64,000 bases of DNA. It comes from Bacteroidota bacterium. Lineage in GTDB: Bacteria > Bacteroidota > Rhodothermia > Balneolales > Balneolaceae. Below are positions 1 through 64,000 of the stretch, one piece after another. How positions within the stretch are numbered: the first letter of the stretch is position 1; every line of letters begins with the position of its first letter. Location of the stretch: positions 1-64,000 of the forward strand of contig JAAAOB010000156.1 in assembly GCA_009909035.1 (NCBI GenBank), in the 5' to 3' direction. The translations under genes and the position numbers were made by a program. The notes beneath the pieces were generated by a model that was not told the origin of the DNA, did not search any database, and worked only from the letters and a program-made list of their open reading frames with translations.

Positions 1-195
1 TTCGATCCGATTATTGTAACCTTCAGGCCACGTTCCGTATGTGTACCATCAAAATTGACAGGAATGGATAACTCGGGGTGATTCATGGGTGTGAGATGAC
101 CTGTTCACCGTCCCTCTTTTAGTGCAGTCGGCGAATTGCAAGCAGCTAAACAAAACATAAGAAAGAAAACAGGAACAGTTTTTTCATTAATCCTT
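1..195 (-). pseudogene. degraded lipoprotein gene 5' part (possible pseudogene, continues off the left edge)
   Basis: Minus strand reads MKKLFLFSFLCFV, then after a frame change LAACNSPTALKEGR (lipobox-like LAAC), then a stop; a later frame reads HPELSIPVNFDGTHTERGLKVTIIGS. Confidence 0.4.
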
Positions 196-410
196 GTGAT
201 TTAGGTCAAGGGGAAAAAGCGGGTTGAACCATGGTTGTACTTTAGGTGCGGCAAATATAGATAAGTGGGAAATTTAAGGCGAAAGTCCCGGCACTTCGGA
301 TATACAATTGGTGAGCTGAACCGTGTAGCAGCGGAAGAACTGTGGACATTGCAGGTCTGGTATGTTAAGGTGCTACGTGCATATAAATATCTTTCTCTTA
401 ATCGTAAAAG

Positions 411-851
411 TTATTCTGATAGTGATTCATTGAACCTCAGCAAATTCCCAAACGGATCTTCAATTTCCAATTGTAATGTATGCCAATCCGTTATTGAAAC
501 ATCGGGAATAGACCCGGGTTTATCTTTTCCTTTTAGTTCTTCATGAAATGTCTCAATCCCTGTCGTATCGACAAATGTTACGGATCCCGTTCGGAATCTC
601 TTGTTTTCGGAAAGGTGTAAAACCAACTCGTTTCTTGAAATCTGCATGTATACAGGGTCTGAGGGAGCAAAACGATGTTCCCAGTCGATAGTAAACCCAA
701 GGAAGTCAATATAGAACTCGACAGCTTCATTATAATTGAAAATCCTGAAAGTCGGTATTCCTTTAAATTCAATTTGGCTCATAATCTTTGGTTGAAAAGT
801 ATCGGTCCTGTAAAGTACCGGCACCATTTCAGATTGTTGATAAATGTCCAA
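411..851 (-). CDS. VOC/glyoxalase-bleomycin resistance superfamily protein (likely start at internal Met, ~779)
   Basis: ORF; FRIFNYNEAVEFYIDFLGFTIDWEHRF...LEIEDPFGNLLRF is typical of VOC proteins. Confidence 0.8.
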   Translation of the reverse strand: MDIYQQSEMVPVLYRTDTFQPKIMSQIEFKGIPTFRIFNYNEAVEFYIDFLGFTIDWEHRFAPSDPVYMQISRNELVLHLSENKRFRTGSVTFVDTTGIETFHEELKGKDKPGSIPDVSITDWHTLQLEIEDPFGNLLRFNESLSE

Positions 852-987
852 TTCCTAAAGCTATCACAGAATTTTAAAAAAGCAAGGCGATGTCCGGTTG
901 AGTTGTTTGATATTATTTATGGCCTCCTCCCGGAATCGTAGATTACAGTTCTGCAAAATTCATAATAAACCCAAGAGCCTGCCGGGC

Positions 988-1105
988 ATTAACGACCCAG
1001 CGTTTAAACGATACGGGGATTATAATTTGATTGAAGTAGCGAAATTACTACCCGGAAATCAAGTTTCCATCGCACCCCGTCTGCGCCTGTGCCGACATAT
1101 TTGTA
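988..1105. repeat. attC-like imperfect palindromic repeat A
   Basis: TTAACGACCC..GGGATTATAATTTGATTGAA aligns by eye with repeat F; internal hairpin TTGATTGAAGTAG (1027-1039)/CTACCCGGAAATCAA (1048-1062). Confidence 0.4.
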
Positions 1106-1195
1106 GATGGTCTGAATTAAAACGACTGGTTTTGAATTGATTGCCTTTCGGGTTTTAAGTTTTTTTCTAACTGGCATTACAGTTATATATATTTT

Positions 1196-1660
1196 TCAGC
1201 TTAAGACAACAATCTTCTTTGGATAGTTACTCCAAAACCATTTGGGCTGATTGTTTGGGTAGAACATTTCAATTTCAAATGTTTCTCTTACGGCATCAGC
1301 GCTGTTCTTGCCAAAAGCGATTGCGGGCGTAACCGGCGGCACATCCATTGCTAACGAGGGCACAAACTCAGCCACTCCTTCACGAATAGCGATTGAGAGT
1401 AAACTGTGCACCTGGGGCTTTTGCTGGGTATGAATATATTCGTGAACATTCAATAAGACTACATGATCGATCGGGTTGGTGCTGAAGAAAGATATCAGCC
1501 ACTCTCTGGTTCTGCCCTCAAATTCAGAGATATCGGTTTGACTGTCGGCCATCGCCAATTCACTACCGATCAGAACAGAACTGTCTAATGCCGTCACCAT
1601 TAAATAAAAGGTATCTACATATAGATCATTTGTGTTCGATATTTCATCTTACAGTTGAAT
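1196..1660 (-). pseudogene. fragment of a putative zinc metallopeptidase (HEYIH motif), truncated at both ends
   Basis: Frame open upstream of the first Met back to a TAA; contains VLLNVHEYIHTQQ and IREGVAEFVPSLA; ends abruptly after PKWFWSNYPKK. Confidence 0.5.
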
Positions 1661-1702
1661 AACAAATGGGTCATTTCAAGTATCGCTGCTAAAAATCAGC
1701 GA

Positions 1703-3304
1703 TCAATGCTTGATCAGTGACTTCACTTTCTCAATATAGGGATCCTTCTGAAAAGCGATATCTTTCTGGTCAATCTCGACCCAAACGTCCGGGGGTAAAT
1801 ATCCATCTTCAGCATCCTCTCCATAGCTCGTAAACTTCAGCGGAATATCAATTTCAAACTGAGAATTCGGAAGGTAGAGAAAGAGGTAGCTTCCTCCATT
1901 GATTCCTTCCCTGTTTCCGCCTGAAGGCTGACCAACGTATGTTCCAAGATTTTCTTTTTGGATGGTGTTCAGTAATGAAAACGTTGACGATACATTTGAC
2001 TGATTTCCCAAGATGTATAGCTTACCAGAAAAATGGTTCCCGGAGGGTTGAATCGGCTCGCATCCGCCCTCCAACAACTCAGAGAAGCGGCTGTTGTAAG
2101 GGCGTGTATACGTTTCAGGGAGCCCTTCGAAAATAATTTCATCCCGGGTTTGAACATAGTTACGGTAGCTTGAATCTGCTTGTGTCGTTACGACCAACTC
2201 TTTCCTGTTTTCACTACATGGAATAGGTTCCTCTGATAAGTGAGAGAGCAGCAGATATCTGTTCTCCGAAAGTCCGCCCCCATTTCCCCGAATATCGATC
2301 ACAAGATTTTCGACTCCGTTTTGATTGACCATAGTAAATACAGAATCATAAAATTGAGCTGCATCAAAATTCTCAAATCTCCAGGTGGCGAAGGTTCCAA
2401 GTTTTAGTATTGCCATCTCTTCCTGCATGTCCAACGACCAGGTCTCTTTACCGGTTGGGACTGGCCCATAGGTTGATGTCATGATCTTCATCCGTTCCGT
2501 TCTGGATAAGGCCGGTTGTCTGTGCCTGATAATTTCATCCGATCCGTAATTTTGTACGGTCACCTCAAATATTTCTTCCTGCATGGGAAAGAAAAGAGGG
2601 AAGTAGAAGTCGAAAAAATTATAATCCCTTTCACCAAATGCCGTGAGCTCGAGAAGCTTATCCTTCGCCTGTACATTGGATCCGTCGACTTTGGCGACGG
2701 TATAGAGGCTGTCTAAAATGGAAGAAGCTGAAAAACCATTGATGGATATAATTTCAGCACCGGTCATTATGTCGTTGTTATTCGAGGCGTTTTTTGTGAT
2801 ATAGAGCCTTCTATCATCGATTACGAAACCGAATGGGAGATAGATATTACCACCAAAGAGACGGTCGCGAATCTCTTCTTTCATATTCCAGGGATTGAGA
2901 TAGGTATGGCCACACCGAACCTTTTCCGTGAACTGCGCCACATGCTTCATAAATTCGGCCTCGGTCATGTCCTGACTCAGCTTGGTGAAAAATGTCTGAA
3001 AATGAGCTTCAAACTCTTTTTCCGTGTTGTATCGATAAATGTCGGGGTGCACATCCAGCATTACTTTTTTGAGAAGCAGGGCATCTTCCTGTAGATCTAC
3101 AGCAGATAGCAGCTTTCCTTTCACGATGCTGTTCTGATAATCCCCCGTTTTTGGAGCAGGTGACATCAAACCCCAACTCTTTGAGAAGTCCTTATTCGCG
3201 CCAAAGTTCAAATCAGGTTGTAACAGGCTGCCAAAGTCGCTTAAAAGTGAAAATGTGAAGGTTACAAATAGGATAATGGTACAGGCGGTTTTAATAAGTG
3301 TCAT
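1703..3304 (-). CDS. S41 family peptidase (C-terminal processing protease-like)
   Basis: 533 aa ORF; VIDIRGNGGG and GKLYILGNQSNVSSTFSLL; PDZ-like ISINGFSA. Confidence 0.85.
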   Translation of the reverse strand: MTLIKTACTIILFVTFTFSLLSDFGSLLQPDLNFGANKDFSKSWGLMSPAPKTGDYQNSIVKGKLLSAVDLQEDALLLKKVMLDVHPDIYRYNTEKEFEAHFQTFFTKLSQDMTEAEFMKHVAQFTEKVRCGHTYLNPWNMKEEIRDRLFGGNIYLPFGFVIDDRRLYITKNASNNNDIMTGAEIISINGFSASSILDSLYTVAKVDGSNVQAKDKLLELTAFGERDYNFFDFYFPLFFPMQEEIFEVTVQNYGSDEIIRHRQPALSRTERMKIMTSTYGPVPTGKETWSLDMQEEMAILKLGTFATWRFENFDAAQFYDSVFTMVNQNGVENLVIDIRGNGGGLSENRYLLLSHLSEEPIPCSENRKELVVTTQADSSYRNYVQTRDEIIFEGLPETYTRPYNSRFSELLEGGCEPIQPSGNHFSGKLYILGNQSNVSSTFSLLNTIQKENLGTYVGQPSGGNREGINGGSYLFLYLPNSQFEIDIPLKFTSYGEDAEDGYLPPDVWVEIDQKDIAFQKDPYIEKVKSLIKH

Positions 3305-3362
3305 AACATTTGGATTGATTTAAAAGATCTGCCTGAAAGTCTTAAATCGATCACTCAAGATC

Positions 3363-3414
3363 GTCTCAAGGGAGATTTGAGACCCGGAATAGTAGTGTCA
3401 GGGAGATTTGAGAC
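3363..3414. promoter_or_regulatory. candidate operator: two GGGAGATTTGAGAC direct repeats, the first within a GTCTCAA-N6-TTTGAGAC palindrome
   Basis: Exact copies at 3370-3383 and 3401-3414 between the AraC-type gene and the S41 gene. Confidence 0.4.
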
Positions 3415-3423
3415 GTGCGGAAT

Positions 3424-4566
3424 CTATGCCTGTTTTTCTACAAACTGCTTGGGAGTGAGTCCGGTATGTGCCTTAAATACGCGGTAAAACGTAGCTTTTG
3501 AATTGAACCTGGCATCCAGGGCAATGCTCAGAAAGGTGTGGTTTGTACAATCCGGATCAAGTAACCGTTTTTTTACCTCTTCAACCCTTAACTCATTTAT
3601 ATACTCATTGAAGTTCAGCTGTTTGCCCTCATTGATGATAAATGAAATTTTATTAGCGGTCGTATTCAGATCTCCGGCTAACACATCTAAGCTGAAATCG
3701 GGGTTTAAATAAGGTTTATTTTCCAGAACGTACGCGTCCAGTAATTTTAATTGATCTTTGAGATTATCATCTGTCAGATGATAACGCTCCTTTCGTTTTG
3801 GCCTGGAAGAAGGCAACAGCTCAGGTTTCGCGTTCTGAAAACCATTGAAAGAAACCCAGTACCATGCGAGTACCTTGCTCACATCAAGCAGGAAAGAAGC
3901 CCACGTAATATTGTAGATATTGATCTCGTAGAGATTCCAGAGAATAAAATCCAGGATATCATAACCAAACTGGATAGTTATCAATGCAAGAAACAGATAG
4001 AGAAAGCGAAGCAGCCATCTGAATTGATCTGATTTCCACTCCGGGTGACTCGATTGCTTTTCTGTTTTTATGAGTTTGATCGCGGCATAGATATAGGCGA
4101 AGAATGTTAGAACGAACAGAGCACTTTCCAGATCCCCATACCAGACGCTGATCACGTTTTGCCACATCCAGTTTTTAAACTCATATTCTCTGAAACCGAT
4201 TGAGAAATAGAAGAGCGCCTGAAGAATCGGTAAAATGGCGTGCAGAAGGTGAGTCTTACGAATTTGAAAGCTCGGATGAATCTTTGTTCGAACGTAAAAA
4301 TAGGTTAGAGGGCCAAATGATAGGGTATAATGGAGAGGAATGAAATAGAGGTGCTTAAACTGTGAATAGATACCGGCGTTAGCGAAGAGACTGTTCAGAA
4401 GCGTAAACGATCCCAGAATAAGGAGAGCCCCCAAAAAGATATTGGATCGGGTCCTCTGTTTTCTAAAAAGGAGGTGTAATCCAAAAAATAAGCTGGTAAG
4501 AACGGCTCCGGCCGTAAAAAATAGGGTAACTAAACTGTCCAATTGAAACTCTACGCTCATAATCAT
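3424..4566 (-). CDS. AraC family transcriptional regulator with N-terminal membrane domain
   Basis: Hydrophobic N-terminal half; C-terminal FNEYINELRVEEVKKRL...SIALDARFNSKATFYRVFKAHTGLTPKQF. Confidence 0.9.
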   Translation of the reverse strand: MIMSVEFQLDSLVTLFFTAGAVLTSLFFGLHLLFRKQRTRSNIFLGALLILGSFTLLNSLFANAGIYSQFKHLYFIPLHYTLSFGPLTYFYVRTKIHPSFQIRKTHLLHAILPILQALFYFSIGFREYEFKNWMWQNVISVWYGDLESALFVLTFFAYIYAAIKLIKTEKQSSHPEWKSDQFRWLLRFLYLFLALITIQFGYDILDFILWNLYEINIYNITWASFLLDVSKVLAWYWVSFNGFQNAKPELLPSSRPKRKERYHLTDDNLKDQLKLLDAYVLENKPYLNPDFSLDVLAGDLNTTANKISFIINEGKQLNFNEYINELRVEEVKKRLLDPDCTNHTFLSIALDARFNSKATFYRVFKAHTGLTPKQFVEKQA

Positions 4567-4635
4567 GAGTATAAATGTTATCGGGGAAAAACGATCAGAA
4601 TGATTATGATCTGTTTAGAGGGTTTGGGTAGAACT

Positions 4636-4762
4636 TTATAACGACATTGCGCATAAGGTGCGCACGAATGAATGTTGAGTTGTTAAATAATGATTGGAGA
4701 GCTAAAAAGCCAAAAGGTGGCAAAACCAGGCGAGGTGCGTCACCTTACTGCGCGGGTTATAA
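4636..4762. repeat. attC-like imperfect palindromic element C
   Basis: Starts TTATAAC and ends GTTATAA; arms contain GCGCATAAGGTGCGCAC and GGTGCGTCACCTTACTGCGC. Confidence 0.4.
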
Positions 4763-4888
4763 AATCCCAAATTTCAGAGTATTACCTGAAATTTTTAAAA
4801 CAAAAAATAGTCTAAAAAACTGGAATTAAAATTTTTCTTAGTATAGGAAAGTAGAATACATAACTATGATAACATATAAACGAAAGAT

Positions 4889-6430
4889 ATGGAATCCGAT
4901 CACGATGTGGCGAAGGAGCGAGACCAGTTAAAATTGTTGTTGGATGTTAGCAGACAAGTGATCAACAACTTCGATGTTGAGAATCTCTGCCACATCATCT
5001 TGGAAAACCTTCGGAAGGTAATGGACTGTGATCACTCGGCACTGTTTTTACCAGATAAAGATCCTGATTATCTTTTTCTCTATTCATACGATTTCCCGGA
5101 ATCAAAAGGGATTATCGAAATTGGTAAAAAATTGCCGATGGAAGGATCCAACTCAGGGAAAGCTTATCGATCAGGCGAAATCGTCTTAACCAACCATCTT
5201 GACTTAAGCGAGATAAATAATACAGTAAGGGAAATTGTTGAAATTGAGAAGCTACATGCAAGTTGCTTTTTGCCACTCATAAATAATGATGAGAAGATAG
5301 GCGTTCTGCATGTAGCACGGAAAAATTTGGAACCCTATGATGAAAATGAAATAAACTTTCTTCGGAAAATTGCAGATCAAACAGCAGTTGCATTGTCTAC
5401 TGCGCTGGATATTCAACGAGTCAAAGAATCAGAAGAACGACTGCATAAGGAGAAGACCTATCTGGAAGATGAGCTTACGTCATCACTTCACTTCGGGGAA
5501 ATAATCGGCAAAAGTAAAAAACTGAAATCTGTAATTGAGCAAATCAAAGCAGTAGCACCGACGGATTCAACAGTATTAATACAGGGGGAGACCGGAACTG
5601 GAAAGGAACTTGTTGCCAGAGCTATACATAACAGCAGCAAGAGAAAAGACAAGAGCTTCGTGAAATTAAACTGCGCAGCTATTCCGCGGGGATTGCTGGA
5701 AAGTGAGCTTTTTGGCCATGAAAAAGGCGCCTTCACCGGAGCCATCGATAAAAAAATCGGCCGTTTTGAAGTAGCCGACGGCGGTACGCTATTTCTTGAT
5801 GAAATCGGGGATATTCCACCAGAGCTTCAACCAAAGCTTCTTCGTGTACTACAGAGCCAAGAGTTCGAGAGACTTGGAAGCACGAAAACAATTAGTGTTG
5901 ACGTAAGATTGGTGGCAGCTACAAACAAGGATCTTGAGGGACTTGTTGAGCAAGAGCAATTTCGGAGCGATTTGTTCTATCGTATTAATGTATTCCCTGT
6001 TGAACTTCCTCCGCTTAGGAAGCGAACGGAAGATATTCCTTTACTTTGCAGCCACTTTGCAAAGATCTACTCCAAGAAAATGAAGAAGGAAATCAAAGAG
6101 ATTCCTGATACTGTAATCCAAAAACTAAAGGATTACGCCTGGCCTGGCAACATCAGAGAGCTTCAAAACGTCATAGAACGAGCAGTCATCCTTATGAAAG
6201 ACGGGACCTTAACACCTGTTGTCCCTGAGATACAGCATACTGATAAGATGCAAAATTCAACCGTTACTGACCTTGAAGAGGTTCAGCGAGAGCACATCAA
6301 GAACATTCTTCGAAAGACTAACGGTGTTGTTGGCGGGCCGGATGGTGCTGCCAAATTGCTCGGTCTGAAAAGGTCCACGCTACGTTCTCGGATGAAAAAA
6401 TTGGGTATTTCCCGAGACGATCTGGGCTAA
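4889..6430 (+). CDS. GAF-domain sigma-54-dependent transcriptional activator (Fis family HTH)
   Basis: GETGTGKELVARAIH, ESELFGHEKGAFTGA, C-terminal Fis-type HTH. Confidence 0.93.
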   Translation: MESDHDVAKERDQLKLLLDVSRQVINNFDVENLCHIILENLRKVMDCDHSALFLPDKDPDYLFLYSYDFPESKGIIEIGKKLPMEGSNSGKAYRSGEIVLTNHLDLSEINNTVREIVEIEKLHASCFLPLINNDEKIGVLHVARKNLEPYDENEINFLRKIADQTAVALSTALDIQRVKESEERLHKEKTYLEDELTSSLHFGEIIGKSKKLKSVIEQIKAVAPTDSTVLIQGETGTGKELVARAIHNSSKRKDKSFVKLNCAAIPRGLLESELFGHEKGAFTGAIDKKIGRFEVADGGTLFLDEIGDIPPELQPKLLRVLQSQEFERLGSTKTISVDVRLVAATNKDLEGLVEQEQFRSDLFYRINVFPVELPPLRKRTEDIPLLCSHFAKIYSKKMKKEIKEIPDTVIQKLKDYAWPGNIRELQNVIERAVILMKDGTLTPVVPEIQHTDKMQNSTVTDLEEVQREHIKNILRKTNGVVGGPDGAAKLLGLKRSTLRSRMKKLGISRDDLG

Positions 6431-6645
6431 TGTAGGTTTTGGGCATTCCCTTATAATCAAACTTGATCTGATAATCAGCCTTTCGTAGAACGAAAAGAGA
6501 GCTACCTTGCGGTGTAATACCACCATCGGAGGTGATATATCGCCGCTGTCTTCATTTCATATTCTGTCGTTTTTAAAAAGTATTAATCCTTTAAATGGCT
6601 GCATACTAATGCTTTAGCTATTATTCGCATCTCTTTTACGCTTCC

Positions 6646-6661
6646 CTGGCATGCATGTTGT
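6646..6661 (+). promoter_or_regulatory. candidate sigma-54 (-24/-12) promoter
   Basis: CTGGCATGCATGTTGT, close to TGGCACG-N4-TTGC, upstream of ORF 6719-7033 and downstream of an activator gene. Confidence 0.35.
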
Positions 6662-6718
6662 CCCTCTATATATCGAGATGGTAACGAATAGACCATTTCA
6701 ATTAATCTAAAACTCAAA

Positions 6719-7033
6719 ATGAGGAACAGAAATATGAAAATATCAGGTGAATATTCAGTAACGGTAGATACACCAATTGGCCAGCAGGAAGGTTCATTAA
6801 CGCTTAAAGAAGAAAATGGATCGCTGAGTGGAACGCTTAAAAATTCCAAAGGAACCTTCGACTTTTCGGATGGCACCGTCGATGGCAGTGAGGTTCATTT
6901 CACTACAAAGATCAAAACGCCGATGGGTCGGTTGAAAGCTAAGGTATCTGGTAAAGTGGATGGCGACAAGTTCAAGGGTAAGGCAAAGCTCCCGCTGGGC
7001 TCTGCTGACATCACAGGAATAAGAAAAAATTAA
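6719..7033 (+). CDS. conserved hypothetical protein, predicted beta-rich (likely start ATG 6734)
   Basis: Coding-like composition, AGGAACAG upstream of ATG 6734, followed closely by M24 peptidase. Confidence 0.7.
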   Translation: MRNRNMKISGEYSVTVDTPIGQQEGSLTLKEENGSLSGTLKNSKGTFDFSDGTVDGSEVHFTTKIKTPMGRLKAKVSGKVDGDKFKGKAKLPLGSADITGIRKN

Positions 7034-7051
7034 ATATAGGAGGATAATATT

Positions 7052-8308
7052 ATGTTGATAAGAGAAGACTTAGAAGTTCCAACATTTTCGTTAGCAGAGC
7101 GAGATCGACGGTGGAATATTGCAAATGAACTTATGGAAGAGGAAGGGCTCGATGCGTTAATAGTTTATGGGGATAGAGAGGGATCAGCTCCGGCGACTTT
7201 TGCACCTGATACCTTCTTTACAAATGAGCGACCCGGTTCCATTGTCATTTTTCCCAAAAATAAAGAACCGATTGCAGTCGTGTTTCTTACCACCGTTGTA
7301 GAAGATCACATACAGGCGGGGTATACCAATTCCCAGGGATGGATTAAAGCCGAAAACATGTATGTGGGCAAAATGGGAGCGAATGTAGTTCAAGTTCTGG
7401 AAAGCCGTGGGCTTGAAGACTCCTCTTTTGGAGTCATTGGGCTGGATGCGTATCCACCATTCTATTTTGATGGGGCCATGCCCTACAATACCTGGCAAAC
7501 CATCACCGAACAGTTGCCAGAAGCAAGCTTCAAAAAAGTAGGTAACCGGTTCTTTGAACTTACAGCTGTAAAAAGTGAGGAAGAACTCGAGGTTTTAAAA
7601 TGGTCGGCAAATGTAGGGGAAAAAATGTGTCAGGCCATGCTTGAGGCTACGGAACCCGGCGTGCGGGAAAATGAGATTTACGCTGCGGCCGTGGCGGCAT
7701 GCTCAAAGAATCTCGGCTATACGGCCGAAATACTATTGGGCTCTGGACCGGAGTTTGTTGGCTGGGGACCGCCTGCCTGGAATTATCGCCCGGAAGAACC
7801 ACGCGTCATCCAGGAGGGAGATGTGGTACTGGCTGAAGTGTTCTCTTCCTTCGGGATGCTGGAAACGCAGCACCAACCGGCGATAGCGGTGGGAGATGTG
7901 CATCCGGACTTTGAAAAAGCTGCTACTGTAGCCCGACAATCCTATGAAAATGGAGTAGACCTTCTAAAAGCCGGCACTACATTTGGTGAAGTGGTTCAGG
8001 CCATGAACAAACCTATGCAAGAAGTGAATGCCTGGCATGTTCACCCGCTGATACACTCCATCAGTCCCTATGGATTAATCGGCGTTGGTGATAAACTGGC
8101 CGATTTGCCGGAGGCCAAGAACTATGGACAGATCCTGCAAATTCCATCTATTGGCTTGGATACCGAATTAAAATCGGGAATGGTATTCGCCTTTGAACCC
8201 AACTGTGCGTTAGGAAAAAGGGTCATAAATTTAGGTGGAACGGTTGTCGTTGGCGAAGAAGGGGGCATCGAACTGAATGAAAATTCGACCCATTTGATGC
8301 GGGGCTAA
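7052..8308 (+). CDS. M24 family metallopeptidase (Xaa-Pro peptidase-like)
   Basis: Creatinase-type N-terminus plus C-terminal fold (LAEVFSSFGMLETQHQPAIAVG, WHVHPLIHSI, GMVFAFEPN). Confidence 0.88.
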   Translation: MLIREDLEVPTFSLAERDRRWNIANELMEEEGLDALIVYGDREGSAPATFAPDTFFTNERPGSIVIFPKNKEPIAVVFLTTVVEDHIQAGYTNSQGWIKAENMYVGKMGANVVQVLESRGLEDSSFGVIGLDAYPPFYFDGAMPYNTWQTITEQLPEASFKKVGNRFFELTAVKSEEELEVLKWSANVGEKMCQAMLEATEPGVRENEIYAAAVAACSKNLGYTAEILLGSGPEFVGWGPPAWNYRPEEPRVIQEGDVVLAEVFSSFGMLETQHQPAIAVGDVHPDFEKAATVARQSYENGVDLLKAGTTFGEVVQAMNKPMQEVNAWHVHPLIHSISPYGLIGVGDKLADLPEAKNYGQILQIPSIGLDTELKSGMVFAFEPNCALGKRVINLGGTVVVGEEGGIELNENSTHLMRG

Positions 8309-8480
8309 ATCTTGGCAATCAATCTATAAATCACTGAGAGCACTTTATACAATTCTGGTAACCGTCACGAATGAGCAATTCTCGGTAAACAAGTGAAGGA
8401 TATAGTGTTCTCAGAAATTAACTATTCCCGTCGACGAAGTTTTTACTATATCACAATCTATCATTCAAAATGGAATTATT

Positions 8481-8993
8481 ATGCAAACCAATCAATCACA
8501 AGTCTACTTTGGAAAAAGTGGAATTACGATTTTCAAACTAATAAGAGCTTGTATAGCGGGAGCCATAGCTTTTGTGGCAGCTAATGTCGTTAGTAACCTA
8601 TTGTTTTTTCATATTGGCAAACCCATTCTTTTTGATCCAGATTTGCAGAGTGAGAAAGTAATGGCAGTTTTGTTCGAGATGGAACCTTTGCCGTTGATGT
8701 TTAGCAATGGTCCTCTCTACATGGCGATTGCCGCAGTTATTGGTGTTGTGCACGGCTTAGTCTTTATGTATATCGAACCATCGTTAGGCAAAAATAAACT
8801 CAAGCGAGGTGTCGCATTTGGTGCAATATTATGGGCGCTGATGGCCTTATACTTTGAGTTCCACACGCCGTTCAACATGTTCCATGAGCCGGTCATATTG
8901 GTTCTGCTCGAATTGCTATTCTGGATTGCTGTTCTTTTAGTGGAAGGGTTACTTATTTCTTGGATTTATGGAAAAAGTAGATCTGCTTTATAA
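8481..8993 (+). CDS. hypothetical multi-pass membrane protein
   Basis: 170 aa ORF with several hydrophobic segments. Confidence 0.65.
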   Translation: MQTNQSQVYFGKSGITIFKLIRACIAGAIAFVAANVVSNLLFFHIGKPILFDPDLQSEKVMAVLFEMEPLPLMFSNGPLYMAIAAVIGVVHGLVFMYIEPSLGKNKLKRGVAFGAILWALMALYFEFHTPFNMFHEPVILVLLELLFWIAVLLVEGLLISWIYGKSRSAL

Positions 8994-9020
8994 AGCAATT
9001 TTACCCATGTTCGATGGGAA

Positions 9021-9053
9021 GTTATAACGGTCCGCATGAACGCGATGTTAGCC
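9021..9053. repeat. attC-like core fragment D
   Basis: GTTATAACGGTCCGC...GATGTTAGCCGCC; shares AACGGTCC with 9748 and 10490. Confidence 0.3.
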
Positions 9054-9453
9054 GCCGAGCGTACAATCGATGTGATTTGGCTCTGACGTACTCGGCAATT
9101 TCCTCTTTTGATATCTTCTTTGTCACAAAGTTTAAAACCAAGTCAGTCAGTTCTTCATCGTAGGATTCTTCAGTGCTGTAATCACTCAAGTACAGAAAAG
9201 TAAGGGCAGAGGCCAGGGCTGTACGCTTATTTCCGTCAACAAACGGGTGACGCATCGTCAGGCATGAGATATAACTGGCCGTCATTTCAAACAAGTCATG
9301 CAGATAGTCTCCGTCAAAACTGACTTTGGGAGCATCAACACACGCTTTGATTCCTTCCTGATTACGGATGTTGGGCTCACCCCCGGAAATTTGTATCTCT
9401 TGTTGATGAATAAACAGAATATCTTCCAGTGACAGGAGGGCCGGTTCAGGCAT
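9022..9453 (-). CDS. type II toxin-antitoxin death-on-curing (Doc/Fic) family toxin
   Basis: HPFVDGNKRTALASALTFL Fic/Doc motif; MPEPALLSLEDILFIHQQEI N-terminus. Confidence 0.88.
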   Translation of the reverse strand: MPEPALLSLEDILFIHQQEIQISGGEPNIRNQEGIKACVDAPKVSFDGDYLHDLFEMTASYISCLTMRHPFVDGNKRTALASALTFLYLSDYSTEESYDEELTDLVLNFVTKKISKEEIAEYVRAKSHRLYARRLTSRSCGPL

Positions 9454-9659
9454 TATTCAGCAAGTTTATCCAGGGATTTACGGTGGTTTCTGCTGATCTC
9501 CTGATATGCAGACTGGACGTCAACTTTCTATATTAACAGCCCGTCCTCATGAGGAACAATCTCCACACGGCCACTTTCCTCAACTTTGAGAAGTTTCAAG
9601 AGAGGCTTTTCAAGAAGAATACTTCAGCTGTTTCCGATTTTTTGAAGTTTTTTAATCAT
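9453..9659 (-). pseudogene. AbrB/MazE-like antitoxin of the Doc module with two in-frame stop codons
   Basis: Hand translation MIKKLQKIGNS*SILLEKPLLKLLKVEESGRVEIVPHEDGLLI*KVDVQSAYQEISRNHRKSLDKLAE*; TGA at 9624-9626, TAG at 9528-9530; frame otherwise open and overlaps the toxin start as TAATG. Confidence 0.75.
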
Positions 9660-9744
9660 GGCAAGTGATATTTGTTCTTACTAAATTCTTACATTTATAA
9701 TACTCAGAGAAAAGGTAAAAAGTATCAGGCAGGGTAAATTTTAT

Positions 9745-9778
9745 TCCGGCGGCTAACGGTCCCGCGTCAATACCGTTG
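9745..9778. repeat. attC-like core fragment E
   Basis: CTAACGGTCCCGCGTCAATACCGTTG; shares AACGGTCCCGCG with repeat F. Confidence 0.3.
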
Positions 9779-9790
9779 TGTGTGCCCGAT

Positions 9791-10195
9791 TTACTTTTTT
9801 AAAATCTCCCAAAACCCTCGTGGTGAAATAATCTTGATTTGGGTAAGATCTTTTGAAAGAACCAATAGATCTTTATCACCAGTAACTAAAATATCAGCTT
9901 TTGCCCTTAATGCTGATTCCAATACCCATCGATCATCTTCGTCTCTTACTTTTACTTCAGAAGGTTTGTCAGGAATTGGTTCTATGTGGTGGTGCTTTCG
10001 AAGAAATAGTATGGTCTTAGAAACTTTATTCTGTGGAACGCTGAGTTTTGTAATCAATACCCGTTCAAATTCTTGTAATACAAATTCTCCGGTCATCAAT
10101 TGATGGTCAGCAAGTATAATTTCAAGAAGGTCGGCACATAATCCCCTTGCGGTGAAAGCACTTATTAAAACGTTGGTGTCAGCAAAAATTTTCAT
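9791..10195 (-). CDS. PIN domain toxin (VapC-like)
   Basis: MKIFADTNVLISAF start, DEDDRWVLESALRAKADILVTGDKDLL. Confidence 0.9.
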   Translation of the reverse strand: MKIFADTNVLISAFTARGLCADLLEIILADHQLMTGEFVLQEFERVLITKLSVPQNKVSKTILFLRKHHHIEPIPDKPSEVKVRDEDDRWVLESALRAKADILVTGDKDLLVLSKDLTQIKIISPRGFWEILKK

Positions 10196-10455
10196 GAAAC
10201 TTCACGAAAAACATCTTCATCGGTGAGCCATCCTTGTGCTTCACCATAGGGTAGAAGTTGTTTACGTAGTTCCTGAAAAGATTCAATTGATAATTGGCGT
10301 TTTAAAGCTTGCCGGACCAACTCACTCTTTGTGCGTCCTGATTTTCTCGATGACTCTTCAAGAAGTTGTTCCAGCTCTTTGTCAATTCGAATAGTAAGAG
10401 TAGTGTCCATAATCGTAGAGTTATTTAAATGTTTTACAATGTAATACAACTTCAA
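10192..10455 (-). CDS. ribbon-helix-helix antitoxin (likely start MDTTLTIRIDKELEQ, internal Met)
   Basis: TLTIRIDKELEQLLEESSRKSGRTKSELVRQALKRQL; stop/start overlap with the PIN toxin. Confidence 0.88.
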   Translation of the reverse strand: MKLYYIVKHLNNSTIMDTTLTIRIDKELEQLLEESSRKSGRTKSELVRQALKRQLSIESFQELRKQLLPYGEAQGWLTDEDVFREVS

Positions 10456-10484
10456 CGAACGGGCAATTTATTTATTTGGAAAGG

Positions 10485-10607
10485 GTTAAACGGTCCCGCG
10501 CTTAACCGGCACCGGGATTATAAACTGTTTGAATATTTTGTCCTCACAATCTACTCAAACCCACCGGAAGAGCAAGGCGGTGTCCGCGTTTAATTACCTT
10601 GTTATAA
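10485..10607. repeat. attC-like imperfect palindromic repeat F
   Basis: GTTAAACGGTCCCGCG ... GTGTCCGCGTTTAATTACCTTGTTATAA; central hairpin GTTTGAATATTTTGT (10527-10541)/ACAATCTACTCAAAC (10546-10560) with CCTC loop. Confidence 0.45.
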
Positions 10608-10641
10608 TTCGATTCACCCGATTTCGTAGTATCATTGAACT

Positions 10642-11237
10642 ATGAAATACCACACACCAAAATCTGAAGATGAGATTCTTCCGAATAAGCTCGGTTTAAC
10701 AAATCCCGAAAAGATCGCTGAAGAGGAGTACCGTGGTTTTTGAGAGCTGAAATTAAATTCGAGTCTGAACTGGATCAAATAAAAAAAGTTTGATTGGAAA
10801 CTATTGTCATCAATTCACAGAACGGCTTTGGGCCATTTATACGAATTTGCAGGAGAACTGAGACAGTAAATATGTCTAAGGGAGGTTTCTTATTCCCTGC
10901 AGCCAAGTTTTTACCATCGATCATTGAAGAATTTGAAAAGGATTTTTTAGAACCGTTGTCTTTCCCAAGTAAGGATTACCAGGAGATGATAAAGCAAGTA
11001 GCTTTGATACATGCCGAACTTCTATTCATTCATCCATTTCGGGAGGGGAAGGGACGTACAGCGAGGCTGTTTGTTGATTTAATAGCTTTGAAAAGTGGAT
11101 TCGAACGGTTCAATTTCGAAAAGATTGATGAGAAGAAAATGGCGGACTACATTGCAGCAGTACAGTCAGCGGCCGACAAAAATTATGAACCAATGATAAC
11201 TCTCTTCAAGAGTTTGAGAAATCAGGACTATTTTTAA
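10642..11237 (+). pseudogene. Fic family protein disrupted by about three frameshifts
   Basis: Frames joined by eye: MKYHTPKSEDEILPNKLGLTNPEKIAEEEYRGF / LRAEIKFESELDQIKK / FDWKLLSSIHRTALGHLYEFAGELR / TVNMSKGGFLFPAAKFLP...HPFREGKGRTARLF. Confidence 0.8.
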
Positions 11238-11379
11238 ATTCGCGAACAACCTCCCGTCGAATTTGATCGGCTCTCTCTTTTGGAATATTCATTCCTTCAA
11301 TACGAAAAGAAGCCATTTGAGATTTCATGGCATCACGTGAAATAGTGCCAATATTTTTCTTCTTTGAAGTCGTTTTCAT
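11206..11379 (-). CDS. small VbhA-like Fic antitoxin candidate (57 aa, not in the ORF track)
   Basis: MKTTSKKKNIGTISRDAMKSQMASFRIEGMNIPKERADQIRREVVREFKNSPDFSNS; SFRIEG fits the Fic inhibitory motif [S/T]xxxE[G/N]; overlaps the Fic 3' end convergently. Confidence 0.6.
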   Translation of the reverse strand: MKTTSKKKNIGTISRDAMKSQMASFRIEGMNIPKERADQIRREVVREFKNSPDFSNS

Positions 11380-11440
11380 GAGTAATTGTACGAAATTTTG
11401 AGCTCAATTTACAGATGTGGGTGAGCATTGTAACATTTAT

Positions 11441-12307
11441 TTAAAACCCAAAACGAATCCCCGCCTCAATCGTCTCCCGATTGTCCAGGTACACGGGGAA
11501 TTGTCCGCGGTTGTATTGCAGGTAGAGATAATCAATATATTGCAGCGGCCCGGAATCCCGTTCGCCAACAACGTACCCGAACGAGACGGCGCTGTGGAAT
11601 CCTTCGTCCAGCCCGTTTTCTTTCAGGGTAGCGGAGAGATCGGACGACCGGAAGTAGCGAAAATCGGGATTCAACAGAAAACGGCCAAGCAGGATCGTCC
11701 AAAATGCCCTGGCTTCAAATCGCTGGAACATGTTGTTTTCTGTATCCAGTTCTTCGCGGAAATCAGACCGGTAGGGGAGCACAAAAAGGTACGAGAGTTC
11801 TACAATCGGCACCAACGGTTTGGATTCATTGATATATCGCAGTTCGGCGCCTTGGTCGAGATTTTGCTCGGTAAGGGTTTGATTGGACTCAACGGCGGCG
11901 TTCAACCCTACACTCAGCGAGCCGTAATTTTTCAGTTCTATATCTTGTCCTAACTGATCACCCCCTGCTGTTTTTTCAAATACAACCAGGTACCCGAGGA
12001 ACAGGTCAACCTGATGATGTTTTGGATTGAGTGAAGGCCTGTAGAGCAGGCTGCCGACTGCGTCCAGATCGAATTCTATGTATCGCTGAAAACGGCTCTG
12101 GGATGTGAGTGTATATTCTTTATTCACCTTGAATTCAATATCTGCACCAACCCCGAGTTTCTCGTTCTCCATTCTCGATATACCCGGTTTTACGGAAAAA
12201 GATTGAGCATTCGCAATAGAACAGGAGATCACCCCGGTGAAAATCAAGCAACAAATAAAAGGTATAAGCTTTAATTTATTCATAGGTGAAGGAATAGATT
12301 CCATCAA
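11441..12307 (-). CDS. putative outer membrane protein (likely start ATG 12286, MNKLKLIPF...)
   Basis: Signal peptide, beta-rich alternating sequence, C-terminal GIRFGF. Confidence 0.65.
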   Translation of the reverse strand: MMESIPSPMNKLKLIPFICCLIFTGVISCSIANAQSFSVKPGISRMENEKLGVGADIEFKVNKEYTLTSQSRFQRYIEFDLDAVGSLLYRPSLNPKHHQVDLFLGYLVVFEKTAGGDQLGQDIELKNYGSLSVGLNAAVESNQTLTEQNLDQGAELRYINESKPLVPIVELSYLFVLPYRSDFREELDTENNMFQRFEARAFWTILLGRFLLNPDFRYFRSSDLSATLKENGLDEGFHSAVSFGYVVGERDSGPLQYIDYLYLQYNRGQFPVYLDNRETIEAGIRFGF

Positions 12308-13982
12308 TTTGAAACGAGAGGTCGAGCAACCGCACGGATGGTTTCCGGATCATATCTTCAAATAGTTGCCGTATTTCATTTTTTGTCCAGTCACCCTCAC
12401 GCTCTCCTGCTTCTAACTCCTCACATTGGGCAACGAGGATCAGCGATATGGCTTTGCACGCCTGGTCGAAGGCGGGCTGATCTGCAAAGGAATATTCCCA
12501 GAATTTTAACTCCTGCATGGTAATATATGCCCGTCTTGCAAATGCCATCTGTTTTTGCCTGGAGTACATCCGGGATTTAAAAACAGTATTCACAATCCAC
12601 CCGGGATATTTATCGAGCGTCCAGATCGGATGATCCCGTTTTACCTTAAATTCAGCACCCACCTGATCATGCAGCCACGCGTTAGGCAGCGACCCCACAC
12701 GGTTCCGGTTCTCTTTGTGATAGCGAATATACCGCTCGATGTTCTTTTTGGGCGGATCAATTCCCAGGAACATCTTCGGGTTGGTGGATGCGATCTGCCG
12801 GAACCGTTCCCCCGATAGTTTCTCACGGAAATAGGACCAGAACAGTTCATCAGACATATTGAGTCGCAGCAGCCAGGAGTCGGTACCAAACAGAATCCGG
12901 TTCTGCACCACCGGCATATTTAACAGTTCGTTGATCTTTTGGAGGTAGTGCTGCTCCAGTTCAGGATCGCCCATCATATCCGTGTGGTAGGAGACATCGG
13001 CATAGACGCCGCTGTAGGCCGGGTGTTGCATCAGTTCCAGGATTTTCCGGCCCCAGGTTCCCTCATCCAGCCCGTTTGGATCAGAAAAGGATTGGTGGCC
13101 GTCAAAATGGGCAAAACAGATCTTCAGTGATGGATACTGAGCCAAAATCGGCTCCCAATGTTCCGGGTTGCAATAGTCGATAAAGGCTTCTTCTACATAA
13201 AATCCGCTGTGATTGCAGTGCATCGTAATCGGCAGATCGTTCTGTTCGCAGTAGTCGTAGACCACCATCATTTCGTCACTATCTACTTTATAGCCGAGAG
13301 AGGGATAGAGTTTTACACCGACAAACCCTTTGGTTTCAATCGCATCTTTCATTAAATCAAAGTGATCCGGACGCTTGGGATTCACCGCAAAAAACGGGAA
13401 TACGCGGCCGGGCCGCTGCAGGCTGGCTTCCACAAGGTCATCCCGCTGATTGTGAAACCGATGTTCATCCCGGTCGGATTCGGAATCGCCGCGAATGTCC
13501 ATCATCAGCCCGACCAGGGCATCGTCTCTGTCCAGGTGATCCAGCAGATGATCGGCAATCGCTGTAGAACTTGGCATCAGAGCGATGCGCAACGTTTCGT
13601 AGATATCAAATAGGTTCGATTCGGCGTTATCATTTGCATCACCCCAGGCGGACAGGGCGTTCAGGACCTGTTTCAGGGCGGCCCGGCTCAGATGTTCAGC
13701 ATTGATGTTGATGGCATTCAGTGCCGACAGTTGCTGTAGATTGTTTTTAGAGAACTCTTTGAACACATCGGTACTCAGAATGGCCCGTACCAGCTCTTCC
13801 AGGAGCTGATCTTCGGTCAGATGACGCGGTTTATTCGACAGATCGTAAATAAACTGTTCGATCCCCTCTACAAGATATTCCGGCACATCTTTATGCCGCA
13901 GGCGGTTTCCAATGGCGCGGACCGCTTCGCGCGAGAGTACGTTTCGAAGCGTAAACAGGTGGGTATGCGTGTTGATGTTCAT
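12276..13982 (-). CDS. amidohydrolase family protein
   Basis: MNINTHTHLF, GFVGVKLYPSLGYK, ITMHCNHSG, KICFAHFDGH, RILFGTDSWLLR. Confidence 0.85.
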   Translation of the reverse strand: MNINTHTHLFTLRNVLSREAVRAIGNRLRHKDVPEYLVEGIEQFIYDLSNKPRHLTEDQLLEELVRAILSTDVFKEFSKNNLQQLSALNAININAEHLSRAALKQVLNALSAWGDANDNAESNLFDIYETLRIALMPSSTAIADHLLDHLDRDDALVGLMMDIRGDSESDRDEHRFHNQRDDLVEASLQRPGRVFPFFAVNPKRPDHFDLMKDAIETKGFVGVKLYPSLGYKVDSDEMMVVYDYCEQNDLPITMHCNHSGFYVEEAFIDYCNPEHWEPILAQYPSLKICFAHFDGHQSFSDPNGLDEGTWGRKILELMQHPAYSGVYADVSYHTDMMGDPELEQHYLQKINELLNMPVVQNRILFGTDSWLLRLNMSDELFWSYFREKLSGERFRQIASTNPKMFLGIDPPKKNIERYIRYHKENRNRVGSLPNAWLHDQVGAEFKVKRDHPIWTLDKYPGWIVNTVFKSRMYSRQKQMAFARRAYITMQELKFWEYSFADQPAFDQACKAISLILVAQCEELEAGEREGDWTKNEIRQLFEDMIRKPSVRLLDLSFQIDGIYSFTYE

Positions 13983-14073
13983 AACGGTACAATTCTCTCC
14001 GGTTTAACCAGATATAAGAGAATTTCAGGACTTTGGCAAAATGAATCTTTTGTCTAAAACCAGCCGGGCGTGA

Positions 14074-15888
14074 TTATTCCATTGCTGCCGGGATAGATTT
14101 GCTGCGCGAAGTTTCGGAATTTTTACGTCCTGCATAGAGCTGTTTTTGCATGGCCTGGAGCAGCCAGCGCACCCAGATAATGATGATTGAAATGGTAAGC
14201 AGAACAAACAGCCCGATATAGATCCAGATCCCGGGTTTGGACTGCGGCCACTCGCGCTGAACGGGCTGAGGAATGGCCTCTTTTTGCTGCACAACCGCAC
14301 GGTACGCGGAGAGAATGTCGGCTGATGAGATTTCAAGTACATGGTCATCGTTGTTGAAGGCGTCAACAGACAGATACACGGTTTCGGAGCTATTCAGCAG
14401 ATCCCGGACCTCTTCATCCAGGTCCAGGTAGTGGCTCTGGGCGTAACTCTCAAATGAGAATGGTTCTGCATCATCCGGCTCAGCCAAGAGGGATACCTCG
14501 CGGATATTGACCAGACCCCGGGTTTGGAAGTTCAACTCCAGGTAGGTTTTGTCAGGCTCGCTGAAGTAGTGTGTCATATCACTGGAGGCTTGCCAATCAC
14601 CGATTGAGAATTCAGCAATCGGTTCGGACACAGGATCGGGCATGGGGCCGTAGGACCGGATTCCGTCTACTGTGGCAACGGCTACCCAGAGAAAATAGAG
14701 CAGCGCGATGGTGGTGGAGATCGTTACCCCGCGCATCCAGGGGAAACCGTCCACCGGTGTTTTTGCTTTTTCAACGGTTTTGATCACCCACAGATAGGAA
14801 CCCGACAGGATAGAGAATGAGATAATCAGCCCAAAGAGAAACCACAGAATCTTGGTCGTGAGTCCGCCGAAATAGCCGAAATGAAGGGGATCGGCAATAT
14901 CGGTAATGAAGGGGAGAAGCGTCATCTCTGACGACTTAAGAACGTCAACTACCTCGGCCGTGGCCGGGTCCAGCAGCACATGGTTGGCGCGATCCCTGGT
15001 GAGCGGATTGCCCTCCTGCCCGTTGATATAGACAAACTCACCGGCTTGCTTGGGCATCCGGATCCCGCGGATATCGAGGCCGGGCAGCGCGGCGAGAGCG
15101 CTGTCGGTATAGACGGACATGGGAAGCAACTCAATGACCGAGTCGTACCTGGCCATCACGTCCTCCTCCACATGGTCGGGACTCGGCATGACCAACAGAT
15201 CGTTGTTTTCGGAAGCCTGAACCATCAGTTCCGAAAAGTAAAACACGCCGGTCAGCACAATTACCAGGGCAAACAGTAACGACCAGATACCGGCCAGTTT
15301 GTGTCCGTCAGACCACTGGACCCGTTTTTTCCGGTCCAGGCGAAGGGTGAACAGGTTTTTGAGCCAGCCTTTGTAGAACAGAAACCCGGCCAAGACAATG
15401 ATCAGCATCGGGATGGAGAGCAGCGTGATGAGTACAATCCCCCGGTTCCCGTCAAAAAAGCGCCGGTGGAAGGTTCGGAAAAACCGCTGGGTATTGAAAA
15501 AGGAATTCTGGCCCTGGATCTCTCCCGTGCGGGGATTCAGGTACACCTTCAGGGTTTGATCGTTGGGCATGTAAACGTAGGCCACCGTGGCGAAATAATC
15601 GGCATTCCCGCTGTAGGTTCCTTTGTACATCCCCAGGTTGACGCCCTCCGGGTATTCCCGCTCGATGGAGTCCATCATCTTTTGCCAGTTGGCCTGGCGA
15701 TCTTTTTTTTCGATGCGCATCTCCTCGTTTGCCAGCCAGTCGAACTCGTTGGACAGGGTGGCAAAGGTTCCCGACAGGCAGATCACAAACAGAATGAGGC
15801 CGAGATTTAATCCCAGCCATCCGTGCAGTTTGAAGAGGGTTTTATTGGAGATCAGGCTCATATCTTTTATTGTAAATGGAAGATCCAA
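14074..15888 (-). CDS. PepSY-associated TM domain protein (iron-regulated membrane protein type)
   Basis: LFKLHGWLGLNLGLILFVICLSGTFA, FRTFHRRFFD, HKLAGIWSLLFALVIVLTG. Confidence 0.88.
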   Translation of the reverse strand: MDLPFTIKDMSLISNKTLFKLHGWLGLNLGLILFVICLSGTFATLSNEFDWLANEEMRIEKKDRQANWQKMMDSIEREYPEGVNLGMYKGTYSGNADYFATVAYVYMPNDQTLKVYLNPRTGEIQGQNSFFNTQRFFRTFHRRFFDGNRGIVLITLLSIPMLIIVLAGFLFYKGWLKNLFTLRLDRKKRVQWSDGHKLAGIWSLLFALVIVLTGVFYFSELMVQASENNDLLVMPSPDHVEEDVMARYDSVIELLPMSVYTDSALAALPGLDIRGIRMPKQAGEFVYINGQEGNPLTRDRANHVLLDPATAEVVDVLKSSEMTLLPFITDIADPLHFGYFGGLTTKILWFLFGLIISFSILSGSYLWVIKTVEKAKTPVDGFPWMRGVTISTTIALLYFLWVAVATVDGIRSYGPMPDPVSEPIAEFSIGDWQASSDMTHYFSEPDKTYLELNFQTRGLVNIREVSLLAEPDDAEPFSFESYAQSHYLDLDEEVRDLLNSSETVYLSVDAFNNDDHVLEISSADILSAYRAVVQQKEAIPQPVQREWPQSKPGIWIYIGLFVLLTISIIIIWVRWLLQAMQKQLYAGRKNSETSRSKSIPAAME

Positions 15889-15991
15889 AGTTTTGCAGGG
15901 CCAAACTCACGATGGTTATGCCCTGGCAGGTTTACACTTCGGGAATGTTCGGGTGTTGGTGTTCTGGTGATATAAAAGCGTTCTGATACAG

Positions 15992-16037
15992 AACGAATAA
16001 CACCCCTCCCCACGCGATAAAATACGCGTGGTACTTC
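15992..16037. repeat. dispersed repeat, second copy at 61991-62036
   Basis: AACGAATAACACCCCTCCCCACGCG identical at both loci, followed by CGCGTGGTACT. Confidence 0.7.
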
Positions 16038-16043
16038 CCATTG

Positions 16044-16205
16044 GAGGCTGTCCAAAAAGGGTGTTCAATAAAGAATTTTACAAGCAAACAGTCATACCAC
16101 GCCCCGGCGTGGTATCTCCTAATCATATCAAAGGATGGAGATCCCGCATCCCCCGTAGGGATCCCTATGGGAAAGTGCGGGATGACGCTCTTTTTGGACA
16201 GCCTC
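16044..16205. mobile_element. MITE-like palindromic element (copy 1)
   Basis: Perfect 16-bp terminal inverted repeat GAGGCTGTCCAAAAAG/CTTTTTGGACAGCCTC; no transposase ORF; internal hairpins. Confidence 0.6.
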
Positions 16206-16283
16206 ACACTCTTTTGGATGAATCTTAACCGCAAAACACGTTGACATAGAATATTTTCTTTTAGCTTCAAGGGTCACCCGGCA

Positions 16284-18644
16284 TCAAAAGTTGTAGGTGA
16301 TTTTGGCGATGGCCGTGCGGGGGCTTCCGGGGAATATTCGCCCGAAATTGTAGCCGCCAATCCAGTGCTTTTTATCGAAGATGTTGTTGAAATTGACGGC
16401 TACCCTGAAATCGCTGTATTCGTAGGAAACAGCGGCATCGAACACGGTGTACCCGGGCAGTTGTAGTCGCTCATCGAACGTGTTTCGTTCGGAGACAAAA
16501 TTAAACCCTCCGGCGATGCCCAGGCCATTCAGCGCCGGGTTGGTGAACTGGTATTTTGTCCAGAGGCCGCCGATATTGCGGGGCGCGTTTTCGGCCACAT
16601 TCCCGATCTCTTCCGGGTCATCACTTTCGGTGATTTCGTTCAGGTTGTGGGCGTAATTGGCTGAAATGCTCAGATTTTCGTTTACCCGTCCGTTCACCTC
16701 AAGTTCCACCCCGCGCGACTCCTGTGCTCCCCGCTGCTCCAGCAGATCGGGATTTTCGGGGGAGTTTGCACTGATCAGCACGTTACGTTTTTCAATTTGA
16801 TAGAGTGAAAGGGTGGCGATCAGCTGGTTGGCAAAGTAGGTTCCCTTGGCTCCCACTTCAAACAGTTCACTCCGTTCGGGATCGAACGGGCCGCCGAATT
16901 CAGGTGCATTGTTGCCGGCACTTACCGGTTCAAACCCGGTGGCATAGCTGGCGTACACATTGGTCCGGAAACCGGTCTCGTAAACCAGTCCAAACCGTGG
17001 AAGCCATGCATCCTGGTCGCTGGTAAATGTGCCGTCTCCGTCAGGAACCACATCTTCGTAGAACTCGCGCCGTATACTGACCAGGGCTTTCCAGCGGCCT
17101 GCTGAAATCTGGTCCTGAAAGTAAAACCCGGTGGTGTTGTAGCGGGTGGGCGTGTCAAAATCGGTGGCAAAATTTCTGGGATACTGATCTACAGGGTTCT
17201 CATCGCTGTAGACCGGGTTTTCAAGATCGAAATTCCTCGGATGAACCTTTGTTGAATCACTCCGGTCCCAGCCGGCAAACCACTGGGCGCGGTCCGATTC
17301 ACTGTCGGCATAATCAAACCCAAACAGGGCGTTGTGCTCAAACGCACCGGTTGTTCCCTCGGCAGTGAGGTAAGTGCTTAAACTGTTGGTGTTGATGAAG
17401 CGTTCGCGGTTTACAAATCCCATCTGGATGGTCGTCTCATCAATAAAATTGTTGGTGGTTCGATGTTCCTCCAGGTCGGTATCCACTTCATACCGCATGA
17501 AAGATGCGTTTAGCGAGAGATTTTCATTGATCTGCTGAGAGAGTGTTGCATTCAGCTGCAGGTTATCCACATTATAAAAATCGGACGGCTGACTTAACGT
17601 GAAGCTGACGGGGGTGGAATCGAGGCCGTCCTCGCTGTTAAAAATCGGCTGACCACGGTCAAGTTTCGACTCGTTCCGGTGGTAGACAAAGTCAACATTC
17701 AGGCGAGTGGATTCTGTCGGCAGGATGGAGAGCGAGGGCGCCAGGATGTAGGAGTCGTTCCCCTGGAAATCGCGGAATGAGTTGGAGTTTTCAAACCCGG
17801 CATTGAGGCGGTAGAGGAGCTTTCTCCCGGAATCTACCGGTCCTGTAATATCGGCGTTGGCGCGATAGGTGTCGTAGCTGCCCGCTGTAACGCCGGCGGA
17901 TCCCTGTCGGTTTTCAAGCGGTTTTTTGGTCACCATGTTGATGGTACCACCGGGGTTGGCATCGGCAAACAGCGCGGAGGCGGGACCTTTAATCACCTCA
18001 ACGCGCTCCAGGTGGGGCGTAATCGGCATCGAAAAGAAGTTCTGCTCCGCACGCAGGCCGTTGATCAGGCGGGCACCGCCGCGAAAACCGCGCATCGTAA
18101 AATCGTTATAGTGCGAAAACTGGTTCACCCCGCTGATGTTTTTCACCACCTCGCCAAGGTTGTAGGTCTGCTGGTCTCGCAAAAGTTCTTTTGAGATGAT
18201 GGAGATCGATTGCGGGATATTTTTTGTCAATGTAGCAATTTTTGTGGCGGTAAAGGAGTAATTCACTTTATACGATTCATCCGGCCGGCCCACGATTTCT
18301 ACCTCCTGCAGCTTTAGTTCGCCGGGAGACAGTGCGATCTCAACCGTTAGTGAACGATTCGGCTCAAGGGTGACGATTTTCTGATTCGTTTGGTAGCCAA
18401 TGGCTGAAAAGACAAGCGTGTACTCACCGGGCTCTACATTTTTTAACGAAAATGTGCCATCAAAATCAGTAGAGGTTCCTTTTCGGGAGTTTTTAATACC
18501 GACGTTCACTCCCTGGATGGGAATGTTTGTTTCCGCATCAACGACAGTGCCGGTTATGGCAGGCTGATCTTGTGAAAACAGAGGATCTGCATTGATTGAT
18601 AAGAGAAGGGAGATTAATAACGGAAAGATGAATCGATACTGCAT
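16284..18644 (-). CDS. TonB-dependent siderophore receptor with carboxypeptidase-like regulatory N-terminal domain
   Basis: ITGTVVDAETNIPIQGVNVGIKNSRKGTSTDFDG, plug RVEVIKGPASALFADANPGGTINMVTKKP, C-terminal aromatic F. Confidence 0.93.
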   Translation of the reverse strand: MQYRFIFPLLISLLLSINADPLFSQDQPAITGTVVDAETNIPIQGVNVGIKNSRKGTSTDFDGTFSLKNVEPGEYTLVFSAIGYQTNQKIVTLEPNRSLTVEIALSPGELKLQEVEIVGRPDESYKVNYSFTATKIATLTKNIPQSISIISKELLRDQQTYNLGEVVKNISGVNQFSHYNDFTMRGFRGGARLINGLRAEQNFFSMPITPHLERVEVIKGPASALFADANPGGTINMVTKKPLENRQGSAGVTAGSYDTYRANADITGPVDSGRKLLYRLNAGFENSNSFRDFQGNDSYILAPSLSILPTESTRLNVDFVYHRNESKLDRGQPIFNSEDGLDSTPVSFTLSQPSDFYNVDNLQLNATLSQQINENLSLNASFMRYEVDTDLEEHRTTNNFIDETTIQMGFVNRERFINTNSLSTYLTAEGTTGAFEHNALFGFDYADSESDRAQWFAGWDRSDSTKVHPRNFDLENPVYSDENPVDQYPRNFATDFDTPTRYNTTGFYFQDQISAGRWKALVSIRREFYEDVVPDGDGTFTSDQDAWLPRFGLVYETGFRTNVYASYATGFEPVSAGNNAPEFGGPFDPERSELFEVGAKGTYFANQLIATLSLYQIEKRNVLISANSPENPDLLEQRGAQESRGVELEVNGRVNENLSISANYAHNLNEITESDDPEEIGNVAENAPRNIGGLWTKYQFTNPALNGLGIAGGFNFVSERNTFDERLQLPGYTVFDAAVSYEYSDFRVAVNFNNIFDKKHWIGGYNFGRIFPGSPRTAIAKITYNF

Positions 18645-18706
18645 GTCGGACGTGGAGTTGCGTTCAGTTTATATGGTTAATGGTGATGTCTGAATGGTAA
18701 GGCCGT

Positions 18707-19219
18707 TTATTCTTCGATAATTGTAAATGAAGCTGAACCTGACTCATCTTCGATCAAAAAGGATTCTGACTCCTGTATTGAAAATGAAACATCAAGCGGC
18801 CCGTTGTCAAAGCTGTCATCGTTGACTGTGAGTGATATCGTAGCGGTTGAAGCCGTTAGCCTGATGCCTATCCTGTTTAAGGTTTGCAGATTGGGCTGCT
18901 GGGTTAAAACCGCTCCGTCTATATCCGCTGAAGGATTAAATGACGCAATTTTGAACCGGGCCAGGGGCTTGGACGAGCCATCGCTTGCGCTGATCAGTAA
19001 AGTCATTTCAACTCCATCTTCTGGCAGGGGTCCATCGGTGGTAATGCTCACGACTCCTTCTTCCTCCTGGGATTCAATTAAGGTGTCCGGATTTGCTTCA
19101 ATGGAAGCAAGCAGGGGTTGGGTGATTGTCTCCACATCGGTTACGGAGTTGTCATCACAAGAGAGTAGTATGAAGATGCTGACGGTAATTACGATTGTCT
19201 GAATAAAAGCTTTAAGCAT
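18707..19219 (-). CDS. hypothetical lipoprotein
   Basis: Signal peptide with ILLSCDD lipobox; upstream of the TonB receptor on the same strand. Confidence 0.65.
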   Translation of the reverse strand: MLKAFIQTIVITVSIFILLSCDDNSVTDVETITQPLLASIEANPDTLIESQEEEGVVSITTDGPLPEDGVEMTLLISASDGSSKPLARFKIASFNPSADIDGAVLTQQPNLQTLNRIGIRLTASTATISLTVNDDSFDNGPLDVSFSIQESESFLIEDESGSASFTIIEE

Positions 19220-19394
19220 CGAGAGCCGTTTTATTGTTGTTTATTTAGACCAAATATAAATAGTGCAGCAGATGGGGTCAAGAGCAGATTTCACCTATTT
19301 CGGAAAATGGGTAGAAGGGGGCGATGGGAATGGCGGCGCAACTGTTGCTTTGCTGAACATGTGCCCAGGGGGTGTGCCGGGGATGCACGATTTT

Positions 19395-21035
19395 TTACAA
19401 GGCCTGGGTTTTCTCTTTGATCAGCACATTTAAAATGGAGTGGTTGAGCGAATAGTCGATGTGCAGATCGATCACGTGTACGCCGTCGGAGGCCAGGCAT
19501 TCGCTGAGGGTGTTTCGGAACTCTTCATCACTCCCAGGCCGGTGGCCAATGGCCCCGTAGCTTTCGGCATAGGTCACAAAATCGGGGTTTTCGAAATCAA
19601 GTCCGTAATCGTCGAAGCCCATATCTTCCTGTTTCCATTTGATCATACCGTAGGAACTGTCGTTTACAATGATCACCACCATATCCAGGTTGTTTCGAAC
19701 GGCTGTTTCCAGTTCCTGCGAATTCATCATAAAACCGCCGTCACCGCAAACGGCCACCACCTTTTTCCCGGGATGGATCAGTTTTGCAAGCATGGCCGAT
19801 GGCAGGCCGGCGCCCATCGTTGCCAGTGCATTATCCAGCAGCAGGGTGTTTGGCGCGTAGCACTTGTAGTTCCGGGCAAACCAGATTTTATAAATTCCGT
19901 TATCGAGCGTGATGATATCGTCATCGGCAAGCGAGTCGCGCATAATACTTACCAAACGCTGCGGCAGCATCGGGAAGCGGGTATCGTTGAAATACTTGGT
20001 CAGATGCGAGTCAACATCTTTCTTGATCCGCCGGAAGAAATCGGTATTCCACTCCGTTTTGTCGCTGATTTGCCGGCCAATATTCTTGATGGACGTACGA
20101 ATATCGCCAACAACATTCAGCTGCGGAAAATAGACAGCATCTACTTCAGCCGGGAAAAAATTCAGATGAATCACCTTTTTTCCACCCTGTTGCATGAAAA
20201 AAGGGGGCTTTTCAACGGCGTCATGTCCAACGTTGATCACCAGGTCCGCTTCATCAATGGCCCGGTGAACAAAATCATGATCGGAGAGAGCTGCCGTGCC
20301 AAGATATTGAGGATGTCGTTCATCGATGACGCCTTTGCCCATCTGGGTACAGAAAAAGTAAATCCCCGTTTGGTCAATAAACTCGGTTAATGCCTTTCTC
20401 GAATCCTTTCGGTTGGCGCCGGCTCCGATCATAAGCAGCGGCTTTTCAGCGGCTTCTATCATCTCCGCGGCTTCTTGTATTGACTCATCATCGGCATCGG
20501 GACGCCGGTGGCCCACAACCTCAAACAGGGAACTGTCGGTCTCCTCGCGGACGATATCTTCCGGAAGTTCCAGGTGGACAGCTCCGGGGCGCTCTTCCGT
20601 AGCCAGCCGGAAGCTCTCGCGCACCAGCGACGGGATGGTATTCCCGTTCACAACCTGTTTGGTAAACTTGGTGATCGGCTGCAACATATCCACCACATCT
20701 AAAATTTGAAAACGGGCCTGTTTGCTCGTTTTGATCGGTTTCTGGCCGGTGATCATCATCATGGGCATGGCACCAAGCTGGGCATAGGCTCCGGGGGTCA
20801 TCAGGTTGGTGGCACCCGGTCCCAGTGTTGCCAGGCAGACACCCGGTTTGCCCGTCAGCCGGCCGTAGGTAGCTGCCATAAACCCGGCGCCCTGTTCGTG
20901 GCGGGTGACAATCAATTTGATGGATGAATCCTTCAGGGAGTTCAGAAGATCCAGGTTCTCTTCACCGGGAACGGCAAAAATATACTCCACGCCTTCATGT
21001 TCAAGGGCTCGTACAAACAGGTCGGATGCTTTCAT
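19395..21035 (-). CDS. acetolactate synthase large subunit-like ThDP enzyme
   Basis: FAVPGEENLDLLNSL, GRLTGKPGVCLATLGPGATNL, GDGGFMMNSQELETAVRNNLDMVVIIVND. Confidence 0.9.
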   Translation of the reverse strand: MKASDLFVRALEHEGVEYIFAVPGEENLDLLNSLKDSSIKLIVTRHEQGAGFMAATYGRLTGKPGVCLATLGPGATNLMTPGAYAQLGAMPMMMITGQKPIKTSKQARFQILDVVDMLQPITKFTKQVVNGNTIPSLVRESFRLATEERPGAVHLELPEDIVREETDSSLFEVVGHRRPDADDESIQEAAEMIEAAEKPLLMIGAGANRKDSRKALTEFIDQTGIYFFCTQMGKGVIDERHPQYLGTAALSDHDFVHRAIDEADLVINVGHDAVEKPPFFMQQGGKKVIHLNFFPAEVDAVYFPQLNVVGDIRTSIKNIGRQISDKTEWNTDFFRRIKKDVDSHLTKYFNDTRFPMLPQRLVSIMRDSLADDDIITLDNGIYKIWFARNYKCYAPNTLLLDNALATMGAGLPSAMLAKLIHPGKKVVAVCGDGGFMMNSQELETAVRNNLDMVVIIVNDSSYGMIKWKQEDMGFDDYGLDFENPDFVTYAESYGAIGHRPGSDEEFRNTLSECLASDGVHVIDLHIDYSLNHSILNVLIKEKTQAL

Positions 21036-21582
21036 ATGGGTGGCGGAATGGAGTTAATGATAAATTCTCAGTCAGAATGATGATTCGAAAATTTGATCTT
21101 AGCCGCAAGAAAAAAATTCGTTTATCTATATTACGGACAGGGTAGTAGTTTTTTGATGGATTCCGTCACGAAATCCTAACGTACACTGAAACGGCTTCAG
21201 GCTCCCGGTGTAGTGTCAGTGATCGAGTGGCGGGTTACCTCAGAAACTTCAGTTTGACATACTAATAACAGGATTTCGATTAAAAAATAAGGCTTTATGT
21301 TGATTCGTATGCGTAAAGGAATGAATTTTTTAGGCGTACCTGTAAAAGGATAATTTTTCAAGACCTTTTAAATGAATAAATCGTCCAGATATCAGCTTTT
21401 GAACTAGTGAACAGGTATTAACTAAGAACCCTTAACTTTTTGCTCAATACAAGCTTATTTTGGAGTGTCCCCCTTCAAAGGGGGCAATGGGGGATGATTT
21501 GTAGAGTTTTGAGCCCATACAAATTGTTTATTTGCTTGAATCAACGCCTACTGGATCATCCCCCAGCTTACTCCGTTCACTT

Positions 21583-21814
21583 CCCCCTTCAAGAGGCTGT
21601 GAGGAAATTCGATAACAAATTTCTATTCAGTTAAACGTTTAAGGCAAATAGATTTATTGCGGAGCTCCCCTCCCTATCAAGTCCCGTTAGGGCGCGATAG
21701 GGAGGGGGCGGGGGTGGGTCAGAAAGACTGGAAGCGCTGAAAATGACAGGATTATTAAATTAATCAGGTGCGATATTTTTGGAAATCAACTTTCTCACAG
21801 CCTCTCAAAGGGGG
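21583..21814. mobile_element. MITE-like element (copy 2)
   Basis: CCCCCTTCAAGAGGCTGTGAGGAAA at left; inverted CCCCCTTTGAGAGGCTGTGAGAAAG at right. Confidence 0.5.
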
Positions 21815-21932
21815 ACTTTTATCTTTTTCCGACCCAGAGAGTCGGGGAATTCAACCACTTAGGATTAAACAGTTGAATAACTATCGGCCCCTTAGCCGCC
21901 ATTTTTCAACCAGGTCTGACGGCTATGGTCTT

Positions 21933-22319
21933 CTATTTGCCCGAAACCAGTTCAATCAGGGCAGCCACCTGGTATTCGCTTCGTTTCACTTCCCGCAGCA
22001 GGTCATTCTTCTGCATCTGCATCCAGGTCCAGAGTTTGGTCATTGTTGCAAACAGTAGGACGAGGAACATAATGGCCCCGTAGTGAAGCATCACCGCAAT
22101 GCTGTCAGCAGTAAAAAACTGGTAGCCGGAGTAGAAAGCGATGACTGTTAAGATAAGGTGCACAAAAGATATGACGATAGTAATCCAGGCGAATTTACCG
22201 GAGTAGAGTTCACCAATACTCTCCCATAAGCCCTTTTCCTCCTCCAGGCTTTTGTAAAATTCCGCCTCATCCTTGTTGAGCGATTCGGTAATCAATTTGT
22301 CGATTTCTTCTTTTTTCAT
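21933..22319 (-). CDS. hypothetical membrane protein, probable partner of the ECF sigma factor (DUF6768-like)
   Basis: Starts 3 nt after the sigma factor gene; two hydrophobic segments. Confidence 0.65.
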   Translation of the reverse strand: MKKEEIDKLITESLNKDEAEFYKSLEEEKGLWESIGELYSGKFAWITIVISFVHLILTVIAFYSGYQFFTADSIAVMLHYGAIMFLVLLFATMTKLWTWMQMQKNDLLREVKRSEYQVAALIELVSGK

Positions 22320-22321
22320 GG

Positions 22322-22888
22322 CTATTCCTCGTTTTGGGTTTTAAGAATTTCTTTGAGACTCTCGCGAGCTGTAAACAGTCGCGATTTTATGGTCCCTTCC
22401 GGGATGTCGAGATGCTGGCTGATCTCCTTCAGGCTTAAATTGTCCAGGTAAAACATGTTCAGTACAATTCGCTGTGTTGGCGGAAGCTGAAGGATACCGT
22501 TCTGAATTTTCAATAATAAAACGGTTGTTTGTTCTGATGTCTCATTCTGTACATCTGATTCGGCGTTGGCTTCCATTTGGAGCTGGCGGGCATATTTGCG
22601 CTCGCGCTGCTGTTCACGGATCCAGTCAATCGATTTTCGCCGGGCGATGGTCAGCGCCCATGCATCAAAGTTGATCTTTATTTCGAGTTTATCGAGCTGT
22701 TGAACGATTGCATACCAGCACTCCTGTGCAATATCTTCTGCCGCCGACTGGCTGTTTGTTGTGTATCGAATTGTTTTCAAGAGTGTTTGGTGAAATCGTT
22801 TGATTAATAGTTTTAAAGCATTTCTATCGCCCTGCTGGTACTTGTGCAGTAGTGTATCTGTATCGATATGATTGCTTTTTCTATCCAA
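22322..22888 (-). CDS. ECF-family RNA polymerase sigma factor
   Basis: AAEDIAQECWYAIVQQLDKL, LPPTQRIVLNMFYLDNLSLKEISQHLDIPEGTIKSRLFTARESL. Confidence 0.92.
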   Translation of the reverse strand: MDRKSNHIDTDTLLHKYQQGDRNALKLLIKRFHQTLLKTIRYTTNSQSAAEDIAQECWYAIVQQLDKLEIKINFDAWALTIARRKSIDWIREQQRERKYARQLQMEANAESDVQNETSEQTTVLLLKIQNGILQLPPTQRIVLNMFYLDNLSLKEISQHLDIPEGTIKSRLFTARESLKEILKTQNEE

Positions 22889-23068
22889 GATTCACTTATA
22901 AGGTCGGTTCGAAATTCAAAATGTTCATTATTTCTGAAGGTTAGATTACATATCTTCAATTACACTCATCTCTGTGTGATGGTACATCCCTTATAGTACA
23001 GCTGACGATGATGTTGAACAAACCATCGTGTAATGTAACCGTTTGAATGATTCATGTGTAAACCATAC

Positions 23069-23088
23069 ATTTAAACAGTTGCTTAAAT
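23069..23088. promoter_or_regulatory. candidate ArsR/SmtB-type operator
   Basis: ATTTAAACAGTTGCTTAAAT imperfect palindrome 15 bp upstream of the ArsR-type regulator. Confidence 0.5.
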
Positions 23089-23102
23089 AATAAAACAAGT
23101 GT

Positions 23103-23483
23103 ATGAAAAAACAGTCCTGCATTCGGGATGTTGCCGATCTGCAACAGATTAACAGCTGCATCCGGAAGCTTCATGATGTGGAGCCATCGATCGCAACATT
23201 AGCGGGAATTCTTAAACTGGCGGGAAGCGATGCCCGCTTAAAAATTCTCTATCTGTTGAAGGACGAACCGGAGCTTTGCCCTTGCGACCTGGCCGATATC
23301 CTGGACATGACCGTCCCGGCCGTATCGCAGCACCTCCGAAAATTGAAAGATGGCGGGCTCTTGTCGTCATATCGAGACGGGAAACAAATTTTTTATGTCC
23401 TCCGGGAGCCGTACAGGGAAATTTTAGAGCCCCTATTTAGCAATATCACAAAGAACAAACTAATGAAAATTATTGCGGCCTGA
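23103..23483 (+). CDS. ArsR/SmtB family metalloregulator
   Basis: LKLAGSDARLKILYLLKDEPELCPCDLADILDMTVPAVSQHLRKLKDGGLLSSYRDGKQIFYVL. Confidence 0.92.
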   Translation: MKKQSCIRDVADLQQINSCIRKLHDVEPSIATLAGILKLAGSDARLKILYLLKDEPELCPCDLADILDMTVPAVSQHLRKLKDGGLLSSYRDGKQIFYVLREPYREILEPLFSNITKNKLMKIIAA

Positions 23484-23570
23484 TGAAACCCTCTGAGGGT
23501 TTTCGCCAAGCGATCCCTGCGGGGCGAACCCCTGGAGGGCGCATAATTAAATTGAAAAATTGTTTGACGC

Positions 23571-25220
23571 ATGTCCAAAAAAGATCAACTCAATCTAAGC
23601 ATCCGCGGAATGACCTGTCACGATTGTGCCCGGTCGATCGATCAAGCGTTATCGAAAAAAGAGGGAATCAGGAAAAAGTTGGTTTCCTATCCGAATGGAA
23701 AAGCTGAAATCGCGTATGATGCAGATGCGATATCAAAAGAGGAATTAATTAAAACGATAAACAGTATCGATCACTACGAAGCAGCAGAAGAAGTCGAGTC
23801 GTCCGAGGATGGAGATAAGGAGTTTGATCTGCTGATTATCGGGGGCGGGTCGGCAGCGTTTGCCGCGGCGATTCGCACCAGTGAACTCGGCGGGCGGGCA
23901 TTGATTATCAATAAAGGCCTGCCCACCGGCGGAACCTGTGTCAATACGGGCTGTGTGCCGTCCAAAACCCTGATTCGCACCGCGGAAGCTATTCATAAGG
24001 CCAATCATCCCAATGTTGACGGGATCGAATCGAAAGCAACGATTACGGATTTCAAAAAGATGATGGAACAAAAGCGGCAGATGGTACAGGATCTTCGGCA
24101 GAATAAATATGTGGATGTCATCGCGGATGATCCCAATATTCAGCTTCTGCATGGGTACGGCAGGTTTGTGGATGACCATACGGTTGATGTGGATGGATCC
24201 GCATATGGTGGCCGGAACATTTTAATTGCCACGGGGGCAGCTCCCCATGTGCCAGATATTGAAGGCTTGCAAGAAGCCGGCTATCTGACCAATGAATCGG
24301 CCTATGAGCTGGACGAGCTTCCCGAACGTCTGATTGTGCTGGGCGGCGGATATATCGCACTGGAAAACGGACAGCTTTTCAGCCGCATGGGCAGCAAGGT
24401 GACCATCATTCAGAGGTCGCCCCATGTGCTGAGTGATCAGCCGGAAGAGCTGGGCAGGGAACTGGCCGGGTATTTGGAAGAGGAGGGGATCACCGTGATG
24501 ACCAATACCCTAATTAAAGAGGTCTCCAAAAAGGAGGACGGAACGAAAGTGGTTCATCTGACCGTGGACGGCAACAAGCAGACGGTGGAAGCGGATGACC
24601 TTTTGGTTGCCACCGGGCGAAGAGGTAATACAGCACTCCTTGATCTCGAGAAAATTGGTATTGAAACTCATGGACGGGATACTATTTCGGTTGATGAAAC
24701 ACTGCGGACGTCTGTGGATCACATCTTTGCTGCGGGCGATGTGCTCGGTGATCGCCAGTTTGTCTACACCGCTGCTTATGAAGGAAAAATGGCGGCTGAA
24801 AATGCGATGCGCGGAAGCCGGCAACCGACCGATTACTCCGTGCTGCCCTGGGTGATTTTTACCGATCCGCAGGTGGCCGGTGTAGGGATGGATGAAGAGC
24901 AGGCCAGGGAAGCGGGCATTGATGTGGACGTGGCGAAGCTGTCACTTGAACACGTGCCGCGATCGATCGTTGATTGGGATACGCGTGGCTACATCAAACT
25001 GATCCGCAACAGGGAAAATGACGTGTTGGTTGGTGCCCGTATTTTAGCGCCGGAAGGATCGGAGCTTTTAATGGAGCTGGCCCTGGCCATTCGGCACAAA
25101 ATTCCCGTGGAGTCGATGAAATCGGAATTTCACCCGTACCTGACCCATTCAGAAGGCGTCAAGCTGGCGGCCATCACGTTCGGCAAGGATGTTGGGAAGC
25201 TGAGTTGCTGTGCTACATAG
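23571..25220 (+). CDS. merA: mercury(II) reductase with N-terminal heavy-metal-associated domain
   Basis: GMTCHDC HMA motif; GGTCVNTGCVPSKTLIR; C-terminal LSCCAT vicinal cysteines. Confidence 0.95.
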   Translation: MSKKDQLNLSIRGMTCHDCARSIDQALSKKEGIRKKLVSYPNGKAEIAYDADAISKEELIKTINSIDHYEAAEEVESSEDGDKEFDLLIIGGGSAAFAAAIRTSELGGRALIINKGLPTGGTCVNTGCVPSKTLIRTAEAIHKANHPNVDGIESKATITDFKKMMEQKRQMVQDLRQNKYVDVIADDPNIQLLHGYGRFVDDHTVDVDGSAYGGRNILIATGAAPHVPDIEGLQEAGYLTNESAYELDELPERLIVLGGGYIALENGQLFSRMGSKVTIIQRSPHVLSDQPEELGRELAGYLEEEGITVMTNTLIKEVSKKEDGTKVVHLTVDGNKQTVEADDLLVATGRRGNTALLDLEKIGIETHGRDTISVDETLRTSVDHIFAAGDVLGDRQFVYTAAYEGKMAAENAMRGSRQPTDYSVLPWVIFTDPQVAGVGMDEEQAREAGIDVDVAKLSLEHVPRSIVDWDTRGYIKLIRNRENDVLVGARILAPEGSELLMELALAIRHKIPVESMKSEFHPYLTHSEGVKLAAITFGKDVGKLSCCAT

Positions 25221-25312
25221 TGCGGGTAGGCCGAACGCAGATACCTGAGTTCGATTCTTAAAAAATGACCTCAAAAGTCCGCCTTACCCCGTGAGTGATC
25301 CGTATGGGAAAA

Positions 25313-25382
25313 AAGGAGGGATGAGGGGGTGTTTATCAGATTTGTGGAAAAACCGATGAACACCCCTCTGCATCTCCCCTTG
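25313..25382. repeat. intergenic inverted repeat between merA and merF
   Basis: GGAGGGATGAGGGGGTGTTTATC / GATGAACACCCCTCTGCATCTCCCC. Confidence 0.45.
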
Positions 25383-25484
25383 ATATGGGAGACTTAATAC
25401 CAAATAAACGAAGTTATTTATATGTCCAACTTGGGTCACAACATATTTTACAAATCAAATCAATAGATACAACTCAAGCAAACG

Positions 25485-25709
25485 ATGTCAAAATTCGATT
25501 TTATCAAACGCAACAAATACACTAAAGCTGGCTTTTGGACCACCTTAATTGCCGGAATCTGCTGCTTCACACCACTGCTTGTGTGGGGCTTTGCTTTCGC
25601 CGGCCTTGCCGCTTTTACAGCCTACATCGACTACGTGATACTGCCGATCTTTTTTATTGGCCTGTCCATGGTTGCATTCGGTTACCGGAAGGATAAAAAG
25701 AGTGGGTAA
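25485..25709 (+). CDS. merF: MerF-like mercury transport protein
   Basis: 74 aa, two TM helices, AGICCFTPLLVWG metal-binding CC in TM1, adjacent to merA. Confidence 0.82.
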   Translation: MSKFDFIKRNKYTKAGFWTTLIAGICCFTPLLVWGFAFAGLAAFTAYIDYVILPIFFIGLSMVAFGYRKDKKSG

Positions 25710-25873
25710 GCTGTTCGTATACAACCAATTGCTGGCGATACAATGCATAAGGATCTGAGAGAATGCATTAACAATCCTTTATATAAGATATAAAATAAAT
25801 TTATTATCTCAAATGGTTATATCTCTGTATCGTACCACGCTTTGGGTATTATCATAAACCATTTAGTACTATA

Positions 25874-26161
25874 ATGAGCAAGAAAAAAAGTGAAACATTT
25901 ACACTTATTGATGGCGTCTTTTCATTGGAGGATGCGAGAGAAATCCTGATGAACCTGATCCATCGAAAAATTCAGTATCATAATATTCAGAACCTGAGCT
26001 CATTGGAACGGAGGGGGGGTCATGACCCTGTCTCGCAGAACAGGATAAAAGAGCTTGAAAAGACGCGCCGTCAAATCCTGGAGATGCTCGAAGCGAACTC
26101 TTCAGATTCTGACCGGGAGGTGCAGGTAAATTCTGAGATAAATATTACGTTTAATGAGTGA
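25874..26161 (+). CDS. hypothetical protein
   Basis: 95 aa ORF, coding-like composition. Confidence 0.6.
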   Translation: MSKKKSETFTLIDGVFSLEDAREILMNLIHRKIQYHNIQNLSSLERRGGHDPVSQNRIKELEKTRRQILEMLEANSSDSDREVQVNSEINITFNE

Positions 26162-26225
26162 TTCCGAATCACTATCTACGGGGTACATTCAGACCTTCTA
26201 CTCTTAATTAAAATATTACGATCCT

Positions 26226-27188
26226 ATGGAACAGATCGCCGTACTGGCTTCTAATTTGTTATCGCCCATCATTCTACTGTTTGTTCTTGGCGTGTTTGCA
26301 TCCTTGATACGGAGCGACTTAAAGCTGCCGGACCCGGTCTACAACGTACTGGCCATCTACCTGCTATTGGCAATTGGACTAAAAGGCGGGGTGGAACTTA
26401 ATAAAACACCAATTGCAGAATTTATAGGCCCGGCCTTTATCACACTGGTGCTGGGAATATTAACCCCGATCACGGCCTATAATGTACTTCGGCGCCTCGG
26501 CCGGTTCGACCGGATCAACGCATCCGCTATCGCGGCGCACTACGGGTCCGTATCGGCTGTAACATTCATTGTGGCCATCAGCTTTGGTTCGATGAATGGT
26601 ATGGAGTCGGAAGGCTATATGCCGGCCCTTGTAGCTATTCTGGAGGTGCCCGCTATTGTTGTGGCACTAATGATCGCGTTTACCCGCGAAAAGCGGGCGG
26701 GATCATGGCAGAATGCCCTTCATGAAGTATTGGCTGGAAAAAGCGTGATTCTGCTGCTCGGCGGCCTCGTGATTGGATACATTGCCGGACCGGAACGGTT
26801 TGAGCCCATCACACCTTTTTTCGAGTCCGGTTTCCAGGGAGCACTCGGCCTGTTCTTGCTTGAAATGGGTGTAATTACGGCCCGCAGACTTGAAGGGCTC
26901 AAGGAAGTTGGGGGATTTTTGGTGGTCTTCGGGATTGTTTTACCGATCATTCACGGTATTATCGCGATATGGCTGGCAAGCTTTACCGGTCTGTCCGTTG
27001 CCGGTGCCGCTGTGCTCGGTGCCATGGTTTCCAGCGCCTCCTATATTGCCGCCCCGGCCGCCGTCCGTATTGCGCTTCCCGAGGCCAATCCAACGCTCTA
27101 TCTCACGGCCTCGCTCGGCATTACGTTTCCTTTTAACATTACATTGGGAATCCCCATATATTACGCTTTTGCCCAATGGCTCTACTAA
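26226..27188 (+). CDS. sbtA: sodium-dependent bicarbonate transport family permease (SbtA)
   Basis: LLAIGLKGGVEL, AHYGSVSAVTF, GLFLLEMGV, AAPAAVRIALPEANPTLYLT...LGITFPFNITLGIPIY. Confidence 0.9.
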   Translation: MEQIAVLASNLLSPIILLFVLGVFASLIRSDLKLPDPVYNVLAIYLLLAIGLKGGVELNKTPIAEFIGPAFITLVLGILTPITAYNVLRRLGRFDRINASAIAAHYGSVSAVTFIVAISFGSMNGMESEGYMPALVAILEVPAIVVALMIAFTREKRAGSWQNALHEVLAGKSVILLLGGLVIGYIAGPERFEPITPFFESGFQGALGLFLLEMGVITARRLEGLKEVGGFLVVFGIVLPIIHGIIAIWLASFTGLSVAGAAVLGAMVSSASYIAAPAAVRIALPEANPTLYLTASLGITFPFNITLGIPIYYAFAQWLY

Positions 27189-27227
27189 TACCCAAAACCG
27201 GTAATTAACCGAAGATTTAGACTCGAT

Positions 27228-27530
27228 ATGAAAACAACAACGCTAAAACTTGTTACGATTGTAACGGAGAGGATACTGGAAGACCGGTTGCTTCGAACCA
27301 TCACGGATCTCGGGGCGAAAGGCTACACGCTTACCCAGGCTACTGGAAAAGGGTCGCGCGGAGTGCGCGCCAGTGAGTGGGAAGGGCCTGATACACGAAT
27401 TGAAATCCTCGTTAGCAAAACGGTGGCCGACAAAATTGTGGAGCATATTGCCAGCGACTTTTTCGAACACTATGCGGTTATTGTTTATGTACAAGATGCG
27501 GAAGTTGTCCGGGGTGACAAATATATTTAG
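27228..27530 (+). CDS. sbtB: P-II-like regulator (SbtB type)
   Basis: P-II-like fold pattern, GAKGYTLTQATGKGSRGVRASEW; directly downstream of sbtA. Confidence 0.85.
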   Translation: MKTTTLKLVTIVTERILEDRLLRTITDLGAKGYTLTQATGKGSRGVRASEWEGPDTRIEILVSKTVADKIVEHIASDFFEHYAVIVYVQDAEVVRGDKYI

Positions 27531-27681
27531 AGAAATTAGTAAGCCGTCGTCTCTTCTTTTTCTTGATCTGCTGAGACCATCTGCCAGCTATGAGCCTGTG
27601 GCGGGCAGCAATTTCGGGAGCTTATCTCCCTGTTGGTCATAATCAACCTATGGGCACATCACCGGCGGGCGGGAGCCTGCA

Positions 27682-28023
27682 TTAGAAAGCTTCACTTATC
27701 TTTAGCTCGTAAATATAGGCTTCAACAACACGTCCGTCACGGAGTGTTACATCCGTAGCAACCCGCTGGTACTCACGGCCTTCAAATCTGTCGATGGCAT
27801 CCCAGTGCTTCGGCAGCTCATCGGATGTAAACAGATATCCCTCAACCGGGCCCTTGGATTTGTCAAGAATTACGCCGGGGTAGCTCATTCCGGTATCTGG
27901 GCCGGGTTTTAGAAGGTGTCCATGTACGATTGCTTCTTCCCAGGTTCCCTCGATCGAGCGGACTATATCATGGTTGGGTTCCCCGGGTTTTAATGTTCCA
28001 TAAACAAAGAGTCTGTCAGGCAT
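27682..28023 (-). CDS. gamma-glutamylcyclotransferase family protein
   Basis: RLFVYGTLKPGEPNH, PGVILDKSKGPVEGYLF, EGREYQRV. Confidence 0.9.
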   Translation of the reverse strand: MPDRLFVYGTLKPGEPNHDIVRSIEGTWEEAIVHGHLLKPGPDTGMSYPGVILDKSKGPVEGYLFTSDELPKHWDAIDRFEGREYQRVATDVTLRDGRVVEAYIYELKISEAF

Positions 28024-28275
28024 AGGCTGTCAGTAAAATTCTTGAAAATTGCACCTAATCAGGTGGTTTGAACAACGGTTGGAATGTCTATAAATAAAGA
28101 TGCATCGGTAAATTTCCAACCTTTGGGCATAGCCGATCTGCTATTATTTAAATAGCGGTGATTTTTCGAAGCTTTTACACAGGAAAACAGTCTTAATAAT
28201 GGATGAATTCATATATTGGCGGGCGTATTTGAATAAACTCGGATTAACTGACGGTAAAGGGTAGCATGGAAAAAA

Positions 28276-29459
28276 GTGCTTACGGTAGGTATAGTAGCAA
28301 ATGAATTTTTTGACACAAAGTTTGGCCGTGTAGGCGGTTTTGGATGGGCAGCCAAATGTGCGGCCGATGTGCTTTTAAATCACCCGTCCAGTCACGCAGA
28401 GGTCTGTTACATTACACCGGGAGAATTTGACGGAGCAGATAGCAAACGCACAGTTTCAGGGGAATTCCACTCTATTCTATTCACGAGAACCGGGTGCAAA
28501 AACTGCTGCAGGCGATTCGGGTGAGTGCTGACATACTCCTGACGATCGACTTTCGAGGTAGTTACGGAAGCGTATTCAAGGCCCTGCCGTTTACACCCAT
28601 CATAACGTGGGTGAGGGATCCGCGAACTACGGCTGATATTGAAAAAGTACAGTCATTACAATTGCCCGGCCGGGAGAATGTTAAGCCGGCAGGCATTGAC
28701 GCGGTATCAACCCAGGGCTTATCGTCATACAGTTCGTTTTCGTTCAACAAACGGGTGACACTTGCCAACAAAATGCCGCATTTGAAGAAAACCAATCACG
28801 AGGTATACCATCTTCCGTGCTCCGACTGGGTGCTGCCAAATCCATCGGTCGTGGATTACTCATCCGTGGAGATTAGTAAATCTGATAAACCGAGCGTGGT
28901 AACCATCGGCCGGCTCGACCCGATCAAGCGGCCGTGGCTCTTTACGGAACTGGCCCGTAAACTCCCCGATGTTGATTTCCTGATGCTGGGAAAAAGTCAT
29001 TTTGAAGTATCTGAAGGTGGATGGGAGGCAGAACATATACCGGAAAATCTCAAGCTTTTAGGTCATGTTACCGGCACTGAAAAGCACAAGATTCTATCTG
29101 CCGCCTGGGTATTTGTGAATACCTCGATTCATGAAGAGACCCCGGTATCGGTATTTGAAGCGCTTGCCTATGAAACACCTGTAGTCAGTTACGAAGATTG
29201 GGGCGGGATTGTAAATCGATACGGAATCTCGATCGGCCAGCATCGGGGGACGGGACTGGAAGGGATGGAAGATCTTGAATGCGCCCTGAAAAAGCTCCTG
29301 GATCATGAAGAACTTCGTATCAGCTGTGGAAAGGCAGGGAGGGAATACGTTGAACAAACACATAATGACAGGGAGTTTCTAAAGGCGTTTCAATCTATTT
29401 GTCTTCATGCGGGTGTGAAGAGAGCAAATAAGGCATTTGATCTTGAACATCCGGGATAA
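28276..29459 (+). pseudogene. glycosyltransferase family 4-like gene split by a frameshift near 28456-28465
   Basis: ORFs 28276-28524 and 28494-29459 form one product: ...GEFDGADSKRTVSG / IPLYSIHENRVQKLLQAIRVSADILLTIDFRG...; VVTIGRLDPIKRP, ETPVSVFEALAYETPVV. Confidence 0.75.
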
Positions 29460-29541
29460 TTCCTCCTTCTGATCTTGTGGCGAAACGAGCCTGCACCGCA
29501 TAGTGTTATGAAGTCTGCTAGTTCAGTTTAACACGAAGTTT

Positions 29542-30492
29542 ATGGGCCAAAAAATGAAGGCAGTCTACTACGAACAATTTGGTGATCTGAATCAACTAAT
29601 AACAGGCGAACTGGACAAGCCGGAGCCGGGGGAAGGCGAGATACTTTTGAAAATGAAATCGGCCGGGGTGAACCCGGTGGATGCAGCCGTAGCGCGGGGT
29701 ATGCTGAAAGATGTCATTCCCACTGAGTTCCCGGTGGTTCCCGGATGGGATGTTGCGGGTATCGTGGAAGAGCGGGGTCATGCCGCCCGGCGGTTTGAAA
29801 ATGGAGATGAAGTGTATGCGTATGCGCGTCGGCCGGTTATTCAACACGGCACGTTTGCCGAGTATATTTCCCTTCCGGAAAATTACCTGGCGCACCGCCC
29901 GCAAAGCGTATCAATAAAGGAAGCAGGCGGAATTCCTCTGGTAGGATTAACCGCCTATCAATCCCTGTTTGACGCCGGATCTCTGAAAGAGGGAGAGACA
30001 CTGCTGATTCTCGGAGCATCTGGAGGCGTCGGGTCAGTGGCCATCCAGCTTGCCAAAAATGTTGGGGCAACGGTTATCGGTGTGGCGAGCGAGAAAAATC
30101 ATGAGTACATGCAGGATCTTGGCGCCGATAAAGTGATCGATTACAGTAGTGGCGATGTAGGGGAAAGGCTTCGTGAAATCGCTCCGGGTGGTGTAGATAT
30201 GATTTTTCACTGCTCACGCGGGGATTCTCTGAACCAAAGCAAAACAACGTTGAAACCGAGCGGCCGGTTAATTTCGATCACAAATAGTGAGCCGGACGTT
30301 CCGGAGGGTGTCATGTTTCAATACGTATTTGTTGAACCAAACGCGCAGCAGTTGGATCATCTGCGGCAGCTGGCGGATGAAGGAAATCTGACCCTTCCCG
30401 TGACCGAAACATACAGCCTTGACGAGGCGGGCGCGGCCCTTCGAGACATTGAATCACTGCATACTCGCGGAAAACGAGTGATTACTCCGTAA
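29542..30492 (+). CDS. zinc-type alcohol dehydrogenase/quinone oxidoreductase family protein
   Basis: MKAVYYEQFGDLNQL, GVNPVDAAVARGML, LLILGASGGVGSVAIQLAKNVGATVIGVAS. Confidence 0.92.
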   Translation: MGQKMKAVYYEQFGDLNQLITGELDKPEPGEGEILLKMKSAGVNPVDAAVARGMLKDVIPTEFPVVPGWDVAGIVEERGHAARRFENGDEVYAYARRPVIQHGTFAEYISLPENYLAHRPQSVSIKEAGGIPLVGLTAYQSLFDAGSLKEGETLLILGASGGVGSVAIQLAKNVGATVIGVASEKNHEYMQDLGADKVIDYSSGDVGERLREIAPGGVDMIFHCSRGDSLNQSKTTLKPSGRLISITNSEPDVPEGVMFQYVFVEPNAQQLDHLRQLADEGNLTLPVTETYSLDEAGAALRDIESLHTRGKRVITP

Positions 30493-30623
30493 GAGCTCAA
30501 CATTTTTAAATCCTCGGTTGATTATTGCGATTCTTCAATGCCGGTCACACTATTGATATGGTTGCGTGAAATTGTTGTGATGAATAGCAGAGACGGGGTC
30601 TGTAGTCTTCAGAAAAAAGACTC

Positions 30624-31292
30624 ATGAAGCATCTGCTCAAAATCGCGGTAGTCGTTATTTCCCTGCTATTTAACTCTGCCTGCTCCGACTCATCTACAGG
30701 TACGGCTGATGATGGCGGCACGCTAACGATTGATCTCAATATTCATTTGATGGAATCGGACCGGTCTGATAATCTTACCGCCACATTATCAGATGATGAT
30801 ATCGATCTGTTGATTCGCGGCGTAAATGAGATCTGGTCCCAAGCTTCTATTCAGTGGACGGTGTCGGATATTTCCAGGGTGGAGGCGCTCAATGCAGAAG
30901 AATTTGAACGCATGATGAACGGTGAGAGGCCACCCAGCCCGGCTCTGTTCAGAAGTGTCATACCCGGTCAAAGCGCCTCTCCTGCAGAGTGGGATCTGTT
31001 TATAATTCATGATCTTGGTGGTGTCGTTGGAGGAATCTACTTCCCTCAGCAGGCGGCCATTCTGCAGCCGGAGGTCGATCCCAGCCGTCAGGCTCTCTTT
31101 GAGGGAGGCTTGATCCGCATCACGGCTCATGAACTTGGACATTCCCTCAGTTTGGGTCACGTGCCATGCGAGTCGCCCGGCAATCTAATGGCACCGGGAT
31201 GCCGCGTGGGAGACCGGGCTCTGCTTAATGACGAACAAATTGAAACCGCCCGTTCGGTTGCCCGTAACGGAGCTCCATACGATGGTAGTTAA
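30624..31292 (+). CDS. metzincin-like zinc metalloprotease lipoprotein
   Basis: Lipobox NSACSD; HELGHSLSLGHVPCESPGNLMAPGC (HExxHxxGxxH plus Met-turn). Confidence 0.8.
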   Translation: MKHLLKIAVVVISLLFNSACSDSSTGTADDGGTLTIDLNIHLMESDRSDNLTATLSDDDIDLLIRGVNEIWSQASIQWTVSDISRVEALNAEEFERMMNGERPPSPALFRSVIPGQSASPAEWDLFIIHDLGGVVGGIYFPQQAAILQPEVDPSRQALFEGGLIRITAHELGHSLSLGHVPCESPGNLMAPGCRVGDRALLNDEQIETARSVARNGAPYDGS

Positions 31293-31627
31293 AAGATAGA
31301 TAGACATGAGCCAACCTGTTGCATGAACAGATCTCCCGCGGGACTCACATGCAGAACGTCAATTCACTCACCGGTTTAGGTTTCGAAAATCCATCGGCCT
31401 AAACCCGCATTTCACAGGCCCCGTAAGAACGAATGATGCTACGCGAGGGAGGAGTATGAGAAACACCTGTAATTGCTGTATACGGTATTCAACACTCAGA
31501 ACGGATGTGTTATCCCGATTAAAAGGGTTTTAGCGAGAGATCCATGAAATCGTAAACAAAGATTGGATTCGTAGATTTAAAATGATAGTTTTGACTGACG
31601 TTCAAATTTTGACCATTAGTCATAGAA

Positions 31628-32284
31628 GTGGAAAAACGTAGCAGAAAAGAAGAGGAGCGAATCCGGCGGCGAAATCATATATTGGATGCCGCAGAACAGA
31701 TTATTTCTGATGTTGGGTTTGAAAGTACAACAATAGACCAGATTGCAGAGCGTGCGGAGGTTGGAAAAGGAACGCTCTATCTGCACTTTAAGAGTAAATC
31801 GTCTATTTATGTGGCGATTTGTGAACGAGGGTCGGCAATGTTGAATGAACGGATGGCCAGGGTGCTGACCCGGGACATGAAAGGCCTTGACATGGTGAAG
31901 GAGATCGGGAATACATATCTTCGTTTCGTGAGAGAAAACCCACAATATTTTTATGCATTTAACTATTATGAGGGAATTCTTGCGGATGATGAGGTTCGCT
32001 CGAGTGACATTGCTGAAAAATGCGAAGAAAATGCCAGGGAGGGGATGACCTACATCGTACGTGCTCTCCAGGTAGGCATGCAGGACGGGTCGATTGATGA
32101 TTCGTACGATCCAAACCAGCTTGGTGTTATGATTTGGGGAGCGTCCAGGGGTGTAATTAGCATCGCATTCCTGAAGCAGCAAGGCCATCATAAGAAAATC
32201 CTGGAAAGTGCAGACATTGATCTTGATACGCTGATCGGAGGATTCATACAGCTGGTTGGCAGCGGAATTTCCAGGCGTGACTAA
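31628..32284 (+). CDS. TetR/AcrR family transcriptional regulator
   Basis: RNHILDAAEQIISDVGFESTTIDQIAERAEVGKGTLYLHFKSKSSIY. Confidence 0.93.
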   Translation: MEKRSRKEEERIRRRNHILDAAEQIISDVGFESTTIDQIAERAEVGKGTLYLHFKSKSSIYVAICERGSAMLNERMARVLTRDMKGLDMVKEIGNTYLRFVRENPQYFYAFNYYEGILADDEVRSSDIAEKCEENAREGMTYIVRALQVGMQDGSIDDSYDPNQLGVMIWGASRGVISIAFLKQQGHHKKILESADIDLDTLIGGFIQLVGSGISRRD

Positions 32285-32349
32285 TAGTCATAAATAACGT
32301 ACTGCATGAATAAAAAGATCCACAAACGATATACAATTTCTATAAATAA

Positions 32350-33972
32350 ATGGACACTATTCTACTCAACGTACTGAACCAAGTCATCCGCTCGCCATTG
32401 AGTACTGTTTTGGGGGTGTTTGCATTATTTCTTCTGCCCGGCGGCAGTATACAGGCTCAAGACTCCGGCATTACAGAGGGCGAAGAGGAGATAACCATCA
32501 CGGTTGATGAGGCTGTACAAATTGCGCTTGTCAACAACCACATGCTTCGGCGCGGAATGCTGAATCTTGATGTGGCGGAGACACAGATCAGGGAAGCATG
32601 GGGGACCGTATACCCACAGGTCAGCGGAACCGGCCAGTACACGCGAAATTTAAAAACACCGAATCCCTTTGCGGGATCGGATGCGGGTGGACTCTTTGAT
32701 ACGATAGGTGCCATCGAATGGCTGGCATTTAACGAGGGGGCAAGAACAGATGGTAACCAGAATACCGAACCGATCCCGTTCGATGAATTTTTGCAAAGGC
32801 AGCGGGAGGGATATAACGAAGCGGGAATCTCTCCGCCGGGTGCAAGCGGAGACAATCCGTTTAATGTAGAAAACCAGCTGAACTTCGGGCTTTCAATTTC
32901 ACAGACTCTCTATAATGGTGCGGCATTTGCGGCAATCCGCGGTGCGCAGCAGCTGCGGGATGTCAGTGAAGATGGGTACCAGCGGCAGCGACAAGAGGTT
33001 GCCAATAATATTCGATCGGCCTTCTATAGCACACTGCTCGCGGTTGAGTCGGTGGATGTTCTGCGCAAAAGCGTGCAGCGGTTGAGGGCAACAGCGGATG
33101 AAACGGCAAAATCCGTGGAAGCGGGCGTTGCATCCAAATTCGACCGCGTAAGTGCTGAAGTGGAACTTGTAAATTTAGAAACGGATTTGATCGAGGCTGA
33201 AAACCGCGCGGACCTTGCGGTCAAAAACCTGGCGCTGCAACTCGGTATCTCCCCGCAGAGGAAACTGGACCTGAGAGGATCCCTCGATGCCGACGCCGTA
33301 TCGCCCGGGGAGTACCTGGACCCTGATGCTGCCTATAATGTTGCACTGGAGCAGCGATCCGACCTGGACCAGGCACGAGGTTCTATCGAGCTCCAAAAGA
33401 TAGAGCGTGAAATCACGCAGTCGCAGTATCTGCCGTCAGTAAATGCATTTGCCAATGCATCATACATTGGATCTGTACCGGATAACCGCACCTCCGTTTC
33501 GCGGGTCGAAGGCGAAAGTTTTGAGTTCACCTCTGCGGAACGCGGATTTTTTGATGATTCATTCTGGGATCCCGCAGTTGCAGTGGGAATACAGCTCAGC
33601 TGGAATATTTTTGACGGGTTCCAGCGAAGGGCCCAGCTTCAACGAAATAAGATTGAAATCAGGCAAAGTTCAATTGACCTTGAATTCAGTAAAAATGCCG
33701 TATACCTGGAAATCGAGGAGGCGATACAGAATCTTGAAGCCGCTATGAAGCGCATACAGAGTCAGCAGCGCAATCTTGAACAAGCGGAGCTGAACTACGA
33801 ACACTCCGTCAGTCGCCTGCGCGAGGGTGTTGGCACAGCACTGGAAGAGCGCCAGGCATCCTCATTGTTAGATCAAAGTAAACTGAATTATCTGTCGGCT
33901 GTCCATGACTACCTGATTGCCCAAAGCCAGTACAGAGCCGCTATAGGTGAACCAATAATTAATGACCAGTAA
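32350..33972 (+). CDS. TolC family outer membrane efflux protein
   Basis: LGISPQRKLDLRGSL, repeated coiled-coil segments, efflux operon context. Confidence 0.9.
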   Translation: MDTILLNVLNQVIRSPLSTVLGVFALFLLPGGSIQAQDSGITEGEEEITITVDEAVQIALVNNHMLRRGMLNLDVAETQIREAWGTVYPQVSGTGQYTRNLKTPNPFAGSDAGGLFDTIGAIEWLAFNEGARTDGNQNTEPIPFDEFLQRQREGYNEAGISPPGASGDNPFNVENQLNFGLSISQTLYNGAAFAAIRGAQQLRDVSEDGYQRQRQEVANNIRSAFYSTLLAVESVDVLRKSVQRLRATADETAKSVEAGVASKFDRVSAEVELVNLETDLIEAENRADLAVKNLALQLGISPQRKLDLRGSLDADAVSPGEYLDPDAAYNVALEQRSDLDQARGSIELQKIEREITQSQYLPSVNAFANASYIGSVPDNRTSVSRVEGESFEFTSAERGFFDDSFWDPAVAVGIQLSWNIFDGFQRRAQLQRNKIEIRQSSIDLEFSKNAVYLEIEEAIQNLEAAMKRIQSQQRNLEQAELNYEHSVSRLREGVGTALEERQASSLLDQSKLNYLSAVHDYLIAQSQYRAAIGEPIINDQ

Positions 33973-35104
33973 TCCAAAACCGATGGTAATAAACCAACAA
34001 TATAGACCCAGACTATTTTTTGTTCTGCTGATCACCGTTCTGCTGGCAGGATGCAGCGGAGAAGAGGAACAGAGCATACAGGAAGAGGCCGCACGGCTTG
34101 TAGCTGTAGAAACGATTACGCTAAAGCCGGATCAATTTAGTGATTATATCCGCATAACCGGAACGGTGGAAGCTATTGAGGATGCCGTAGTATCAGCTGA
34201 ATCGCAGGGCCGAATTCAGCAGATTGCCGATCGGGGAGCTCGAATTGAGAAGGGGGAACCCATTGCGCAGCTCGACGACAGGCTGATACGGTCGCAGTAC
34301 AATGCGGCAAAAACCAACTTCCGCCTTGCTCAGAATACGTTTGAACGGCTCAAACCCCTGCACGCCGATTCTATCATCAGTACACAGGATTTTGACAACG
34401 CAAGAGCTCAGCGCGACCAGGCAGAGGCTCAGCTTGAACAGGCCGAAAAACAGCTTGAGGATTCTGAAATCAAAGCTCCGTTCAGTGGCCGGGTGGAAGA
34501 GCGGTTTATAGATAACGGCGAGCTAATCAGCCCGGGCATGCCGGTCGTACGGCTTGTGAATACGGATCGTATCCGTGTACTGGCGGGAATTCCCGAGAGA
34601 TACTCCGGTGAAATCACGGAGGGAACAGAGACGGAAATTCATCTTGACGATGCCACGAACAGTACCTTGCAGAGCACCATTACCTACGCGGGTAATGTGA
34701 TTGACCCGGATACAAGGACCTACACGGTGGAGATTGAATTTGCCAATCCGGACCGGCTGGTTAAACCGGATATGGTTGTGGACCTGAGGGTAAAGCGCCG
34801 CCAGCTTGAACAGGCGATCATTATTCCGCGCACGGCTGTGCTTCGCAGCCAGGATGGGGTGCATGTTTTTAGTGCAGTAGAGAACGGGGGGGAGAAATTC
34901 GCCCGGCTTACGGAGATAGAAACCGGTGAAACATCAGGCGCCCTGGTCGAGGTTGTAGGCGGATTGCAGGAGGATCATGAGATTGTAATATCAGGTCTTA
35001 GCAATCTGAATGACGGCGACAGGCTCAATATTCTGAACAACGAAACCAGTATCGTGAGGGCCGAAAAGCTCTCGAATGCAGATCGCCCGTTTGTGTCGTA
35101 CTAA
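33962..35104 (+). CDS. efflux RND transporter periplasmic adaptor subunit
   Basis: Lipobox LLAGCSG, GRIQQIADRGARIEKGEPIAQLDDRLI, IKAPFSGRVEERFIDNGELISPG. Confidence 0.92.
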   Translation: MTSNPKPMVINQQYRPRLFFVLLITVLLAGCSGEEEQSIQEEAARLVAVETITLKPDQFSDYIRITGTVEAIEDAVVSAESQGRIQQIADRGARIEKGEPIAQLDDRLIRSQYNAAKTNFRLAQNTFERLKPLHADSIISTQDFDNARAQRDQAEAQLEQAEKQLEDSEIKAPFSGRVEERFIDNGELISPGMPVVRLVNTDRIRVLAGIPERYSGEITEGTETEIHLDDATNSTLQSTITYAGNVIDPDTRTYTVEIEFANPDRLVKPDMVVDLRVKRRQLEQAIIIPRTAVLRSQDGVHVFSAVENGGEKFARLTEIETGETSGALVEVVGGLQEDHEIVISGLSNLNDGDRLNILNNETSIVRAEKLSNADRPFVSY

Positions 35105-35174
35105 AAACACGTAGACCGGCGGTGACCACCGAAATCATATCATTTGTAGGGATGAAAAGAGGACTTTATTAGAG

Positions 35175-38100
35175 ATGAAATTAACTGAACTGACCATTAA
35201 AAACCGCACGGTTATTATCGTGCTTACGGCGATCCTGGTAATTGCAGGTACCTATAGCTACAGCGTGATTCCGAAAGAGTCGAACCCATCGATCGAGACC
35301 CCGATTTTTATTGTCAATACGGTCTACCCGGGCATTTCACCCACGGACATGGAATCGCTGGTGACGCAGCCGATTGAGCGTGAATTGCAGGGCATCAACG
35401 GAGTAAAAGAAATTGTCTCCACCACAACGGAGAGTTTTAGCAGTGTCGTGGTGGAATTTGAACTTGACGTAACAACCAACGTAGCCAGCCAGCGGGTACG
35501 GGAGAGAGTAGACCTGGCCCGCACAGAACTGCCGCCGGAAGCCGAGGAGCCCACGATTGTGGAGATTGACTTTGATGACCTGCCGGTACTGACGATAAAT
35601 CTGGCGGCTGACTACCCGCTTTCGCGGCTCACCGAGGTGGCCGACCGCATGAAAGATGACCTTGAGGCCGGCTCCACGGTCAGGGAAGTGGAAGTAGTGG
35701 GGGATGTTGAACGGGAAGTAGAGGTGAATGTTGACCTGACAGAACTCAATGGATATGGCATCAGTTTCGGGCAGCTCGTGAACGCAATCCAGGGCCAAAA
35801 TATAACGATCCCGGGTGGCACGGTCGACGTGGACAAAATGAGTTATCTTGTGCGCGTTAGCGGCGAGTTTGAGCAGCCGGAACAGATTGAGAATCTCGTG
35901 GTGGCCGGACCGCGCGGGGAGGGCGACCGCGGGCCGGGTCTTGTCTATATGAGAGATGTTGCCGAGGTGCTCTATGGTTTTAAGGACCGGGAGAGTTTTG
36001 CGCGGCTCAGGGCCTACAAGGTAGAAGAGAGTGGGCGTATGGTTGAGCTCGATGAAGCCGAAATCAAAGACCGGGAAGTCATCAGCCTGAACGTAAAAAA
36101 ACGCCCGGGTGGGAATATCCTGGAATCGGTAGAAGAGGTACTGGGTATCGTGGATCAGACCTCACTGCCCGGAGGAACGGCGGTCGTGGTTACAGGAGAC
36201 CAAAGTGAGGATGTTACGCAGCTGATTTCAGACCTCGAGAACAGTATCATAAGCGGAATGCTCTTTATCGTGCTTGTGCTGGTGTTCTTTCTTGGCGTGC
36301 GCAACGCCCTGTTGGTGGCTACAGCTGTTCCTCTGTCGATATTTGTGGGCTTTATTGTTCTGTTCGGATTGGGGTATTCAGCCAATTTTATTATTCTCTT
36401 CAGTCTTATTATTGCCCTCGGCTTGCTGGTGGATAATTCGGTGGTTGTGGTGGAAAATATCTACAGGTATCGCGAACTGGGACATTCAAGGTTCGAAGCT
36501 GCAAAACTGGCCACGGACGAAGTGGGATACGCTTTGATCGCGGCTACATCAACCCTGGTGGCCGCATTCCTGCCGATGACGTTTTGGCCCGGAATCATCG
36601 GGCAGTTTATGGGGTACCTTCCGGTTACGCTCATTATTGTGCTGCTCTGCTCGCTCTTTGTGGCTCTGGTGATCTATCCCATATTGACAGCCTACCTTGT
36701 ACGCCTCGATACTGAGGAGAAGAAACCGCTCTCCATATATGTGAAAGGAATCGGCCTTGCGGGGCTGGTTTTCCTGGCCGTTGCAGTGGCTATGGCCAAT
36801 GTTACAACACTGATGGTAACGGTGTTGGTCCTTCTCTTCTTTTTCGTCACCTATCGCTACCTCATCAAACCGTCTGCCTACCTGTTTAATCAACGATTTT
36901 TTCCGAAACTGCTTCAGTACTACAAATATATGCTCCGAAAACTCCTGAAGCGGGATTACAGCGTTAAATATGCCATGATAAGGAACATGCTTGCGCTTGG
37001 AAGTTTTACCCTGGCAGCTCTTTTTGCCGTGATTGGAGCGGTTGTGAGCCTGTTTTCCCCTGCATCCTTCCTCTTTTTCGGTATTGCCGCAATTCTGGGG
37101 GCCGTTGGAGGCGTGATGATCATGATTCACTTATTCGAAGCTATGATTATCGGGGCCAGGGGATCGATTTATACCGGCATTATTCTCGGCGTGGTGATTG
37201 CCGGCATCCTGCTTCTCGTCATGCTGGGGACCGACATAACCGCGATGGAGTGGGGGGTGTTAATGGGCCTGCCGGCGCTTTTAATGCTCTTTGGAGCTAT
37301 CGGAATGCTCCGGAACTCCGATCGCCCGCTAATCCTGACCGATAACCGCGCGCTTTTGCTCAATGCCACCATGGGGGTCCTGTTTTCCATCTTTGGCCTG
37401 TTTGGGCTGGTTCCAACCGGCGTGGAGTTTTTCCCTGAAACGGATCCAAATCAAATTCTGGTGGAGCTTGAAGGGCCGATCGGGATGAATATCGACGCAA
37501 GCGACGTGATTGCTGAAGATGTTCAGCAGCGGATTTATAGCCTGATCGAGGAAGATCAGCTTGTAAGAGCCAATATCGAGAATATACAGACGAATGTAGG
37601 CGTTTCGGGCGATCCATTCTTCGGCGGCGGTGCGCAGAGCCCTGAGCGATCCAGGTTAACCATCAACCTGGTGGACTTCGGCGACCGTGCCGAGCCCTCC
37701 AGTATTACATTATCAAAAATTCGAAATGTGGTCAAAGATATCCCCGATATCATCGTGAACGTAACCGGCGAGCAAGTAGGTCCCCCAACAGGGCCGCCTG
37801 TAAATATCGAGGTTTCCGGTCCCGATTTCGATGAGATTACCCGGATTTCAGAAGAGGTTACAAAACGCCTGATCGATGCATCGGTCACCAATGAGGTGCC
37901 CGGGCTGGTAGATGTCCGGAACAATGTCAGTGGCGGGTTCCCGGAATATAACGTACGGGTAGACTACGAAAAAGCCAGCCGGTTTGGGCTGAGCATGGCC
38001 GATATAGGGCAGACGGTGCGAATTGCCAACAATGGAATTGAATCCAGTGAATGGAGGGATGGAGAAGATGAATACGATATTACGGTGAGGCTGCGCGAAG

Positions 38101-38957
38101 AGGACAGGGAGAGGCTGGAGAGCCTGCGAAACCTGACAATCCGGACGGCTGCCGGCGGCAGTGTTCCCCTCGTGTCGGTAGCCGAGTTTACTGAGGGCGT
38201 TGGCCTGGGATCGATTACCCGACTCGACCTTCAACGAACGGCTACGGTCGAAGGACGTGCCGCTCCGGGATTTAACGGCCCCGATGTACTGGCTAACGTA
38301 CAAACACTGCTGGAGGAGTATCGAAACGATCTGCCGGAGGGCTACACAATGGCATACACGGGGGGGAATGAAGAACAGGAAGAAGCCTTCGGCTTTTTAA
38401 CAACCGCTCTGCTTGTGGCATCCGCACTGATATTCCTGGTGATGCTGGCTAAATTTAACAACATAATCTCTCCGCTGATCATTATCACGGCGGTGGGGCT
38501 TAGCTTGATTGGCGTGCTGCTCGGCCTGATCCTGACCCGCACCTCGTTCGGCCTGATGACGTTTATCGGCATTATATCACTTGCGGGCATTGTTTGTGTG
38601 AATAATATTGTGCTGATGGACTATGTGAAGCAGTTAACTGAAAAAGGGATGAACAAAATGAGCGCGATTATTGAAGCCGGCAGCATACGGTTCAGGCCGG
38701 TATTGCTCACGGCACTAACAACGATTCTCGGACTCGTGCCGCTGACATTCGGCATTAATATTGATTTTGTGGGGCTTTTTGCCAGCTTTGAGCCGAATTT
38801 CCAGTTTGGATCGGAAAGCACGGCGTTTTGGGGCCCGATGGGGATTGCGATCATTAGCGGGTTGACCTTTGCAACATTCCTGACGCTCGTGGTTGTGCCG
38901 GTTCTCTACTCGGCTTTTGAATCGGCATCAAAGCGAATCAAACTCCTGGTGGATTGA
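35175..38957 (+). CDS. efflux RND transporter permease subunit (1260 aa, extra TM segment insertion)
   Basis: VNTVYPGISPTDMESLVTQPIERELQGINGVKEI, GLLVDNSVVVVENIYR, SLAGIVCVNNIVLMDYVKQL. Confidence 0.95.
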   Translation: MKLTELTIKNRTVIIVLTAILVIAGTYSYSVIPKESNPSIETPIFIVNTVYPGISPTDMESLVTQPIERELQGINGVKEIVSTTTESFSSVVVEFELDVTTNVASQRVRERVDLARTELPPEAEEPTIVEIDFDDLPVLTINLAADYPLSRLTEVADRMKDDLEAGSTVREVEVVGDVEREVEVNVDLTELNGYGISFGQLVNAIQGQNITIPGGTVDVDKMSYLVRVSGEFEQPEQIENLVVAGPRGEGDRGPGLVYMRDVAEVLYGFKDRESFARLRAYKVEESGRMVELDEAEIKDREVISLNVKKRPGGNILESVEEVLGIVDQTSLPGGTAVVVTGDQSEDVTQLISDLENSIISGMLFIVLVLVFFLGVRNALLVATAVPLSIFVGFIVLFGLGYSANFIILFSLIIALGLLVDNSVVVVENIYRYRELGHSRFEAAKLATDEVGYALIAATSTLVAAFLPMTFWPGIIGQFMGYLPVTLIIVLLCSLFVALVIYPILTAYLVRLDTEEKKPLSIYVKGIGLAGLVFLAVAVAMANVTTLMVTVLVLLFFFVTYRYLIKPSAYLFNQRFFPKLLQYYKYMLRKLLKRDYSVKYAMIRNMLALGSFTLAALFAVIGAVVSLFSPASFLFFGIAAILGAVGGVMIMIHLFEAMIIGARGSIYTGIILGVVIAGILLLVMLGTDITAMEWGVLMGLPALLMLFGAIGMLRNSDRPLILTDNRALLLNATMGVLFSIFGLFGLVPTGVEFFPETDPNQILVELEGPIGMNIDASDVIAEDVQQRIYSLIEEDQLVRANIENIQTNVGVSGDPFFGGGAQSPERSRLTINLVDFGDRAEPSSITLSKIRNVVKDIPDIIVNVTGEQVGPPTGPPVNIEVSGPDFDEITRISEEVTKRLIDASVTNEVPGLVDVRNNVSGGFPEYNVRVDYEKASRFGLSMADIGQTVRIANNGIESSEWRDGEDEYDITVRLREEDRERLESLRNLTIRTAAGGSVPLVSVAEFTEGVGLGSITRLDLQRTATVEGRAAPGFNGPDVLANVQTLLEEYRNDLPEGYTMAYTGGNEEQEEAFGFLTTALLVASALIFLVMLAKFNNIISPLIIITAVGLSLIGVLLGLILTRTSFGLMTFIGIISLAGIVCVNNIVLMDYVKQLTEKGMNKMSAIIEAGSIRFRPVLLTALTTILGLVPLTFGINIDFVGLFASFEPNFQFGSESTAFWGPMGIAIISGLTFATFLTLVVVPVLYSAFESASKRIKLLVD

Positions 38958-39069
38958 TCCGTATGGCGATGGTTTATGCTGATTGATTTTCCTATTTTGA
39001 AGAACCTAAAATCGAGGTACAAACCGCTGCGATTTATAACCAGAATCATCAACATCTGATTTCAACGCT

Positions 39070-39477
39070 TTGATTCAACGACCACAGTCTCTCCTGCTCG
39101 CTATCGCATTTTTGCTGAACTTGATTGTTTTCTTCACCCCGATGTACAGCCATGCTATGGCTGATCCTTCGGCGTGGATCGGGGTCAGCTTTGCCACAAT
39201 TCTGACGGTTGTTATGCTGATCAGCCTGGTTTCAATATTTCTATACGGAAATCGAGTCAACCAGCTGAAATGGGTGAAGGGAGCCACGTTTCTGCAGGTT
39301 GCCGGGCTGGGCATTGCCACCGCTATTCTGTTTACAATGGGCGGATTTGGACGATTTTTGTGGAGAGAGGCAGGGAGCACGGGGTTGCTGTTGCTGGCAC
39401 TGATTGCCCTTTGGCAGGCGGGCCGAATGATCAAGAAAGACCAGGAGCTGGTTGACTCGATGGACCGAATCCGCTGA
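39070..39477 (+). CDS. DUF4293-like membrane protein
   Basis: MIQRPQSLLLAIAFLLNLIVFFTPMY; four hydrophobic segments. Confidence 0.75.
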   Translation: MIQRPQSLLLAIAFLLNLIVFFTPMYSHAMADPSAWIGVSFATILTVVMLISLVSIFLYGNRVNQLKWVKGATFLQVAGLGIATAILFTMGGFGRFLWREAGSTGLLLLALIALWQAGRMIKKDQELVDSMDRIR

Positions 39478-39482
39478 GTGTT

Positions 39483-40388
39483 GTGACTGACCGTGAAGAG
39501 GCACCGATTGGGAAAATTGTAGCACTGCTGATTATAGGTCTCCTCAGCTTTGGTTTTGCTCCCATCCTTGTCCGCTTTGCAACCGATATAGAACCGATGG
39601 CGCTGGCCGCTCTCCGGACCGGTTTTGCTGTAGTTTGCCTGCTTCCCTTTTGGATATGGAAACGGCAGCCGGCATCTGTGCTGACTTCAAAAGGGATCAA
39701 CCGGCTGCTTCTGATCCTTGCCGGTGTATGCCTGGGCCTGCATTTCTCTTTCTGGATCGCATCGCTGCACTATACATCGGTGGCGTCTGCGTCCGTTTTG
39801 GTGACCATGCACCCGGTGATGCTGATTGTTGCGGAACGCTTTATTCTGAGTAAAAGGTTCAGGCCCGCGGTATGGGCTGGTGTCCTGATATCGTTTACCG
39901 GATCACTACTGCTGGGCATTGCAGACGACAGCAGCCTGGAAACATTTCCCGATGCACTTCTTGGAAACACATTTGCCTTCACCGCAGCCGTAATTTTTGT
40001 AGCATACTTTATGCTTGGCCGAAAAATCAGGCAGTACACAGAGTGGATCGACTACGTATTTTACGTCTACCTGAGTGCCACGCTCACCTGCAGTGCGCTC
40101 ACACTCTACTGGGTGGGTGGAGTACCGGCCGTAAGCGGAACGGCCCTGCTTATTGGGCTGGCTCTTGCCATTGGCCCAACCATACTTGGTCACGGCTCGA
40201 TGAATTATGCTGTGAAATATGTCTCGCCTACTCTGCTGTCAACGCTTATCCTTTCAGAGGCCGTATTTGCGGCAATAGCTGCCTATTTTATTTTTGGTGA
40301 GATTCCAACACCCTTTTCCATGAGCGCCATGGTAATTATTATGGCGGGTGTTTCACTGACATGGTTTCGCAGGATACAGAAATCATAG
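39483..40388 (+). CDS. DMT/EamA family transporter
   Basis: GLLSFGFAPILVRFATDIEPMALAALRTGFA; paired EamA repeats. Confidence 0.9.
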   Translation: MTDREEAPIGKIVALLIIGLLSFGFAPILVRFATDIEPMALAALRTGFAVVCLLPFWIWKRQPASVLTSKGINRLLLILAGVCLGLHFSFWIASLHYTSVASASVLVTMHPVMLIVAERFILSKRFRPAVWAGVLISFTGSLLLGIADDSSLETFPDALLGNTFAFTAAVIFVAYFMLGRKIRQYTEWIDYVFYVYLSATLTCSALTLYWVGGVPAVSGTALLIGLALAIGPTILGHGSMNYAVKYVSPTLLSTLILSEAVFAAIAAYFIFGEIPTPFSMSAMVIIMAGVSLTWFRRIQKS

Positions 40389-40756
40389 TGCGATGTTAGT
40401 AATAAAATAGCAAAAAATGCAGTACGCTATTGAGATGAGTTTCTTCAATACATAGAGCCATTATTTAATACCAATCATCAGGATAATTGATACACTCGAC
40501 GACTCTTATCTATTGGCAGGACAGATGATTGCTGTTCGCTTTTCGGGTCGTGACCCTTTCGGAAAGATGGTATGAGTTTGATAATCATCTTCTGAGAATG
40601 GATTTAATGGCGTAATTGTTACATATTACATGAGATATGAAACATATGTGCAGCGAAAATAGCATCTGAGGCGTGATAAAGATGGATTCAAAAAACCGGG
40701 TATAGAGACAAACAGAGTTTTTTGAAATTAATTAATCTGGAACGAATACGTTATTA

Positions 40757-42292
40757 ATGGTCAAATGCTACAAAAAAAGAGCGATAAGCAAAGCGTTCGG
40801 ATATTTTATTGCAGCAAGTTTCGTTCTGTCACTATCCGGTTGTGGGGATTCCGATAACTTGGATGACTTAACGGAATCTGACGCTCAATCACCCAACTCT
40901 ATTTCCGAACCGGTAGACAGAGATCTTGCCGAGATCAAGCAGCAAGGTGTTCTGCGGATGATTACCTACTACAGCTCAAATACCTACTTTTTAAACCAGG
41001 GAATTGAGGTTGGGTTCGAATACGAGCTGATAAGAGAATTTACCCGTGAAAATGATCTTTCCCTCGAGGTCGTGATCGTTGGAGCAGATGAAAATCCGTT
41101 CGAGCTTTTAAACACGGGTGCCGGAGATGTCATAGCGGCAAACTACACCATCACTCCTGAACGAAAGGAGTACGCAAAATTCACGCGACCCTATAATATT
41201 GTTGATCAAATTCTGGTTTTTTCGAGCCAGTTGGATCCCATGCCCAAATCGCTCGAGGAACTTGTAGATCAGGAGATCCCGATTTCGGTTCGTCGAAACA
41301 GCTCCTACTTTCATAAACTGAGCGAATTAAAAGACCAGGGTTATGACTTAAATATCCAGGTGCTGTCTGATGAACTGGATACGGAAGCCACGCTCGTTGA
41401 GGTTGCCCAGGGAAATCTCATGGCCACGGTGGCAGACGATAATATGTTCGATGCCACAAACCGGTACATGGACGGCCTGTTCCCTGGTCCCACCATTGCA
41501 GAGAATGATACCATTGCATGGGCCATCAGGAAGAATGCTCCGGACCTGGAGCAAAAAATGAACCAGTTTCTCTACAAACATTTTCGATTTACGGACGATA
41601 AAGAACGGCCGCGCCGGTCAACATTCTTGAATATACTGCGGAAACGATACTTTCAGGAAAGCACGCAGATTGCACAGTATTATAACCCGGAGTGGCAGTA
41701 CCAGTCGATGGGCGTGATATCCCCGTACGATGACGTGATTCGCGCAGTGTCCGACTCAATGGGGGTGGACTGGCTGCTGATAACCGCCATGATGGCGCAG
41801 GAGTCGGAGTTCAACCCAAAAAGCAAAAGCTGGGCGGGGGCTGTAGGTCTGATGCAGGTTATTCCCCGGTTTGTGGATGTGGAGTATGAGGAGCTGTATG
41901 ATCCCGCGACAAATATTCGCGCGGGGGTGAAAATTTTTAAAGAACACATGGAGCACTATTCATACATGGATAGTACCAACCAAATCTCCTTCTCTCTTGC
42001 AGCGTACAATTCAGGCATGGGACACATTGCAGACGCGCGCAGACTCGTCATAGATCAAAATAAGAATCCAAACGAGTGGGAGAACGTGGCTGATGCACTG
42101 TTAAAATTAATGCAGCGAAGGTATTACCAGAATGCACGCCATGGGTTTGCACGGGGAATTGAGACGGTGCAGTATGTAAATGAGATACTCAACAGGTACA
42201 GAACCTACGAAACGATTATGGCGCTCTCTGAGCGGCAGCAAAACAGGAGTGTTTCAGGAATCATAAGCAACAGAAACTTTAATCAGCCTTAA
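40757..42292 (+). CDS. mltF: MltF-like membrane-bound lytic transglycosylase (SBP_bac_3 + SLT domains)
   Basis: Lipobox LSGCGD; GVLRMITYYSSNTYF; SLT domain AQESEFNPKSKSWAGAVGLMQVIP...FSLAAYNSGMGHI. Confidence 0.88.
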   Translation: MVKCYKKRAISKAFGYFIAASFVLSLSGCGDSDNLDDLTESDAQSPNSISEPVDRDLAEIKQQGVLRMITYYSSNTYFLNQGIEVGFEYELIREFTRENDLSLEVVIVGADENPFELLNTGAGDVIAANYTITPERKEYAKFTRPYNIVDQILVFSSQLDPMPKSLEELVDQEIPISVRRNSSYFHKLSELKDQGYDLNIQVLSDELDTEATLVEVAQGNLMATVADDNMFDATNRYMDGLFPGPTIAENDTIAWAIRKNAPDLEQKMNQFLYKHFRFTDDKERPRRSTFLNILRKRYFQESTQIAQYYNPEWQYQSMGVISPYDDVIRAVSDSMGVDWLLITAMMAQESEFNPKSKSWAGAVGLMQVIPRFVDVEYEELYDPATNIRAGVKIFKEHMEHYSYMDSTNQISFSLAAYNSGMGHIADARRLVIDQNKNPNEWENVADALLKLMQRRYYQNARHGFARGIETVQYVNEILNRYRTYETIMALSERQQNRSVSGIISNRNFNQP

Positions 42293-44006
42293 ATACAATC
42301 AGTGTGAGGTCATCATATTGCGAGGCTCCTGTAAACTCTTTTACATTTCGGATGATGGCGTCCTGAATTTTTTGTGACGTCTTATCCCTGTTGGCATGAA
42401 TAATCTCTTGCAATCTCTCTTCGCCAAACTCCTCGTCTGTTTTCTGGCTCCGCGCCTCGTTCACCCCGTCGGTATAAAATACGATGATGTCGCCGCTGCT
42501 TAGCTGAAGATCCGCTGATTCATAGGGTATCGTAGATTCCATAGCGCCTAACAGCAGCCCTCCCTCGGACAATTCACAAAACTCCGAAGAGTTATTTCTT
42601 AGCAGAAGCGGCGGGTTATGTCCTGCATTTACGTAGTGAAACCGGTTTGTTTGGTGGTGATATTTTCCCCAAAAGAATGTAATAAATTTGTCGATGGGTG
42701 TATTTTGATAGAGCAGGTCGTTGATTCGTTCGGTGGCAACGGGCAGGGTAATATCAAAAGGGAGAAGAATATGCAACATCGACTGCAGGTTGGCCATCAG
42801 CAGTGAAGCGGCAAACCCTTTGCCGGTAACGTCTGCAATGGCAAGGATATGGTTTCCGTCCGGAGTTTCTACAATGTCGTAATAATCTCCGCCAACCTGG
42901 TAGCAGCTTACCGTAACCGCCGAGAGATCGGCACCCGGGATATCGGGGATGACATCCGGCAGCAGCTTATTTTGAATCGATTTTGCCAGCGATAGCTCTT
43001 CTTCCATCCGCTCCTTCTCAATTCTTTCTTCGATAAGGTAGGTTCGCTGAATGGAATTGATCGCGAGATTGGAGAGTGATTTTAAGAAGTTATAGTCGGA
43101 TTCGGTAAAAGGTTCACTGTTGGCGCGGTTGCCAACTCCGATAAGAGCCACTTTCCGGCCATGGACGGAAATAGTGATAAGTGAACAGATATCACTCTCT
43201 TTCAAAACAGGAAACTCTTCTGCCAGCTCTTCATCCACATTGGTAATCTCCTCGGTTTCTTTCAGAAGCCTGTTTAATGTGTCGGTGGGTATGTTGGCAG
43301 AAAGGTTGCTCGAGGCAAGTAGTTCCGCTCGGTTATCGCTTCGGTAGACCAAAAAAAAGGAGCGAATAAATAACTGCCCCATCAGGGCAAATTTAAAGAT
43401 CCTTGAAATTTTATCCCGATCTGCAAGCAGGTTAAACTCTTTCGAAAGGTCGAATAGGGTGTTTAGCTCATGAATACGCTGATCCAGCTGCCGGTTTGCC
43501 TGGGAAAGCTGATCAAACATGCGGCTGTTGGCAACTGCAGAAGAAGAAATAATGCAGAGGCTTTCAACAAATTCCAACTCCTCTGCAATAAAGGGCGACT
43601 GAGACATTTTTTCTTTTAATACAAGAAATCCAAGATGATGATCACTTGTACGCAGGTTGAACATTGCACCTGAGGGAAAGTAGGGGGTTAATTCCTTCAG
43701 CTCTTGTTCATGTTCGGAAATAAGAATGTGGGATTTCGAAAGCAGGCTATTTGTAAGCTGCAGCGTTGCAGGGTGTTCCTGTAGGTCGGGAAGTCCTTTT
43801 GAATATGAGATGTTGTACGAATTGGAATCGGCGTCGTGAAGCAAGATTGCGGCTTTGGATACAAGAAGCTTCCCCATGGAGATCCGAAGCAGATTTTCAA
43901 ACACAAATGCTTCATCCTGGGCCTCGATCAACACGCGGCTTGTTTCCAGGACGGTTTTAAGATCGAGCTTTGAGCGTAATTTAGATCCCTGTTTCGATGG
44001 AGTCAC
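42279..44006 (-). CDS. SpoIIE/RsbU-type PP2C serine phosphatase with GAF-like sensory regions
   Basis: IPGADLSAVTVSCYQVGGDYYDIVE, LAIADVTGKGFAASLLMANLQ, GDIIVFYTDGVNEAR. Confidence 0.92.
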   Translation of the reverse strand: MTPSKQGSKLRSKLDLKTVLETSRVLIEAQDEAFVFENLLRISMGKLLVSKAAILLHDADSNSYNISYSKGLPDLQEHPATLQLTNSLLSKSHILISEHEQELKELTPYFPSGAMFNLRTSDHHLGFLVLKEKMSQSPFIAEELEFVESLCIISSSAVANSRMFDQLSQANRQLDQRIHELNTLFDLSKEFNLLADRDKISRIFKFALMGQLFIRSFFLVYRSDNRAELLASSNLSANIPTDTLNRLLKETEEITNVDEELAEEFPVLKESDICSLITISVHGRKVALIGVGNRANSEPFTESDYNFLKSLSNLAINSIQRTYLIEERIEKERMEEELSLAKSIQNKLLPDVIPDIPGADLSAVTVSCYQVGGDYYDIVETPDGNHILAIADVTGKGFAASLLMANLQSMLHILLPFDITLPVATERINDLLYQNTPIDKFITFFWGKYHHQTNRFHYVNAGHNPPLLLRNNSSEFCELSEGGLLLGAMESTIPYESADLQLSSGDIIVFYTDGVNEARSQKTDEEFGEERLQEIIHANRDKTSQKIQDAIIRNVKEFTGASQYDDLTLIVFKAD

Positions 44007-44007
44007 G

Positions 44008-44433
44008 TCACGAGCCCCTCTGTTTACACATTACCATTTCATTCATGCCGTCATTTTTGGAGTAGCGTACACTATCCATCAGAGATTGAATAAGATAGAG
44101 GCCCATTCCTCCCCTTTTTTTCTCTTTAATTTTCTTTTTTATATCCGGTTCCGGAAAGTGATCAAAATCAAATGTTCGTCCGAAGTCCTGGATTTGAATA
44201 CAGATGGAATCATCCTCGAACGTTACTTCAATATCAATTCGGTTCGATGCATCTTCTTTATACGCGTGCTTTATGATATTGGTAATGGCCTCATCAACAG
44301 CCAATCGTACATCCTCAACCTGCGGGGCTAAAAAGCCGTGATTCAGCGCAAGTTCAGCGATAAATTGGCGAACTTCCGCCAGATTCTTTGTGGAAGCATT
44401 AATCGATTTTTGATATGTGGAGATAGTGCCCAA
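44008..44433 (-). CDS. RsbW-like ATP-binding anti-sigma factor kinase
   Basis: VEDVRLAVDEAITNIIKHAY, KKRGGMGLYLIQSLMDSVRY. Confidence 0.9.
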   Translation of the reverse strand: MGTISTYQKSINASTKNLAEVRQFIAELALNHGFLAPQVEDVRLAVDEAITNIIKHAYKEDASNRIDIEVTFEDDSICIQIQDFGRTFDFDHFPEPDIKKKIKEKKRGGMGLYLIQSLMDSVRYSKNDGMNEMVMCKQRGS

Positions 44434-44444
44434 AGAGAGACTCC

Positions 44445-44795
44445 TTAAGAGTTGGAGAACGTTTCTATAGCTTCGGACTCTTTATCATAGATATCATACA
44501 GAGCAGGGAATCCGAGAAGATCAAATACATTAAATACTTTTTCATTCATATTGGTGAGCTTTATGTCGCCGCCTTCTTTTCTGACATCTTCAATATATGC
44601 CATGAATACGCCCAGCCCCGCACTGGCGATATAGTCGAGGTTGCTAAAATTGACCACAATCTTCATTTGATTACGGGCAATTAAATCCTGGAGAGCGTTT
44701 TCGAGGTCAGATGCTGTATGTGCATCCAGCTCACCCTCAAGATCGAGGATATTGCAATGATCTTTGTTTCTTTGGTTGATCGAAAAGTTTTTCAT
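44445..44795 (-). CDS. STAS domain anti-sigma factor antagonist (RsbV-like)
   Basis: ILDLEGELDAHTASDLENAL, VVNFSNLDYIASAGLGVFM. Confidence 0.92.
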   Translation of the reverse strand: MKNFSINQRNKDHCNILDLEGELDAHTASDLENALQDLIARNQMKIVVNFSNLDYIASAGLGVFMAYIEDVRKEGGDIKLTNMNEKVFNVFDLLGFPALYDIYDKESEAIETFSNS

Positions 44796-44899
44796 GCCTT
44801 CAAATATTAACGTTGGATGTACACCTCACTGCAATATATAGTAATCCAAACCATGGAAAAAAAGCAATACGTTTTTTGGAGGATGATGTTACAGAAGGG

Positions 44900-44937
44900 A
44901 AAAAAAATAAGGCATCACACGTATCCGGCGTGATGCC
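44900..44937 (-). terminator. rho-independent terminator downstream of the SPOR-domain gene
   Basis: GGCATCAC...GTGATGCC hairpin with U-tract on the minus strand. Confidence 0.7.
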
Positions 44938-45077
44938 CTGACTATTCATCAAGAGAGACGCTACTTGAGCGCAATTGAAATGTAGCAAAAAACTTCCGAA
45001 TTCCATAAAGGAAATTTACTAAGAAGTTGTATTCGAGCAATTTAGGCGAATTAAACTACGTGTTTTCCGCTACGTAG

Positions 45078-45614
45078 TCACCCCTCCTGCATCGATTCCT
45101 CCTCCGGGGCATCGTCCACTTCGCTTACCCAGGACATCGAACCATACTCATCCGCTATCATTTGCTGAAAATTTTCAGCCGTTTCACGAGACTCAAATCG
45201 TCCGATCCGAACCCTGTACCAAATATTGCCGGTAGAAGGTGTTCCATATGCTACGACAGAGGTCTCTTCATACCCGCGATTTTGCCACTCCTGGGCCTGT
45301 CGTTCTGCTTTATCCTGTGACCTCCAGGCTTCTACCTGAACTACAAAGTTGCCGCTATCAGAAAAATCAAATTCTGTGCTCTGCTCCTCTTCCTCCTGTT
45401 GAGCCGCGGCAATACTATCCGCCCTGGCCTGCTCAATACTATCCTGCCTCATCTGCTCGAGCTCTGCCTGGTACGCCTGCTCAAGTGAATCTTGTACAGC
45501 CTGTTCTTCTGTCTGGGTGTCGACCTCTTCTTCTTGTCCGCAAGCCTGTAAAAATGCAACGGCCACGAAGATAGCGGTAAAGGTGATCAACAAATTTTTC
45601 ATATGTAAAGTCAA
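45078..45614 (-). CDS. SPOR domain-containing lipoprotein
   Basis: Lipobox AFLQACGQ; C-terminal FVVQVEAWRSQDKAERQAQEWQNRGYE...WYRVRIGRFESRETAENF. Confidence 0.88.
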   Translation of the reverse strand: MTLHMKNLLITFTAIFVAVAFLQACGQEEEVDTQTEEQAVQDSLEQAYQAELEQMRQDSIEQARADSIAAAQQEEEEQSTEFDFSDSGNFVVQVEAWRSQDKAERQAQEWQNRGYEETSVVAYGTPSTGNIWYRVRIGRFESRETAENFQQMIADEYGSMSWVSEVDDAPEEESMQEG

Positions 45615-45831
45615 TTGAAATGGATGTTTGAACCTAATTACAACATATAATATAAAATAAATTTACGAGAATCGTTGCAGGGAAGGTGTAGGTAACGTAA
45701 AGAAACAGACTGCCGGACACTCTTCAGAAAAAACGGGTGTTTAACGAATGGATTAAATTCACTATTTTAAATAGACTGAATTTAAATAAGTACAGTGAAC
45801 TGCCCTTGCGGTTCATAGATGAAGGATCTGA

Positions 45832-46872
45832 ATGCTGCTTGTTGTTGACAATATTGAAAAATCGTTTGAAAAAGGTAACCCTGTTGTAAAACAGGCGACC
45901 TTCCATGTCGGAAAAGACGAAATTTTTGCACTTCTCGGGCCCAGTGGTTGCGGAAAAACAACAACATTGCGGCTCATTTCAGGGTTTGAAAAGCCTGATG
46001 ATGGGTACGTGATGCTGAACGGACACATCCTTTCCTCAACCGCAACCCACATGCCGCCCCAAAAACGGGGCATCGGGTTTGTATTCCAGGATTATGCACT
46101 GTTTCCCCATATGACCGCTCTTCAAAATGTGGCGTTTGGCCTGAAAGATCTGCCGAAGCATAAACGAAACGTATTCGCTGAAGAGGTCCTGTGCCGTACC
46201 GGTATGGGAGAGTTTAAAGATCGCAGCCCGGCTGAACTGTCGGGGGGGCAGCAGCAGAGAGTAGCCCTGGCGCGGGCGATTGCACCTGAGCCGGAGTTGA
46301 TCCTTCTTGACGAACCGTTTTCGAATCTTGACGCCATGCTCCGTACCGTTACAAGAAAAGAGGTGCGGTCAATCATCAAAAAGGCCCGGATGAGTGCGGT
46401 GCTTGTAACGCACGACCAGGAAGAGGCGCTCTCCTTTGCAGATCGTGTGGGGGTAATGAACGAGGGACGCATTGAACAGATCGGCACTCCTGAGGAGGTC
46501 TACTATGAACCGAAAACAAAGTTCGTGGCACAATTCCTGGGGAAAACAAATATTTTTGAGGCTGACGTTGACGGCAGCGATTTTGTGAATACCAATCTTG
46601 GGATGATGCAGCTCAATTGCCGGGCGCGCGGCCACATCACCTGCTCAATCCGGCCGGAACATCTGACCATCGAAAAACCAAACGGCACGTCGGATGAATC
46701 GAACCTTGGGATTATAGCCGCCAGAGAGTTTAAAGGCCACGATATTACCTATCACGTTGAATTTGGAGACGATCGGTATATTGTACATACCGACAACCGC
46801 GTGATCTTTGAGCCCAGCGATGAAGTGGTTGTGAAGCCGTTGGAGCCGGCAGTAGTGCTAAAGAATTCCTGA
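45832..46872 (+). CDS. ABC transporter ATP-binding protein (FbpC/PotA-like)
   Basis: LLGPSGCGKTTTLRLISG, ELSGGQQQRVALARAI, LILLDEPFSNLD. Confidence 0.94.
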   Translation: MLLVVDNIEKSFEKGNPVVKQATFHVGKDEIFALLGPSGCGKTTTLRLISGFEKPDDGYVMLNGHILSSTATHMPPQKRGIGFVFQDYALFPHMTALQNVAFGLKDLPKHKRNVFAEEVLCRTGMGEFKDRSPAELSGGQQQRVALARAIAPEPELILLDEPFSNLDAMLRTVTRKEVRSIIKKARMSAVLVTHDQEEALSFADRVGVMNEGRIEQIGTPEEVYYEPKTKFVAQFLGKTNIFEADVDGSDFVNTNLGMMQLNCRARGHITCSIRPEHLTIEKPNGTSDESNLGIIAAREFKGHDITYHVEFGDDRYIVHTDNRVIFEPSDEVVVKPLEPAVVLKNS

Positions 46873-46987
46873 ATGAATAGTTCACGTGAGGGGTGTCGTG
46901 AATCGCCGGCTAAGTTAAACAGATATCGCAGACGCCAGGCAAAACAACTGCACCGTGGCCGTGACGCATTGATTTTAGGCGAAAGAA

Positions 46988-47986
46988 TTAATGGTCAACG
47001 GGACTGCAGAGAAGAGAAAATGTTATCCCTTTTTCAAGGCTGTTTTCGGTCAGCATAATTGCGGCATTTCTGCGCTCTGCCATTAACTGCGCAAGGCTAA
47101 GGCCTATTCCCATGTTGTTTGCTTTCGTAGTTACGAACGGAAAGTAGAGGCTGTCTACCACATCTTCGGGAATTGGGTTCCCGGCGTTCGTGATAGATAT
47201 CTGCCGATTCGAACGAATGGTAACAATAACAGGATCGTCTTTTGCCGACGGGTGTTCTGCTGCATTATTTAAAAGCAGCGAAAGTATTCGCGACAGTTCC
47301 GCCGGGTTAAATGCAAACTTGCTGTCTGAGTGATCGTGAATCGTCACCCTGTTGCGAAATGAAGCCGGGTAGGAGAGAAGCAAATCGTTGACCAGGTGGA
47401 CAACGCTGGAGGTGGTGGCCGCGGGACTGTCATCCACAAATGCTTCGGCATGGTGAAGAAGTTCAAGTTCATCCATAATTTCAAACAGGTAGTCGAGCCC
47501 CTCGCCTACTTTGGCAAGTTTTCGTTGATCTTCCTCATTTTTCACTTCTTCTACCTTTTCAAGATATCCCTGCATCCCGGTCATGGGCGATCGCAGGCGA
47601 TGCACGAGAACGGCAATCATATTACGTATCATAAACAGGGTTTGACTATCCGGAATCGAGGAGGGTTGTTTTAGTACCACTTTCGTATATAATTTATTGT
47701 TCCAGTAAAATTCAGCTGGTTCAGGCACCAGCCACCGTTTGTTAAAAAAAGCGAGGTTTTTCTTGATACCGGACGTCTCGAAATGGACAATATTTTCCAG
47801 TTTTTCGCCGGAGGGATTGAACGATCCGCAGGCGGCCAATACGACCTCGTTTGTGGCAGTGATCAAATCCGTTTCATTCTCCACGATAAAGACCGGATCG
47901 GTAACATCCGATAGAATCGACCGAAGAGATGTAATTGTACGTTTTTTCATTACCTGGTCACCTGTCGAAATTAATCCTATCTCCAT
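46988..47986 (-). CDS. sensor histidine kinase
   Basis: VHRLRSPMTGMQGYLEKV H-box, SLLLNNAAEHP N-box, FVTTKANNMGIGLSLAQLMAER. Confidence 0.85.
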   Translation of the reverse strand: MEIGLISTGDQVMKKRTITSLRSILSDVTDPVFIVENETDLITATNEVVLAACGSFNPSGEKLENIVHFETSGIKKNLAFFNKRWLVPEPAEFYWNNKLYTKVVLKQPSSIPDSQTLFMIRNMIAVLVHRLRSPMTGMQGYLEKVEEVKNEEDQRKLAKVGEGLDYLFEIMDELELLHHAEAFVDDSPAATTSSVVHLVNDLLLSYPASFRNRVTIHDHSDSKFAFNPAELSRILSLLLNNAAEHPSAKDDPVIVTIRSNRQISITNAGNPIPEDVVDSLYFPFVTTKANNMGIGLSLAQLMAERRNAAIMLTENSLEKGITFSLLCSPVDH

Positions 47987-48556
47987 TATGATGCTGATCT
48001 AATTAGAACGTCTGCACGATTTTACAACGTCTGTGATATTAAGAAAACCAGTGTATTGGTAGCTCTTTCCTTAATTATCAGCCCGGAGATGCTTTGCTTA
48101 AATTAGAAAATGTCTCTGGAAAAATTTGCCTGCAAGCGGTTAATTCTGCACCTGTAATGTATATAGAATTCAGGTGGTTTTCGTATTGCCATTGCGCTTT
48201 ACTATCCGGCAGTCTGTGGATAGGCACAGCCTTTGGATAAGCTATATTCTGCCGGAAATTCTGATTTCTTATTTGTGAGCGTAGATTTTCTCAGATGATT
48301 TTTCTCCTGATTAGCTGCTAAATCAACAGTATGGCGTCGGCTGTAATGGAACGGACCTGTCAAAGTCCGAAGATGCACGTCCTGTCTTTTTTGAACAAAT
48401 GAAGCGGCCGAACACGCCGGCCTTTTATGATAATGGTACGTTACCCTGGCTGCATTGGCAGCCGGAGCAGTGACAACACAACCGGCTGAGCGTTCTACCG
48501 GAAGCTACAATACAACATTCCGGTTTTATCGTCTGCTCCATATAAAAAAGCTTGTC

Positions 48557-49324
48557 TTAGACATGACTGTAGTACGCTTCCTCGCTCATCAGGTCTTCCC
48601 GCAGCTGAACCAGGAGTTTACCGACAATTTGAGAGATCCGTGCTTCCGAGAGGTCAACGAGCATTGCAATTTCACTCATCGTCATATCTTCATAGTAGTA
48701 GAGCGTCAAAATCAGGCGATCCCGTTCATCAAGCTGACCGATTTTTCGTTTCAGACGTTCCGCCAGTTCTTTTTTCTCAAGGTTGGTGTCAGGGGTCTCG
48801 CAGTCAGGATCGGCGTGGATCTCGTAATAGGTGCTGTCATCTTCATTGAAGGTATTGTCTAACGAGAGAGCATTTCGCTGCTGAACATAGGTAAGAAGCT
48901 GATGATACTCTTCAACGGTCATATCCAGTTCATGAGCAATCTCTTCCTCTCCGGGCTCTCGTCCCAGCTCCTGTGATTTTTGACGGATTACCTGTTGCAC
49001 CCGGCCATAGTTTTTTCTCTGTTTTCGGGGAAGCTGATCAATTTTCCGGAGATAGTCGATAACACTGCCGCGGATTCTGTAGTAGGCGAATGTATTAAAC
49101 TGGATATTTTTAGTGTGATCATAGCTGTCGAGAGCCTGGATGAGCCCGCTGATTCCTGCACTTTCAAGATCTTCTCTCTGTGTCAGCGGCTGATCGGGGC
49201 GGTTAATTTTACCGATTATGCTTCGGATCAGGGGCATGGACTTGGTGATGATTTTATTTCGAAGCCCTTGAACAGGTTTTTCGCAGTAGCTTTCAACAAT
49301 TGTCTGTAACGATTGATTTTCCAT
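48557..49324 (-). CDS. fliA: FliA/WhiG-type sigma-70 family RNA polymerase sigma factor
   Basis: QREDLESAGISGLIQALDSYDHTKNIQFNTFAYYRIRGSVIDYLRKIDQLPRKQRK; LSEARISQIVGKLLVQLRE. Confidence 0.9.
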   Translation of the reverse strand: MENQSLQTIVESYCEKPVQGLRNKIITKSMPLIRSIIGKINRPDQPLTQREDLESAGISGLIQALDSYDHTKNIQFNTFAYYRIRGSVIDYLRKIDQLPRKQRKNYGRVQQVIRQKSQELGREPGEEEIAHELDMTVEEYHQLLTYVQQRNALSLDNTFNEDDSTYYEIHADPDCETPDTNLEKKELAERLKRKIGQLDERDRLILTLYYYEDMTMSEIAMLVDLSEARISQIVGKLLVQLREDLMSEEAYYSHV

Positions 49325-50234
49325 GACGTTCGATTTTTAAATGGGAATTGTATTTCAGATTTATTTTTGACTGTAGATTATTTTGTCGCTTTGATATACA
49401 GTGTCACAAGTTTGGTGCCAATCATTAGAAATTGTTAAGGAAAGAGAATGGCGAGGCGCCCTGTTATGAAAAATTCCGGTATCAGAGGAGAGTGAAGCGA
49501 TCAACATTCATCAAGAGTTGGACTGTCTATAGTCACGCTATTAGAGAAGAAATAGATCACTCCTGATCGAATTCTTGTACTGAATATTGAATTTTTTGAA
49601 AATTACGATCACGATAATAGAAAGGAGAAACAGGCCGGGACCTTGAGGACTTAATCTCTTGAAATCTTCAAATAACAGTGTTTGAAGCAATTAAAGGCGG
49701 ATTTACATGAGGGTGGTGAGTGAATGAACCCCGGTAGAACGAGTGAGATGGGAGAAGCGGATGAATGATTTTACCGGGAACATGTAAATCCGGGAGCTCT
49801 GCAGAAACCACTCCCGGTGATGGTATGTTATGGACAATCAGCTGTCGGTGAGACGAACCAGGGTCCGTGAAAAATGGAATAGAAAAAAAATTGAAAAATA
49901 TTTTTAATTATTCTCAACCTTCGCCGGAAAGGGGTCATTTTTTTCTATCGCTGAGTATAATTTTCCGTTCAGCGACATATTTTTCCGCCCGGGCGGCTAT
50001 AATTTCATTTCTATCCGCAGATCAATCGTCATCGTACGGGCCCGTGTAGTGTTCAATATATTGCGTTATTCAGGATGATATATAAATAGAATCGAGCCGG
50101 GCGTTCAAGGAAATCAAGCCGGGGTGCAGGAAATGGTGAAGGTAGGGAACCCTGAAACCGGACACGATATGTATCATGAGCCGTATCAGAATCGATACCC
50201 ATTCGGCGTACGGGAGGGGAGAGCCGCCGGTGGG

Positions 50235-51647
50235 TTAATCCAGGTTTTTGAGCTTATTCCGAATGGTACGGTCGGATATGCCGAGAAGTTTGGAGGCCTC
50301 TTTTTGATTGCCCTGGGTATATTCGAGTGTTTTTTTGATCATATGGAGCTCCATATCCTCGATCGACATAATCGGCATGTCAGAGAGAACTTCACGGCTT
50401 AGTTCATCGTCTACACTCGAAAAGAGCTGATTATCTATATGATCGATTGTGATTTCGGGCTCTTCGTTAGAAAGGATAACCCCGCGGTGAATTTTGTTAT
50501 CCAGTTCCCGAACATTCCCGCGCCACTCCAGCTGCATGAGTTGGTCCATCAGTTCGTCACTGATTCTCTTTTCACCGAGTTCATACCGTTTTGCATAGCG
50601 TTCAGTAAAATAGTTGGCTAATAATGGAATATCACCTTTGCGATGTCTCAGCGGCGGTATCGTAATTGGGAAAACATTCAGGCGGTAGTAGAGATCTTCC
50701 CGGAATTCTCCTTCAGCAATCGCCTGGCCGATGTTCCGGTTTGATGTGGCGATGATGCGCACATCGGCTTTCACCGGTTTTTGACTGCCAACGCGGTAAA
50801 ACTCTTTCTCTTGTAAGACCCGGAGAAGTTTGGCCTGTACGTTTATTTCTATTTCGGTAATCTCATCCAGCAGCAGAGTGCCTCCGTTGGCTTCATCAAA
50901 AGCTCCTTTCCGGTCGTCTGTTGCTCCGGTGAAGGAGCCTTTGATATGGCCAAAGAGGGTGCTTTCCACCAACTCAGTGGGAAGATTTGCACAGTTTATC
51001 TTTATATACGGTGCATTGGCTCTGTCGCTGTTCATGTGGATCTGATGAGCGAAAACTTCTTTGCCTGTTCCGCTCTCCCCCTGGATCATGACGGGAGCAT
51101 CATTTTTGGCAATTTTGGGGAGGATTCGCAGAAGTTTTTTTACGTTGGGATCATTGCCCACGAACTTCATTTCATCATCCAGCTCTTCTTTATTCAGGTG
51201 TTTCACATGCTCGGTTTTCTCACGCTCTTTTTTGCGGGGAGATTTTTTCCTGCCCGCAGACGTTCCCGGCTCTTTCTCATCGGGATCGGCCTTAAAGTAG
51301 CGTTCAACCCTGAATATAATCTCTTTAGCCTTAAACGGCTTTGTAATGTAGTCGTAAGCTCCTTTACGAAGTGCATTTACGGAGTGCTGAATATTTCCGA
51401 ACCCGGTAATCATAATCACGCCGGTGTCGGGGTGATGTTCCTTTACAAATGCAAGGATTTCATCACCGGTCATCTCGTTCATTTTTACATCGGTAATTAC
51501 CAGGTCAACCTCGTTTTCCTGGAGATACTCTGTTGCTTTGACCGGATTATCGAAGGCCACCGTGTCGAAATCATTGTCTGAAAGGTGCTCATCCATGAAG
51601 CCCAGCAGGAGCTTGTCATCATCCAGCAATAGTATTTTTCCTTTCAT
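50235..51647 (-). CDS. NtrC-family sigma-54-dependent response regulator
   Basis: Receiver ILLLDDDKLLL...LVITDVKM...KPF; GESGTGKEVFAHQIH, FGHIKGSFTGA, Fis-type HTH. Confidence 0.94.
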   Translation of the reverse strand: MKGKILLLDDDKLLLGFMDEHLSDNDFDTVAFDNPVKATEYLQENEVDLVITDVKMNEMTGDEILAFVKEHHPDTGVIMITGFGNIQHSVNALRKGAYDYITKPFKAKEIIFRVERYFKADPDEKEPGTSAGRKKSPRKKEREKTEHVKHLNKEELDDEMKFVGNDPNVKKLLRILPKIAKNDAPVMIQGESGTGKEVFAHQIHMNSDRANAPYIKINCANLPTELVESTLFGHIKGSFTGATDDRKGAFDEANGGTLLLDEITEIEINVQAKLLRVLQEKEFYRVGSQKPVKADVRIIATSNRNIGQAIAEGEFREDLYYRLNVFPITIPPLRHRKGDIPLLANYFTERYAKRYELGEKRISDELMDQLMQLEWRGNVRELDNKIHRGVILSNEEPEITIDHIDNQLFSSVDDELSREVLSDMPIMSIEDMELHMIKKTLEYTQGNQKEASKLLGISDRTIRNKLKNLD

Positions 51648-52064
51648 AAGCTATGAGGTCGATTGTTTAATATTTGGTATGCCCGGACGCAGAGCTGATG
51701 TATCGTGAGCTGTGACGGTTTCATAGATGTAAACTGAAACACCAAAGGGTATTGCAGCAGGAATCCATAATCCCGCACAGTTTGATTTATGTCAATGATT
51801 GTTACTATGTCTTTCAGCTGGTTTCCCAGCTCTTGAACTATTGGGCATCAGCAACACAGTGGGCTGCTTTTTAGTCATTGCCAAACTGATTGAAAACCGT
51901 CTTCAAATTCAGACCCACGATACCCAAATAAACTTAAGAAATAAAAGTTAATTAAAAATAAGAACAATATTTACCGTGGCATTTACAAAAGAAGAGGGAT
52001 TTAAGAGTAATCAGGTCTTTTTATACCTGTTCAATCTCCGGTGTATCAAGATAGGGGTAAAATG

Positions 52065-52101
52065 AAAAAACCCGTCAAAGAGTTCTTTCGACGGGTTTTT
52101 A
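52065..52101 (-). terminator. strong rho-independent terminator
   Basis: AAAAAACCCGTCAAAGAGTTCTTTCGACGGGTTTTT near-perfect hairpin with flanking A/T tracts. Confidence 0.8.
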
Positions 52102-52132
52102 TAAAAATTATGAGCTTATACAGCTCCGAAAA

Positions 52133-52498
52133 CTATCCCAGAATTTTATACGCAATGTCTTCCCAGACGTCCGGGCTATTTAATAGTTTACCAATTTCAG
52201 TTTCGCTCGCTGCTTTTTCAGAAACGGCCTTTGCGGACCGGTACAATGAAATCTTCGCCTTCATTTGTTTCAATTTATTATTCGATTCTTCGTTAAGCTT
52301 ATCCATTTCACGTTTGGCATGGGGCTGATCATTACTGCTAATGCAATCGGATTGCTCCATTATCTTTCCTGATACTCTAAGACCGTGCTCCCGATCCCGG
52401 AGACCCTGAATCGATATATGATCATTCGCTCCATCAGACGTAAGACGATCGCCGTTGATAGAATCTAAAATTTCGTCGATATCTACAGTCGTATTCAT
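52133..52498 (-). CDS. hypothetical protein, possible FlgM-like anti-sigma factor
   Basis: 121 aa, C-terminus KLKQMKAKISLYRSAK...SPDVWEDIAYKILG resembles FlgM sigma-28-binding helices; near fliA. Confidence 0.45.
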   Translation of the reverse strand: MNTTVDIDEILDSINGDRLTSDGANDHISIQGLRDREHGLRVSGKIMEQSDCISSNDQPHAKREMDKLNEESNNKLKQMKAKISLYRSAKAVSEKAASETEIGKLLNSPDVWEDIAYKILG

Positions 52499-53120
52499 AA
52501 GTGTGTCCGTTTTAACGTTTCATGCGTTATGGCAGTGGGTTGCTGCACAACTCTTTATATGAAATCGGAAGTTGTTGTTCGAGTTAAGGTACATCAGTTG
52601 ATTTTTATCCGCTTGATTTCGTTATCGACTGCCAATAACCAAGATTAAGTTAGAATTAGCAATATGAGAATCTTATAATATTTATCGAGTAACGTAGTTT
52701 CGGCACGGTTATAATCGTATGTGAGCCATGCATGTCCTTCGTTTGACGTTCGTTTAAAAAAAGGGAACTCGACAGACGTCCGCTCGTCAGGTTAAACAGC
52801 ATGTCGATAACTGCCTGCCGGCAGAAGATGTTCCCTTTCAGAATACAAGATCCAACATAAAATTGTCGGATCGTTTTATGATATCAACGGGAAAATTTAG
52901 ATAAGATAGCCCGTTTTTAAATTACATTGCTGTGTTATCGCTGAGTTACGCAAATGAAACGCTGAGTTGCGCTGAGCATCCGCGGGAATCTGCGTTATAC
53001 ACTGCGAAAATCTGCGCGATACATTCAAACAAGATTGCCGCTTAACATACTGTTCAAGGGATTGATTTTATTCAATTTAAATGAACAATAAATTAAAATT
53101 CGGGGTAGCTTTTCGAAGTT

Positions 53121-54305
53121 TTACCGTGGATCAAAAGCTTGCTCAAGGTCCTTTATGATGTCATCGGGGTGTTCCAGTCCTACACTAATACGAATCAGAG
53201 TGTTTGGAGTGATCGAGCCTTCTCCTTCACTGCTCTGTCGATGCTCCCATGTGGTTTCCACACCTCCCAGGCTTGTGGCACGCTTGATTAGCTTTGACCG
53301 GCCCACAATATCTATGGCATCTTGCTGATTACCCTCGATAAGAAAGGAGATCATTCCCCCAAAACCACTCATCTGTTTTTTGGCAATATCATGTCCGCTG
53401 TGAGACTCAAGGCCCGGGAAGTGCACGAGTTTTACACGGCTGTGATCATCCAGAAATGAGGCAACACGCAGAGCGTGTTCGTTATGGCCCCGCATCCGGT
53501 ACGCCAGCGTTCGCGAGCTTCGGCTCAGCATCCAGCAGTCCTGTGGCGATGGAACAGCTCCCCCCATCTGCTGTATTGTGCGCACCCGGCTGGTAAATTC
53601 ATTCTGCCGGGCAAAGATGAGCGCCCCTCCAAGGATATCACTATGGCCGCCAAAATATTTTGAGGTAGAGTGCAGAACCACATCCACACCCAGTTGCAGC
53701 GGAAGCTGGTTGAACGGTGTTGGCCAGGTGTTGTCGGCCACCGTCAGGAGGCCTTTCGATTTCGCCAGTTGAGCCACGGCAGAAATGTCTGTAATTTTCA
53801 TCAACGGGTTGGATGGTGTTTCAATCCAGATCAGTTTTGAGTCCGGAGTCATCGCCTGTTCAATGTGTTTGAGGGAGGTCATATCGATGAAACTGGCCTT
53901 CAACCCCCATCGCATCATGATGTCGTTCACCATTTTCCGGTTGCCCGCGTAGACATCTTCCGGAAGAATCACGTGGTCTCCGGGATTGAGTCCCTGCAGG
54001 AGAGCCGCTCCCGCCGCGATTCCTGACGAGAAAGCCATTGCCGTTTCTCCCTCTTCGAGATCGGCTATGAGATGTTCAAATTGAAGCCGGTTTGGATTTG
54101 CAAGGCGCGTGTAGTGCAGATCGCTGCTGTTGCGTCCGGCTGCGCCAATCTCATAAATCGTACTGGGTGAAATGGGCGGAATAATCGCCTTGGATGGATT
54201 GTGGATTTCAAGCCCGGAATGGATCGCTTTGGTTTCAAAACGCATAGTCTGTACCCTGTTGATGTGAATGTATGGTGGACGGATAATATAGGGATTACAA
54301 TCCAT
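53121..54305 (-). CDS. trans-sulfuration PLP-dependent enzyme (cystathionine gamma-synthase/beta-lyase family; likely start MRFETKAIHSG, ATG ~54245)
   Basis: FETKAIHSGLE, YTRLANPNRLQFE, STSKYFGGHSDILGG, SLGGVETTWEHR. Confidence 0.93.
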   Translation of the reverse strand: MDCNPYIIRPPYIHINRVQTMRFETKAIHSGLEIHNPSKAIIPPISPSTIYEIGAAGRNSSDLHYTRLANPNRLQFEHLIADLEEGETAMAFSSGIAAGAALLQGLNPGDHVILPEDVYAGNRKMVNDIMMRWGLKASFIDMTSLKHIEQAMTPDSKLIWIETPSNPLMKITDISAVAQLAKSKGLLTVADNTWPTPFNQLPLQLGVDVVLHSTSKYFGGHSDILGGALIFARQNEFTSRVRTIQQMGGAVPSPQDCWMLSRSSRTLAYRMRGHNEHALRVASFLDDHSRVKLVHFPGLESHSGHDIAKKQMSGFGGMISFLIEGNQQDAIDIVGRSKLIKRATSLGGVETTWEHRQSSEGEGSITPNTLIRISVGLEHPDDIIKDLEQAFDPR

Positions 54306-54692
54306 TGTTCGGAAGCTGGTACAAGACTTTCCGCTCCGCAGGACCCTGCCGGTACAATCGTAGAGTTGCGTCTATACTAAAATACGACCCGCCAGTAATC
54401 CTGTAAAACAGTCATGGTAATTATATAATGAATGTGCCGGTTACGATTCAAATTCTATAGCTGGTCTTTGGTTGAGTCTACTCTTGAGTAGTAACCATAT
54501 CTGCATTAAAACATTATAACCGTGAAAGTGAGAGTTATTCAAAATGTTTTTACTATTTTCCTGTCAGCAATTAAAGCAAAGCCCGGTACAACAGGCGGTA
54601 CTCCTGCTTGTTCAAAAGGCAAAAAAAAGATGCACGTGATTGTGCAGAGAGAGATGAAATAATGAAAATGACGGAATCAAAGAATAAAGCAA

Positions 54693-56513
54693 ATGCATAA
54701 ACAAATAGTATTACTACCCGTACTTGCACTCATTGCAATGACCATCTTTACATCATGCGAAAGTGGGGGCCCTGTGGGCGGAATAGAGGAGATTGAATTT
54801 CAGCTTCAGCCGGATCTGCGGGTTGTTGATGGGGGAGAGAACGCGTCGATGGAGATTGCGCGGTCGGGAGAGAGTTTCTTTACGTTAAAAATCAGTGATA
54901 CCGGGCCGAACAAACACCTTACGGTAGGAAAGCGTGCAGGATGGTTGATGAGCCCCGATATCAGGTTAAATGAAGGCAGTACACTAAATGGGGTAACACT
55001 GTACTCAACATTCGGCGAGGAGTACTGGGCACCGGTCAATTACTTGTTAAATGAAAAAGAGAATCTGAAGGCAACCAATGCTGACATTACCTACCGCGAA
55101 ATTCAGGCCGCTATTTGGGGGATGCTGGATTTTACAGGCTTTGATATCGAGGAGCCCGACGCGGCTGATCTTCCGGATGAGCTGGTTGAAAATGGAGAGT
55201 TTCTGTTTGACTTAGAGTTAGTGAAAGACATTGTGGAAGATGCAAACTCAAACGCTTACTCGTTCACTTATACCCCGAAAAACATAGTTGCGCTCATTGC
55301 TGAAACTCCTTCGAATGGTGAATTTATGCTGATTGAGGAGTCAGCTTACGCTTTCGAACTTTTAGATCTTCGTCAGGCCCATAATTTGAATGTGGCCTGG
55401 GATCTGAATGATCAAGGACAGATTGTTGGCGGGAACAAGTTTTTTGACCCGCAAATTGGTATGCTGGAAATGGGGAACATATTTGGACGAGCTGTGAATG
55501 CACAGGGTGAAGTTGTGGGAAGCAGTAGCGGAACGGCCGCCTACTGGGATGTTTCAGCCGGTGTCACCTCTCTCGCAGTTGCCAGTGGGGACGAAAGTGA
55601 AGCCACCGACATTAATGATAATGGTCAGATTGTAGGCGAAGTTATGACCAGTACGTTAATTTACGAAGATGAAGAGTACGGCGATGAGTATGAGTATGAA
55701 TTCAACGGATTTTTATGGAATAGTACGGACGACTCTAAAACACTGGGCAGTGACGGCTGGGCTACATCGATAAATAACGATGCCTATGTGGTTGGAGTAG
55801 ATCAAGCAATTCCCGACCGCGGATTCATATGGGATCCTGAGCGTGAAATGGTATCGCTTGGTTCTTACTACGGGTTTAGCTCCGCACGTCCAAATGCCAT
55901 AAACAGCAACAAAATGGTGGTTGGGTCAGTACTGGTAACAAACAGCTCGAACGGCAGTTTAACGCTCTCAAACGAAAACGATGTTCGTGAACTCTCTGAA
56001 ACCATCGCTGAAATTGAGCGAGTGTTTAAAAAAGCGCACGCCGGAAATACGCTTGATTCTTATCACGTCCTGCAGATGATTCAAACATCAACCATTGACC
56101 GGCAGATAGTCCCCTGGAATGACGAGATGAGTGCAAATATATCCGTTTCCCTTCAGGAGCTGGAGCACACCGTTCGCGGGAAGGTGTCCGCGTCTGCTCT
56201 GAACAATTCGCAATCCGAGGCATTTGTATGGACAGAGTCAGGTGGAATGAAGAGCCTGGGAACCCTTGGTGGAAATTGGAGTACGGCCTGGGACGTCAAC
56301 GACAACGGGCAGGTTGTCGGGTACAGCGATATCGGGGAGGGAGAAAACCGTGCGTTTGTCTGGCATGAAGATTATGGAATGATCCAGCTGCCGTCGCTTG
56401 GGGGCAACAGCCTGGCACGATCCATCAATAATAATGGTGAAATTGTTGGATACAGCTACGATGCGGACGGGAACTTCTATCCCGTAAAATGGACGGTATC
56501 AATTAACCTGTAG
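54693..56513 (+). CDS. extracellular lipoprotein with HAF-type repeats
   Basis: Lipobox TSCES; repeated [DN]xNxxGQIVG and AFVW motifs (DINDNGQIVGEV, DVNDNGQVVGYS, SINNNGEIVGYS). Confidence 0.8.
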   Translation: MHKQIVLLPVLALIAMTIFTSCESGGPVGGIEEIEFQLQPDLRVVDGGENASMEIARSGESFFTLKISDTGPNKHLTVGKRAGWLMSPDIRLNEGSTLNGVTLYSTFGEEYWAPVNYLLNEKENLKATNADITYREIQAAIWGMLDFTGFDIEEPDAADLPDELVENGEFLFDLELVKDIVEDANSNAYSFTYTPKNIVALIAETPSNGEFMLIEESAYAFELLDLRQAHNLNVAWDLNDQGQIVGGNKFFDPQIGMLEMGNIFGRAVNAQGEVVGSSSGTAAYWDVSAGVTSLAVASGDESEATDINDNGQIVGEVMTSTLIYEDEEYGDEYEYEFNGFLWNSTDDSKTLGSDGWATSINNDAYVVGVDQAIPDRGFIWDPEREMVSLGSYYGFSSARPNAINSNKMVVGSVLVTNSSNGSLTLSNENDVRELSETIAEIERVFKKAHAGNTLDSYHVLQMIQTSTIDRQIVPWNDEMSANISVSLQELEHTVRGKVSASALNNSQSEAFVWTESGGMKSLGTLGGNWSTAWDVNDNGQVVGYSDIGEGENRAFVWHEDYGMIQLPSLGGNSLARSINNNGEIVGYSYDADGNFYPVKWTVSINL

Positions 56514-56600
56514 CCTGCCGAGCGAACCGGTTCCGGTTGTATCTCTGTTTTCTTATCTGATACAACCGGCTATCTAAAGCGTCCGGGATCTACATCTGCA

Positions 56601-56915
56601 TCACTCCGTTTCTTCTTCCGGTTTTACGGCCTGGAACGGATCATCACCTACCACGGTATGCCAGGGGCGCACGGACCACTCTTTGACGATTCCGTTTTTG
56701 ACGTAGGGATCGTTCCCGGCAAAAGCTTCCGCTGCCGCCGGCGAATCGCCTTTAAAAAGCAGTACTGCCTTATCCGCAGGATCGTTCAACGCCCCGCCAA
56801 GAATAAGCCCATCATCTTGTTGAGCGTCCCACGCAAGACGAAGGTGCTCATCCCTGAATTCTCCTCGTCTTTCAAGATAGTCGGGCGCCAGTTCGTAGAT
56901 TAGCAGGTAATGCAT
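56601..56915 (-). CDS. YciI family protein
   Basis: MHYLLIYELAPDYLERRGEFRDEHL...LILGGALNDPADKAVLLF. Confidence 0.88.
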   Translation of the reverse strand: MHYLLIYELAPDYLERRGEFRDEHLRLAWDAQQDDGLILGGALNDPADKAVLLFKGDSPAAAEAFAGNDPYVKNGIVKEWSVRPWHTVVGDDPFQAVKPEEETE

Positions 56916-57080
56916 GTTGTTGTCTGTTTATTCGATTGATTTGAAAGTAAAGTACAAATGAAGATGTAAGAAGCCGAATGTAATTTTTTGGGAACAATGA
57001 AAATATGGTACGCTTACAGTGTACTTAGCAGTTAAAATTGGATAGATTACACGCTTTACATTTAATAAAATGAAACAATT

Positions 57081-57938
57081 ATGCTGGTATATCTGAATGG
57101 TGATTATGTAGAACATACTGCAGCGGCTGTGTCTGTAGGGGACCGTGGGTTCGTGTTTGGCGATGGGATCTATGAAGTGATTCGCGTGGTGAACGGCCGA
57201 TATTTTATGGAAACGGAGCATATGAGCCGGATGGATGAAGGGCTTGAAGGCCTGATGATTGATCTGGAAAAGGAGATGCGAGAGGCAATTCCCGAGATCG
57301 GCAGGAAGCTGATAAAAGAGAATTCACTGGATAGCGGTGAGGCAAAAGTGTACATCCAGGTGACGCGTGGTTCTGCGTGGCCAAGAACGCATACATTCCC
57401 GGATCCTCCAGCAGAGCCGACGGTCTATCTGTCGGCAGAGCCCTTTTCGCCCCACACGGATCTCCACAATTCGGGAGTGGATACGATTACGGTATCGGAT
57501 GTTCGCTGGAGCCGCTGCAACCTGAAAACCGTGAACCTGCTGCCGAATACCCTTGCCAAACAACAGGCACGTGATGCGGGTGTTAATAGTGCGGTAATGA
57601 TTCGGGACGGGGTGGTAACCGAGAGTCCGAATGCCAACATTTTTGGGGTGAAGGATGGTGTCTTACTCACATACCCGGCCTCGAACTATATTTTAAGCGG
57701 TATCACCCGTGAGGTTGTTCTTGGCGTGGCTGTGAAACTCAAAATCCCAATAGATTTTAGGCCAATCACAGAGCAGGAGCTGTTTGCCCTGGATGAGCTC
57801 TTCTTTTCGGGTACAACCACAGATATTCAGTCAGTCAATAGAGTAAATGGAAGGAACATCGGACATGGGAAACCGGGCCCGGTTGTTCAGCGAATTCAAC
57901 AGGAGTATCATGAGATGTTGCATAGCGGTGAGTGGTAA
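57081..57938 (+). CDS. dat: D-amino acid aminotransferase-like class IV PLP enzyme
   Basis: MLVYLNGDYVEHTAAAVSVGDRGFVFGDGIYEVIRVVNG, ESPNANIFGVKDG, LFFSGTTTDIQSV. Confidence 0.9.
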   Translation: MLVYLNGDYVEHTAAAVSVGDRGFVFGDGIYEVIRVVNGRYFMETEHMSRMDEGLEGLMIDLEKEMREAIPEIGRKLIKENSLDSGEAKVYIQVTRGSAWPRTHTFPDPPAEPTVYLSAEPFSPHTDLHNSGVDTITVSDVRWSRCNLKTVNLLPNTLAKQQARDAGVNSAVMIRDGVVTESPNANIFGVKDGVLLTYPASNYILSGITREVVLGVAVKLKIPIDFRPITEQELFALDELFFSGTTTDIQSVNRVNGRNIGHGKPGPVVQRIQQEYHEMLHSGEW

Positions 57939-58189
57939 TGTAACAGCTAAGGTGAACACACAAACATACACTCTTTATAGACCGCCTGGCGCAAGTGTTA
58001 AGCGAAGCGTCACGTGTGCCCATCTTTATCCACAATGTATTTTGTTGAATGCGACTCAGGCTATGGGCATGCCGCCCCGGAGCGAGGGCGATCTATACTC
58101 CTGAAACGTGTGTTGAATTCTTTTTTATGTGATTGACTATATGAAAAAATCATCAACACTATCTTTTGCAGGATGACCCATTGGAATTA

Positions 58190-58900
58190 TTCTCGCAGAG
58201 TTTCGCGGATAACAAACCCAGCACCATCGGTGCGGAATGTCCGTAGCCACGCAAGGCGAGCAATCTATTATTAGACAGAATCTGGTTTATTGAATTCCGC
58301 CGATTCGCTTTCCTTTTTTTGACCCCGACGTCCTTCCGTAAGGTTCTGTAATTGAATTTAGCGCCCGTTTGATGCCGCGCCGATGGCGCTCCGGTTTAAA
58401 ATGGCCTCTTATTACCCACCGGAAATGCGTTGCATTCCCGGTGGGCTACGGACATGTCGCCCCGAAGCGGGGCTGGTTTATAAACCGGACAAGGCGAAAT
58501 CCATTTATTGAATTTGGAAAATGTTGATCGTTTTAGGGAGCAAGTAATCAATTTTTCTCGCAGAGTTCCGCGGATGATATCGCAGAGTTTCGCGGATAAC
58601 AAATCCAGCACCATCGGTGCGACATGTCCGTAGCCCGGGGCCGCTGCGAAGCGGTGGCCCCGGGTTGCCAAATGCGCACGACAGAGGGAGCGCTGTAGGT
58701 GCGGCATCTCCGTGCCCCGGCAAGGCGAGCAATCCATTATTAGCCAGAATCTGGTTTATTGGTTAGGAGAGATTCTTTCCGCAGGGTTTCGTGGAAGAAT
58801 TCAGGGTACGGTTGGTGTCGCGCCGATGGCGCTCCGGTTTGAAATGGCCTCTTATTACCCACCGGACATGCTGCTCCTGAGCGGGGCTGATTACTATTCA
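58190..58900. repeat. mosaic of duplicated intergenic repeat modules
   Basis: Three modules each present twice: CGCAGAGTTTCGCGGATAACAAA..CCAGCACCATCGGTGCG (58196, 58581), CAAGGCGAGCAATC.ATTATTAG.CAGAATCTGGTTTATTG (58252, 58720), CGCGCCGATGGCGCTCCGGTTT.AAATGGCCTCTTATTACCCACCGGA (58377, 58819). Confidence 0.85.
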
Positions 58901-59013
58901 TTGAAGCGGGGTGACTTTTTTATGAACTCTGTTTCAACGTCATTGCTCTCTGTCTTGGTGCTGACTCAAGCTTTTGAATCCAAAAATCCTGTACCCGGAA
59001 ACCCAAGAGGTTT

Positions 59014-59337
59014 TTAACAGACATTACCCGATTTGGGATCAATATAGCACCCGTCGCCGCTGAGGGATCGCTGCCAGGTAAGATCTTCTTCCAGCTCCCG
59101 GAGCCACTCCTCAATCTCCTCTTCACCCGATATAACGGACTCCCCGTCCCGAATCTTCGGCAGCTGATCCTCATCGGGCCCGTTTTCGGAAACCTCCGTT
59201 TTGTAGGCAAGGATTAACTCTTGGAAACGGGATTCGATCTCGTCTGCTTTGGTATCGTCGGATTTTCTGATGAGAGTAATCATGGTGCTTATGTCTTTCT
59301 GTATATAGATTTTTGGCTTAGAGGGTGGCTGTGGCAA
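59014..59337 (-). CDS. hypothetical protein (likely start MITLIRKSDDTKADEIESRF, ~59283)
   Basis: Coherent acidic small protein; DPKSGNVC C-terminus. Confidence 0.6.
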   Translation of the reverse strand: MPQPPSKPKIYIQKDISTMITLIRKSDDTKADEIESRFQELILAYKTEVSENGPDEDQLPKIRDGESVISGEEEIEEWLRELEEDLTWQRSLSGDGCYIDPKSGNVC

Positions 59338-59449
59338 AAAATTTCTATTGCAGAGTCATCCCGGCATTGGGGTGCGGGATGACTAATAGCCATAATTATA
59401 CATTTAATATACTGGTAAAACACGTTTCAACGCTATATCGTTACCATCC

Positions 59450-61240
59450 TTACTCTCCCATCATGTAATAGATCTCCTCGCCGGGGCCGACCGGGATCCC
59501 CAGGCCGAATACCATGGCATAAAAAAGGGCGATCCAGCCAATCAGGAAAAATATACTGTAGGGCAGCATCATGGCAATGATGGTACCGATGCCGAGATCT
59601 TTATCGTATTTATTTGCGAAAGCGAGGATCAGGCCAAAGTAACTCATCATAGGAGTGATGATATTGGTAACCGAATCGCCGATACGATAAGCGGCCTGGA
59701 TCACCTCCGGTGTATAACCGATCAGCATCAGCATGGGCACGAAAATGGGGGCCGTAACAGCCCACTGTGCGGATGCCGACCCCAGCATCAGGTTTACGGA
59801 GCCGGAAACCAGGATAAATCCAATGAAAATGATCGGGCCTGTCGCCCCCATATTTGTGAGGAGCTCAGCACCTTTAACGGCAAAAATCTGTCCCAGGTTG
59901 GTCCAGCCGAAGTAGGCCACAAACTGGGCAGCAAAGAATACAATCACGATATAAAGACCCAGGGTAGACATTGCCTGCGCCATACCTTCAATGACATCGC
60001 GGTCATCTTTCATGGTTCCCACAACACGCCCGTAGACAAAACCGGGTATCAGGAAACAGATAAAGATGAGAGCGACTACACCATTCAAAAAGGGCGAATC
60101 CTTCCAGTCGCCCGTTTCCGGGTTTCTGAGGATTCCGTTTTCAGGGACAATGGTGAGCGCAAGAATTCCAAACATCACCAGGATGGAGACGCCGGTCCAG
60201 GCAAGTCCGCGAAGTTCTTCCGGCTTGAGCGGCTCCATGGAAGCTTCATCCGACACATCCTCCATCGCCATGCTTTCGTCGTATTCACCCAGTTTGGGCT
60301 CCACAATTCGGAGGGTTACAAAAGCACCCAGGGCCGTGATCATGAAGGTGCTCACAAACATAAAGTAGTAGTTGGCGGTGGCTACTACCGTATAGTCCGG
60401 ATCGATTAGCATGGCGGCCTCCTGGGTGAGTCCGGCGAGCAGCGGATCGATGGTACCCAGCAGCAGGTTGGCGCTGTAGCCGCCCGATACGCAGGCAAAT
60501 GCGCAGGCCAGGCCGGCCAGGGGATGGCGGCCCATGGAGTGAAAGATGACGGCAGCCAGCGGCACCAGAACCACATAGCCCATTTCCGAGGCGGTATTGG
60601 AGATCACCGCAGAAAAACAGATGGCGATAGTGACCAGGTTTTTGGGGGTAACAAGGAACCGGTACATTCGCATCGGGATGGCGGTTAAGCCGCTTCCGAT
60701 GTCTCCTTTTGGTTTGAAGGAGGCCGCTTTCAGTACAATTCCGCGGATCACGGCACTGATGAGGCCGGAATGCTCGGCAACGCCAACTCCCAGCAGCGCC
60801 ACCAGAACAACCCCGAGTGGGGCAAAGTTGGTGAAGTTGGAGACCATATTCTCGATGATCATTCGCAGCCCCTCGGCATTCAGGAGGCTGACCGGCCGAA
60901 TGATGCCGTCCGGCGCCCGTCCGGGCGAACCTTCAGGACGCGGATCAGCAGCGGTCCACTCTAACCATTCGGCCAGCCCGCTGACTAGAACAATACCAAG
61001 TGCAAAAAGTGCGAAAAGAGTTACCGGGTGAGGTAGCAGATTCCCCAGCCATTCTACAAAATCCAGAAACCGCGTGAAGAGTGTTCGTTTCTCTTTGGGT
61101 CCGGGTGGATTTGGATCGTCAGTTTTCGTGTACTCACTCATTGAATTTGTCTGGTTATTGGTGGATTTGTTAACTGGTTTTTTGGGGTATTTTGAAATGT
61201 TATCTACTGGAACTGATTGAGAGTCTTCCGGGGGCTCCAC
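59450..61240 (-). CDS. AbgT family transporter (likely start MSEYTKTDDPN, ~61141)
   Basis: FLDFVEWLGNLLPHPVTLFALFALGIV, GVGVAEHSGLISA, LLGTIDPLLAGLTQEAA, GDSVTNIITPMMSYFGLIL. Confidence 0.93.
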   Translation of the reverse strand: MEPPEDSQSVPVDNISKYPKKPVNKSTNNQTNSMSEYTKTDDPNPPGPKEKRTLFTRFLDFVEWLGNLLPHPVTLFALFALGIVLVSGLAEWLEWTAADPRPEGSPGRAPDGIIRPVSLLNAEGLRMIIENMVSNFTNFAPLGVVLVALLGVGVAEHSGLISAVIRGIVLKAASFKPKGDIGSGLTAIPMRMYRFLVTPKNLVTIAICFSAVISNTASEMGYVVLVPLAAVIFHSMGRHPLAGLACAFACVSGGYSANLLLGTIDPLLAGLTQEAAMLIDPDYTVVATANYYFMFVSTFMITALGAFVTLRIVEPKLGEYDESMAMEDVSDEASMEPLKPEELRGLAWTGVSILVMFGILALTIVPENGILRNPETGDWKDSPFLNGVVALIFICFLIPGFVYGRVVGTMKDDRDVIEGMAQAMSTLGLYIVIVFFAAQFVAYFGWTNLGQIFAVKGAELLTNMGATGPIIFIGFILVSGSVNLMLGSASAQWAVTAPIFVPMLMLIGYTPEVIQAAYRIGDSVTNIITPMMSYFGLILAFANKYDKDLGIGTIIAMMLPYSIFFLIGWIALFYAMVFGLGIPVGPGEEIYYMMGE

Positions 61241-61331
61241 CAGACAGGTCAGAAATGTCTGATTCTATAGAGGCGAATTGCAGTTCAAATATTTTGATAC
61301 ACAATTGGAGTTGGTCCGGCATAGATGATGT

Positions 61332-61706
61332 TCAGGCTGTGCGAGATTTTTGGACGTCACCGGGCCGAAGCAACTGGCGGATTTGAGAGCCAAGGAGGGT
61401 TCCAACGCCTCCAATGAGTCCGCCAATCAGGGCCGTTAACAACAGGACAAGCCAGCTTTGGCCCACGCCAAGCATGTCGGCCATGCGCCCTGAAAGGACC
61501 GACTCATTTGCAATGTCGATGTAGAGGACTTGCAGAAGCCAGGCGGCAAATAAGGAGAGAAATCCGATTGAAAAGGCGGATACCGAACGTTCAAAAAGGG
61601 CCGCGCCCAGAACAACCGCGGGAATCAGTAACGTCCACCACGGCAGAAAGAGCGTGACGATCCAGAAACAGAATAACAGAATGATAAAGTTTCGCATAAA
61701 CAACAT
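61332..61706 (-). CDS. hypothetical small membrane protein
   Basis: 124 aa, four hydrophobic segments. Confidence 0.65.
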   Translation of the reverse strand: MLFMRNFIILLFCFWIVTLFLPWWTLLIPAVVLGAALFERSVSAFSIGFLSLFAAWLLQVLYIDIANESVLSGRMADMLGVGQSWLVLLLTALIGGLIGGVGTLLGSQIRQLLRPGDVQKSRTA

Positions 61707-61990
61707 CTCAGGTTAAGAGCGCATGAAATCAATTGAGTATAACAGATTGCGGGCATTTCTGAAATAAAAAATGTGCATTACCGCTTCTTTTAACAGAAAC
61801 AGCCAAACGGGTATTGCTGATATAACGCAGAAACGTTCTGTATGGCGTGCATCTGTTTTCTTAAAAATCGGCTAATGCCTGGTGTTTTTAATCTTAATCT
61901 TAAGTGGTTTCATTGCCCGACTCTCTGGGTCGGACAAGCCGTGGGTTGACTTTCTGAGTTTAGAATGTCCTGGACTTGGTTCTTAAACGT

Positions 61991-62036
61991 AACGAATAAC
62001 ACCCCTCCCCACGCGCAAAAACCCGCGTGGTACTCC
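61991..62036. repeat. dispersed repeat, second copy of 15992-16037
   Basis: Identical 25-mer AACGAATAACACCCCTCCCCACGCG plus CGCGTGGTACT. Confidence 0.7.
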
Positions 62037-62075
62037 CCTGGGGAGACCAGCCCTCTCTCCGCCCGCCGGCGGAGT

Positions 62076-62293
62076 ACTCCCCTCTCGAGAGGCTGTGAAA
62101 AAAAAATAGAACAACAAGCATTATAAACACTCGCTATGTGGGCCACGAAGGCACGACGACACAAAGATTTCACGAAGGTTATTTCGTTGATATTATTTCA
62201 CTTCGTGCACCTTCGTGACTTTGCGTCCTCGTGGCAAAAACAAATGGCTGATATACTTGACTATGTATTTCCTCACAGCCTCCGAAGGGGGAC
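62076..62293. mobile_element. MITE-like element (copy 3) enclosing a CACGAAGGCACG palindrome
   Basis: AGAGGCTGTGA at 62088-62098 and TCACAGCCTC at 62273-62282; inner GCCACGAAGGCACGACGACACAAAG / CTTCGTGCACCTTCGTGACTTTGCGTCCTCGTGGC (62142-62235). Confidence 0.55.
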
Positions 62294-62648
62294 ACTCCAG
62301 AATAAACTCAATAGTTGACCAAAAAGTTAGAGGTTCAAATTGATACCTCGTGGGCTCTGCCCTGAGGTAGTTCATTGATTGAGAGATCGATTGTAGAAAT
62401 CGCAATCAACCAACCCATCATGGCGGAGAAGTGTAGATCGGGTTAATATTAAAAATCTATTGGACAGCTTTTTTTTTACTCAATTGTTACCCGCCTGATG
62501 AGATAAGGACGTGATGTTTTGGGAGAGGAATGAACGATCTCAAAAAAATCAGATTTCTTCCCAAAATCGTAAACGAAATCGAGAATCCATTGGTTGTTCT
62601 ATGTGAAATAGTTTCATATTAAACAATAATTAAAACATAAGAAGTACG

Positions 62649-63014
62649 ATGAGTGTAAAAGAAAAAATCACCGACGTATATAATCACATACAAAACGGCA
62701 CCGCTTTGGATGCATTTGAGAAATATTATGCAGATGACGTGGTCATGGTTCTGGAAGATGGAACGGAAGTGGAAGGCAAAGATGCCAACCGAGACCGCGA
62801 AAATGAGTTCTTTGCAGGCGTTGAATCATTCAACGGCGCAGGAGTAACGGCCATCACATCAAACGAAGAAGAAGAGACAACAGCCGTAGAGAGCTGGATG
62901 GATATCACGTTTAAAGGAGCGGACGGCCCCATGAAAATTGAGCAGGTTGCCACCCAGCAGTGGAAGGATGGTAAAATTGTAAGAGAACGATTTTACGGCA
63001 CCCAGCAAGGGTAA
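62649..63014 (+). CDS. SnoaL/NTF2-like nuclear transport factor 2 family protein
   Basis: VYNHIQNGTALDAFEKYYADDVVMVLEDGTEVEGKDANRDRENEFFAGV. Confidence 0.85.
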   Translation: MSVKEKITDVYNHIQNGTALDAFEKYYADDVVMVLEDGTEVEGKDANRDRENEFFAGVESFNGAGVTAITSNEEEETTAVESWMDITFKGADGPMKIEQVATQQWKDGKIVRERFYGTQQG

Positions 63015-63042
63015 GATTCTCTCCTCTTTGCTTCATAAAAAT

Positions 63043-63073
63043 AAAAGCCACGTCATTCGGCGTGGCTTTTTTT
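63043..63073 (+). terminator. rho-independent terminator (possibly bidirectional)
   Basis: AAAAGCCACGtcattcggCGTGGCTTTTTTT. Confidence 0.8.
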
Positions 63074-63094
63074 GTGTTCATAATCAGTCGGCTA

Positions 63095-63982
63095 TTAATA
63101 CAACAGCTCGTCCAGGTTAGTTTCATATATCACAACAGCCGGGTAGGAATTGTCATAATATGAATTTGCTACATATAACCTATTCTTATCATCAAGATAC
63201 ATTGGCTTTGCTGCTGAATACTTGTTGTTTCTCGTCCATTGTACGGGTGATTCAACCAATGAAGAGGAGGTAAGGAGTTCGCCTTTTATGGAATATATGT
63301 TTAAATGTGTCCGAAGACTTTGGCCTTCAAAATAAGTAATGAATTGAAGAAGGAATTTATCATTAGCAACCAATCCAAAGTTGGCCCCTTTTCTTTTATA
63401 AATAAAATTATTTCCAAACCCTGATTTTGTAGCAAACCCTGTTGTTTTATCATCTAAAAGTGCAGTACGATCTTCCCAATTGTACAGTGTGTAAAAGTCA
63501 GAGTCTAATGAACCTGCAATTTCTACAGATTGATCCGTCATATGATAGTAAAGAATTACCCCGGTGTATACCGAAGGTGTTATTGCAATTACATTATCAC
63601 CCATTAATGTGGAATAGTACATTGATGTAGAAATTCTCTGTTCAAATGTTTTTGACCGATCAAATAAATAATGAAACACATTTAAGTGAGAAACATTTTT
63701 TGGCGAAAAATTTTTGTCAAATTCGTGCAGCAGGTTACCCGTATCATCTGATTCTATGAGGGATCGAAACCCGATCAGATAATCATCCGTTTTGATTGCC
63801 GGATAAATAAATTGCAAATCGACCATCTCATCAAGATCTATCGGGAATGTGCCGATTAACTGGCTATCCGGACTAAAAATTGATACCCGGGACTGATGCC
63901 GGTCGAGAACAATCAAATTGTCATTGTGATCTATTGAAAAGTGCGTAATCTCAGAAAACTCTCCGGGGCCACGGCCTCTCAT
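63095..63982 (-). CDS. 6-bladed beta-propeller protein, probably continuing beyond the right window edge
   Basis: GRGPGEFSEITHFSIDHNDNLIVLDRHQSRVSIFS; upstream codons YINQIG stay open to the window end. Confidence 0.75.
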   Translation of the reverse strand: MRGRGPGEFSEITHFSIDHNDNLIVLDRHQSRVSIFSPDSQLIGTFPIDLDEMVDLQFIYPAIKTDDYLIGFRSLIESDDTGNLLHEFDKNFSPKNVSHLNVFHYLFDRSKTFEQRISTSMYYSTLMGDNVIAITPSVYTGVILYYHMTDQSVEIAGSLDSDFYTLYNWEDRTALLDDKTTGFATKSGFGNNFIYKRKGANFGLVANDKFLLQFITYFEGQSLRTHLNIYSIKGELLTSSSLVESPVQWTRNNKYSAAKPMYLDDKNRLYVANSYYDNSYPAVVIYETNLDELLY

Positions 63983-64000
63983 TCCTATTTGATTTATATA

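What the first reader, a model, noticed from the sequence alone, without database searches (positions are those of the whole stretch)
10642..11379. Decayed Fic toxin facing an intact, unannotated VbhA-like antitoxin on the opposite strand
Seen: the Fic reading frame is broken about three times (T-run at ~10736-10741, A7 run at ~10780-10787, near 10858-10865). Its motif reads HPFREGKGRTAR, with Lys where canonical Fic has Asn (HxFx[D/E]GN[G/K]R). Convergent to it, overlapping its 3' end by 32 nt, is a complete 57-aa ORF (11206-11379 minus) with MASFRIEGMNIPKERADQI. Established: VbhA-type antitoxins inhibit Fic through an [S/T]xxxE[G/N] helix. Inference: SFRIEG is that helix, making this an antitoxin outliving its toxin, in an unusual convergent arrangement. 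Together with the Doc module this gives opposite decay states within 2 kb.
Basis: partly seen in the sequence, partly recalled or inferred. Interest (0 to 1): 0.6.

Follow-up and report, generated by a model that had tools for sequence, protein, structure and literature searches.

The report
Tail-to-tail Fic toxin and antitoxin cassette
The broken Fic toxin gene and the small intact gene facing it are a real toxin-antitoxin pair: related bacteria and some plasmids carry it with both genes intact in the same unusual tail-to-tail layout, and in this bacterial order it travels as an integron gene cassette in which the toxin, not the antidote, keeps breaking.

Summary
The Fic frame at 10642-11237(+) changes frame three times and its motif reads HPFREGKGR. 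A complete 57-aa ORF lies at 11206-11379(-), overlapping the Fic end by 32 nt. The antitoxin reading is well supported by comparison, not proven. Relatives of the small ORF occur in 14 of 98 related genomes with an invariant SxxIEG core. With 7 intact Fics in Balneolales the small gene sits in the same convergent, 3'-overlapping place. Searched against PDB sequences, a profile of the convergent antitoxins puts VbhA first in the right register, below significance. At least eight Balneolales loci have a broken or deleted Fic beside an intact antitoxin; no reverse case was seen. Verdict: a new architectural variant of FicTA, here in toxin-dead state. No activity was tested.

The parts
10642..11237 (+). 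fic pseudogene (class-I-like FicT of the convergent lineage); three frame changes and Asn-to-Lys in the FIC motif (HPFREGKGR)
   Evidence: (PF02661 E 2.5e-10 on the open part)
11206..11379 (-). intact 57-aa VbhA/FicA-like antitoxin gene, motif S24-F-R-I-E28-G29, convergent and overlapping the fic 3' end by 32 nt
11033..11059 (+). FIC active-site motif HPFREGKGR (intact relatives: HPFREGNGR or HPFRDGNGR); position approximate to a few bases
11293..11310 (-). inhibitory motif SFRIEG of the antitoxin
10483..10607 (+). attC site (integron recombination site) just upstream of fic
   Evidence: covariance model R1, 19.6 bits, E 0.02 in the window and 0.003 unfiltered in 10 kb
9791..10455 (-). PIN toxin plus ribbon-helix-helix antitoxin, the preceding cassette; same order as in L099 (G045)
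9022..9453 (-). Doc-type Fic toxin with open frame (neighbouring module)
9454..9659 (-). decayed antitoxin-like frame upstream of Doc, two in-frame stops

Best explanation
The locus is a decayed copy of a type II toxin-antitoxin module made of a Fic toxin and a VbhA/FicA-like antitoxin whose genes converge and overlap at their 3' ends. Shown here by comparison: the pairing, the layout, its spread, the integron-cassette setting in Balneolales, and repeated loss of the toxin with the antitoxin kept. Inferred from known FicTA biochemistry: the antitoxin's first helix enters the Fic active site, Ser24 and Glu28 contact the second arginine of the FIC motif, and ATP cannot bind productively, so the toxin cannot AMPylate its target (probably gyrase/topoisomerase IV). 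Because the genes face each other, the antitoxin must have its own promoter, near the downstream attC, instead of riding in a toxin operon. In this genome the toxin is dead and no other Fic of this lineage was found, so the antitoxin is an orphan, most likely kept for a time because it protects against intact Fic cassettes or plasmids that arrive.
For: Small ORF conserved in 14 of 98 related genomes. Convergent to Fic in all loci where both are present, with 7 intact Fics: L003, L004, L006, L007, L009, L011, L022. 22 of 22 convergent-type loci versus 0 of 11 upstream-type and 0 of 4 others have an opposite-strand ORF with the motif at the fic stop. Tree: convergent and upstream types on opposite sides of a 100/100 branch. 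PDB ranking: VbhA first for the broad profile; the narrow profile finds the YhfG-type antitoxin 8wt0_B second, E 1.5. Helix layout. attC sites with covariation flanking the pair and intI 1.2-1.3 kb away in G033 and G045. Orphan in own genome. Window versus G039: antitoxin 2 nonsynonymous to 13 synonymous, Fic fragment 38 to 34, Fisher p 0.009.
Against: No activity or binding was measured. Sequence matches to VbhA and YhfG are below significance, no Pfam or NCBIfam model of a Fic antitoxin matches the small protein, and the Foldseek search of its model found no Fic antitoxin. The gammaproteobacterial members have SxAIETG, not [S/T]xxxE[G/N]. The window genome is a draft of 172 contigs and 89% completeness, so some frameshifts could be assembly or sequencing errors and an intact Fic elsewhere cannot be excluded. 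The low dN/dS of the antitoxin may predate the loss of the toxin.
Confidence: 0.82

Rival explanations
1. The small ORF is a real conserved gene but not the Fic antitoxin: for example a cassette-borne regulator that merely lies next to fic.
For: No family model of a Fic antitoxin matches it; VbhA/YhfG matches have E 0.5-1.5; some copies stand without a Fic (L013/L037; Erwinia and Cedecea plasmids).
Against: Partner of Fic in three diverged groups with different sequences but the same S-x-x-[AIV]-E core and the same position; VbhA is the top PDB match in the motif register. A cassette-borne regulator would not explain the plasmid pairs.
Confidence: 0.1
2. The Fic gene of the window is actually intact and the frame changes are sequencing or assembly errors in homopolymer runs.
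For: Two of the three breaks lie at T and A runs; the genome is a draft in 172 contigs.
Against: Independent signs of decay: Asn-to-Lys in the FIC motif, altered C-terminus, and a higher nonsynonymous share than in intact pairs. Different Fic breaks occur in other genomes, among them the strain Rhodohalobacter halophilus JZ3C29.
Confidence: 0.12
3. The antitoxin of the window is also on its way out, with no retained function; it is intact only because it is short and the toxin had to go first.
For: A 57-codon gene is a smaller target than a 194-codon gene: if 8-12 breaks fell at random, the chance that all hit Fic is about 0.05-0.13. A toxin must be lost before its antitoxin.
Against: Antitoxin 2 nonsynonymous to 13 synonymous against the nearest relative, in a pair where both Fics are broken at different places; possible orphan copies of related antitoxins on plasmids.
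Confidence: 0.4

Closest known systems
VbhT/VbhA of Bartonella schoenbuchensis (class I FicTA; PDB 3SHG)
   Same: Small separate antitoxin with an [S/T]xxxE[G/N] helix; Fic with canonical motif in intact relatives; VbhA is the top PDB match of the convergent antitoxin profile
   Different: vbhA lies upstream in an operon (PMC3667792, PMC5033356); here the antitoxin gene is convergent and overlaps the fic 3' end
EcFicT/EcFicA (YhfG, DUF2559) of E. coli, and YhfG/Fic of Acinetobacter plasmids
   Same: [quoted passage not shown] 8wt0_B among the two matches of profile A1
   Different: yhfG lies upstream, co-directional; Fic lineage on the other side of a 100/100 branch
Fic-1/AntF of Pseudomonas bijieensis
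   Same: AMPylating Fic toxin held by a small alpha-inh protein
   Different: antF immediately upstream of fic-1 (PMC13327609)
Toxin-antitoxin cassettes of sedentary chromosomal integrons (Vibrio cholerae)
   Same: TA pairs with own promoters inside cassettes of the array; they become toxic when excised (PMC11023631)
   Different: That paper does not mention Fic; here two genes face each other within one cassette, in Balneolales
Type I TA pairs with convergent overlap (for example yonT/SR6 of Bacillus subtilis, PMC5848175)
   Same: The antitoxin RNA overlaps the toxin gene at its 3' end
   Different: There the antitoxin is an antisense RNA; here it is a conserved protein

Membership tests
Class I FicTA (FicT plus separate FicA antitoxin) | Fic domain with HxFx[D/E]GN[G/K]R motif | tested here: met
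   Met in intact relatives; not met by the window copy itself (HPFREGKGR, frame broken)
Class I FicTA (FicT plus separate FicA antitoxin) | Separate small protein with [S/T]xxxE[G/N] | tested here: met
   SxxIEG invariant in 15 Balneolales sequences; gammaproteobacterial members have SxAIETG
Class I FicTA (FicT plus separate FicA antitoxin) | Antitoxin gene immediately upstream in one operon (usual, not strictly defining) | tested here: not met
   Convergent and downstream in 22 of 22 loci; known cases upstream (PMC5033356, PMC3667792, PMC13327609)
Class I FicTA (FicT plus separate FicA antitoxin) | Inhibition of AMPylation by binding in the active site | not testable with these tools
   No complex could be predicted; needs binding and AMPylation assays
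Antitoxin VbhA family (sequence model) | Significant match to a curated model or to VbhA itself | tested here: not met
   No Pfam or NCBIfam match to a Fic antitoxin even at E 10; VbhA only as sub-significant top PDB match
Integron gene cassette | Bounded by attC sites in one orientation | tested here: met
   Pair lies between attC sites in L099 and L100; in the window only the upstream attC is recognisable
Integron gene cassette | Integron integrase in the genome or nearby | tested here: met
   TIGR02249 over cut-off in 11 of 17 genomes; 1.2-1.3 kb from the pair in G033 and G045; on another contig in the window's genome
Integron gene cassette | Excision and integration by IntI | not testable with these tools
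   Needs a recombination assay

The most novel reading that the evidence does not exclude
The tail-to-tail overlap is functional: the antitoxin mRNA is antisense to the end of the toxin mRNA, so one small gene restrains the toxin twice, as an RNA and as a protein, and toxin-dead cassettes persist as immunity cassettes against cassette-loss killing by intact ones.
Probability: 0.2. Interest if true: 0.78.

Novelty: new variant of a known kind. Interest (0 to 1): 0.6.

Why it matters
Fic antitoxins are normally looked for upstream of fic; none of the held papers that were read describes the convergent order, and the annotated plasmid copies are only 'hypothetical protein'. A whole Fic lineage, present in Bacteroidota and on enterobacterial plasmids including an IncHI1B/IncP conjugative one, seems therefore to have gone without a named antitoxin. 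The layout removes the operon logic on which type II autoregulation models rest and makes it testable how such a module is controlled. The integron setting offers natural replicates of toxin death beside a living antitoxin.

Tried and rejected
Pfam, NCBIfam and PADLOC scans of the small protein: nothing relevant. Rfam scan of the window: nothing. Foldseek with the antitoxin model: no Fic antitoxin; a two-helix protein of 57 residues carries little fold signal. AlphaFold of the intact L003 Fic from six sequences was poor (mean pLDDT 58.8) and was not used. With two Rhodothermia Fics that have no recognisable antitoxin added, the convergent group plus those two stays together (100/99) but its inner order is unsure. 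The idea that the small ORF is a chance ORF was rejected on conservation; that the convergent layout is a rearrangement special to this genome was rejected. The attC model does not hit the non-Balneolales or plasmid loci, so the cassette claim is limited to Balneolales. The profile comparison A4 against A5 was set aside because the two alignments share rows; one search is the clean one.

Full report
What is in the sequence. The Fic frame begins at 10642 with MKYHTPKSEDEILPNKLGL, reaches a stop at 10741-10743, is regained around 10780-10790, and is lost again near 10866-10870; the FIC motif HPFREGKGR and the C-terminus are read in another frame up to 11237. The open part matches PF02661 at E 2.5e-10. 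On the other strand a complete 57-aa ORF runs from 11379 to 11206 and overlaps the end of fic by 32 nt.

The small ORF is a real gene. Six-frame search of 98 related genomes finds it in 14, all but the weakest matches with no stop inside; a scan of the GTDB-based contig collection adds further Balneolales, among them Rhodohalobacter halophilus and Gracilimonas amylolytica. Fifteen sequences share 15 invariant residues, including S24, I27, E28 and G29. Between the window and its nearest relative (G039) codons 1-50 differ by 13 synonymous and 2 nonsynonymous changes.

It is the partner of Fic. In every Balneolales locus where Fic sequence adjoins it, the two genes face each other with 3' ends overlapping, 20 nt in most close relatives. 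Fic is intact in L003, L004, L006, L007, L009, L011 and L022 and broken or partly deleted in L001 (window), L002, L005, L008, L012/L036, L017/L025, L027/L028, L030 and L032; in L013/L037 no Fic is found, and L010/L034 end at a contig edge. L004 has HQF in place of HPF. The breaks differ between genomes. No locus with an intact Fic and a broken antitoxin was seen among the Fic matches, though a shorter gene is also a smaller target. In the window-G039 pair, where both Fics are broken, the Fic fragment has 38 nonsynonymous to 34 synonymous differences against 2 to 13 in the antitoxin (Fisher p 0.009), while in the intact pair L003-L006 the proportions are the same (p 1.0). This rests on a single pair and is suggestive only.

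The layout is a lineage trait. A distant antitoxin hit (L020/L060) and Fic searches led to other Bacteroidota families (L061, L068, L070, L073) and to plasmids of Proteus, Marinomonas, Citrobacter, Aeromonas, Salmonella and others (L075-L078, L083). There too a small opposite-strand ORF ends at the fic stop, with cores SHKIEG, SARVEG, SAAIEG, SSRVEG, SSKIEG or S[ST]AIETG. A uniform test found such an ORF in 22 of 22 loci of this type, with overlaps of 4 to 74 nt and one gap of 14 nt (the 74 is L004, whose antitoxin frame runs past the usual stop), and in 0 of 11 Fics with an upstream antitoxin and 0 of 4 other Fics. A maximum-likelihood tree puts convergent and upstream types on opposite sides of a branch with 100/100 support. 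With two Rhodothermia Fics lacking any recognised antitoxin added, these join the convergent side (100/99) and the inner order becomes uncertain. The upstream set was drawn from plasmid records, so the sampling is uneven. Papers on VbhTA, EcFicTA and Fic-1/AntF describe the antitoxin gene as upstream (PMC3667792, PMC5033356, PMC13327609), and none of the searches found the convergent form; subscription journals are mostly not covered.

Resemblance to known Fic antitoxins. Curated models do not match. A profile of the broad convergent set ranks VbhA (3shg_B, 3zc7_B) first among 177,635 PDB sequences, aligned at ASQRLEG, E about 0.5; the Balneolales profile lists the antitoxin chain of the Fic complex 8wt0 second, aligned at SLRLEG, E 1.5. 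Comparing the Balneolales profile with the eight diverged convergent antitoxins alone aligns the motif (P-value 9e-5, probability 59%), and with six upstream antitoxins likewise (4.8e-5, 68%). AlphaFold predicts helices 15-27 and 34-50, mean pLDDT 70, so the motif sits at the end of the first helix as in EcFicA (PMC5033356). Foldseek found no Fic antitoxin. Taken together this is good but not conclusive evidence.

The pair is an integron cassette. The flanks in many Balneolales loci carry imperfect inverted repeats bounded by TAAC and GTTA. A covariance model of twelve of them has 89.7% of cells paired and 15 double-sided changes against 5.7 in shuffles, and the pairing collapses when slid. 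The structure was fitted to these sequences, so the counts lean towards it. The model finds eight such sites in L099 and four in L100, with the Fic pair between neighbouring ones; some of those sites are training sequences of the model, others are not. Integron integrases above the curated cut-off lie 1.2-1.3 kb from the pair in G033 and G045, and occur in 11 of 17 genomes tested. The window's genome has an integrase on contig C22 and eight attC hits on other contigs. In the window an attC remains at 10483-10607, and the PIN/RHH pair lies just before it, with an RHH gene in the same place in G045. The window block thus looks like an integrase-less remnant of a TA-rich cassette array.

Mechanism. 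Known: in class I Fic pairs the antitoxin helix places Ser and Glu against the second Arg of the FIC motif and blocks productive ATP binding (PMC5033356, PMC3667792). Inferred: the convergent antitoxin does the same. Since the two genes cannot share a promoter, the antitoxin must be transcribed on its own from the cassette end, and the two mRNAs should be complementary over the overlap. Whether that complementarity matters is untested. In the window the toxin is dead and no other Fic of this lineage is found in the 89%-complete genome, so the antitoxin is an orphan; an anti-addiction role, as proposed for orphan antitoxins on pVbh (PMC5675462), is the likeliest reason for keeping it, with passive survival as a serious rival.

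Status. Shown: the gene pair, layout, spread, cassette setting and toxin decay. Supported: antitoxin identity. Inferred: inhibition, targets, regulation and orphan function.

Noticed in passing
window 9022-10607: Doc with a broken antitoxin frame, then PIN/RHH, then an attC: three toxin-antitoxin pairs in a row with the Fic pair, probably the remnant of an integron cassette array without integrase.
   Followed up: partly
window 9454-9659 (-): Antitoxin-like frame upstream of Doc has two in-frame stops while Doc stays open, the reverse of the Fic case; whether this Doc is still active is unknown.
   Followed up: partly
window 4633-4762: Isolated attC-like site (20.5 bits, E 0.012) between two divergent ordinary genes (3424-4566 and 4889-6430).
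   Followed up: no
L099 (G045), 3077-10136: Array of at least eight attC sites next to an integron integrase, filled mostly with reverse-oriented genes that look like toxin-antitoxin pairs.
   Followed up: partly
L081 (Cedecea neteri plasmid) and L082 (Erwinia rhapontici plasmid): Convergent-type Fic antitoxin with no Fic annotated beside it: possible orphan antitoxins on plasmids.
   Followed up: partly
L077, L083 (Citrobacter and Salmonella plasmids): The fic gene lies 4 nt downstream of a site-specific integrase gene, with the antitoxin convergent; a different mobile setting from the Balneolales cassettes.
   Followed up: no
L032 (Pleurocapsales contig), L027 and L028 (gammaproteobacterial and Desulfobulbaceae MAG contigs): Balneolales-type cassettes on short contigs of unrelated genomes, probably binning contamination but possibly recent transfer.
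   Followed up: no
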